Part shown: positions 1 through 35,138 of the stretch, piece after piece | Layout of the letters: every line of letters starts with the position of its first letter | Position numbering within the stretch: position 1 is the first letter of the stretch | DNA from: Halobacteriales archaeon QH_7_66_36 | Lineage (GTDB): Archaea; Halobacteriota; Halobacteria; Halobacteriales; Haloarculaceae | Direction: 5' to 3' | Assembly: GCA_003021175.1 (NCBI GenBank) | Contig: PXQV01000016.1 | Coordinates: 1 to 35,138 of the forward strand | Length of the DNA stretch: 35,138 nucleotides | The notes under the pieces: model-generated | Seen by the model: the letters and a program-made list of their open reading frames with translations, nothing else | The model's database searches: none | What the model was told of the DNA's origin: nothing | Position numbers and translations under genes: made by a program

Positions 1-57
1 GGCTTCGCCGCCACGCTGCTCCCCGCTCGCACTTTCCGAGGCGCGTTGCGCCTCGCT
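1..57 (-). repeat. In-frame palindromic element inside purD
   Basis: Read on the coding strand this gives SEAQRASESASGEQRGGEA within PurD. It contains a hairpin with arms GAGGCGC/GCGCCTC around a GTT loop (39-55 on the + strand). It aligns without gaps over 19 codons, in the same frame, with 33470-33526 inside nrdJ; I count 40 of 57 identical bases. The far end may lie outside the window. I read it as a mobile or recombining element tolerated inside proteins. Confidence 0.7.
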
Positions 58-660
58 GGCCACCAGCGCCTGCACAGTGAACTCCTCGCCGACGAGTCGC
101 TCCTCCAGCACGACGCGGTCGTAGTCGCTGTCGCGGAGATACGCCTTCGCCTCCGCGGCGGTCACCTGATCGCCGATGACGCGGACGCCCTTTCCGCCCG
201 TCAGGCCGGCCGGCTTCACCGCGAGGTCGCCGTCGTACTCGTCGATGTACGCGCACGCGGCCTCGGTGTCGTCGAACGTCGCGTAGTCGGGGTTGCCCGC
301 GATGTCGTGCTCGTCGAGGAAGGTCCGTTGGAACTGCTTGTCCGTCTCGATGCGCGCCTCGGCGGCGTTGGGCGCGAACGCGTAGACGCCGGCGTCGTCG
401 AGCGCGTCGCTCACACCCGCGGCGAGGGGCGCTTCCGGCCCGACGACGGCGACGGTGGCGTCCACCTCGCGGGCGTAATCGACGACCGCCTCGGGGTCCG
501 TCTCGTCGAGCGTCTCGACCTCCGCCGCGAGCGACGCGATGCCGGGATTCCGGTTCGACGCGCAGGCGTACAGGGTCGCGTTCGAGCGCGCAACGGCGCG
601 AGCGATGGCGTGTTCGCGGCCACCGCCGCCGACGAGCAACACCCGTTCGTCCTCGTGCAT
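1..660 (-). CDS. purD: Phosphoribosylamine-glycine ligase (GARS), N-terminal part, cut by window edge
   Basis: Second step of purine synthesis: ATP-dependent joining of glycine to phosphoribosylamine, in the cytoplasm. The 220 visible codons begin MHEDERVLLVGGGGREHAIA, the glycine-rich N-terminal loop of PurD, and run through the N domain into the ATP-grasp region. The family segment EEFTVQALV is present at about residues 192-200. The start ATG (658-660) lies about 28 bases from a TATA-like element, so it is probably leaderless. Oddity: directly after EEFTVQALVA the reading frame enters a low-complexity Ala/Ser/Glu/Arg/Gly stretch that I do not expect in PurD (separate entry). The C-terminal half lies outside the window. 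The gene is divergent from the histidine kinase at 785. Identification is firm from the motifs. Confidence 0.93.
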   Translation of the reverse strand, partial: MHEDERVLLVGGGGREHAIARAVARSNATLYACASNRNPGIASLAAEVETLDETDPEAVVDYAREVDATVAVVGPEAPLAAGVSDALDDAGVYAFAPNAAEARIETDKQFQRTFLDEHDIAGNPDYATFDDTEAACAYIDEYDGDLAVKPAGLTGGKGVRVIGDQVTAAEAKAYLRDSDYDRVVLEERLVGEEFTVQALVASEAQRASESASGEQRGGEA

Positions 661-684
661 ACGCGGGCTACCGGCACAATCGCG

Positions 685-692
685 TGTAAAGG
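685..692 (-). promoter_or_regulatory. TATA-like element of purD
   Basis: On the minus strand the sequence reads CCTTTACA, centred about 28 bases before the purD ATG. This is the usual haloarchaeal spacing for a leaderless transcript. Inferred from spacing only. Confidence 0.45.
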
Positions 693-784
693 TTGGTTTC
701 CCCGCAGACCGGTGTCTTCGCCGACGTGGATGCCCGGAGCCACCAGACTCAAGTTCCCCGTCGGACTCGTCGTCATAAGTCCCG

Positions 785-2758
785 ATGATAGACGAGGGAG
801 AACCGGTCGCCGACGGTCTGACGTCGCTCGAAGCGTATCAGGAGGCGGCGAGCGACGCTATCGCCGACCGGGACGCCACGGTCGAGTCGCGAATCGAGCG
901 GCTCCTCCTGCTCGGGATCGACCGGTTCGGTGCCGAGGAAGCCTACCTCTCGGTGTTCGAAGACGAGACGTGGAAGCCACGGTGCAGCGTCGGCCAATCC
1001 GCGTTCGACGACGAGGTGCAATCTCCCATCGAGAACAGTTACTGTGGTCTCCTCAGCCCGGAACGGGAGACGGTGTTCATCCCCGACACCGGCGCGGCCT
1101 CCACGCCCAAGGGTGCCCCGGACGACGCGGTCGGCTGTTACGTCGGCGCGCGTCTCGTCGTCGACGGGGCGGAGTACGGGTCGCTGTTCTTCGTCCAGTC
1201 GACGCCGACCGACCGCGAGTTCGACGCCGACGACCGGCGATTTCTCCAGCATCTCTCGCGGTACGCGGAGACGTTACTGGACCACGAGCGGCGACGGGCG
1301 CGGCTGGCCGACCTCCACGCCGCGACCCGGCAGTTGATGGCCGCCGACAGCCGGGAGACGGTCGCGGAGCGGGCAGTCGAAGCGTTCGTGGAGGCGCTCG
1401 ACCTCCCGGTGACCGGCGTCTGGCTGTACGACGAGGACCGAGACGTGCTGGAGCCGGTCGCGTGGACGGAGGAGGCGGAGGCGTTGCTCGGCGACCCACC
1501 GACGTTCGACGGCTCGGGCAGCGTCTCGTGGCGCGCGTTTCAGGACGGCGAGACGCGCAGCCACGACGACGTGAGCACGGTTCCGGACATCTACAACGAA
1601 GACACCAAGCTCCGAAGCGAACTCGTCGTGCCCCTCGGCGACCGTGGGGTCGTCAACAGCGGCGACATGGAGCGAGGCTCGTTCAGTGAGGTGACGCTCA
1701 AGCACGCGGAGCTACTGGCCGAGAACACGACCGCTGCGCTGGCGCAGGCGGACAGAAAGCAGTCGCTACAGGCAGCCCGCGACCGGTTCCGCGCGTTCTT
1801 CGAGGCGGACAACGACGCGGCGTTCGTCACGACTGCCGACGAGATCGTGGACTGCAACGAGCGGGCGACGGAGCTACTCGGCTACGACCGCGAGGAGCTG
1901 ATCGGTGCCTCGCTGGAACTGCTCCACCCCGGCGAGGCCGGGCGGGTTCGGGCGGTCGCCACGGAGGCGTTCGAAACCGGCGACGCCCGCGCGGAAGACA
2001 TCACCTACACGACGGCCGACGGCCAGACCCTCCCGGCCGAGGCGCGGTTCTCGCGGGTGGACATCGAGGGGCGGACGCTGCTGTTGGTGAAGATACGCGA
2101 CGTGAGCGAGCAGAAGCGGCGCGAACGGCTCAACGCCGTGATGAACCGCGTCCTCCGGCACAACGTCCGCAACGAGGTGAACATCGTCTCGGGACACGCC
2201 AGCATCGCCGCCGACGCGACCGACGACGAGACGGTGGGAGCGGCGCTCGACACCATCGAGGCCCGGGCAGAGACGCTGCGGTCGCTGAGCGAGAAGGCCC
2301 GCCGGATACAGGACCGCGCTGTCGACGGCCTCGCGGGCGACCAGTACCGACCCGCGAACCTGCTCGAACGGGTCGCCGCGGACGTGTCTCGCAGCCACGG
2401 CGTCGACGTGGACATCGACCCGGCGGAGATGGAGCGGTCGGTCGACGGCGACCTCTACTCCGCGCTCCGCGAACTGTGTGAGAACGCCGTCGCCCACGCC
2501 GACTCCGACCCGCACGTCCGCGTGACCGCGACGCCGACCGACGCCGGCGTCCGATTCGTCGTCACCGACGACGGACCGGGACTCCCCGAGATGGAGCAGA
2601 CGGTGTTCCAGACCGGCGAGGAGACGCCAGTCTCACACGGACAGGGACTCGGCCTCTGGCTCGTCCGGTGGGTCGTGCGGGATATGGGCGGCTCCGTCGA
2701 CGTGGTCGAGACCGGTCCGTCGGGAAGCCGTATCGTCGTCGAAGTGCCGACCGTCTGA
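785..2758 (+). CDS. GAF-GAF-PAS sensor histidine kinase
   Basis: A 657-residue signal-transducing kinase with no membrane segment, so probably a cytoplasmic sensor. Order of domains: GAF at about 35-165, a second GAF at about 175-320, PAS at about 330-440 (FEADNDAAFVTT through the PAC-like LLLVKIRDVSEQ), an H-box at about 452-470 (VLRHNVRNE, phospho-acceptor His459), then a HATPase domain with N-box ELCENAVAHA (Asn567), G1 box DDGPGLP (595-601) and G2 box GQGLGLWL (619-626). This H-box type is common in haloarchaeal kinases. No response regulator is adjacent, and the ligand cannot be told from sequence. The gene is divergent from purD, and its stop abuts the end of the convergent acyl-CoA synthetase. 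Confidence 0.93.
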   Translation: MIDEGEPVADGLTSLEAYQEAASDAIADRDATVESRIERLLLLGIDRFGAEEAYLSVFEDETWKPRCSVGQSAFDDEVQSPIENSYCGLLSPERETVFIPDTGAASTPKGAPDDAVGCYVGARLVVDGAEYGSLFFVQSTPTDREFDADDRRFLQHLSRYAETLLDHERRRARLADLHAATRQLMAADSRETVAERAVEAFVEALDLPVTGVWLYDEDRDVLEPVAWTEEAEALLGDPPTFDGSGSVSWRAFQDGETRSHDDVSTVPDIYNEDTKLRSELVVPLGDRGVVNSGDMERGSFSEVTLKHAELLAENTTAALAQADRKQSLQAARDRFRAFFEADNDAAFVTTADEIVDCNERATELLGYDREELIGASLELLHPGEAGRVRAVATEAFETGDARAEDITYTTADGQTLPAEARFSRVDIEGRTLLLVKIRDVSEQKRRERLNAVMNRVLRHNVRNEVNIVSGHASIAADATDDETVGAALDTIEARAETLRSLSEKARRIQDRAVDGLAGDQYRPANLLERVAADVSRSHGVDVDIDPAEMERSVDGDLYSALRELCENAVAHADSDPHVRVTATPTDAGVRFVVTDDGPGLPEMEQTVFQTGEETPVSHGQGLGLWLVRWVVRDMGGSVDVVETGPSGSRIVVEVPTV

Positions 2759-4411
2759 TCACTCCTCCAGCGACGCCCGCCGCAGTTTGCCGGTCTCGGT
2801 CTTGGGTAACGACTCGCGGAAGGCGATGTCGCGGGGGTACTCGTACTTCGCGAGGCGGTCACGGACGTGCTCGCGGAGGCGCTCGCGTATCTCGTCGCTC
2901 GGCTCCGGGCCGTCGAGCACGACGAACGCCTTCGGCACCTCGCCGCGCTCCTCGTCGGGAACGCCGACGACGGCCGCGTCCGCGACTGCCTCGTGGTCGG
3001 CCAGCGACTCCTCGATTTCGACGGGACCGATACGGTAGCCGGCGGAGATGATCACGTTGTCCTTGCGCGCCTCGAAGGCGACGTAACCGTCGGCGTCCAT
3101 CCGGCCCAGATCCTCGGTGCGGAGCCAGCCGTCCGTGACCTTCTCCGCCGTCGTCTCCGGCTTGTTCCAGTACTCGACGAAGCAGACCGGATTGTCCGCG
3201 TAGCGGACGGCGATTTCGCATACCTCCCCCGGCTCGACGGTCGGCTCTGCCGTGTCGGGGTCGACGACCGCGACATCGTGGCCCGGCCCGGGAAGACCGA
3301 TGTACCCCTCCCGTGACTCCGCGAGCGCGGTGCAGTCGCCAACGAGCATGTTGGCCTCCGTCTGTCCGTACCCCTCGTGGACGGCCGCGCCGCCGAAGAC
3401 CCCGTCGGCCCACGAGACGACGCTCTCGCCGAGCGACTCGCCGCCGGAGGCGACGACCCGGACGTTCTCGACGGGGTCCGCATCGACGGTCATCATCATG
3501 CGGAGCGCGGTCGGCGGCGCGAAGAAGCTCGTCACGCCGTTGCGGTCGAGCACGTCGAAGGCGGTCTCGGGGTCGAACGACCCCGCCGACTCGTGGACGA
3601 CCACCGACCGGCCGTAGTAGAGCGCCGGCACGACCACGTCGAACAGCGAGGCGATCCACGCCCACTCCGAGGGCGTCCAGAATGTGTCGCCGTCGCGCAG
3701 ATCGAGGTTGCAAAACGAGGTGAGGAACAGCGGGAGATGGCCGAGCAGCATCCGGTGGGCGTGGCGCACCCCCTTCGGGTCGCCCGTCGTGCCGGAGGTG
3801 TAGATGAGCAGCGCGTCGTCCTCGGCGGCGGTGTCGACGGCCTCGAAGTCCGGGTCGCGGCCCGCGAGCGCGGCGTCGAAGTCGATTTCGTTCGCGCGTG
3901 TCGGCTCCGCCCCGCCCACGAGCGCGACCGTGCCGAAGTCGAGGTCGGCCGTCCCCTCGCGGAACGCCTCGACGCTGTCGTCGTGGACCACGGCGGCGAC
4001 CGCGTCGGCGTCGTCGAGGCGGTATTCGAGCGCGTCGGGACCGAACAGCGTCGACAGCGGCACCGAGACGGCTCCGAGCTTCCAGCAGGCCACGTGCGCG
4101 ATGGCGGTTTCCGGACACTGGGGTGCGTTGACGCCGACGCGGTCGCCCCGCTCGACGCCGGACGCGCGGAGATGGCGAGCGAGCCGACTCGCGGCCGCGT
4201 CGAGGTCGGCGTACGTCAGCGTCTCGCGGCGTGCCCCGTCGACCAGCAGGGCCGGCTCGTCCGGTCGCTCGGCGGCCCACCGGTCACAGACGTACGCGGC
4301 CATGTTGAACCGCTCCGGGACGACCCACTCGAAGTCGTCCCGCAACTCGTCGTAGCTCTCCCACGCCCGCTCGTGAAACCGGTAGGCGTCGAGCCGTCTC
4401 GTCGGTGCCAT
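2759..4411 (-). CDS. AMP-forming acyl-CoA synthetase (acetyl-/medium-chain type)
   Basis: A 550-residue member of the ANL superfamily that activates a carboxylic acid to acyl-AMP and then acyl-CoA. Motifs in order: P-loop-like YTSGTTGDPKGV, acyl/adenine-site GYGQTEAN, GWLRTEDLG with the ATP-ribose Asp, the hinge region KDNVIISAGYRIGP, and the C-terminal KTETGKLRR with the catalytic Lys. The EWAWIASLFDVVVPAL stretch and overall length resemble medium-chain (ACSM-like) enzymes and archaeal acetyl-CoA synthetase homologues; the substrate is not certain. I chose ATG 4409-4411 (MAPTRRLDAY). The frame stays open further upstream, but only through GC-rich sequence that would overlap the divergent gene at 4520. 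Its end abuts the histidine kinase stop. Confidence 0.9.
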   Translation of the reverse strand: MAPTRRLDAYRFHERAWESYDELRDDFEWVVPERFNMAAYVCDRWAAERPDEPALLVDGARRETLTYADLDAAASRLARHLRASGVERGDRVGVNAPQCPETAIAHVACWKLGAVSVPLSTLFGPDALEYRLDDADAVAAVVHDDSVEAFREGTADLDFGTVALVGGAEPTRANEIDFDAALAGRDPDFEAVDTAAEDDALLIYTSGTTGDPKGVRHAHRMLLGHLPLFLTSFCNLDLRDGDTFWTPSEWAWIASLFDVVVPALYYGRSVVVHESAGSFDPETAFDVLDRNGVTSFFAPPTALRMMMTVDADPVENVRVVASGGESLGESVVSWADGVFGGAAVHEGYGQTEANMLVGDCTALAESREGYIGLPGPGHDVAVVDPDTAEPTVEPGEVCEIAVRYADNPVCFVEYWNKPETTAEKVTDGWLRTEDLGRMDADGYVAFEARKDNVIISAGYRIGPVEIEESLADHEAVADAAVVGVPDEERGEVPKAFVVLDGPEPSDEIRERLREHVRDRLAKYEYPRDIAFRESLPKTETGKLRRASLEE

Positions 4412-4519
4412 ATCCCGCCGTGACAAGGAATGACTAACAAGCCTTCGCTTCCCGCGAACGCGACAGTAGCACGCCTCGGGCGTACGGGCCTTCTTCAGGC
4501 AGGCCGTCCAAGCAGCCGT

Positions 4520-6697
4520 ATGAGCGACACGGACCCACTCGCGCGGAACCGTCTCGGGGGAGCGGCGTCGCCGTATCTCCGACAGCACGCCGACAACCCG
4601 GTCCACTGGCAGCCGTGGGACGACGACGCCCTCGCGGCCGCCGAGCGGGAGGACAACCCGCTCTTCCTCTCGGTCGGCTACTCGTCGTGTCACTGGTGTC
4701 ACGTGATGGCCGAGGAGAGCTTTGAGGACGCCGCTATCGCCGACCGACTCAACGAGTCGTTCGTGCCTGTCAAGGTGGACCGCGAGGAGCGACCCGACCT
4801 CGACTCGCTGTACATCACCGTCTGTCAGCTCGTCCGTGGACAGGCCGGCTGGCCGCTCAGCGTCTTCTGTACGCCCGACGGGAAGCCCTTCTTCGTCGGC
4901 ACCTACTTCCCGAAGGAGTCAAGGCGGAACCGGCCCGGCTTTCGCCAGTTGGTCGACCGGATCGCCGACGCGTGGGCCGACCCCGAGGAGCGCGCGGAGA
5001 TGGAGGAGCGCGCCGAACAGTGGACCGCGGCGGCGAAGGGGGAACTGGAGGAGGTGCCCGACGACCCCGGCACGGCCCCGGACGCCGCGTTCCTCGACAG
5101 CGCCGCCAGCGACGCGGTCCGGCGGGCCGACCGCGAGCACGGTGGCTTCGGGCGGGGACAGAAGTTCCCCAGCCCGTCGCGCGTCGACCTACTCCTCCGC
5201 GCCGCGGCCCGCAAAGACACGGACATCTACCGCGCCGTCGCCCGCGAGACGCTCGACGCGATGGCCTCGGGCGGGCTCTACGACCATCTCGGCGGCGGCT
5301 TCCACCGCTACTGCACCGACCGCGAGTGGGTCGTCCCCCACTTCGAGGAGATGCTGTACGATCAGGCGGGCCTCGTCCGGACGTTCCTCGCTGGCTACCA
5401 GACGTTCGGCACGGAGCGATACGCCGACGTGGCGGCCGAGACGCTCGGGTTCGTCGAGCGGGAACTCCAACATCCCGACGGCGGCTTCTACGCGACGCTC
5501 GACGCCCGCTCCGAGTACGACGGCGAACAGGTCGAGGGGGCGTACTACGTCTGGACGCCGGAGGACGTGGCGGTCGCCGTCGACAACGACACCGACGCGG
5601 ACCTGTTCTGTGCCCGCTACGGCGTGGGCGACGCCGGCAACTTCGACCCCGAACAGGAACTCGACGCGTCGGTGACGGGGTGGAACGTGTTGACCGAGCA
5701 GGCGTCCGTCCCGGACCTCGCGGCCGAGTTCGACCTCGACGAGTCGGCAGTCGAGGAGCGACTCGCTCGCGCCGAGGAGCAGGCGCGCGCCGCCCGGGCC
5801 GAACGGCCCCGCCCCGGCCGCGACCAAAAGGTGCTCGCGGGCTGGAACGGGCTGATGGTTTCGGCGTTCGCGGAGGCAGGACTGGTGCTCGACGAGCGGT
5901 ACGCCGACGTGGCGGCCGACGCGCTCGCCTTCGTCCGGGAGCGGCTCTGGAACGACGAGTCGCTGGCCCGGCTCTGGAAGGGCGACGGCGGGTCCGACGA
6001 TAACGCCCAAGGCGACGGCTACCTGGAGGATTACGCCTTCCTCGCGCGGGGCGCGCTGAACACCTACGAGGCGACGGGCGAGGTCGACCATCTCGCGTTC
6101 GCGCTGTCGCTCGGGCGCGCGCTGGTGCGTGACTTCTACGACCCGGACCAGGGAACGCTCTATTTCACGCCCGCGGACGGCGAATCGCTCGTCGCGCGGC
6201 CACAGGAGCTCGACGACTCGTCGACGCCGTCGAGCACCGGTGTCGCCGTCGAGACGCTCGACGCGCTGTCACACTTCACGCCAGACGGGGAGTTCGCTAC
6301 GGTCGCGGAGACGGTGACGGAGACGCACGCGAGCACGCTCGAATCGAGTCCGTTGGAGCACGCCGCGTTCGTGCTCGCCGCGGACGCGCTTGCGGTCGGC
6401 CGTCGCGAGTTGACCGTCGCCGCCGACGGCCTCCCGGACGCATGGCGAGAGACGCTCGGGGACCGCTATCTCCCACTGCGACTCCTCTCGGTGCGACCGC
6501 CGACCGACGAGGGGCTACAGTCGTGGCTCGATACGCTCGGACTGGCCGAAGCCCCACCGATCTGGGCCGGACGAGAGGCGCGCGACCGGGAGGATGCCGA
6601 CGCGGCAGGCGCGGAGCCGACCGTCTACGCCTGCCGCGCTCGCGCCTGCTCGCCGCCGCGACACGATCTTGACGCGGCGCTCGACTGGGAGCCTTAG
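4520..6697 (+). CDS. DUF255 / thioredoxin-domain protein (YyaL, SPATA20-like)
   Basis: A 725-residue protein. The N-terminal part (about 1-165) is the DUF255 thioredoxin-like domain: NRLGGAASPYLRQHADNPV, then SSCHWCHVM with a CxxC redox motif, and QAGWPLSVF. The rest is an alpha/alpha-barrel like the N-acylglucosamine 2-epimerase fold (GGLYDHLGGGFHRYCTD, LAGWNGLMVSA). The family is widespread in all domains of life and its biochemical role is still unclear; the CHWC motif suggests redox chemistry. ATG 4520 matches the usual family N-terminus; an upstream in-frame ATG at 4430 would add residues not typical of the family. Its last 4 bases overlap the end of the convergent metalloprotease gene. 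Confidence 0.9.
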   Translation: MSDTDPLARNRLGGAASPYLRQHADNPVHWQPWDDDALAAAEREDNPLFLSVGYSSCHWCHVMAEESFEDAAIADRLNESFVPVKVDREERPDLDSLYITVCQLVRGQAGWPLSVFCTPDGKPFFVGTYFPKESRRNRPGFRQLVDRIADAWADPEERAEMEERAEQWTAAAKGELEEVPDDPGTAPDAAFLDSAASDAVRRADREHGGFGRGQKFPSPSRVDLLLRAAARKDTDIYRAVARETLDAMASGGLYDHLGGGFHRYCTDREWVVPHFEEMLYDQAGLVRTFLAGYQTFGTERYADVAAETLGFVERELQHPDGGFYATLDARSEYDGEQVEGAYYVWTPEDVAVAVDNDTDADLFCARYGVGDAGNFDPEQELDASVTGWNVLTEQASVPDLAAEFDLDESAVEERLARAEEQARAARAERPRPGRDQKVLAGWNGLMVSAFAEAGLVLDERYADVAADALAFVRERLWNDESLARLWKGDGGSDDNAQGDGYLEDYAFLARGALNTYEATGEVDHLAFALSLGRALVRDFYDPDQGTLYFTPADGESLVARPQELDDSSTPSSTGVAVETLDALSHFTPDGEFATVAETVTETHASTLESSPLEHAAFVLAADALAVGRRELTVAADGLPDAWRETLGDRYLPLRLLSVRPPTDEGLQSWLDTLGLAEAPPIWAGREARDREDADAAGAEPTVYACRARACSPPRHDLDAALDWEP

Positions 6698-7647
6698 GCC
6701 GGCACGCGTGCCAGCCACTTCGCGGGGTCGTTCAACTCTGCGTCGCTCGGCAGGTGGTCGGGCGACTCCCAGACGGCGCTCGCGCCGTGGACGCCTCGGT
6801 CGTCCGCGACGGCATCGAAGAACGCCTTGCCCCGCTCGTACTGGTCGCGTTTCATCCCGAAGCCGAGCAGTCGACGGACGAGCTTGCCGACGGGCGTGGT
6901 GCCGCCGCGCCGCTCGTCGAGCTTCCGGCGCAGGTCGTCGTACTCGTCGTCGAACGCGCGGTCCATCACCAGCTCCGCGTACCCCTCGACGGCCGTCATA
7001 ACGACGTTCACCTCGCGGAGCGCGTCGCGCTCGAACCTGCCCTCGGTGAGTCCCTCGACGCCCGCCTGCATCCGCTCTTCGAGCAGGTCCGAGAGCCACG
7101 GTGCGGTGCCGAACTCCGCGGCGTGTGCCACCTCGTGGAACGCGATCCAGCGGCGGAACCGCGACGGCTCCGCGTTCAGCGTCGTGGCCACCCTGCCGAT
7201 GTTCGGGTGGAGGAAGTAGAGCGCGTGGTCCGACTCGTCCGCGAGGAGGAGCGGGTCGTACTGGCCGAGCACGTTGCCGCCGAGGAACGCCAGCATCGCA
7301 CCCGTCGTGCCCGTGTTGACCGACCGCGCGATGCCGGGAGCCGGTCCACCGAGTTCCTCGACGATGGGTGCCATGACCCGCCGGAACGTGTCGACGTTCG
7401 CGTCGATCCAGTGGTGGCGGTGCTGGACCTCGACGGTCTCGGGCAGGTCGAAGTCGACGCCGGCGACTTCGCGAACCCGGTCGCGGGCGTCGCGCACGTC
7501 GGCGGCGTAGCCGTCGCGCTGGCGTTCGGACAGCGTCAGGTCACCGGGCTGGACGGAGGCTTTCGCGGCCTCCGCGGCGGCGTCCCAGTCGATAGGGCCG
7601 TCGCCGGAACTCTCCGCAACCGCCCGGACCGCACGAAACAGCGTCAT
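6694..7647 (-). CDS. Zinc metalloprotease-like protein (DUF2342 / F420-associated family)
   Basis: A 317-residue protein with the motif AFHEVAHAAEF, a HExxH zinc site, in a large helical protein, preceded by LHPNIGRVA. This pattern fits the actinobacterial and haloarchaeal family annotated as putative zinc-dependent metalloproteases or coenzyme F420 biosynthesis-associated proteins. Proteolysis has not, to my knowledge, been shown for the family. The start MTLFRAVRAV at ATG 7645-7647 precedes the first conserved region; longer in-frame extension would run through repeat copy A and is rejected. It ends in a 4-base tail-to-tail overlap with the DUF255 gene. Confidence 0.8.
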   Translation of the reverse strand: MTLFRAVRAVAESSGDGPIDWDAAAEAAKASVQPGDLTLSERQRDGYAADVRDARDRVREVAGVDFDLPETVEVQHRHHWIDANVDTFRRVMAPIVEELGGPAPGIARSVNTGTTGAMLAFLGGNVLGQYDPLLLADESDHALYFLHPNIGRVATTLNAEPSRFRRWIAFHEVAHAAEFGTAPWLSDLLEERMQAGVEGLTEGRFERDALREVNVVMTAVEGYAELVMDRAFDDEYDDLRRKLDERRGGTTPVGKLVRRLLGFGMKRDQYERGKAFFDAVADDRGVHGASAVWESPDHLPSDAELNDPAKWLARVPA

Positions 7648-7694
7648 ACGACCGGTTGGAATCCGGTTCGCATATGCCTTCTCCCCGGCCGACG

Positions 7695-8004
7695 GGTAGT
7701 GTTCAAATAACAGCGATTCAGCTGGAGGAGCCAGCAACAGAGTGTAGAAAGCCCCCGGTCGCTGCGGTCGCGCGCAGCGCGGACCGTCGGTCGGGCTGTG
7801 GTGTCCTCGCGCGGTTCCACCGCGCGAGCGGGCCGAGGGACCGGCGGTCACTCGCGGCTCACGTCGTCGGGCTTCTCGTAGCGCCCACCGGGAGAGCGAC
7901 GCTCTCCCGAGCAATCGGCGGCAAAGCCGCCGATAACGGCCCCTCTCAGTCCCGCCCACCGCAGTTGCCCAGTCGAGCGACGACCCGCTGATCTGAACAC
8001 TACC
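7695..8004. repeat. Structured repeat element, copy A (MITE-like)
   Basis: A non-coding element bounded by inverted ends GGTAGTGTTCAAAT (left) and GGTAGTGTTCAGAT (right, reverse complement), 13 of 14 matching. Inside are hairpins: arms CTCGCGCGG/CCGCGCGAG (7806-7828), GGGAGAGC/GCTCTCCC (7890-7908) and ATCGGCGGC/GCCGCCGAT (7914-7934). It shares two blocks with copy B at 22327-22663, which lies in the opposite orientation: one from the TGTAGAAAGCCCCC motif at about 7743-7785, the other about 118 bases at 7868-7985. I see no clear target duplication. The terminal sequence resembles the GG-N3-TGTT-CAAA pattern of IS6-family ends from memory; this is not verified. Confidence 0.75.
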
Positions 8005-8092
8005 GAGCGGCGAAAGTGGTGCGGGGGCGATACCTCGACAACCTCCGATCCGATTGGAGTCGTTAGCAGCCGAATGTTTGCCCCGGCGAGCA

Positions 8093-8099
8093 TTTACGC
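8093..8099 (+). promoter_or_regulatory. TATA-like element for the gene at 8121
   Basis: ATTTACG, centred about 25 bases before the ATG at 8121, which fits a leaderless transcript starting at or next to the start codon. Confidence 0.4.
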
Positions 8100-8120
8100 C
8101 CAGATACCATAGGCTCGTTC

Positions 8121-8474
8121 ATGCTACTCATCCGGGGGCACGCCGGCGGGACGGCCCTGACGGGAACGCTCTACGAGCGGGGCGAAGAGCCGCCGTCGTT
8201 CAAGGGTGCGCCCGACGAGGGCGCGCCGTACGTCTGGGTCTGTGACGCCTTCTACGAGGTGGAGTCCGGCGGCCAACTCCAGACCATCGGCGACCGCGAG
8301 ATACGGGTCGCGTTCGAGTCGCCGATGCCCCGCGGCTTCGAGACGCGCGAGCAGGCCATCGAGGCCGCGAAGGCGCACCTCCGCACGCAGTTCGCCCGCG
8401 TCGGCGTCCCGGAGTCGGACGTCGAAATCGAGACGATAAAACGAGACCCCGGAGTCGAACAGTCCCAGCCGTAA
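8121..8474 (+). CDS. Conserved haloarchaeal-type protein, unknown function
   Basis: A 117-residue, acidic, soluble protein with no signal peptide or membrane segment. It begins MLLIRGHAGGTALTGTLYER and ends in a mixed helix/strand region. I recognise the style of a haloarchaeal orphan family but cannot assign a function. Codon use matches the neighbours, and a TATA-like element at -25 supports the start. It is convergent with nurA, whose stop lies 15 bases downstream of this gene's end. Confidence 0.75.
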   Translation: MLLIRGHAGGTALTGTLYERGEEPPSFKGAPDEGAPYVWVCDAFYEVESGGQLQTIGDREIRVAFESPMPRGFETREQAIEAAKAHLRTQFARVGVPESDVEIETIKRDPGVEQSQP

Positions 8475-8489
8475 GAGTAGAGTCTCGGC

Positions 8490-9746
8490 TCAATCGACGA
8501 ACGCGCCCCAGCGGTCGTCGTCGTAGTCCGTGTCTATCTCCGAGTCGAACGCCGCCTCCAGCGCCTCGCGGAGTGCCGCCGTCTCCCGACTGCCGATACG
8601 GGCGAGCGAGTCGGCCTTACCGACCGCCTCCGGCGGGCCGCGCTCGGCCGCGATCCCCTTCAGCAGTTGTCGGGTCAGGGCCTTCCGCGTGTCGGGATCG
8701 TCGGTGAAGTAGCGGGGCGCTTCGATCCGATAGATAGTGTCCGTCCGGGGGTCGTACACCATCGAGAACGTTACCTCGTACTCGTCGTGGTCGAGTTGGC
8801 GGTCGATCCCCGACAGGGTGTCCGGCGAGGCGAGCGCGCCGTCGGTCGCCCCCCGAGAGACGAACCAGTTCGTGTACGTCAGCTCGTCCGTCTCGCGCAC
8901 CCACGTCCCCTCGTCGAAGCCGCCGCGCTCCAGCAGCTGTGAGAAGAACGCGGCGTCGTTGAGCCACGGCGAGTTGCCCTGTTTCTCGCGGACGGTGCGG
9001 GTCACGAGTCGACTGGCCGGGTTCTTCACGAAGCCGACCAGCGGCACGTCGCGCTCGACGAAGCTCTCCACGAGTTCGACGTACGACTGGATGACGCCCT
9101 GTGGCGTCTCGCTTTCCGCGAGCAGCTCCGCGAGTTCGGGGTCGCGCCGCTCCCACGTGAGCAGCCCCTTCGGGTAGATGGGGCCGTCCATAATGAGCAG
9201 GTCATCGACGACGCCCGCGTTGTCCGTCGCGTGTGTCACCTCCGCGAGATACAGGGCGAGTTCGTGGACGACGGCGGTCATCGACCGGTCGGTCGTCGGG
9301 ACGTGGAGGAGGCGCTGGCGCACGTAGCCCCCGTCGTCCATCTGCCAGTCGCCGTCGAAGCCGACGGTCACGTCGCTGGAGTGGACCGCAACCACGTTCG
9401 TCCGCCCGCGATGGAGTTCCAGGTCCGAGGGGACGCGACTCATCGCCGCCTGCGCCACGTCCACGACCAGCCCGTTCTTGAACGTCGTGGGGTTGATCGT
9501 CCCGGAATCGAGGCCGTGGCGGGTTTCGAACCGGTCGGCTTCGAGAGCTATCTCCGTCGCGTCGACACGGTAGCGCCCCTGTTCGTCTAACGGTTCGATC
9601 ACCCGGTCGCCGCCGTCCACGAGCGGGTCGAGCCACTCGGACCAGACCGTCTCGGCGAACTCCCGGTGCTCCCGCTCGTCGACGGTGCGGGAGACGCCCT
9701 TTGCGAGCCGGGAGATGGCCTTGAAGTGAACGGGGTCGAGGGTCAC
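8490..9746 (-). CDS. nurA: NurA-family nuclease, DNA double-strand break end processing
   Basis: A 418-residue protein matching the haloarchaeal NurA form. NurA is a 5'-3' nuclease that resects broken DNA ends together with the HerA helicase and Mre11-Rad50. Visible signs are the start MTLDPVHFKAISRLA, AVHSSDVTVGFDGDW in the RNase H-like core, a metal-binding Asp in LLIMDGPIYPKG, and the late block TNWFVSRGA. The start is GTG at 9744-9746; upstream in-frame sequence would run across gpmI and is rejected. No herA, mre11 or rad50 is in the window. It is divergent from gpmI, with 108 bases between the starts. Confidence 0.83.
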   Translation of the reverse strand: MTLDPVHFKAISRLAKGVSRTVDEREHREFAETVWSEWLDPLVDGGDRVIEPLDEQGRYRVDATEIALEADRFETRHGLDSGTINPTTFKNGLVVDVAQAAMSRVPSDLELHRGRTNVVAVHSSDVTVGFDGDWQMDDGGYVRQRLLHVPTTDRSMTAVVHELALYLAEVTHATDNAGVVDDLLIMDGPIYPKGLLTWERRDPELAELLAESETPQGVIQSYVELVESFVERDVPLVGFVKNPASRLVTRTVREKQGNSPWLNDAAFFSQLLERGGFDEGTWVRETDELTYTNWFVSRGATDGALASPDTLSGIDRQLDHDEYEVTFSMVYDPRTDTIYRIEAPRYFTDDPDTRKALTRQLLKGIAAERGPPEAVGKADSLARIGSRETAALREALEAAFDSEIDTDYDDDRWGAFVD

Positions 9747-9823
9747 GACAGCGAGGTCGGCGCGGCCGGGCAAAAATGGCTCGGGCGCACGGTGAAAGTG
9801 GTCGCCGGGCGCGCATCGAACCC

Positions 9824-9830
9824 TACTTAG
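9824..9830 (+). promoter_or_regulatory. TATA-like element of gpmI
   Basis: TACTTAG, centred about 28 bases before the gpmI ATG, consistent with leaderless transcription. Confidence 0.45.
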
Positions 9831-9854
9831 GTCGGCGCGGCGACCCGCCACGTA

Positions 9855-11377
<1,523 letters not shown>

Positions 11378-11381
<4 letters not shown>

Positions 11382-11503
11382 CCCCCGCAGTCGTTCTGCC
11401 GGAAGTTCGCCAGACAGTCGAAGGAGACGCCACAGCGCTCACACTCCCACTCCGTCGTGACCTGATGACCGCCGATCTCCCGCGGCCAGTCGCCCGGGCT
11501 CAT
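11378..11503 (-). CDS. Small zinc-finger protein (41 aa)
   Basis: A 41-residue protein starting MSPGDWPREIGGHQVTTEWE. It carries CERCGVSFDC followed by a C-terminal Cys-Gly-Gly, so four cysteines in a compact zinc-binding pattern. Such mini zinc fingers are common in haloarchaea and mostly uncharacterised. It starts 37 bases downstream of nadC on the same strand, so it may be the last gene of the nad operon. Its stop overlaps the gpmI stop from the other side. A good Cys pattern, codon use and tight packing support a real gene. Confidence 0.6.
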
Positions 11504-11540
11504 GGAGGCAAATTCGGCCGCGACGAGGAGAGCGTTTCGG

Positions 11541-12347
11541 CTACACTCGGAACGACACGTCCAACTGCTCCGCCGAGTGGGTGAGCGACCCCATCGAGAT
11601 CACGTCGACGCCCGTGGCGGCGTACGCCGGCACGCCGTCGATGCCGATGCCGCCCGACGCCTCCGCGAGCACGTCGCCGTCCAGCAGGTCGACCGCGCGG
11701 GCCGTCTCCTCTGGCGACATGTTGTCGAGCAGAACGACGTCCGCGCCCGCGTCGGCGGCGCGGGGGGCGTCGGCCGGCGTCTCGACCTCACACTCCAGTT
11801 TCGTCGCGAACGAGGTCCGGTCGCGGAAGCGCGCTATCGCGGTTTCGAGACCGAGTTCGGCGACGTGGTTCTCCTTCACCATCACCATGTGCGACAGGTC
11901 GAGTCGGTGGGTGTCGCCGCCGCCGGCGACGACGGCCCGCTTCTCGACGCCGCGAAGGCCGGGCGTCGTCTTCCGGGTCGCGGCGATCGCCACGCTGTCG
12001 CTCTCGGAGCGCGCGGCGTCCACGGCCGCGCGTGTCGCCGTTGCGACGCCCGAGGCGTGGCCGACGAGGTTCGCCGCGACGCGTTCACCTCGGAGTACGT
12101 CGCGTACGGCTCCCTCGACAGCGAGCAGTCGGTCACCCGATTCGACGCGCGTGCCTGCCTCTGCCGCGTCCGTGAGTTCCACGCCGAGATACTCGAATAC
12201 CGCGCGGGCGGCGTCGAGACCGGCGGCCACGCCCGACTCCGTGGCGACGAGCCGGCCAGTCGTCTCGCCGGGCACGTCGTTCGTCACGTCGTGGTGGCCG
12301 AGGTCCTCGCGGAGCCACCGTTCGACCTGTGACTGCTCAATCGGCAC
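11541..12347 (-). CDS. nadC: Quinolinate phosphoribosyltransferase (nicotinate-nucleotide pyrophosphorylase)
   Basis: Third gene of de novo NAD synthesis: quinolinate plus PRPP gives nicotinate mononucleotide, CO2 and pyrophosphate. At 268 residues it is of normal length. Motifs: ERVAANLVGHASGVAT, the quinolinate/phosphate site RKTTPGLRGVEKRAV, GGGDTHRLDLSHMVMVKENHV with the catalytic Lys, and the C-terminal barrel EASGGIGIDGVPAYAATGVD. It overlaps the end of nadB by 11 bases, so translation is probably coupled. Confidence 0.96.
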   Translation of the reverse strand: MPIEQSQVERWLREDLGHHDVTNDVPGETTGRLVATESGVAAGLDAARAVFEYLGVELTDAAEAGTRVESGDRLLAVEGAVRDVLRGERVAANLVGHASGVATATRAAVDAARSESDSVAIAATRKTTPGLRGVEKRAVVAGGGDTHRLDLSHMVMVKENHVAELGLETAIARFRDRTSFATKLECEVETPADAPRAADAGADVVLLDNMSPEETARAVDLLDGDVLAEASGGIGIDGVPAYAATGVDVISMGSLTHSAEQLDVSFRV

Positions 12348-13842
12348 TGGCCTCGGACGCGTCGACGATGTGGTGACAGCCGCGCGATTCGCCGTTCTCC
12401 GTCGCCGCGCGCACGACCAGCAGCGACGTGACGGTCGCGTTGCGCAGTTCGTACAGTTCCCGGGCGGTCCGGGTGCGGACGTACGAGTCGACTTCGCCCT
12501 TCAGTCGGCGGAGCCGCGCTGCGGCCCGGGACAGTCCCTCGGGATCGCGCTCGATGCCGACGTGGTCGCGCATCGTCCGGCGGAGTCGCCGGAACTTCTC
12601 CGCCGCGAACTGCGCCGGCAGGTCGGGGTCGCTGTCCCGGAGTTCGGGCGGCTCGACCGGCTCCGGATCGTATCCGGCGGCGGCCTGCCCGGTGCGGCGA
12701 CCGAAGACCAGCCCTTCCAGGAGCGACGTGGACGCCAGCCGGTTCGCGCCGTGGACGCCCGTGCGGGCACACTCGCCGGCGGCGAACAGTCGGTCGAGGC
12801 TCGCGCGTCCGTCCCGGTCCACGTCGACGCCGCCACAGAGGAAGTGTTCGGCCGGTCCGACCGGGATTCCCGCATCGAGGTCCACGCCGCGTTCGCGGCA
12901 CCGCTCGGCGAGGCCGGGAAACTCGGCGTCGAAGTCGAGCGGCGACACGTCGAGGCGCACGTCGCCCGTCCGCTCGCGTTCGGCGCGGACGGCCCGCGCC
13001 ACCACGTCGCGCGGGGCGAGTTCGGCGTCGGAGTGGTACTCCGGCATGAACCGCTCGCCCTCGGCGTTGCGGAGGAGCGCTCCCTCGCCGCGGAGCGCCT
13101 CGCTGAGCAGGAAGGTGCCGTGCTCCGCGTCTTCGGTCGCCGTCTCGTCTCCGCCGGCGTACGCGGTCGGGTGGAACTGGACGTACTCCATGTCGGCCAC
13201 GTCCGCGCCGGCGAGCGCGGCCATCGCGATGCCGTCGCCGGTCGCGCCCGCGGGGTTCGTCGTGTGCTCGTACGCCGCGCCGATCCCGCCCGTCGCGAGT
13301 ACGGTCGCGCCCGCGAAGCAGGGCGTCACGTCACCGTCGCGTTCGAGCAGCGCGCCGTGGACGCGGCCCTCGTGGGTGATCAGGTCCAGCGCCGCCGTGT
13401 CCTCGCGCACGTCGACGGTCGTATCCTCGGCGAGATACGCGGTGAATCGCGGGAGGATGGCGGCCCCGGTCTCGGCGTCCACGTGGAGGATTCGGGGTTC
13501 GTCGTGGGCGGCCTCGCGGCCGTAGTCGAAGCCGTCCTCGCCGTCGAACGGCACGTCGAGCGTCTCGACGAGCACGTTCCGGACGGCGTCGTCGGCCTCG
13601 GTGACGAGCGTGTCGACGGCGGCGGGGTCACAGGCACCCGCGCCGGCCGCGAGGATGTCGTCGCGGAACCGCTCCGGGTCACCCCGCGAGATGGCGATAC
13701 CGCCCTGCGCCCAGTAGGAGGCCGCGTCTTCCGGTTGGGTCGCCTTCGTCGCGAGCGTCACGTCCGCGCCTGCGCGGTCGGCTGCGAGCGCCGCCGCACA
13801 GCCGGCGATTCCGGAGCCGATGACGAGTGTGTCCGTTCTCAT
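12337..13842 (-). CDS. nadB: L-aspartate oxidase
   Basis: FAD enzyme that makes iminoaspartate from aspartate, the substrate of NadA. It has 501 residues. Visible features: N-terminal dinucleotide-binding loop VIGSGIAGCAAAL (about 6-18), YWAQGGIAI, the fumarate reductase/aspartate oxidase region HFLCGGVDVD, and the FAD/substrate region HGANRLASTSLLEGLVFGRR. The helical C-terminus ends in GCHHIVDAS. ATG at 13840-13842 overlaps the nadA stop by 4 bases, a coupling arrangement. The frame stays open upstream, but that region is nadA coding sequence. Confidence 0.96.
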   Translation of the reverse strand: MRTDTLVIGSGIAGCAAALAADRAGADVTLATKATQPEDAASYWAQGGIAISRGDPERFRDDILAAGAGACDPAAVDTLVTEADDAVRNVLVETLDVPFDGEDGFDYGREAAHDEPRILHVDAETGAAILPRFTAYLAEDTTVDVREDTAALDLITHEGRVHGALLERDGDVTPCFAGATVLATGGIGAAYEHTTNPAGATGDGIAMAALAGADVADMEYVQFHPTAYAGGDETATEDAEHGTFLLSEALRGEGALLRNAEGERFMPEYHSDAELAPRDVVARAVRAERERTGDVRLDVSPLDFDAEFPGLAERCRERGVDLDAGIPVGPAEHFLCGGVDVDRDGRASLDRLFAAGECARTGVHGANRLASTSLLEGLVFGRRTGQAAAGYDPEPVEPPELRDSDPDLPAQFAAEKFRRLRRTMRDHVGIERDPEGLSRAAARLRRLKGEVDSYVRTRTARELYELRNATVTSLLVVRAATENGESRGCHHIVDASEASAD

Positions 13843-14963
13843 ATTTCGAGCATGCGTTCGAGCGCGACCTCGGCGAGTTCGCGCTCGCGGGGTGCGACTT
13901 CGATGCGGTTCCGTTCGCGGCCGTCGACCAACTCCTCCAGTATCCACGTCAGATAGTTCGGGTCGATCTGTCGCATCGCGTTACAGTCCATGCAGGCGTC
14001 GCCACACAGCGGCACCACCTCCACGTCCTCGTGCCAGCGGTCGAGGTGGCGCGCGAGGTGGATCTCAGTGCCGATGGCCCACGTCTCACCCGGATCTGCC
14101 TCGGCGACGGTGTCACGGATGGTCGACGTGGAGCCGACCACGTCCGCCGCCTCGACGACCTCGCGGCGACACTCGGGGTGGACGACGACGCTCGCGTCCG
14201 GGCGGCGCTCGCGGAGGTCGCGCACGTGTTCGGCGGTGAACCGCTCGTGCACCTGACAGTAGCCGTCCCAGAGGATGACGTCCGCCTCGGCGGCCGTCGC
14301 GGCGTCGGTGCTCTCGGCGTCCCACGGGTCCCACTCGGCGACCGAATCCTCGAGACCGAGTTCGTGTGCGCTGTTGTAGCCGAGATACTTGTCCGGAAGG
14401 AACAGCACGGTGTCGCCCCGCTCGAAGGCCCACTCGAAGGCGTCGGCCGCGTTCGAGGAGGTGCAGACCAGCCCGCCCTGCTCGGCGCAGAACGCCTTCA
14501 GGTCGGCGTAGCTGTTCATGTACGTCACCGGAACGATGCCGGCCTCGGGGGCCGCGGCGGTGAGTTCGGCCCACGCCGAATCGACTTGCAGGGCCTCGGC
14601 CATGCCTGCCATCGGACAGGACGCCTCCATCGACGGCAGCAGGACGGACTGGTCGCCGTCCGTGATGATGTCCGCCGACTCGGCCATGAACGTCACCCCG
14701 CAGAACACCACGTGGTCGGCGTCGGAGTTCGCTGCGCGCTTCGACAACTCGTAGGAGTCGCCGACGAAGTCGGCGTGTTCCACAATCTCGCGCCGCTGGT
14801 AGTTGTGGCCCAACACCATGCAGTCGTCACCCAGCGTATCGAGCGCGTCCGTGATGCGGCGTCGCCGCTCCGACTCGGACAGATCCCGGTACGCGGGCGG
14901 CAGCTGTTCGAGGCTGTCGTACTTGAAGAGACTCAGATCCGTATCGAGCTCGACTGTTTCCAT
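13839..14963 (-). CDS. nadA: Quinolinate synthase A, [4Fe-4S] enzyme
   Basis: Condenses iminoaspartate with dihydroxyacetone phosphate to quinolinate. It has 374 residues, with the three conserved cluster cysteines visible: Cys88 in VVFCGVTFMAES, Cys167 in GGLVCTSSNAADAF and Cys327 in CMDCNAMRQIDPNYL. The Tyr/His substrate segment LGHNYQRREIVEHAD is also present. I chose ATG 14961-14963 (METVELDTDL). An ATG at 15011 is in frame, but its extra codons cover the palindromes that look like the operator. First gene of nadA-nadB-nadC. Confidence 0.96.
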   Translation of the reverse strand: METVELDTDLSLFKYDSLEQLPPAYRDLSESERRRRITDALDTLGDDCMVLGHNYQRREIVEHADFVGDSYELSKRAANSDADHVVFCGVTFMAESADIITDGDQSVLLPSMEASCPMAGMAEALQVDSAWAELTAAAPEAGIVPVTYMNSYADLKAFCAEQGGLVCTSSNAADAFEWAFERGDTVLFLPDKYLGYNSAHELGLEDSVAEWDPWDAESTDAATAAEADVILWDGYCQVHERFTAEHVRDLRERRPDASVVVHPECRREVVEAADVVGSTSTIRDTVAEADPGETWAIGTEIHLARHLDRWHEDVEVVPLCGDACMDCNAMRQIDPNYLTWILEELVDGRERNRIEVAPRERELAEVALERMLEI

Positions 14964-14990
14964 TCGTGCCACGTTTTGATACCTCGGAGT

Positions 14991-15038
14991 GCTACTCTCT
15001 AGTAGCGCCACCTCTGAAAAGATTTCTTCTACAAGAAG
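14991..15038 (-). promoter_or_regulatory. Probable nad operon promoter/operator with two inverted repeats
   Basis: Upstream of nadA are GCTACT-CTCT-AGTAGC (14991-15006) and CTTCT-ACA-AGAAG (15026-15038). Between them the minus strand reads ATCTTTTCA, a plausible TATA region. The first palindrome would lie at or near the transcription start, where a bound repressor would block initiation. I infer repression by NAD status or a similar signal; the regulator is not in the window. Confidence 0.4.
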
Positions 15039-15095
15039 TCGTTGCAGACGCGTTACTACTTCGAAGGCGATAACGGGAGAACGACAGCCCTCGTG

Positions 15096-16631
15096 TCAGC
15101 CGTCCCGGTACACGACCGATCCGTCGACAATGGTGTGCGTCACGTCGATGTCGTCAATCTGGTCGTCGTCGATGGCCCACGGCGAGTCGGCGAGCACGAC
15201 GAAGTCGCCCCGCTTGCCCGGTTCGACGGTACCCGCTTCCGTTTCTGCGCCGGCGGCGTACGCCCCACCGAGGGTGTAGGCGCGCAGCGCCTCGCTGACG
15301 GAGAGCCGCTGGCGCTCCTCGGGCGCGGTGACGGCCTGCTGGACGCCGAACAGCGGGTCGAGGGGCATGCAGTCGGAGCCGAAGGCGAGCGGCACTCCGG
15401 CGTCGAGCAGGTCGCGGAGGGGCATCACCTCCCGCCGGCGCTCGCCGAGCCGCGACTCGTAGAGGCCGCCCTCGCGTACCCACTTCAGGAAGTTCGGCTG
15501 GACCGAGGCGACCGCGCCCACCTCGGCGAACCGCTCGACGAGGTCGTCACTCAGTAGTTCGGCGTGCTCGACGCGGTGGCGGAGCCGCCCGGCGTCGTGG
15601 TCGGCGAAGACATCGAGCGTCGCGTCGACGGCCGCGTCACCGATGGCGTGGGCGGTGAACTGGAGGCCGGCGTCGGCGGCCCGTTCGACCTCCTCTGCCA
15701 ACTCCTCGGGATCGACGACCCACTGGCCGGTCTCCTCGTCGCTGTCGGCGTCGGCGTACGAGTCGGTGAGCTTCGCCGTCCGTCCGCCGAAGGAGCCGTC
15801 GGTGAACGACTTGATCGCGCCGATCTCGACCATCTCGCTGCCGTGACCCGACCGGAGCCCCGTCTCCACGACCGCCTCCGTGTGGTCCGTCCAGTAGTTG
15901 ATCCGGACGCGCAGCGTCAACTCGCCGTCGGCGTCGAGGTCACGGTAGACGCGCGGTTTGTGACTCCCACGACACATGTCGTGGACGGCGGTGACGCCGA
16001 GCGCGTTCGCCCGCTCCTGTGCCGCGCGGAGGAGATCGGCTGTCTCCGCGACGTCGGGGGCGAACGCGTCGAACAGCGGGTCGACGGCCTCCTCGACGAC
16101 GACGCCCGTCGACTCGCCGTCCTCGGTGCGTACGTCGCCGTCCGGCATCGCCGCTCGGTGCCTGTCGAGCGCGACCGAGTTCACCGACGCCGTATGCATG
16201 TCCTCGCGGAAGGCGACGACGGGACGGTCATCGGCGACCGCGTCGAGATCAGCCCGCGTCAGGTAGCGCGTCTCGTCCCACGTCGACTCGTCGTAGCCGT
16301 AGCCCAACACGGAGCCGTCGGTCTCCGCCGCGCGCTCGCGGAGTCGGTCAACGGCGGCCGCGGGCGAGTCGACGCCGCGCAGGTCCGCGTGGACGAGGTG
16401 ACGACCGACCATCTCCAGATGCGTATGGGCGTCGACGAATCCCGGCAGGACGACGCCACCATCGCAGTCGACCACTTCGGTTTCGACCCCGCGGAGCAGC
16501 GACACCTCGAACGCGTCGCCGACGCGGACGATACGACCGTCGCGGACGGCCACGGCCTCGTGTGTCTCGTCCGGTCGAGCGAGCGTGTGGACCGCCGCGT
16601 TCGTGAGCAGGAGGTCCGCCGGTTCCGTCAT
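15096..16631 (-). CDS. Amidohydrolase family 3 protein (YtcJ-like)
   Basis: A 511-residue metal-dependent hydrolase of the YtcJ/amidohydrolase-3 group. Metal-site motifs in order: VLPGFVDAHTHLEMVG (HxH, about residues 57-72), KSFTDGSFGGRTA, the His sites FTAHAIGDAAVD and HRVEHAEL, and the terminal Asp in AFGSDCMPLDP. The C-terminal beta-sandwich includes GTVEPGKRGDFVVL. Natural substrate unknown for this group. ATG 16629-16631 (MTEPADLLLTNAAVHT) gives the family-type start. It is divergent from hmgA, with 82 bases between starts, so the two may share a regulatory region. Confidence 0.88.
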   Translation of the reverse strand: MTEPADLLLTNAAVHTLARPDETHEAVAVRDGRIVRVGDAFEVSLLRGVETEVVDCDGGVVLPGFVDAHTHLEMVGRHLVHADLRGVDSPAAAVDRLRERAAETDGSVLGYGYDESTWDETRYLTRADLDAVADDRPVVAFREDMHTASVNSVALDRHRAAMPDGDVRTEDGESTGVVVEEAVDPLFDAFAPDVAETADLLRAAQERANALGVTAVHDMCRGSHKPRVYRDLDADGELTLRVRINYWTDHTEAVVETGLRSGHGSEMVEIGAIKSFTDGSFGGRTAKLTDSYADADSDEETGQWVVDPEELAEEVERAADAGLQFTAHAIGDAAVDATLDVFADHDAGRLRHRVEHAELLSDDLVERFAEVGAVASVQPNFLKWVREGGLYESRLGERRREVMPLRDLLDAGVPLAFGSDCMPLDPLFGVQQAVTAPEERQRLSVSEALRAYTLGGAYAAGAETEAGTVEPGKRGDFVVLADSPWAIDDDQIDDIDVTHTIVDGSVVYRDG

Positions 16632-16713
16632 GTCCGGCCGGTAGCCCCCACGGGGGGTAAGCGTTCGGAACTGACGGGAAAACGGTATGCCGGGGGCGGA
16701 CTGACCCCGAGGT

Positions 16714-17952
16714 ATGAGCGACACGACCGACCCGGCGGCGCTGGCCGACCGCGTCCGCGACGGCGACCTCCGACTCCACGAACTAGAAGCACACGCGGAC
16801 GCGGACACTGCGGCGGCCGCCCGGCGTCGACTGCTGGAACGAGAGACGGGCGTCGACCTCGACACGGTCGGCGCGTACGACTTCGACGCGGCGCAGGCCG
16901 CGGACGCGAACGTCGAGAACATGATCGGCGGCGCGCAGGTGCCGATGGGCGTCGTCGGTCCCATCGAGGTGAACACTGACGGCGGCGGCGCGGCGTCGGG
17001 CGAGACGTATCTGCCGCTCGCGACGACGGAGGGGGCGCTCGTCGCCTCGGTCAACCGTGGCTGTGCGGCGATGCGGGCCGGCGGCGGCGCGACCGCCCGC
17101 GTCCTGAAGAACGCGATGACGCGCGCGCCGGTGTTCCGGGTCGAAGACGTGGGCGAAGCCGCGACCGTAGCTTCGTGGGTCCGCGAGAATCTCGACCGAC
17201 TCGCGGCCGCCGCGGAGGCGACGACGAGTCACGGCGAACTCCGAGACGCGACGCCGTACGTCGTCGGCGACAGCGTGTTCGTCCGCTTCGCCTACGACAC
17301 GAAGGACGCGATGGGGATGAACATGGCTACCATCGCGACCGGCGAGGTCGCGGACCTTATCGAACAGGCGACGCCCGCGGAACTGATCGCGCTGTCCGGC
17401 AATCTGTGTTCCGACAAGAAACCCGCCGCCGTCAACGCCGTCGAGGGGCGGGGGCGCACGGTGAGCGCCGACACGACCCTCTCGCGGGAGACGGTCGCGG
17501 ACGTGCTGAAGACGACGCCGGAGGCCATCGCCGAGGCGAACACGCGCAAGAACCTCGTCGGGAGCGCGAAGGCGGGCGCGCTCGGCTTTAACGCCCACGC
17601 GGCCAACACCGTCGCGGCGGCGTTCCTCGCGACGGGACAGGACATCGCGCAGGTGGTCGAGGGAGCCAATGCCATCACGACCGTCGACGTGCGGGACGGC
17701 GGCGAGACGCTGTACGCGAGCCTCACTATCGCCTCGCTCGAAGTGGGCACCGTCGGCGGCGGGACCAAGCTCCCGACACAGGCCGAGTCGCTGGACGTGA
17801 TCGGCGTCCGGGGCGGCGGCGACCCGGCAGGGTCGAACGCCGACGCGCTCGCCGAAATCATCACGACTGCCGCGCTCGGCGGCGAACTCTCACTGCTCGG
17901 CGCGCTCGCCTCCTCGAATCTGGCGAGCGCCCACGAGGAACTGGGTCGGTAG
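16714..17952 (+). CDS. hmgA: 3-hydroxy-3-methylglutaryl-CoA reductase (class I)
   Basis: Makes mevalonate from HMG-CoA with NADPH, the committed step toward archaeal isoprenoid lipids; target of statins in haloarchaea. It has 412 residues, the typical short archaeal class I form without a membrane domain. Motifs: ENMIGGAQVPMGVVGP (68-83), catalytic Glu106 in LATTEGALVAS, NADPH-binding DAMGMNM (198-204), catalytic Lys in CSDKKPAAVN (Lys235/236), GQD in ATGQDIAQ, and the C-terminal catalytic His407 in LASAHEELGR. The start MSDTTDPAALADRV fits haloarchaeal homologues. Confidence 0.97.
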   Translation: MSDTTDPAALADRVRDGDLRLHELEAHADADTAAAARRRLLERETGVDLDTVGAYDFDAAQAADANVENMIGGAQVPMGVVGPIEVNTDGGGAASGETYLPLATTEGALVASVNRGCAAMRAGGGATARVLKNAMTRAPVFRVEDVGEAATVASWVRENLDRLAAAAEATTSHGELRDATPYVVGDSVFVRFAYDTKDAMGMNMATIATGEVADLIEQATPAELIALSGNLCSDKKPAAVNAVEGRGRTVSADTTLSRETVADVLKTTPEAIAEANTRKNLVGSAKAGALGFNAHAANTVAAAFLATGQDIAQVVEGANAITTVDVRDGGETLYASLTIASLEVGTVGGGTKLPTQAESLDVIGVRGGGDPAGSNADALAEIITTAALGGELSLLGALASSNLASAHEELGR

Positions 17953-18042
17953 CCCTTCTATCCGTCGCGTTCTGAGTCAAACCAGTAACGGCCGGAGCGG
18001 CAGCACCGTTCGCGCCCGGCCGCCGCACGGACGCGGTACGAT

Positions 18043-18934
18043 ATGAACGACGCACGCGAGCGACTCCACGAGATAGACGCATCGTACGAACTCGATGAAC
18101 AGCTACATGACGTGCCACCCCATCACGTGTGGGCGCTCGACCGACGGTGAGCGCGCGGTGCTCAAGTTCGACACCGGTCCTGCGGGAAGCGCCCACACCG
18201 AGGGCATCGTGACCCGGTTCGTCGGCAACCACACGCCCGTTCCAGTGCCACGAGTCCGTCGGGTCGGTGACGACTGGTATCTCGCCGATTGGAACCCGAA
18301 CGCGCCAGCGCCCGACGGGAGCCACGCTGCGGACGAGTCGTGGACACGTGCCGCCGGACGGGCCTTGGCGCGTCTCCACACGGACAGCGCGCCGCGGGCC
18401 GATGGCTACGGCGTTCCCGAGCGCAACGACGGCCGACTCGTCGCTCCACAGGACACGTGACACGAGGCGGCGCTGGCTGCCCTGCGGCGGCGTCGGACCC
18501 TCCTTTCCGGGTCCGGCTACGCTGATGTCGTCGCGGCGGTTCTCGATCATCTGCGCTCGCACCCGGACGCCTTCGCAGGAACCGGGCCGTCGGTGTGCTG
18601 TCACGGCTGGTAGTCGCCGGAGCACGTCGCTGTCGACGGCGACGTATGCTGTGTCGTGGACTTCGAGCACGCGATGGCCGCCCCTGCCGGATGGGACTAC
18701 CTGCGGGCAGTACGGCCGACATTCACTGACGGGGGTGCGACAGTGTTCCGGGCGGGCTACGAGTCCGTGCGCCCGATTCCAGCCGGTGTCGACCGGACCG
18801 GGAATCGGCGCGCCCCCGACCTGCTCGGCGAGACGTACTATCTCGTCTCGCTGTTCGTGCAGGATCAACACACCCCCGCCGCGACCGAACGCCGGGCCGA
18901 AGCGTTCGCCGACCGCATCTACGACCGGATTTGA
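18043..18934 (+). pseudogene. Aminoglycoside phosphotransferase-family (APH) gene, degraded
   Basis: Remains of a small-molecule kinase of the APH family. It begins MNDARERLHEIDASYELDEQ, but this frame ends in TGA soon after VWALDRR. The sequence continues in the next frame (GERAVLKFDTGPAGSAHTEG, then VPVPRV and WYLADW), so there is a frameshift near 18136-18150. That second frame then hits TGA at 18458-18460 and TAG at 18611-18613, the latter right after CHGW, which is where the HGD-type catalytic loop should be. After this comes VVDFEHAMAAPAGWDYLRAV, the metal-binding DFE region, and the normal C-terminus to 18934. Three disabling lesions make function very unlikely. The original substrate is unknown. 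Confidence 0.85.
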
Positions 18935-19041
18935 TTCGCGTCACTGCTGCGAGAGCACATCCTCGGTGACAGTCTGTCGGCTCTGGCTCGTACCCGGAAA
19001 CCTAGACTCACGGTTAGGTGCGAGGCGCCAATTCGTCCGGT

Positions 19042-19182
19042 ATGGCCGACACCAGCACCGACACGCCCCCAGCGACGTGCACGACGCTCGACCGCGCGAA
19101 GCGTGCCCTCCGCGTCCTGAAGTTGGCGCTCGGCAGCGTCGCGACGGCACTCACCATCGCGAAACTGCTCGGGCTACTCTAA
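19042..19182 (+). CDS. Small protein (46 aa) with hydrophobic C-terminal helix
   Basis: A 46-residue ORF starting MADTSTDTPPATCTTLDRAK. The first 20 residues are polar and the rest forms a Leu/Ala-rich helix (VLKLALGSVATALTIAKLLG) that could sit in or on the membrane. Codon use is typical of the region. No family recognised. Its TAA stop is the outermost TAA of a perfect 14-base inverted repeat, so the native end may have been altered by that element. Confidence 0.5.
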   Translation: MADTSTDTPPATCTTLDRAKRALRVLKLALGSVATALTIAKLLGLL

Positions 19183-19259
19183 CAGAAATCGAACGCAGCG
19201 ACACGCTCGGAGGGCGCACGCGGTACCCTCCGATGTGTGAGTAGTTTCGATTTCTGTTA
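19180..19259. terminator. Hairpin between convergent genes, possible bidirectional terminator
   Basis: Perfect inverted arms TAACAGAAATCGAA (19180-19193) and TTCGATTTCTGTTA (19246-19259). Nested inside is a second pair, CGGAGGG/CCCTCCG, flanked by ACAC/GTGT. The outermost TAA of each arm is the stop codon of the gene on that side. It could form one long interrupted hairpin in either transcript. It may equally be a small inserted element. Confidence 0.55.
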
Positions 19260-19676
19260 TAGCTTCCGCGTCTCCGAGACGAGGAACAGCACGCCGCCGA
19301 GCACGACCGCGAGGCCGAGCCACAGCAGCGCGAGGCTCCCGAAGCCGGCGGCGAAGAAGAGACTGCCAAAGCCGATGGCTCCGATGCCGTGTGCAATGCC
19401 GCGAAGCCGGTAGCCGCGCCGGAGATACACCGGCGTTCCGACCGCGAAGCCGAGCGACAGGACGCCCGCCGAGGCGACGAACGTCGGCACGCGTCTCCCG
19501 AACAGCGTGAGGACGCGCACCGACGGCTGGAGAAACAGCAGGCCGCCCGCGATGGCGACCAGCGAGCCGACGACGATGGAGACGGGGTCGAGGTCGTCCA
19601 CCGACGGCCATCCCGGGGCACCGTCGGCGTTGGGGTCGTCCCACGCGGGGTCCGGCTCCCAGTCGTCGTCGCTCAC
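19257..19676 (-). CDS. Small multi-pass membrane protein (139 aa), unknown
   Basis: An acidic N-terminus of about 30 residues (MSDDDWEPDPAWDDPNADGA) is followed by four hydrophobic segments at about 34-50, 63-80, 90-110 and 113-133, ending in a short charged tail. No family recognised. The start is GTG (19674-19676), overlapping the stop of the upstream zinc-ribbon gene by 4 bases, so the two are probably co-translated. The stop codon lies in the shared hairpin at 19246-19259. Confidence 0.7.
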   Translation of the reverse strand: MSDDDWEPDPAWDDPNADGAPGWPSVDDLDPVSIVVGSLVAIAGGLLFLQPSVRVLTLFGRRVPTFVASAGVLSLGFAVGTPVYLRRGYRLRGIAHGIGAIGFGSLFFAAGFGSLALLWLGLAVVLGGVLFLVSETRKL

Positions 19677-20185
19677 AGCAGTCGGTACCGGCCGTCGGTT
19701 TCGGTGACAGCTCCCGCCCGTCGGAGCTTGCTCAGCGTGCGTTCGACGTAGGCTCGCTCGACGCCGTGTTCGGCGGCGAACGCGACGACTTTCTCCTCGG
19801 TCGGCCGGTCGAGTTCCCGCACGGCCGCCTCGACCGCCTCGCGCTTGGACAGCGACCGGCCGTCGCCGTCCGCGCGGTCACCCGCCGCCTTGACCGCTTC
19901 GGCGTCGACGCCGGCCGCGGTCAGGAACTCGGCCTCGTCCGGCCCGGCCTCCATCGCGCGCTCGCTCATCGTCGCGAAATCGTCGAGGTCGCCGTCGTGG
20001 CCCGCTCGACGCTGCTGCATGACCGAGCGGACGTTCTTGGCGGCGTCGGCGCTCTCCGTCTCCGCGAACTTCTTGAGCTTCTCGAACTGTCGGCGCTTCC
20101 CACACCGCGGACACGAGGTGGTGTCGGGCCGGCCTTCCACGACCCACAGCGCCTCGCAGTCCGAGCAGCCGACGACCGCGAACAT
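19673..20185 (-). CDS. DUF5817-type protein: zinc ribbon plus winged-helix-like C-terminus
   Basis: A 170-residue protein. The N-terminal ribbon has CSDCEALW and SCPRCGKRRQFEKLK (two CxxC pairs, about residues 8-35). The middle is a charged helical linker. The C-terminal 60 residues (REAVEAAVRELDRPTEEKV to VTETDGRYRLL) look like a winged helix. This fits the haloarchaeal family I know as DUF5817 (name from memory). A DNA- or RNA-binding role is likely but not shown. It starts at ATG 20183-20185 and is coupled to the membrane gene downstream. Confidence 0.72.
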   Translation of the reverse strand: MFAVVGCSDCEALWVVEGRPDTTSCPRCGKRRQFEKLKKFAETESADAAKNVRSVMQQRRAGHDGDLDDFATMSERAMEAGPDEAEFLTAAGVDAEAVKAAGDRADGDGRSLSKREAVEAAVRELDRPTEEKVVAFAAEHGVERAYVERTLSKLRRAGAVTETDGRYRLL

Positions 20186-20260
20186 ACCGACCCGTCGGGC
20201 GGACGCCTCTTCATTGGCTCGGTCCGGTAAAACGACGTACCGGCGGCGCGAACCGCAGGT

Positions 20261-21130
20261 GTGCAGTATCACGTCGACGGCGAACTGATCGCACGCGAGG
20301 ACGCGACCGTCCACGTGGAGGACCGCGGCTTCCGCTACGGCGACGCCGCCTTCGAGACCTGTCGCGCCTACGGCGGCGAGGTGTTCGCGTGGGACCGCCA
20401 TCTACGACGGCTGGAGAACACCTGCGAGACGCTCGGGATGTCTGGAGCGGTCCCTGCGGACCTCGCGCTCCGGGTCGCGGAGACGCTCGACGCGAACGAC
20501 CTCGCGGATGCGTACGTCCGCGCCTCGGTCACCCGGGGCGTCCAGCCGGGGAAACTCACTCCCCGTGAGGAGGTCGACCCGACGGTCGTGGTGCAGGTCA
20601 AGCCGCTCCCGCGGGGCGGCACGGACGGCGAACCGGTCTGGGACGGCCACGCGACGGTCCAGACGGTCAAGACGCGGCGCGTCCCGTCGGCCGCGGTGCC
20701 GGCGGACGCGAAGACGCACAACTATCTGAACGGCATCATGGCGCGGCTCGAACTCCGCCGCGTCGCGAACGAAGGATACCAGCCCGACGAGGCGCTGCTG
20801 CGAGACGTGGACGGCAATCTGCAGGAGGGGACGACGAGCAACGTCTTCTTCGTCGACGACGGAACCCTCTACACCCCGGCGATGGGGGAACTCCTGCCGG
20901 GGATCACGCGCGAACTCGTCCTCGAACTCGCCGCCGACGAGTCGTTCCCTGTCGAGACGGGTCGGTACGACGTGGACGACCTCCGCGACGCCGACGAGGC
21001 GTTCCTCACGAACACGACGTGGGAACTCCGCCCCATCGAGACGGTCGATGGTCTGCAGGTCGGCACCGGGCCGATCACCGCACTCCTCCAGCGCCTCTAC
21101 CGCGAGCGCGTCGAGGCGCGGTGTTACTGA
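20261..21130 (+). CDS. Class IV PLP aminotransferase (BCAT / aminodeoxychorismate lyase type)
   Basis: A 289-residue fold-type IV PLP enzyme. Motifs: VEDRGFRYGDAAFETCRAY (about 19-37), the PLP Lys151 in AKTHNYLNGIM, the cofactor phosphate-site Glu in LQEGTTSNVFFV (187-198) and the late block EAFLTNTTWELRPIETVDG. Closest in look to branched-chain aminotransferases and 4-amino-4-deoxychorismate lyase (PabC). Haloarchaeal pabC usually sits with pabA and pabB, which are absent here, so I leave the substrate open. The start is GTG 20261. It is divergent from the zinc-ribbon gene. Confidence 0.87.
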   Translation: MQYHVDGELIAREDATVHVEDRGFRYGDAAFETCRAYGGEVFAWDRHLRRLENTCETLGMSGAVPADLALRVAETLDANDLADAYVRASVTRGVQPGKLTPREEVDPTVVVQVKPLPRGGTDGEPVWDGHATVQTVKTRRVPSAAVPADAKTHNYLNGIMARLELRRVANEGYQPDEALLRDVDGNLQEGTTSNVFFVDDGTLYTPAMGELLPGITRELVLELAADESFPVETGRYDVDDLRDADEAFLTNTTWELRPIETVDGLQVGTGPITALLQRLYRERVEARCY

Positions 21131-21192
21131 ACTCTGGCCGTGAACGGTTTACGCACGATGTATGAGGATCGTACGGCCGAGTACGCCCGCCG

Positions 21193-21882
21193 CTACTCGA
21201 AGGCGGCCAGCACGCCCGCCCCGTCCGTGCCGGCTCCGTTTGCCCCGGCCACCTCGGGGAGCGTCGCGCGCTCGGGATGGGGCATCAGAACGGCGACGCT
21301 CTCCTGCTCGCCGAGGACCCCCGCGATATTGTCCTTCGAGCCGTTCGGGTTCGCCGCGTCCGTGACGTTCCCGTCGGTGTCACAGTAGCGGAAGAGCACG
21401 CGGTCCTCACTGCGGAGCGTCGCTAACGCGTCGTCGGCTATCTCGAAGCGTCCCTCGCCGTGTGCGATTGGCAACGAGATGACATCGCTTTCCTCAAACA
21501 CTTGGGTAAAGGGCGTCTCGGCGTTCTCGACGCGCAGGTGGACGTGTTCACACTGGAACCGCGCCGACCGGTTCGTCGTGAACGCCCCCGGCGTCAGCCC
21601 GGACTCGGAGCCGATCTGTGCGCCGTTACAGATGCCCAACACCGGCACACCCGACTCGGCGGCCTCGCGCACCTCGGCCATCACCGGCGAGCGCGCTGCC
21701 ATCGCCCCCGCGCGGAGATAGTCGCCGTAGGAGAATCCGCCGGGGACGACGACGCCCTCGACGTCGTCGGGGAGGCCGTCCTCGTGCCAGACGATTTCGG
21801 CGTCCACGTCGAGATGGTCCAGCGCCGCGCGTGCGTCGCGGTCGCAGTTCGACCCGCCGAAGCGGAGTATCGCGACCGTCAT
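21193..21882 (-). CDS. purQ: Phosphoribosylformylglycinamidine synthase, glutaminase subunit
   Basis: Class I glutamine amidotransferase that supplies ammonia to PurL in purine synthesis, as a PurS-PurQ-PurL complex. It has 229 residues, with the catalytic triad visible: Cys85 in LGICNGAQIGSE, His202 and Glu204 in MPHPERA. The N-terminus MTVAILRFGGSNCDRD is typical. The start overlaps the end of purS by 4 bases. purL is not in the window. Confidence 0.96.
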   Translation of the reverse strand: MTVAILRFGGSNCDRDARAALDHLDVDAEIVWHEDGLPDDVEGVVVPGGFSYGDYLRAGAMAARSPVMAEVREAAESGVPVLGICNGAQIGSESGLTPGAFTTNRSARFQCEHVHLRVENAETPFTQVFEESDVISLPIAHGEGRFEIADDALATLRSEDRVLFRYCDTDGNVTDAANPNGSKDNIAGVLGEQESVAVLMPHPERATLPEVAGANGAGTDGAGVLAAFE

Positions 21883-22136
21883 CGGTCGGCAGCCGCGACG
21901 GTGACCTCGTAGTCGTGAATCGTCGGATTCGCGAGCAGGCGCTCGGCCATCTCGTCGGCACGGTCGGCCGCCGCGTCGGCGCTGTCCGCGTCCAGATCGA
22001 TCTCGAAGCGGTCGGCGCTCCGCAGCCCGTCGAGGTCGAAGCCGAGTCGCTCCAGCGCCTGCTGTGTCGTTTCCGCCTCCGGGTCCAACACCCCGCTTTT
22101 CAGCCGCACGGTCACCGTCACGGTGTAGGCAGTCAT
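21879..22136 (-). CDS. purS: Phosphoribosylformylglycinamidine synthase subunit PurS
   Basis: Small structural subunit that joins PurQ to PurL. About 85 residues, beginning TAYTVTVTVRLKSGVLDPEA, with ETTQQALERLGF and a C-terminal ANPTIHDYEV, all typical of PurS. Two adjacent ATGs (22134-22136 and 22137-22139) are possible starts; I use the inner one. It is translationally coupled to purQ, and a perfect palindrome lies just upstream. Confidence 0.93.
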   Translation of the reverse strand: MTAYTVTVTVRLKSGVLDPEAETTQQALERLGFDLDGLRSADRFEIDLDADSADAAADRADEMAERLLANPTIHDYEVTVAAADR

Positions 22137-22142
22137 CATCCG

Positions 22143-22156
22143 CGGATGCGCATCCG
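22143..22156. promoter_or_regulatory. 14-base perfect palindrome upstream of purS
   Basis: CGGATGCGCATCCG, perfectly self-complementary, 4-7 bases from the two possible purS starts. Its position suggests an operator for purSQ or a hairpin at the 5' end of the mRNA. No regulator known to me matches it. Confidence 0.35.
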
Positions 22157-22326
22157 TGAATCAAAACGCTTGTGGGTTGCGCCCGGTATACACGAACGTG
22201 CTATTCTCGGCGAGGGATTCGCGAGCAAATGCGCGCGCCCCTTGCCCCGCAGCCGCTCCTGTTCGGCCGTCAGTGTGAATCGAATACCGCCTACCCTCCG
22301 AACGTATAAATCGCGGGTCGCTCAGA

Positions 22327-22663
22327 GGTATTGTTCAAATAAATGGGTCGTCGCTCGACTGAACAACCGCAGCAGGCGGGACTGAGAGGGGCCGTTATCG
22401 GCGGCTTCGCCGCCGATTGCTCGGGAGAGCGTCGCTCTCCCGGTGGGCGCTGCGGGAAGCCCGGCGTTCGGAAGACGCGGTGCGTCTTCCGCAGCCCAGC
22501 AGCAATCTGCGATTTCTGCGGACGGTGCAAGCAGCGAGGCGACGCCGCCGCTCACACGGCCCGCGGACCTCCGGTCCGCGCTGCGCGCGACCGTAGCACC
22601 CGGGGGCTTTCTACATCTTATTGGCCGACTATTCGCCGAACTCACTCTTATCTGAACACTACC
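22327..22663. repeat. Structured repeat element, copy B (MITE-like), inverted relative to copy A
   Basis: Ends: GGTATTGTTCAAATAA on the left, and GGTAGTGTTCAGATAA read inward from the right on the opposite strand. The reverse complement matches copy A (7695-8004) closely in two blocks. The conserved hairpins are ATCGGCGGC/GCCGCCGAT (22397-22417) and GGGAGAGC/GCTCTCCC (22423-22441). The variable hairpin here is GGAAGACGC/GCGTCTTCC (22470-22490), unrelated in sequence to the CTCGCGCGG hairpin of copy A but still perfectly paired. It is 27 bp longer than copy A. With the purS upstream region it fills the gene-free stretch 22140-22710. Confidence 0.75.
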
Positions 22664-22681
22664 GTGGTGTCTCCCAGCGGA

Positions 22682-22687
22682 TTTATA
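22682..22687 (+). promoter_or_regulatory. TATA box for the gene at 22711
   Basis: TTTATA, centred about 26 bases before ATG 22711, so probably a leaderless transcript. It lies just outside the right end of repeat copy B, so the gene keeps its own promoter. A second TATA-like site (GTATAAAT, about 22304-22311) lies on the far side of the repeat. Confidence 0.5.
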
Positions 22688-22710
22688 CCCACCCGACGGG
22701 ACATCCGAGT

Positions 22711-23637
22711 ATGGACGTGCCACCGCTCGTGACCGAGCGGCTCGACGGCGAGAGCGTCAGGACACAGGTCGATCTGGGCGGCGAAGACGCCGTCTTCATC
22801 ACGCCGTCTCGGACGCTCGTCTACCGAGCCGAAGGGCTACTCTCCGACGAGTCCGTCTCCGCGTATCCACACGACATCGAGCGGATCGACGCCGTCTCGG
22901 GCCGCCGCAAAAAGACCATCGAGTTGACGTACGTCGACACCGCAGGGAAGTTCACGGTCCCGGAGGACCGCGCCGACGCCGTGATCGCACCGCTGCTCGA
23001 GGGTGTGCTCGCCGTGACCGGCGTGACGAATCCCGACGAGGGTGTTCGGCAGGCGTTCCGATTCTCCGAGTTGACGCTCGTCGTCACGGACGCGCGGGTG
23101 CTCAAACACGTCGGCGGCGCGGTCTGGGACGACGACTTCGCGGCGTACAACTTCGAGGACGTAACCGACCTCGACACGGAGGAGGGGAGCGTCGCGACCC
23201 AGCTCGTGCTCGAAGTCGACGGCCGCCCACAGCGGATCAAACTTCCCTCAGAGGAGGCGGCGTCGGTCGTCCACGCCGTCGAGAGCGCCCTGCTCACATT
23301 CCACGACGTGGACGCGATTCCCGACCTCCACGACGACGAGACGGAGGAGACGCCCGACACCGAGGAGGTCGATTCCGACGAGTTCGGCGACAGCGACATC
23401 GACTCGCTGGTCGACGATCCGGCCGACGCGAGCCATCCGGCGATCGACCGCGTGGCCGACGACGCGTCTCCCGGGAGTCAGGATGATGGCACGACGGCCG
23501 ACGCCGAGTCCGACGCGGCGTCGGTTCACGAGCGGCTCGCCTCCCTCGAAGCGACCGTCGAGCGACAGACCGAACTGCTCGAACGCCAGCAGGAGATCAT
23601 CGAGACGCTGGTCGACGAACTCAGGCGCGGCCGCTGA
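22711..23637 (+). CDS. Haloarchaeal PH-like/coiled-coil protein, unknown function
   Basis: A 308-residue soluble protein. Residues about 1-190 look like two small beta-rich modules of the GRAM/PH-like kind (DAVFITPSRTLVYRAEG, and LTLVVTDARVLKHVGGAVWD). Then comes a very acidic linker (about 205-270) and a C-terminal coiled coil (VHERLASLEATVERQTELLE onward). The domain pattern matches a haloarchaeal family of unknown function. No partner is visible. The leaderless TATA supports the start. It is convergent with the gene ending at 23644. Confidence 0.75.
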   Translation: MDVPPLVTERLDGESVRTQVDLGGEDAVFITPSRTLVYRAEGLLSDESVSAYPHDIERIDAVSGRRKKTIELTYVDTAGKFTVPEDRADAVIAPLLEGVLAVTGVTNPDEGVRQAFRFSELTLVVTDARVLKHVGGAVWDDDFAAYNFEDVTDLDTEEGSVATQLVLEVDGRPQRIKLPSEEAASVVHAVESALLTFHDVDAIPDLHDDETEETPDTEEVDSDEFGDSDIDSLVDDPADASHPAIDRVADDASPGSQDDGTTADAESDAASVHERLASLEATVERQTELLERQQEIIETLVDELRRGR

Positions 23638-23643
23638 CGCTCG

Positions 23644-24015
23644 TCACTCTCGCCCGGTCACCTTCCGAATACAGGTGGAGCCGAACGGGCCGTGTTCGCC
23701 CGCGCCGAGCCGCATGAAGTAGCCCGTCGAGATAGACGCATCGCAGCGCCGGCAGGTGAACTCACCTTCCTTGGAGACGACCTCGGCCTCAAAGGAGAGA
23801 AACGACGAGCGGTTCGGGCGGACGGTGCCCGCGTCGCGGTCGATGACGCCCCGGCGCTCGGCCGTCTCCAGTATCTGACGCTGTGTCGCAGCGTCGGTCG
23901 TGACGGTCTCGATCCGGTCGATGACCTCGGGTAGCGGCAGGGACTCGTGTTCGAGCCGCTCTAACAACTGCACGCCGAGTTCGACCGGATCCTCGGCGTC
24001 GGCGGCGTCGGTCAC
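23644..24015 (-). CDS. DUF5830-type zinc-binding protein
   Basis: A 123-residue protein. The N-terminal two thirds are helical (VELGVQLLERLEHESLPLPE) and resemble a winged-helix module. The C-terminus has CRRCDASISTGYF and a later Cys in GPFGSTCIRKVTGRE, forming a zinc-site-like pattern. It fits the haloarchaeal DUF5830 family (name from memory). I place the start at GTG 24013-24015 (VTDAADAEDPVEL), because the upstream in-frame extension crosses the AT-rich divergent promoter (GAATAAGTATTTACC). Confidence 0.7.
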   Translation of the reverse strand: MTDAADAEDPVELGVQLLERLEHESLPLPEVIDRIETVTTDAATQRQILETAERRGVIDRDAGTVRPNRSSFLSFEAEVVSKEGEFTCRRCDASISTGYFMRLGAGEHGPFGSTCIRKVTGRE

Positions 24016-24088
24016 GTCGGAAGGCGGATGCCCACGCGAATAAGTATTTACCACAAGAGGTTTTCCTACCGGCAGAAATCCACCAGAC

Positions 24089-24748
24089 ATGGACCGGGCG
24101 GTCGCCCGACAGGTCAGCGGCGTCGCGACGCTTCTCGTCGTCGCCGGTCTCGCCGCGATGACGCTCTCGCCGGCCGGTCTCGCCGCCGCGGTCGCACGGA
24201 TCGCGGACCACCCGCTCCAACTCGGTGCAGTCCTCGTTGCCGGCTACTGTCTCCGCTTTCTCGCCGCGTGGCCGATCAGCGGCCTCTCTATCGTCGTCGG
24301 GTTCACGCTCGGGCCGTTCGGCGTCCCGGTCGCGCTCGCGGGGGCCGTGCTCACCTGTCTCCCGCCGTTCCTCCTCGCGCGCCGGGCGGACGGCGGCCCG
24401 CTGGGCGCGCTCGGCGACCACGGCCGTCGCTACTTCACCGCGACCGGTGACCTCCGTGGTGTCGTCGCCGCACGACTCGCGCCGCTCCCGGCCGACCCCG
24501 TCTCCTACACCGCTGGCCTCGCTGGGGTCCGTCCCGGTGCGTACGCGCTGGGCACCGCAGTTGGTGAACTCCCGTGGGTGATCGCGGCCGTTCTCGTCGG
24601 CGCGAGCCTCGACGAACTGACGACGCGCGGCCTCACCGCCAGTCCGGCACTCGTCGTCGGGGCGACGGCGCTTGCGCTGCTCCTGCTGTCGGGACCGCTG
24701 TACCGTCTGCTACAGGCCCGGGGAGTCGGGCCGGCGCTCAGAAGGTGA
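24089..24748 (+). CDS. VTT-domain (TVP38/DedA/SNARE-associated) membrane protein
   Basis: A 219-residue polytopic protein with about five or six hydrophobic segments. The VTT-type core is visible in LRFLAAWPISGLSIVVGFTL and ARLAPLPADPVSYTAGLAG, including the Pro/Gly re-entrant-like motifs of the TVP38/DedA superfamily, some members of which move lipids between membrane leaflets. The ATG at 24089 follows an AT-rich intergenic region shared with the divergent gene. Its 3' end overlaps the small zinc-finger gene on the other strand by 11 bases. Confidence 0.78.
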   Translation: MDRAVARQVSGVATLLVVAGLAAMTLSPAGLAAAVARIADHPLQLGAVLVAGYCLRFLAAWPISGLSIVVGFTLGPFGVPVALAGAVLTCLPPFLLARRADGGPLGALGDHGRRYFTATGDLRGVVAARLAPLPADPVSYTAGLAGVRPGAYALGTAVGELPWVIAAVLVGASLDELTTRGLTASPALVVGATALALLLLSGPLYRLLQARGVGPALRR

Positions 24749-24854
24749 ACGGGTCGCTGCAGTCGGTCACCACGCCGTGGTGTGGACAGACGTACTTGCA
24801 GTGCCGCTTGTGGAGCGGCGCGTCACAGGACGGACACGACGGCGAATCGACCAT
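24738..24854 (-). CDS. Small zinc-finger protein (38 aa, HVO_2523-like)
   Basis: A 38-residue protein beginning MVDSPSCPSCDAPLHKRH, then CKYVCPHHGVVTDCSD. The two Cys pairs form a compact zinc ribbon. It looks like the haloarchaeal mini zinc-finger group typified by HVO_2523 (from memory, not checked). The ATG at 24852-24854 is the first one that gives the compact form; the longer open frame upstream overlaps the promoter of the molybdoenzyme gene. The function of the group is unknown. Confidence 0.62.
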   Translation of the reverse strand: MVDSPSCPSCDAPLHKRHCKYVCPHHGVVTDCSDPFTF

Positions 24855-24946
24855 ACCGTCGCTCGGCGCGCGACGAGTATCAACCCCCGAGTTTGGGATC
24901 GAAACTGGAACCGAATTCGGAGAAGCCCTATACGGGCGAAACCCCC

Positions 24947-26413
24947 ATGAATAGTATGGAATCCGCCCGCTCGTCCGCCGTGACGGCACTCGCCGCCGGT
25001 GTCGCGGCCGTCGCCGGCTCCTTCGCCGTCGTCGGGTTCACGCCCGCGTTCTTGCCCGCGGCGCTCGCCAGCGCCGTCGCCCGGCTCTCGCCGGGGTTCC
25101 TGCTCACGTTCGCCATCACCGTGTTGGGCGACCTCGGGAAGCTACTGAACGTCGCAGTCGGTCTCTCGCTCGCCGCCGGGCTGTTCGCGGCGCTGGCGCT
25201 GTTCGGCATCGCCGTCGGTCGGTCGCTCGACTCGACCGTCGCGCCACCGGCCGTGACCGCCGCGGCCGTCTTCGGAACGACGACGCTCCTGACCGGTGCG
25301 CCGCTTCCCGCACTGACGGGGGGTCTCGCGGCCGCTGGGGTCATGGTGGCCGTCCCCCTGCTCGGCTCCGGATTGCTCGCCGAGGCGTCGATCTCCCCGA
25401 GACGGCGGCGTGTTCTCGGGGCAGTCGGCTCCGCGCTGACCGTCAGCGGGGTCGGCTACGTGCTCGGCGCGGGCCGCGGCGGCGACGCGACCAGCGAGCC
25501 GGTCAACGACCCCGAAGTCCGGTCGTTGCTCGACGAGGCGCGCGACAAGTCGCTCTCTATCGACGGACTGGAGCCGCTCGTCAGCGAGCGGTTCTTCACG
25601 GTCGACATCAACGCCGCCGCACCGACGGTCGACAAAGAGGAGTGGACGCTGTCCGTCACCGGTGACGTCAACGCGCAGTTCGAGGTCGAGTACGACGAAC
25701 TCACCGCGATGGAGTCACAGGAGGTGTTCTCCACGCTCCGGTGTGTCGGCGAGAGCCTCAACGGCAAGAAGATGGACACCGCCGTGTGGACGGCCGTGCC
25801 GCTGACCGACATCATCGAGCGTGCCGGCGTCGCGGACAACTGCTGTGTCATGCTGCGGGCCGCCGACGGCTACTACGAGGAGTTTCCCATCGAGGCGCTC
25901 CGCGACGGCATGCTCGCCTACCGGATGAACGGCCGGTCGCTCCCGCGCGGGCACGGCCACCCGGTTCGCGCGCTCATCCCCGGTCACTGGGGGGAGATCA
26001 ACGTGAAGTGGGTCACGGAGATGGAGATACTCGAAGAAGAGGTGGACGGCTACTGGGAGGAGAAAGGCTGGCACGGCACCGGCCCGGTCAACACCGTCGC
26101 CAAGCTTCACGCCGTCGAACGTGACGGCGACCAGATCACCGTCGGCGGCCACACCTACGCCGGCACGCGCGGCATCTCGGCCGTCGAGGTGTCGACCGAC
26201 AGCGGCGGGACGTGGAGCGAGGCCACGCTCTCGAAGCAACTCCCCGGCGACGATGTCTGGCGACAGTGGGGCTACGAGTACGAGTCGCCCGGCGAGACGC
26301 ACGAGGTAGTCGTTCGCGCCCGCGAGGCCGACGGCACGCTCCAGCCGCAAGAGCGGTCGAACGCCTACTCGAACGGGCCGACTGGCTGGGTGTCCAAGGA
26401 AATAGAGGGGTAG
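24947..26413 (+). CDS. Membrane-anchored sulfite-oxidase-like molybdopterin oxidoreductase
   Basis: A 488-residue fusion. The first about 180 residues are hydrophobic, with four to five membrane segments. After a linker comes an oxidoreductase molybdopterin-binding domain (about 215-385) with the Mo-ligand Cys266 in STLRCVGESLNGKKM and the cofactor region GYYEEFPIEALRDGMLAYRMNG plus ALIPGHWGEINVKWV. A Mo-Co dimerisation (immunoglobulin-like) domain follows at about 390-480. Likely a membrane-bound enzyme acting on sulfite or on oxidised sulfur compounds; the true substrate is unknown. ATG 24947 is used. A second ATG at 24956 lies 25 bases from CCTATACG and could be a leaderless start. Confidence 0.87.
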   Translation: MNSMESARSSAVTALAAGVAAVAGSFAVVGFTPAFLPAALASAVARLSPGFLLTFAITVLGDLGKLLNVAVGLSLAAGLFAALALFGIAVGRSLDSTVAPPAVTAAAVFGTTTLLTGAPLPALTGGLAAAGVMVAVPLLGSGLLAEASISPRRRRVLGAVGSALTVSGVGYVLGAGRGGDATSEPVNDPEVRSLLDEARDKSLSIDGLEPLVSERFFTVDINAAAPTVDKEEWTLSVTGDVNAQFEVEYDELTAMESQEVFSTLRCVGESLNGKKMDTAVWTAVPLTDIIERAGVADNCCVMLRAADGYYEEFPIEALRDGMLAYRMNGRSLPRGHGHPVRALIPGHWGEINVKWVTEMEILEEEVDGYWEEKGWHGTGPVNTVAKLHAVERDGDQITVGGHTYAGTRGISAVEVSTDSGGTWSEATLSKQLPGDDVWRQWGYEYESPGETHEVVVRAREADGTLQPQERSNAYSNGPTGWVSKEIEG

Positions 26414-26658
26414 GGAGAGATTCCAGCCGGAATTTCTCCTCACGTTCGAACAATCGGGCTTTATTGAAACACTCCGTAGACGATAGGAACCCTATGCTGA
26501 ATATAGGGGATGTATGCAGCACGGCGACCACATTTCTTCCGTTCCTAATCTGTTGAATCAGCCGTGCTATCCAGAGTGCCTATTGATCGGTGAGAATCCT
26601 CTCGATCTCCAATAGCCGGAACCGACCAGCCCAGTTTCGTTACTACGCACGTTTGTCG
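26414..26658. other. Gene-free, AT-richer intergenic stretch with two inverted repeats
   Basis: No gene seen. Contains CCCTAT/ATAGGG around 26490-26508 and AGCACGGC/GCCGTGCT (26518-26525 and 26561-26568). The stretch GGCTTTATTGAAACACTCC near 26458 and a short open frame on the minus strand could be a worn IS end, but I cannot support this further. Confidence 0.35.
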
Positions 26659-27078
26659 TCAACTCGTCGGTTCGACGGTCACTTCCACTCGACCGCTAAC
26701 AGGCTGGCTCGGTACTGCTTCACCACGGTCTGTATTGTCAAAAACGACGACATACGAGCCTGGATCAACATTCTCGTCTTCGGTGAACCCGCCAGCTACG
26801 TCGAGACCGCTCGTATACCGATATTCGAATTCATCTCCCCGCTCGTATGCAGCGAATTCATTATGGGGCAGAAAGAATATGTCGAGGTTTGTCTCACCGT
26901 CACCCCGGAATCCGAACGAGACACTCCGCTCGGTCTGAATTTCGAATTCGAATGCTCGATACTCACCAGATGAGAGATGAATCTCCTCGTCAAGTAGTTG
27001 CTCTGAGCCTCCCCCGTGGATTGAACACCCCGCCAAAAGCACCGGTACGGCTGCGATTACAGACCGTCTGAAGAACAT
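26659..27078 (-). CDS. Lipoprotein, unknown function
   Basis: A 139-residue exported protein. The N-terminus MFFRRSVIAAVPVLLAGCSI has two Arg, a hydrophobic core and the lipobox LAGC, so it should be lipid-anchored at Cys18 outside the cell. The mature part is acidic and beta-rich. It resembles small pre-peptidase-C-like sandwich domains in style (GEYRAFEFEI, GSYVVVFDNTD), but I do not assign a family. Its base composition is clearly more AT-rich than that of the core genes nearby, suggesting acquisition by transfer. Confidence 0.75.
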   Translation of the reverse strand: MFFRRSVIAAVPVLLAGCSIHGGGSEQLLDEEIHLSSGEYRAFEFEIQTERSVSFGFRGDGETNLDIFFLPHNEFAAYERGDEFEYRYTSGLDVAGGFTEDENVDPGSYVVVFDNTDRGEAVPSQPVSGRVEVTVEPTS

Positions 27079-27368
27079 AACTGAAGCAAGTTCCAGTACG
27101 CAATATATCTTGTTTCATATTGCTCCAACAATGGATTGTCCCTCAACAGCGGCCAATTCTATAATCTCTCGGCTCTGAGCTGAACTAGTAAATGAGTCCT
27201 AAGATCCCAATCGTGAGGGAATCAATCGTTGAGTGCCCTACACTGACCGATTCGATTCATCTTTACTTGTCGAGAGATGAGTACAAGATGCGCGCCTTCT
27301 GTACAGCGTACAGCTGACTAAATATTTGGAATTTGATGTTGCGACGCGGGGCTGCCCGTCACCGCTGC
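27079..27368. other. AT-rich intergenic stretch
   Basis: No gene or RNA recognised. It holds the likely lipoprotein promoter (AT-rich just upstream of 27078) and one perfect inverted repeat, CTGTAC-AGC-GTACAG, at 27299-27313. The composition is much more AT-rich than the flanking core genes. Confidence 0.35.
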
Positions 27369-27620
27369 TCAGGAGTTCCGGTCGATCCACTCGTAGAACG
27401 CGTCGAAATCGTTCGCCCCAGCGCTCTCGGCGATGTCGCGGAGCGTCCCGGGACGGAGTTCGTCGTGCAACGGGACCGTCACCTGTCGGCGATCAGCCTC
27501 GTTCGTCGGGTGTTCGTAGTACAACTGGGCGTGGTCGCCGGTCGTTCGCCGCCATTTGAATCTGCCCGTGTTCACCAGCACCTTCACGACCTCCATCCCG
27601 GAGAACGTTCGCCGACCCAT
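27369..27620 (-). CDS. hicA: HicA-family mRNA interferase toxin
   Basis: An 83-residue double-stranded-RNA-binding-like toxin of the HicA/YcfA family, which cuts mRNA to stop translation. Signs: N-terminal TFSGMEVVKVLVNTGRFKWR, the catalytic His in TTGDHAQLYY and VTVPLHDELRPGTLRDI. It follows hicB by 3 bases in one operon, an antitoxin-first order known for some hicBA loci. Confidence 0.87.
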   Translation of the reverse strand: MGRRTFSGMEVVKVLVNTGRFKWRRTTGDHAQLYYEHPTNEADRRQVTVPLHDELRPGTLRDIAESAGANDFDAFYEWIDRNS

Positions 27621-27623
27621 CTA

Positions 27624-27893
27624 TCAGTCGAGGACGTCCGGTGGTTCGCGCTCGCCCGTGGTATTGTCGGCAGGTTCGATTCCAGCCGCGCGCAGTTCCT
27701 CGTCTGTCGGCGTGCGGCCACGTTCACCGTCATGCAGCGCCACCGCGTCGTCGAGGTTCCCCAGCGCTACCGTTCTGGACGTCCCCTGTGTCATGACGCC
27801 CGTTTCCACGTCTTTTGCGATCCACCAGTCGTCTTCCTGCCAGAGACGAATTTCGCCGTCGTGAACGTCACTATTCCCGGTCGAACTGGCCAT
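27624..27893 (-). CDS. hicB: HicB-family antitoxin
   Basis: An 89-residue partner of HicA. The partially degraded RNase H-like fold is seen in IRLWQEDDWWIAKDVETGV and TSRTVALGNLDDAVALHDGE. The C-terminal tail is acidic and probably disordered; no clear DNA-binding domain is present, though the tail or the complex may bind the promoter. ATG 27891-27893 sits about 31 bases from a TATA-like element, fitting a leaderless start. Confidence 0.83.
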   Translation of the reverse strand: MASSTGNSDVHDGEIRLWQEDDWWIAKDVETGVMTQGTSRTVALGNLDDAVALHDGERGRTPTDEELRAAGIEPADNTTGEREPPDVLD

Positions 27894-27898
27894 TATAT

Positions 27899-27929
27899 CC
27901 AATATTGGGCGTTTCGTGGTAAAAATATT
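27899..27929 (-). promoter_or_regulatory. hicBA promoter with palindrome
   Basis: On the minus strand, AATATTTTTA (27920-27929) is a TATA-like element. Between it and the hicB ATG lies the perfect palindrome CCAATATTGG (27899-27908). TA complexes commonly bind palindromes at their own promoters, so this is a candidate autoregulatory site. Confidence 0.45.
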
Positions 27930-28135
27930 CGGCAGCCCTCCGACGAAACTGGCGAACGACCGCGAAGAATAGCTCCTCTCGTGATCAATACGCACCCTGT
28001 ATGCGGCACAACCACATCGGAGTATCAGAGCCTAAGGAGTGCAACACGGGTAAAATCGTTACTCAGCTCTTCTACGAACCGTTGACCGGAGGTTCGACGG
28101 GTACGAAAACGAGAGGATTGACGCGGTAACTCAGC

Positions 28136-31100
28136 TCAGCACTCGGACCAGCCGCAGGACTGACACGTCTTACAGCCCTCGTTCATGGCGAGCGACATCG
28201 CGCCGCAGTCCGGACACTCGGGCGACTCGCCGGCGGCGAGCAGTGACGCCGTGTCGTCACCCGTCGCGGCGGCCGCACCGCCGTCGGTCTCCGGTTCGGC
28301 TGCGTCCGGATTCTGCCCCGGGTTGCGGTCCCGCTCGCGGTTCGGGTCCGTCTCCTTCTCGGCGGAGCCGGCCGCCTCCGAGAGGCTCTGCTGTTGCGGA
28401 TACACCCGGTCGATCTCGTCGTCGAGGTAGCGACGGAGAGCGACGCCGAACGCGTCCGGGATGGAGTTGATCTGCTCGCCCTTGTCCCACGCGACTTTCG
28501 GCGACCGGATGCCGTTGAGCTTGTCGACGATCTCGTTCGGGTCGACGCCCGAGCGGAGCGCGACGGAGATGGTCTTCGCCAGCGCGTCCGTGAAGGAGTT
28601 GGTGAAACCACCCGAATGGCCCGTGTTGGCGAACAGCTCGAACGGCTCGCTCGTCTCGGGATCCTCGTTGATGGTCACGTACAGCTTTCCGTAGCCGGTT
28701 TCGATGCGCTGAGTGACGCCGTGAAGCTGGTCGGGACGCGGCTTCTTCTCCGCGTAGACGCGCGGCTCGGCTTCGAGCAGGTCGTCCGGCCCCTCGATGT
28801 CCGCCTCGACCGCCTCGTGGTCGAGGAACGCTTCGAAGCTGCCGAATATCTCCTCGACCTTCTCGGAGATGACCTCGGCGGCCTCGTCCTCGTCCATGTC
28901 CTCGGAGAACTCGGTGTTGTCCGCACGCGTGGTGAGCACCTGCTTCGAGCGGGTGCCGTCGCGGTAGACGGTGACGCCCTTGCCGCCGTGCTCGTAGATG
29001 TAGCGGTACACCTCGTCCATGTCCTCCTTGGTCGCGTCGTTGGGGAAGTTACACGTCTTCGAGATGGCAGAGTCGACACCCTCCTGACAGGCACACTGCA
29101 CGGCGGCGTGGTCCTTGCCGGAGAGGTCGCCCGTCACGACGAACAGTTCGCCGATGGCGTCCGGCACCGTCGAGAGCCCGTCGACGCCGTCGAACTCGTT
29201 GGTCGCCATCTGCTCCTGTGCCTCCTGCTTGACGGCGTCGACGTCGATGTCGTTCGCCTCCAGCGTGCGCAGGAAGTAGTCGTCGAACTCGACGAGCATC
29301 TCGTCGCCCTGCACGTCGTCGGAGACGTTCTTGTAGTAGGCGACGTTGTAGATCGGCTCACAGCCACCCGTCGTGTTGCCGACCATGCTCGTCGTGCCCG
29401 TCGGCGCGATGGTCGTCGTGTTGTGGTTCCGGATGGCGTAACCGTCGGCCCAGTCCGCGGCCGACTCGCCGGTCTGCTTCTCGAACCACTCGGCGTAGTC
29501 GGTCGGGTTCGCGTACTTCGAGTTGCTCCACTCCTCGAAGGTGCCACGCTCCTCGGCGAGTTCGTGGGAAGCGTGCTTCGAGCCGTGGTTGATCCGTCGC
29601 ATCACCTGCCGTGCGACTTCGTTCCCTTCCTCGGAGCCGTACTTGATGCCGAGCTGGATGTACAGCTGTGCCAGCCCCATCACGCCGAGACCGATCTTCC
29701 GCATCTCGCGGACCTTCTCCTCGATTTCGGTGACCGGGAAGTCGGACATCGTGACGACGTTTTCGAGGAAGCGGGTTCCGAGCCGGATGCGCTCCTCGAA
29801 CTCCCCGGTGTCGAGCGCGTCTTCGAGGAACCGCTCGACGCCTTCCTCCAGCGTGGCGAACTCGTTACGCTGTGACCAGACGCGCCAGTCGGGCGCTCCT
29901 TCGGCGGCGAGCGTCGAGAGGTTGATGTGGCCGAGGTTACAGGCCTCGTACTCTTCGAGCGGCTGTTCACCACAGTTGTGGACTACAACTCCGTTTCCGA
30001 TAAACGAACTCGTCTCAGGCTCGGTTAAATCGTACACTTGTTCGGTCTTATCGTACTCAACGGAGTCGACTGTGGCAACGAAGGTTTCCGAACACGGTCC
30101 TTTCGTATACGAGTCGATGTGCGCTTCGAGTTGTGATTGCTTGTCCTCGCGCAGGAGTCCAATCTCGTCGCGGAAAGTGACAAGATTTTCTTTCGAAACG
30201 ACGAGGTCGTGGAATCCTTTCGTGTCGTACTCTTTGGTTCCACCCTTCCCGTCGGGAAGCTCTCGCGTACCTGATGGTTTCCGCTCCTCGTAGATCCGGC
30301 TAGCTATACCGAAGTTGAGCAGGAGTTGCTGCGTCTGTTTGAGGAGGTCGAGTTCCGAACTAGCAAGGCGAACCGTGCGGCCGTTTTCGGGCGTTCCTTG
30401 CACGCTACCGTCGGCGGTGAACAGCGCTTGGAGGAATCCACGAGCCATCTCTTCGGTCCCCCGCATGACTGCATCGGGAACCTGTAGTTTTTCCTCGACG
30501 AGACCGACCTCCTCGGCTATCTCGTAGAGCCGAGCGGAACGGATACGCTGCTCGACGGCCTGCGCCCCACGGTAACCGTCGCTTCGACTGATGTCGCTCA
30601 CGCCGACCTCGTAGTCGGCGTTTCCGACCGGGTCGCGGACGACTTCGTTCACGTCAGCGGCGAACGACTCCGAAATCTCACTATCCCCGTCGTAGAAGTT
30701 GAGTATGGCACGCTCCTCGCCGTGTTTGAGGTGGCCGTCACCGACGGTCCAACCGAGGACGCGACCCTCTGCGGCAGAGCCGTGCTGTCCGAAGCTCCCC
30801 TTCCGGTTCTGGATGTGAACCGTGTCGCCCGCGTCAAGGTTACCCGCCTCGACCCAGCCGTCGTCGGTCATGACACGGTGGTCGGCGGTCACGCGGAGTT
30901 CGTACCCTTCCTCGGTCGTCAGCTCGAACACGTCCTTCTCGCCGGTCTTGTAGACGCTGCTGGCTTCCTTGACCGTCTCCTCACTCAGCCGACCGTCGAC
31001 GACGATATCCTGTGCTGTTCCCCGCTCGTACAGCTCTTCGGCGGGGACGAGTCCGTTACCCGTGTTTATAAGCGTGTCACCGGTGACACACGGGTTCGTC

Positions 31101-33835
31101 GCGAGGATGCGGTGGTCCGGGTGCTCCTCAACGTCGAAGGAGTGCTCCTTGTTGATGCGTTCGAGGTAGACGACGCCCGGCTCGCCGTTCTCGTGTGCCC
31201 CGTCGACGATGCGGTCCCAGATGAGGTTCGGATCGAGCGACAGCGGCTCGCCGACCGTCACCTCGTCGCCGAGCCCGTACCGCGAGTACATCTCCTTCGT
31301 CTCCTCGCTGGCGACGTGTGGCTCGCCGGTGCGGGGGTTGGTGAAGGTGAACTCCTCGCCGGTCTCCAGCGCCTCCATGAACTCGTCGGTGACGCCGACG
31401 GAGATGTTGAAGTTCGAGAGGTGGCCCTCGACGGCGTTCCGGAGGTGTTTGGGCACCTTGCCGTCCTCGTCGATGAGGCCGCGCGCCTCCTCCAGCGCCT
31501 CGGAGAAGGTGGTGTACGTGTAGTCGTCGGGGTCGTTCAGGCGGAGACAGTGGGCCAAGGAGACGTCCTTGTTCTTCGCGTGGATGAACTCGATGACGTC
31601 GGGATGCGAGATGCGCATGACGCCCATCTGCGCGCCGCGGCGGGTGCCCCCCTGCGCGATGGTCTCACACATCTGGTCGAACGTGCGCATGAAGGTGATG
31701 GGCCCGGAGGCGATGCCGCCGGTCGACCCGACAGCATCTCCATAGGGGCGTAATCGCCAGAAAGCATACCCCATTCCGCCGCCGCTGTTGTGCGAGACGA
31801 GACCGTCCGTGACGTATTCGTGGTTGTCCGCGACCGTGATGTCGTAGACGGTCCCGTCGCCGGATTCGACGACGGACTCGACTTCGACAGTGTACTCGGC
31901 GTCACCGGAGTAGGAATCGCGGGCGTCCACCGATTGGATGCTCTCGATACCGACTTCGTGTCGCTCGTCAACGAATCCGACCTCGCGGATGAACGCCTCC
32001 CGGCCACGACCAGTCGTCGGGACCAAGCCGTAGTATGGGTGAGCCTCCTCGTCGCGGATGACGGATTTCTTGACGGGGTAGCCAAGCCCCATCATCAGCG
32101 TCGCGACATCGTCGATGGCCCGTTCGGAGGCGCTGTACAGCTTGGGGTACGTACCGTTCAGCAGCGTCCCGTCGGCGGTAAAGTATCCTCGGAGGAACGC
32201 CTCGACCGTCTCGGCGGGGGCGTTCTTCATTACCTGTGGGACGTAGGCCGACGGCGCGCCGTCGGGCTTGCAGTCGAAGTTCGCCCGCCACCAACGCTTG
32301 ACCTCGTGGCTGTTGATAGCCACCTCGTAGCAGCCGTCGGCGAACGTCCGCGAGGTCGGTGTGCCGAACAGCTGCCGTGACAGGTGGTCTACGTAGTCGG
32401 CGATGCTCTCGCGGCCGGCATGGAACCGGATGCCGTCTTGGTGCCAAGAGCCGTCGCCGAGCCAGAGCCCGACGAGTTCGGCGAGTTCCTCAGTTAGTAC
32501 CTCTGGCTGTCTGACGGACTTGACCGCCGTCCCGTTTGACTCGAGCTGCTTGCGTGCGCGAAACTGCCCGACCGTTGTCTGGTGGGCATCGAGCGCCTCG
32601 GCGATCTCCGCGTCGGTGTGTCCCTCTTGGTACAGCTCCAGCGCGACATCCTCGTCGAACGACGTGGAACCACGCTTTCGCCCGCCATCCCCGTTGGGCG
32701 GGAGCTTGAGTTCGTTGCTGCGGCGGCGCTGAATCGTGGATTTACCACATTCCAGTCGGTCGGCTATCTCGTAGTCGCTGAGCCCCTTTCGGTACAGTTC
32801 GACGATTTCGGCGTTCTCGACGCCCCGGTTGTCAGCCCACTGGGCACCGCTCGCGACGGAGGCCAACTCCGGGGTCTCCCGAGTGGTTTCCCGAAGCCAG
32901 CCGAGCGCGTAGCTGACTTCCTGACCGGCTCGAATCTCGTCGAGACGCGTCCACTCGCCGTCGACCGCGAGGCGGTGGTTCGGCGTGCCACTGACCGACA
33001 GACCGTTATCGAGATGTACCGTCAGCGTCTCCGCGCTCTCGTAGACGTGGGTGTCCTCGACCGGCTTGTACTGAAAGCCGCTCTCCGTACGCTGGGCGAT
33101 TCGGTCGCCGACCTCGACCTCGGAGACGCTGATGATTCCCCGGTCCTCGGTCATGACGGTCGACTCCTCGGTGAGACACTGGAACACCTCGGCGGCCTCC
33201 TTGGCTGTTTGATGAATGTCAGTTAGGTCGTCGGCCGGGCTGTCGACGAAACACGCCGACAGCTGCTGGAGTTCGTCGCCGGCGTTCATCAGCGTCGGCG
33301 AGTTCGGGACGAAGGAGAGCCGCTCCATCAGCTCTTGGAACTCCGCCTGCTTCGCCTCGACGTGGTCGCGGATCTCGTCGGGGAGCTCTGGCACGACCGT
33401 CTTGTAAGCAAATTTGTTGACGTTGTGCACCGACAGCTCGGTCTCGACGTCGGAGTCGGCGTCGGTACCGGCTTCTTGTCGCGGGCTCTGCCCGCTCGAA
33501 CGGCCCGAGGCGCTTCGCGCCTCGCTGCCGAATACCTCGCTCGCGAGCTCGTCGCGGCGGGGGTGGTCGGGCTTGAGCTGGTCGGGAGTGACCGTCACCT
33601 CGACGTCCTGCTTTTCGGCCTCGAAGACGGCCTCCGCGAGCGCGATGTTCTCGGCGACCCGTTCGAACAGATCCTCCTGTGATTCAACGAGTTCGCCGTC
33701 GTGGTCCTTGCGGAGATACCGCGCGGGCAGGATGTTGTGGTATGCGTTCGCGGTGAGTCGGTCTTCGAGCGTCTCACCGTCGGTGCGTTTGATCGGCAGG
33801 GTGAGCTCGTCCGCGGACAGATCTGCCCCAGACAT
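28136..33835 (-). CDS. nrdJ: Class II (adenosylcobalamin-dependent) ribonucleotide reductase with two inteins
   Basis: Reduces ribonucleotides to deoxyribonucleotides using a B12-derived thiyl radical. The precursor has 1899 residues; removing two inteins (464 and 372 aa) leaves about 1063. Extein signs: redox Cys195 in LQQLSACFVDSP, SGGGMGYAFWRLRPYGD, TRRGAQMGVMRISHPDV, radical-site NPCGEQPLEEYEACNLG (split by intein 2), the family block GTTSMVGNTTGGCEP and a C-terminal zinc ribbon (CPDCGAMS, CKTCQSCGWSEC). I chose ATG 33833-33835 (MSGADLSADELT); upstream frame is leader. Oddities: both inteins, and an Ala/Ser/Gly/Arg insertion at about residues 104-122 (separate entry). Confidence 0.95.
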   Translation of the reverse strand: MSGADLSADELTLPIKRTDGETLEDRLTANAYHNILPARYLRKDHDGELVESQEDLFERVAENIALAEAVFEAEKQDVEVTVTPDQLKPDHPRRDELASEVFGSEARSASGRSSGQSPRQEAGTDADSDVETELSVHNVNKFAYKTVVPELPDEIRDHVEAKQAEFQELMERLSFVPNSPTLMNAGDELQQLSACFVDSPADDLTDIHQTAKEAAEVFQCLTEESTVMTEDRGIISVSEVEVGDRIAQRTESGFQYKPVEDTHVYESAETLTVHLDNGLSVSGTPNHRLAVDGEWTRLDEIRAGQEVSYALGWLRETTRETPELASVASGAQWADNRGVENAEIVELYRKGLSDYEIADRLECGKSTIQRRRSNELKLPPNGDGGRKRGSTSFDEDVALELYQEGHTDAEIAEALDAHQTTVGQFRARKQLESNGTAVKSVRQPEVLTEELAELVGLWLGDGSWHQDGIRFHAGRESIADYVDHLSRQLFGTPTSRTFADGCYEVAINSHEVKRWWRANFDCKPDGAPSAYVPQVMKNAPAETVEAFLRGYFTADGTLLNGTYPKLYSASERAIDDVATLMMGLGYPVKKSVIRDEEAHPYYGLVPTTGRGREAFIREVGFVDERHEVGIESIQSVDARDSYSGDAEYTVEVESVVESGDGTVYDITVADNHEYVTDGLVSHNSGGGMGYAFWRLRPYGDAVGSTGGIASGPITFMRTFDQMCETIAQGGTRRGAQMGVMRISHPDVIEFIHAKNKDVSLAHCLRLNDPDDYTYTTFSEALEEARGLIDEDGKVPKHLRNAVEGHLSNFNISVGVTDEFMEALETGEEFTFTNPRTGEPHVASEETKEMYSRYGLGDEVTVGEPLSLDPNLIWDRIVDGAHENGEPGVVYLERINKEHSFDVEEHPDHRILATNPCVTGDTLINTGNGLVPAEELYERGTAQDIVVDGRLSEETVKEASSVYKTGEKDVFELTTEEGYELRVTADHRVMTDDGWVEAGNLDAGDTVHIQNRKGSFGQHGSAAEGRVLGWTVGDGHLKHGEERAILNFYDGDSEISESFAADVNEVVRDPVGNADYEVGVSDISRSDGYRGAQAVEQRIRSARLYEIAEEVGLVEEKLQVPDAVMRGTEEMARGFLQALFTADGSVQGTPENGRTVRLASSELDLLKQTQQLLLNFGIASRIYEERKPSGTRELPDGKGGTKEYDTKGFHDLVVSKENLVTFRDEIGLLREDKQSQLEAHIDSYTKGPCSETFVATVDSVEYDKTEQVYDLTEPETSSFIGNGVVVHNCGEQPLEEYEACNLGHINLSTLAAEGAPDWRVWSQRNEFATLEEGVERFLEDALDTGEFEERIRLGTRFLENVVTMSDFPVTEIEEKVREMRKIGLGVMGLAQLYIQLGIKYGSEEGNEVARQVMRRINHGSKHASHELAEERGTFEEWSNSKYANPTDYAEWFEKQTGESAADWADGYAIRNHNTTTIAPTGTTSMVGNTTGGCEPIYNVAYYKNVSDDVQGDEMLVEFDDYFLRTLEANDIDVDAVKQEAQEQMATNEFDGVDGLSTVPDAIGELFVVTGDLSGKDHAAVQCACQEGVDSAISKTCNFPNDATKEDMDEVYRYIYEHGGKGVTVYRDGTRSKQVLTTRADNTEFSEDMDEDEAAEVISEKVEEIFGSFEAFLDHEAVEADIEGPDDLLEAEPRVYAEKKPRPDQLHGVTQRIETGYGKLYVTINEDPETSEPFELFANTGHSGGFTNSFTDALAKTISVALRSGVDPNEIVDKLNGIRSPKVAWDKGEQINSIPDAFGVALRRYLDDEIDRVYPQQQSLSEAAGSAEKETDPNRERDRNPGQNPDAAEPETDGGAAAATGDDTASLLAAGESPECPDCGAMSLAMNEGCKTCQSCGWSEC
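29975..31090 (-). other. Intein 2 in NrdJ (372 aa, LAGLIDADG-type)
   Basis: Inserted between ATNP and CGEQPLEEY of the host. It begins CVTGDTLINTGNGLVPAEEL (Cys1) and ends IGNGVVVHN, with Cys as the next host residue, so all splice residues are present. Block B is TADHRV (about 68-73). Two dodecapeptide endonuclease motifs are seen: RVLGWTVGDG (about 110-119) and FLQALFTADG (about 219-228), each keeping its acidic residue. The DNA of its second half is visibly less GC-rich than the extein, as expected of a mobile insert. The flanking +1 Cys is the radical-site cysteine of the reductase. Confidence 0.92.
31787..33178 (-). other. Intein 1 in NrdJ (464 aa, with tandem HTH insertion and LAGLIDADG endonuclease)
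   Basis: Inserted between EAAEVFQ and SGGGMGYAF. It begins CLTEESTVMTEDRGIISVSE and ends NHEYVTDGLVSHN, followed by Ser, so the splice residues are complete. Block B is GTPNHRLAVDGEW (about 74-86). Residues about 120-212 hold two similar helix-turn-helix units, ELYRKGLSDYEIADRLECGK and ELYQEGHTDAEIAEALDAHQ. Endonuclease motifs are ELVGLWLGDG (234-243) and FLRGYFTADG (328-337), both with the acidic residue. It is probably an active or recently active homing element. Confidence 0.92.
33470..33526 (-). repeat. In-frame palindromic element inside nrdJ
   Basis: Encodes SEARSASGRSSGQSPRQEA between ASEVFG and GTDADSDVETE of NrdJ. It holds two hairpins: arms CGAGGCGC/GCGCCTCG with a TTC loop (about 33507-33525) and CGGGC/GCCCG with a TCT loop (about 33483-33495). 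It is the partner of the purD element at 1-57: same length, same frame, 40 of 57 bases identical by my count. Confidence 0.7.
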
Positions 33836-33897
33836 CACTCCGCCCTCCCGCCGGCGTGAACGCCGGAAACGGTGGTGTTCGTGTGGAGATGGTTCAT
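33835..33897 (-). CDS. Possible leader peptide (20 aa) coupled to nrdJ
   Basis: A short ORF beginning MNHLHTNTTVSG whose TGA overlaps the nrdJ ATG as TGATG, the classic coupling arrangement. Its coding sequence contains a strong hairpin, CCGGCG-TGAA-CGCCGG (33851-33866), about 15-30 bases before the nrdJ start. It starts about 40 bases downstream of the likely TATA element. It may be a real regulatory leader, or simply untranslated leader sequence. Confidence 0.35.
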   Translation of the reverse strand: MNHLHTNTTVSGVHAGGRAE

Positions 33898-33930
33898 GGT
33901 GGTTCGTAGCGACGCGTGCTTCTCTGCCGG

Positions 33931-33947
33931 GCCAAATAACCCTTGGC
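33931..33947 (-). promoter_or_regulatory. nrdJ promoter candidate with inverted repeat
   Basis: GCCAA-ATAACCC-TTGGC: an inverted repeat enclosing GGTTATTT on the minus strand, the best TATA-like site upstream of nrdJ. A protein bound here would cover the TBP site, so this could be a repressor operator. Confidence 0.4.
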
Positions 33948-34230
33948 ACTGCGGGCAGTTATCGGCGATCCTATCCGACACTGTGAGCACTGCGTGAATG
34001 GAACGACTGGCACTCACGCGGATTCGGCCGGTACACCAGTAAGGTGACTTCGGGAGTAATATAAGCCTGAGTAGACCGCAGTGAAAGTGGAGACTTCGAG
34101 ATGAAACGTTGGTTTCGTCCTGCGGTTCGCCACCAGAAGCGAAGGGGCCTTCGAGACGGGGGGTCGCCGCGGAGTCTGCTCCGACGTACGAAGCGTTCGG
34201 CGACCGAGTCACTCGACGCTCGGCCCACGC
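33948..34230. other. Intergenic stretch, no gene recognised
   Basis: Lies between the nrdJ promoter and the small membrane gene. It has one good TATA-like site, TAATATAAG near 34055-34064, with no convincing coding sequence after it. A 65-codon frame at 34101-34298 is very basic and overlaps the next promoter. A small untranslated RNA starting near 34085 is possible. Confidence 0.3.
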
Positions 34231-34239
34231 ACTTAAATT
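34231..34239 (+). promoter_or_regulatory. TATA-like element of the small membrane gene
   Basis: ACTTAAATT, centred about 26 bases before ATG 34261, fitting leaderless transcription. Confidence 0.45.
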
Positions 34240-34260
34240 GCCGGCCTGTCAGAAGCGAGT

Positions 34261-34461
34261 ATGGACGCACTCGCTGCCCCGATGCAGATGATCCCTGAGT
34301 TCGGCGTTCCCGGCATCCTCAGCACGCTGATACTGATCGTCGTCGTCATCCTCGTCGCGCGGGTCGTGTTGAGCATCGCGCTGAAGGTGGCTGTCGTCGC
34401 CGCTCTCGTCGCCGGGGTGCTGTGGTTCTTCGGCCTGCTCCGGCTGATCCCCTTCCTATGA
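34261..34461 (+). CDS. Small membrane protein (66 aa), end possibly changed by an IS insertion
   Basis: A 66-residue protein starting MDALAAPMQMIPEFGVPGIL, with two hydrophobic helices (about 19-37 and 40-60). No family assigned. Codon use and a leaderless TATA support it. Its stop TGA (34459-34461) reads straight into TGACATCC, which looks like the terminal bases of an IS200/IS605-type right end. The original protein may have been longer. Confidence 0.65.
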   Translation: MDALAAPMQMIPEFGVPGILSTLILIVVVILVARVVLSIALKVAVVAALVAGVLWFFGLLRLIPFL

Positions 34462-34553
34462 CATCCTCCGCGTCGTAAACGGAGAGGGAGCGAAGCTCCC
34501 TCAGGCAACCGGGCGTAGCCCGGCGAAGGCGCGGTTTCCCGAGCGTTGGGATA
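34459..34553 (-). ncRNA. Probable TnpB guide-RNA scaffold (omega/right-end RNA), 3' part
   Basis: The stretch between the tnpB stop and the right end carries three GC-rich hairpins (see the mobile element). In TnpB systems this region is part of the right-end RNA, whose guide is copied from the flanking DNA just beyond the end. Here the guide would come from about 34440-34458, the last codons of the small membrane gene. Inferred from position and structure only. Confidence 0.4.
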
Positions 34554-35138
34554 TTATGGTTCGCGGCGCACCTGCTCTTGTAGGGCGACTCCCCCCGTGG
34601 ATTTGTCGAACAGCCGCACCGCTGGCTGTGCCATCCAGCCGTTATCCCTATCTCCCCCATCACAGGCGAGACTCGGGAGTACCTTCTGTCGGATGTTCTC
34701 GGCCCCGTTCACGAACCCATAGGTTGCACACGATTTCGACGTGTCGCGTTCGTCTACGCGCTCGACGCTGATGCCGCGCTCTGCGGCTTTGTATTCCAGC
34801 ATCTCGGTGAAGCGGTCGAACGCCCACCCGTGCAAGTCCAGATTCCCGTGGTCGCCCCAATCGGTGTCCTCACGGATACCAGAGAGGTCGCCCACGACGA
34901 TGGTCCCGACATTCCGGGCGGCGCACTCGGCCACGATGTCCGTCGAGACGGCATAGAAAAAGTGGGCGCGGCGCTCGTCACGCTTCCGGTCCAGTCGCCG
35001 TGCCTTCTGTGAGTCGCTATCGTCGCACTTGGCCCGCTCTTTCTGGAAGTAGTAGTCGTCCTCTTTGAGCGCCCCACCGGGATACAGTAGGGCGTCATCG
35101 CCAACGGCGACCGCCGCAAAGTTGCAGATGCCGAGGTC
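34554..35138 (-). CDS. tnpB: TnpB-like protein, C-terminal part; zinc ribbon and third catalytic Asp missing
   Basis: TnpB is an RNA-guided RuvC-type DNA nuclease of IS200/IS605 elements. The 194 visible codons begin exactly at the first RuvC motif, DLGICNFAAVAVG (Asp at the window edge). They continue through QKARRLDRKRDERRAHFFY, the second motif VVGDLSGIRE (Glu), and then RDTSKSCATYGFVNGAENIR. Intact relatives have a CxxC...CxxC ribbon of about 30 residues between SKSC and VNGAENIR, ending NADVNGAENIR, whose Asp is the third catalytic residue. Here that stretch is gone and the second Cys position is Tyr. The frame stays open to TAA. Likely nuclease-dead. Confidence 0.82.
   Translation of the reverse strand, partial: DLGICNFAAVAVGDDALLYPGGALKEDDYYFQKERAKCDDSDSQKARRLDRKRDERRAHFFYAVSTDIVAECAARNVGTIVVGDLSGIREDTDWGDHGNLDLHGWAFDRFTEMLEYKAAERGISVERVDERDTSKSCATYGFVNGAENIRQKVLPSLACDGGDRDNGWMAQPAVRLFDKSTGGVALQEQVRREP

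Follow-up and report, generated by a model that had tools for sequence, protein, structure and literature searches.

A dispersed palindromic element of Halobacteriales lies in a single reading frame within many housekeeping genes

Rickettsia palindromic elements (RPEs) are dispersed bacterial palindromes of ~150 bp that lie in frame in unrelated metabolic genes, where they encode a conserved peptide; in R. conorii, almost half of them are located in open reading frames (PMC10969869, a review). Among haloarchaea, the PATEs of Haloquadratum walsbyi are transposase-free, carry palindromes near both ends and generate no target duplication, and the SMR-A elements of Haloquadratum are short (~110 bp), have terminal inverted repeats, generate no target duplication and insert into the palindromes of other mobile elements; in the available portion of the source, in-frame insertion with a conserved peptide is not reported for PATEs, and SMR-A is not described as coding (PMC3119063).

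The element described here looks like an archaeal counterpart of the Rickettsia coding palindromes. The likeness to RPEs proposed in the initial annotation of this DNA is apt as an analogy, as in-frame copies occur in many housekeeping genes on one strand and in one frame, and both kinds of element give unrelated host genes a shared peptide. In contrast to RPEs, the haloarchaeal unit is 54 bp long (inserts of 45-54 bp compared with ~150 bp), has two hairpins, is archaeal and order-wide, and keeps to one frame throughout the coding copies examined, the two systems being compared by description only. It is treated here as a new variant of RPE-like behaviour and not as a member of the RPE family. 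Like PATEs, it has near-end palindromes and no target duplication, but its kinship to IS605 ends is weak; like SMR-A, its units nest, both in each other and in MITEs. It shares short dispersed palindromes with the REP/RAYT (TnpA-REP) system. REPs are extragenic by definition, whereas many of the haloarchaeal copies lie inside genes, and copies also occur in genomes without a Y1 match. Finally, a MITE family with terminal inverted repeats GGTAGTGTTCA hosts many of the non-coding copies, but the coding units lack such repeats and are bounded at the 54-bp unit; these MITE hallmarks, terminal inverted repeats and target duplication, are absent from them.

The window analysed is the whole of contig C16 (35138 bp) from a 2.6 Mb haloarchaeal genome in 18 contigs. 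Two 57-base stretches, in purD (1-57) and nrdJ (33470-33526), both on the minus strand, had been reported to align without gaps at 40 positions, and exactly 40/57 identities were found. By comparison, the next best 57-mer in the window, searched on both strands by ungapped comparison with the purD stretch, has 31. The GCGAGGCGC..GCGCCTCG hairpin is present at both sites, and the two open reading frames are both open in the same frame. The features at these sites are as follows.

1-660, minus strand: purD, N-terminal 220 codons (host gene).
1-58, minus strand: compound element in purD, SEAQRASESASGEQRGGEA, cut by the contig start and absent from 18 relatives.
1-18, minus strand: first bases of a second hairpin unit in purD (CAGCGTGGCGGCGAAGCC...), incomplete at the contig end.
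37-55, minus strand: hairpin 1 of the purD copy, CGAGGCGC-AAC-GCGCCTCG, a zero-mismatch pattern match.
28136-33949, minus strand: nrdJ open reading frame (host gene), 1937 codons, with apparent inteins.
33476-33529, minus strand: inserted 54-bp unit in nrdJ, 18 codons, GSEARSASGRSSGQSPRQ, with an empty site in congener G001.
33481-33495, minus strand: hairpin 2 of the nrdJ copy, GCGGGC-AGA-GCCCGC, from covariation and DNA folding.
33506-33524, minus strand: hairpin 1 of the nrdJ copy, CGAGGCGC-GAA-GCGCCTCG, 8 bp stem, from folding and covariation.

The similarity between the two sites is unevenly distributed, with 31/38 identities over the initial stretch and 9/19 over the remainder. A terminal GAAGCC, previously read as the common end of both copies, is an accidental match: the purD tail CAGCGTGGCGGCGAAGCC opens another hairpin unit, and the terminal GAAGCC of purD and nrdJ is therefore not homologous. 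Homology of the final 19 bases was accordingly dropped. At purD the element is a compound one that the contig end cuts off, its last ~19 bases belonging to the second hairpin, which starts like the copies at C1:163083 and C11:31022. Because the contig begins within the insert, only the left border of the purD copy is visible, after FTVQALVA. The purD element gave a weak, partial match to the covariance model described below (15-58, E 0.0135), and the nrdJ copy matched at 33471-33527 with 76.7 bits, its unit borders being uncertain by 2-3 bases. As single-stranded DNA, the nrdJ element folds at -18.6 kcal/mol (z -2.96).

A BLASTN search with the nrdJ copy yielded further copies, twelve of which were aligned to build the covariance model. 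This model detected 104 matches in the genome at E<=1, 89 of them at E<0.0015, with E-values down to 5e-16; the exact hairpin pattern with zero mismatches is found genome-wide at the purD and nrdJ sites only. The element is thus not confined to the two starting sites but has dozens of further copies. Matches were present in 129/146 genomes at the family level and in 225/293 genomes, representing 69/87 genera, at the order level. In a phylum-wide sample of 197 genomes, 25 had matches and all 25 lie inside the order, which is a good control for specificity. Among the named genomes scanned, the exact pattern occurs in Haloarcula amylovorans, Hcl. vallismortis, Halosimplex carlsbadense, Halorussus litoreus, Halovivax, Halostagnicola, Natribaculum breve and Natronococcus pandeyae, and it also occurs in several Halobacteriales metagenome genomes. 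The strict pattern was not found in viral contigs, the peptide matched no PDB chain, and the element matched no Rfam family, the loci scanned giving only tnpB sense-overlapping RNA and tRNA. The element and its peptide look undescribed in the literature searched, which lay largely outside subscription journals.

Comparison with relatives bears out the proposal that the added residues interrupt conserved family sequences, as they are absent at both sites in close relatives (18 PurD homologues and five NrdJ congeners), none of which carries them as ordinary sequence. In the 18 PurD homologues from related genomes, FTVQAxVA(N/D)GxxR is continuous, and the NrdJ proteins of G001 (96% identical) and four other congeners have no insert. 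DNA alignment to the congener places the 54-base nrdJ insertion after TTCGG, the empty site in G001 reading TTCGG^GGCTGG and likewise in the other congeners; the insert is found in 1/6 congeners. At the DNA level, inserts of 54 bp in sufD, 51 bp in rnp1 and 45 bp in leuC were likewise defined against empty sites in G001, and one of 54 bp in an XPD-type helicase gene against G004. The lengths at these five sites, 45-54 bp, are multiples of three in every case. SufD has 405 residues in empty species and 423 in filled ones. No target-site duplication longer than 2 bp was seen in the empty-site alignments. With dispersed copies, precise in-frame inserts opposite empty sites, covarying stems (below) and one strand and frame observed, the family is very probably a dispersed, non-autonomous palindromic element of Halobacteriales that is mobile and translated in place.

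The occupancy of individual sites is patchy. The SufD insert is present in G000 and G005 and absent from the closer relative G001, and the identical SufD insertion site is used in two congeners and another genus and not in the closest congener (L085, L245, L136); an insertion hot spot, loss or transfer are alternative explanations. Sites that recur across genera, namely those in SufD and at 'EGNHAVKNA', could reflect old inheritance, transfer or conversion instead of repeated jumping. For uL29 and trpA, G005 is empty, and G001 carries shorter hairpin-like remnants (L231 and L226, respectively) in place of the full units of G000, as though elements decayed through internal in-frame deletion.

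The unit comprises 54 bp, RRY-AGC...CGA-GAA, or 18 codons, with palindromes near both ends. Hairpin 1 pairs over 8-9 bp around a loop of three bases, frequently GAA; in hairpin 2, a conserved GA/GA internal loop separates a 6 bp stem from a 3 bp outer stem. Across 39 copies, each taken from a distinct coding site, standard pairs make up 98.3% of pair cells, and 10/17 stem pairs show changes on both sides. None of 500 shuffles reached any of five stem measures, and pairing fell to 33-53% in slid controls. These statistics indicate that the stems of coding copies are kept as well as in the first, mixed set, and single-strand DNA folding gave z-scores of -3.0 to -4.3. Paired changes are also seen at a single locus, the XPD site, where G000 has GCGGAGC/GCTCCGC and G005 has GTGGCGC/GCGCCAC. 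The conservation of stems in coding copies may mirror selection on a mobile source rather than on each inserted copy. PATEs and other IS200/IS605 derivatives have a fixed target of 4-5 bases on their 5' side; upstream of the present unit, a purine is found at -2 in 39/39 and at -1 in 38/39 sites, with looser preferences beyond, and these positions may belong to the unit.

Many non-coding copies in this genome lie inside the MITE with terminal repeats GGTAGTGTTCA, of which the window contains two.

7695-8004, strand not assigned: MITE of ~310 bp with terminal repeats GGTAGTGTTCA.., containing a diverged non-coding copy at 7799-7857 (minus strand).
22327-22663, strand not assigned: MITE of ~337 bp of the GGTAGTGTTCA kind, containing a partial non-coding copy at 22534-22583 (minus strand).

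Members of this MITE family are ~310-340 bp long (up to ~400 bp elsewhere in the genome) and hairpin-packed, with terminal repeats GGTAGTGTTCAGATAA and the conserved motifs GGGACTGAAAGGGGC and GGGGGCTTTCTACACC. Units occur within units in the MITEs and in trpA, whose insert is composed of several units.

On the mobile-element reading, copies insert into genes, into the MITE family and into each other without target duplication longer than 2 bp. More tentatively, the single-stranded hairpins may be the substrate of mobility, as in IS200/IS605-type elements and haloarchaeal PATEs, and a transposase might be supplied in trans. Y1 transposase genes (PF01797) are found in 95/146 family genomes, and copies occur without a PF01797 match in several genomes, among them G005 (4 copies), G021 (17) and the incomplete G001 (34); supply in trans or loss of the gene are possible explanations for these genomes. 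A Y1 transposase was considered as the mobiliser and set aside, as it showed no clear link with the presence of copies.

A related question is whether the unit descends from an IS200/IS605 (IS1341/tnpB) end, either as a remnant or as a derivative that kept the terminus only, in effect a very short PATE. Such an origin is compatible with the mobile element favoured here and is a tentative possibility, somewhat less probable than its opposite. The 3' end of a tnpB gene at C14:231623 matches the covariance model at 32.7 bits and carries, on its antisense strand, a pair of hairpins in matching order, a tnpB end in the window has a similar pair at 34483-34524, and the PATEs, with near-terminal palindromes and no target duplication, include a 52-bp terminal-only form (PMC3119063). 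However, the similarity is weak and concentrated in hairpin 1, no full-length IS turned up that carries both ends of the element, and the tested Y1 loci contained no convincing unit, giving only matches at E>0.1. Within the window, the tnpB C-terminal part is represented at 34508-34684 and 34554-35138 (both minus strand), with the Rfam sense-overlapping RNA sot0042 at its 3' end; the pair at 34483-34524 lies just past this gene in a layout like that of the element's two hairpins.

For analysis of the reading frame, 220 copies were classified from their 5' and 3' flanks alone, using GC3-GC2 (cut-off 0.33) and open frames; the sample comprises high-scoring matches rather than an unbiased census. 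Of these copies, 70 were called coding: 66 share one sense frame, L276 joins them once a 2-base model indel is allowed for, and three are exceptions, so that 67/70 share one strand and one frame. When re-read after the fact, the exceptions L121 and L324 are also in the common frame, in which L324 has a cupin domain match; the third, L323, lies upstream of an apparent start codon and looks intergenic. After removal of L323 and the in-frame MITE call C3:7506, 44 distinct sites remained, mostly in housekeeping genes, with insertion in one frame and a shared peptide. The families that profile searches confirmed for selected hosts include SufD, TrpA, MoeA, an SDR enzyme, LeuC, a cobalt/magnesium chelatase subunit, IleRS, an acetylglutamate/acetylaminoadipate kinase, a mercuric reductase/lipoamide dehydrogenase-like enzyme, enolase, topoisomerase I, oligopeptidase F, GyrB, a class II (F-type) and a class I tRNA synthetase, an AMP-binding enzyme and glutamate synthase.

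The used frame is the sole one nearly without bulky hydrophobic residues (1.4%, compared with 9-29% in the other five), and its mean net charge is -0.6, compared with +0.9 to +4.3. Stop codons are frequent in the first sense frame only (24/46 site elements). Since stops do not account for the choice of frame, purging of copies in other frames is the simplest reading; insertion directed to one frame would be the alternative. We infer from the open, conserved frames that the element is translated and the peptide retained in the mature protein. Survival of a coding copy would require translation of the sense frame S(E/A)xxSAxRSSGQSPRE(D/E)G. The resulting peptide is hydrophilic, has a near-neutral to slightly acidic charge and contains hardly any bulky hydrophobic residues, and for this reason a host protein would tolerate it in a surface loop; copies read in any other frame would be purged. 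The composition of the used frame fits the earlier description of a 'soluble, disordered patch'; an AlphaFold2 model of SufD (6-sequence alignment) had a mean pLDDT of 33 and was uninformative on the insert. Known TrpA structures align to query residues 1-48 and 107-158 of TrpA, and the insert lies between these two segments, a position consistent with a loop.

The peptide could instead be positively selected, for example as a solubility or salt-adaptation patch, with the palindrome spreading because it helps its host. The hydrophilic frame, the D/E/G-rich flanks and the repeated insertion at the same site of SufD and of another enzyme in several genera would suit such a benefit, but we consider it unlikely given the patchy occupancy (SufD in G000 and G005 and not in G001, nrdJ in a single congener), the unrelated enzymes struck and the many copies in non-coding MITEs. 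Removal of the insert from the mRNA, in the manner of archaeal bulge-helix-bulge introns, would leave the protein unchanged and accords with strong, covarying hairpins; it is very improbable, because a spliced insert needs neither the fixed frame, nor the multiple-of-three length, nor the avoidance of hydrophobic residues, all of which are seen. That no mobile element exists, and that GC-rich composition and convergent low-complexity Ser/Glu/Arg/Gly loops produce the likeness, is hardly credible: the acidity and GC-richness of haloarchaeal loops, and the abundance of Ser/Glu/Ala at some host sites, speak for it, but the E-values, the confinement of matches to one order, the conserved linker, the clean borders against empty sites at the loci tested and the covarying stems all argue against it.

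A further-reaching and probable reading is an order-wide archaeal selfish element under two simultaneous constraints, with DNA/RNA hairpins that its spread requires and one frame that encodes a harmless 18-residue peptide within essential enzymes; it would be the first such family of coding mobile palindromes in Archaea. If so, Rickettsia is not alone in having protein-coding mobile palindromes, a different form of which would have emerged across an entire archaeal order. Copies are present in culturable genera, Haloarcula and Natronococcus among them, which makes the system tractable, and it opens questions about the tolerance of mobile DNA in essential proteins, the making of new loops from inserts and the enzyme that moves short hairpin units. 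For annotation, it marks repeat-derived segments in trpA, sufD, leuC, enolase and gyrB genes.

Two further observations concern the host genes of the window. A second purD fragment begins at a contig end (G000:C3:1-1070, L070). Its 5' ~430 bp are divergent (60% protein identity) and its 3' part matches a congener, and it therefore looks like an assembly chimera or a mosaic/recombinant gene; it was rejected as a source of the right border of the purD insert. The NrdJ open reading frame, by reading, seemingly contains two inteins, one of them with HTH-like repeats.

Follow-up and report, generated by a model that had tools for sequence, protein, structure and literature searches.

The window analysed here, a stretch of 35,138 nucleotides from Halobacteriales archaeon QH_7_66_36, carries two related elements, copy A and copy B, each lying 47 bp from the ATG of a protein-coding gene and leaving the promoter of that gene intact. 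The features on which the following account rests are, in window positions:

7645..7647, minus strand: start codon of a gene for a Zincin_2-like protein (PF10103), facing copy A at 47 bp
about 7672-7677: TATA-like CATATG between copy A and the Zincin_2-like gene
7695..8004, plus strand: copy A, a MITE of 310 bp in the long (cassette-bearing) form, terminal inverted repeats and full extent
7695..7711, plus strand: left terminal inverted repeat of copy A, GGTAGTGTTCAAATAAC
7747..7767, plus strand: left box GAAAGCCC of copy A and left arm of core helix 1, CCGGTCGCTGCGG, read against the consensus
7806..7828, plus strand: cassette X hairpin CTCGCGCGG-TTCCA-CCGCGCGAG, the variable stem of the preliminary description in copy A
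7890..7908, plus strand: hairpin H1 of copy A, GGGAGAGC-GAC-GCTCTCCC
7914..7934, plus strand: hairpin H2 of copy A, ATCGGCGGC-AAA-GCCGCCGAT
7922..7957, minus strand: conserved 5' box of the core in copy A, reading GGGCGGGACTGAGAGGGGC in the sense that covaries and matched by the covariance model at 24.8 bits
7988..8004, minus strand: right terminal inverted repeat of copy A
22327..22663, minus strand: copy B, a MITE of 337 bp in the long form, inverted in the window
22374..22430, plus strand: conserved 5' box of the core and H2 in copy B (covariance-model match, 22.3 bits)
22470..22490, minus strand: cassette Y hairpin GGAAGACGC-ACC-GCGTCTTCC, the variable stem of the preliminary description in copy B
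22647..22663, minus strand: left terminal inverted repeat of copy B, GGTAGTGTTCAGATAAG
about 22681-22687: TATA box TTTATA between copy B and the DUF7115 gene
22711..22713, plus strand: start codon of the DUF7115 gene (PF23428), facing copy B at 47 bp

A preliminary description of this DNA had reported A and B as paired repeats with inverted ends and conserved hairpins, and reading both sites bears out these sequence facts. The termini are inverted repeats of the form GGTAGTGTTC.../...GAACACTACC, and a near-identical right block common to both copies contains GGGAGAGC..GCTCTCCC, ATCGGCGGC-NNN-GCCGCCGAT and CGGCCCCTCTCAGTCCC. In each copy one stem of 9 bases pairs perfectly (CTCGCGCGG/CCGCGCGAG for A, GGAAGACGC/GCGTCTTCC for B), and the arms of the ATCGGCGGC hairpin are kept while its 3-base loop differs (AAA in A, GAA in B). 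Helix 1 of the core is imperfect in both copies, with 10 of 13 positions Watson-Crick, two G-T and one mismatch in A (counted by eye) and 11 of 13 Watson-Crick in B. The flanks of A agree at 5 of 8 bases, giving no clear target duplication, and those of B at none of 8, giving no recognisable one.

These two copies belong to a large family. In the 2.6-Mb host genome, which its GC content and its relatives mark as haloarchaeal, there are at least 76 matches to copy A (40 of 225 first-look candidates scored; in two other candidate searches, 40 of 137 and 40 of 118 were scored). The right-end motif CGGCCCCTTTCAGTCCC occurs 62 + 82, or about 144, times with up to two mismatches, against 0 + 1 for a reversed control, and GGTAGTGTTCAGNTAA has 63 matches with up to one mismatch, against none for its reversed control. 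The left end of the element is GGTAGTGTTCAGATAAG and the right end is its near-complement. Fifty-three full copies, being those that the pattern rule could delimit, range from 129 to 503 bp; 18 of them are 208-222 bp long, and four are minimal 129-bp MITEs without the core. Their 8-bp flanks agree at 8/8 bases in 8 copies, at 7/8 in 9 and at 6/8 in 7, while pairs of unrelated flanks reach these values in 0.04%, 0.15% and 1.1% of cases. Matching at 7-8 of 8 positions in 17 of the 53 copies, the flanks thus carry an 8-bp target duplication, and repeats of this length are made by members of the IS6 family (PMC7986276). The terminal inverted repeats resemble the ends of IS6 transposons, and the elements leave no space for a transposase gene; in archaea, most IS6 proteins have about 211-237 aa (table in PMC6807381). 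By these tested features, A and B are members of a family of non-autonomous IS6-type transposons (MITEs).

A second type of MITE in the host genome has the same ends and another subterminal sequence, ending in CTTGGAAGCCC (L076:3589-3712, L074:2008, L079:727, L087:565 and L089:596). In one host copy, found in L010 and L041 (the same place), cassettes within the element are duplicated in tandem. A likeness of ACTGAAAG to a CRISPR repeat tag is conceivable.

The IS6 transposase domain PF13610 is present in 72 of 117 Halobacteriales genomes searched, in one of six genomes of the host genus, and gave no match in the host genome itself. A helper transposase in the same genome is not a defining property of a MITE: those of Haloquadratum walsbyi have ends and target duplication in common with a helper, and mobile ones lacking a functional helper have been reported (PMC3119063). 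Among 30 fetched loci, the ends of the MITE recur on PF13610-bearing transposons of other genera (L092, L096 and L112). Within the host genus, L243 is an IS6 transposon of 694 bp flanked on both sides by a perfect 8-bp duplication, CTTCAGCT; its ends, GGTAGTGTTCAGATACG and GGCGGTGTTCAGATAAG (...GATACG/...GATAAG), show the same asymmetry as the right and left ends of the MITE, and its transposase reading frame is broken by decay. The earlier suggestion that the ends are those of a MITE, and that a full-length insertion sequence with the same ends should be sought, is therefore borne out by the IS6-type ends, the 8-bp duplications and this transposon. That an IS6 transposase moves the MITE is something we infer from sequence; as PF13610 has no match in the host genome and the frame of L243 is broken, an active mover is at most putative.

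The interior of the element is best seen in the 208-222-bp class, which has no cassettes and follows the plan GAAAG-CCC-arm ... arm'-CCC-CTTTC. Its consensus folds more deeply on the minus strand than on the plus strand (-49.9 vs -37.1). The core proper, of about 115 nt, is a long interrupted hairpin with 12 pairs in helix 1, 6 in helix 2 and 4 in helix 3, separated by internal loops of fixed sequence. When 66 cores from other genomes were aligned, 20 of the 22 pairs had changed on both sides and 93.5% of cells were paired. The covariation score was 0.597 against 0.151±0.010 for shuffled alignments, none of 500 shuffles reaching the observed value, and sliding the partner gave at most 0.093. 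The core therefore has the covarying base pairs by which structured RNAs are recognised. The preliminary description had looked for pairing kept under changed bases and had proposed a covariance model of collected copies as the way to find it; such pairing does exist, in the core between GAAAG and CTTTC and not in the stem that differs between A and B. Searched against Rfam 15, six core-bearing loci gave no family match at E<=1, so a known Rfam family is ruled out for the core. The one Rfam match in the window, sot0042 (102 bits; 34508-34684, minus strand), lies elsewhere than the element, in the lower-GC end of the window, where it overlaps a TnpB-like fragment (PF07282; 34554-34934, minus strand) in its 3' part; it is likely the sense-overlapping RNA of an IS200/IS605-type element.

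The mismatches that do occur in the core tell something about the molecule on which selection may act. Over 139 distinct arm pairs (180 cores minus rows with N, with fewer than 6 of 9 pairs or with identical arms), 1173 of 1251 cells are Watson-Crick. In helix 1, read in the GGGUGGGACUGAAAGG sense, G-U exceeds A-C by 29 to 9, where composition would give a share of 0.54 (p=0.005), and other counts of G-U against C-A gave 20 to 5 and 15 to 6. Such tolerance of G-U in one sense agrees with selection acting on a strand that folds on itself, whether RNA or ssDNA. No wobble bias is seen, however, in the host's own 22 compact copies, with 8 G-T, 7 A-C and 32 other mismatches (part of 25 'ins' rows being left out of this count), which leaves room for a DNA-level contribution to the perfection of the stems.

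The longer copies are mosaics of palindromic cassettes. Among 68 pooled elements, cassette X is present in 24 and cassette Y in 15: X alone in 15, Y alone in 6, both in tandem in 9 and neither in 38. Loops vary while the stems are kept (H2 loops, n=34: GAA 13, GAC 6, GGA 6, GCA 5, AAA 2, TCC 1, AGA 1), and some loops are the reverse complements of others, with both orientations found in cassette Y (TCC 8, GGA 2) and in H2 (GGA 6, TCC 1). In one copy (L086:522-739) the outer arms are intact and everything between them is reverse-complemented, as though the arms had recombined and flipped it. From the loops and this inverted interior, it appears that inversion and copying between arms at the DNA level probably occur. 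One could go further and suppose that the core is kept perfect by DNA processes entirely (template switching between arms, loop inversion and gene conversion) and has no function as a folded RNA. The shuffling of cassettes between copies, the arms in block types and the host copies free of wobble bias would all agree with this supposition, and we regard it as a real if minority possibility. Palindrome repair does not predict, however, that across genera the helices should vary around internal-loop sequences that are nearly invariant, nor the excess of G-U in one sense noted above. Selection on a folded single strand, to which palindrome repair would be added as a second process, is the reading that we infer from these alignments, and RNA is the strand we presume.

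The core reaches well beyond the MITEs of the host. With its exact two-part pattern it was found in 51 named stretches across Halobacteriales, often without IS6 ends, the carriers including species of Halonotius, Halolamina and Natronococcus, and in 37 plasmid records. The covariance model places it in at least 36 of 59 Halobacteriales genomes (at most 63 candidates per genome scored in that search), with at least 88 matches in the host genome and between at least 35 and at least 97 per genome in seven further genomes (at most 150 candidates scored in these two counts). Residence in viruses was considered and rejected: blastn returned no phage record, and an exact 19-mer of the core is absent from viral_contigs. 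Outside the host genus and Halonotius, many cores lack a recognisable IS6 end, which counts against the MITE account: 70 of 87 score at most 12 of 17 on the left, and the reversed control reaches up to 13.

Several arrangements of the core were noticed along the way. No IS6 end was found on the aligned Haloparvum cores (L147, L169, L170, L174 and L176), which have a longer conserved 5' extension upstream with GGCTGGGGAGG, or with GGTTGGGGAGG in L174; the same Haloparvum box is also seen near cores of other genera (L047, L051, L056 and L171), and L147 has repeats of GGGGCTTTC downstream of its core. Head-to-head pairs of cores with a spacer of 25-28 bp occur in L148, L153, L164, L168, L173, L180 and L186. 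In Halonotius the core pair makes up a palindromic MITE of about 340 bp, with IS6 ends on both sides. In five haloarchaeal plasmids (L193, L194, L196, L197 and L199, near positions 4000-4700), the core lies about 500 bp upstream of a gene for an OB-fold DNA-binding protein, in a conserved intergenic stretch rich in perfect palindromes, which could be an origin or transfer region.

The elements also keep a fixed position relative to gene starts. For 66 of 115 ends in host loci there is a facing ATG no more than 150 bp away, and for 31 of these 66 the distance is 46-50 bp, compared with 36 of 835 at random. Among the 53 delimited copies, an ATG with a coding-like frame lies 20-80 bp outside the left end in 30 (20 of them at 46-50) and outside the right end in 19 (8 at 46-50). 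The peak at the left end is about 3 bp wide, with 6 copies at 48, 7 at 49 and 5 at 50. Under a uniform null over the room between neighbouring genes, 8.15 of 49 would be expected at 45-49 bp and 22 were observed (P=2e-8); an element may enter this count twice, once per side, and gene starts rest on a simple ORF rule and not on transcript data. AT content peaks 21-24 bases outside the ends, at 0.63 on the left and 0.47 on the right, which is where the TATA boxes of leaderless genes would be expected; in Haloferax, 72% of protein-coding transcripts are leaderless (PMC4983044). The side that faces the gene is mostly the GAAAG side, so that the sense tolerating G-U pairs in the core runs toward the gene.

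A related spacing is found in other genera. In 14 of 87 cores an ATG lies 86-93 from GAAAG, that is, an end of about 40 nt plus about 48, while 52 of the 87 have no ATG within 250. A second set comprised 93 cores. Here the ATG lies at 80-106 for 10 of the 20 cores of G059 and at 84-99 for 5 of the 23 of G058; G041 has no peak at 80-110 (8 of its 13 cores with an ATG), and for G037 the pattern rule yielded a small sample of five cores. That GAAAG and ATG are separated by the end length plus 47 even where the ends can no longer be recognised suggests decayed insertions. This spacing speaks against an alternative in which the core is of ancient and separate origin, as a repeat or an RNA gene, and was taken up by IS6-type MITEs on one or several occasions, its promoter-side position being a property of the core itself, for example as an insulator or an upstream regulatory element. 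The occurrence, in many genera and on plasmids, of cores that show no IS6 ends, the placement ahead of the OB-fold protein gene in five plasmids and the consistent orientation toward the gene are all what such an origin would give, and it is tentatively kept in mind as an explanation of lower probability. The minimal MITEs of the host weigh against it as well, since they have no core and two of the four still lie at 46-50 from an ATG (L075+2097 at 48 and L072+571 at 46).

The same regularity could in principle have arisen after insertion. If insertions into promoters and genes were purged, and if intergenic room is short, the survivors would be found just outside promoters. Intergenic regions are indeed short, the element rarely falls within the promoter stretch of the gene it faces (6 of 55 element-sides are closer than 44 bp), and there is little free room at several sites, such as L018, L029, L088 and L140. 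Many of the locked sites nevertheless have 70-480 bp of free room, and it is the narrowness of the peak together with the null drawn over the available room that favours steering over purging; we consider purging an unlikely source of the fixed distance. Least of all can the preliminary description be kept where it took A and B for a single structured RNA in which compensated changes had replaced an entire stem, for although the two 9-base stems are both perfect and in similar places, cassettes X and Y stand together in tandem in 9 of 68 elements, are thus non-allelic cassettes and not two states of one stem, and rule the swap out, leaving of that interpretation the MITE ends and a covariation that belongs to the core.

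For site A, the joined flanks were searched in six genomes of the genus and no clean empty site was found; the flanks lie far apart in other genomes, so that only the gene-side half can be compared. The element is absent from this place in G002, G004 and G005, where the gene start is unchanged and the stretch upstream of it is similar and promoter-like. In G001 (L232), where the flank is 95% identical, a MITE with a compact core sits at the same base and in the same orientation as the one at window position 7695, with a different interior, subterminal sequence and right neighbour. This is either a second insertion at the same spot or gene conversion with rearrangement, and it hints that insertion was repeated or that MITEs brought about a rearrangement.

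Taken together, we favour, with a probability of roughly 0.7, the view that these IS6-type MITEs contain a structured core and are guided, when they insert, to a point about 47 bp ahead of gene starts, where core promoters have their upstream edge. In the proposed course of events, an IS6-family transposase would recognise GGTAGTGTTCAGATAAG-like ends, move the MITE in trans and duplicate 8 bp of the target. Insertion would be steered to the upstream edge of the core promoters of largely leaderless genes, usually with the GAAAG side toward the promoter, and copies in the host genus would have gained further palindromic cassettes (X, Y, H1, H2 and others) and exchanged them with one another. The fixed distance would then reflect a choice of target, e.g. 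next to bound TBP/TFB, and not later selection. Among the cases read (22 loci and L243), no IS6 transposon lies at this distance from a start, so the targeting of promoters may lie outside the transposase itself, and there is room for a role of the core or of the MITE ends. A more speculative extension, which we think could well be wrong, is an archaeal transposition system that aims at the preinitiation complex: oriented MITEs would land at the edge of TBP/TFB-bound promoters, the order-wide core would act as a single strand (RNA or ssDNA) in target choice or in shielding the promoter from upstream transcription, and the elements would persist over long periods as upstream regulatory units.

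A start-locked family of this kind, in which a single genome can hold at least 97 core copies, would be a natural marker of archaeal promoters and would probably influence both the expression of genes and the rearrangement of genomes. With it one could test in a simple way if the eukaryote-like transcription machinery of archaea can be read by a DDE transposase of bacterial type. The covarying core, being outside Rfam, is a candidate for a structured element of a new kind, made of RNA or ssDNA.

Yeast retrotransposons are well known for promoter-directed insertion: Ty1 and Ty3 insert at a fixed distance from the transcription start, and their tethering has been shown experimentally. The MITEs described here likewise keep a fixed distance, although the enzymes and the polymerase are different and the steering is here deduced from positions. 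For archaea, no account of promoter-directed insertion was found in open PubMed Central papers, nor anything on point for the covarying core, its sequence or the positional lock. The nearest relatives are the IS6-family MITEs, of which two are known, of 227 and 336 bp (PMC7986276). They are alike in being short, in having no room for a transposase, and in their IS6-type ends and 8-bp duplications; a structured core, cassettes, an order-wide high copy number and a fixed distance to starts are not described in the available portion of that paper. The archaeal IS6 transposons ISH14 and ISH29, of about 696 bp, have GG ends and 8-bp duplications (PMC6807381), as does L243 with its 694 bp; transposons of this type differ in encoding a transposase and, in the cases read, in not standing at a fixed distance. 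The MITEs, SMRs and PATEs of Haloquadratum walsbyi (PMC3119063) are also short mobile repeats of haloarchaea without a transposase. PATEs, however, have neither terminal inverted repeats nor target duplications, the marks of an IS605-type element, and SMRs lack the duplication, whereas the element here has both; the part of that account available to us describes no order-wide covarying core and no start-codon distance. REP and BIME sequences (PMC3733652, PMC2817692) share the many palindromic copies per genome, and the cores here also come in head-to-head pairs, but REPs are palindromes of 20-40 bp, whereas the elements here measure 129-503 bp and have IS6 ends and 8-bp duplications. As a kind of element the MITE is known; what is new here is the covarying core and the positional lock.
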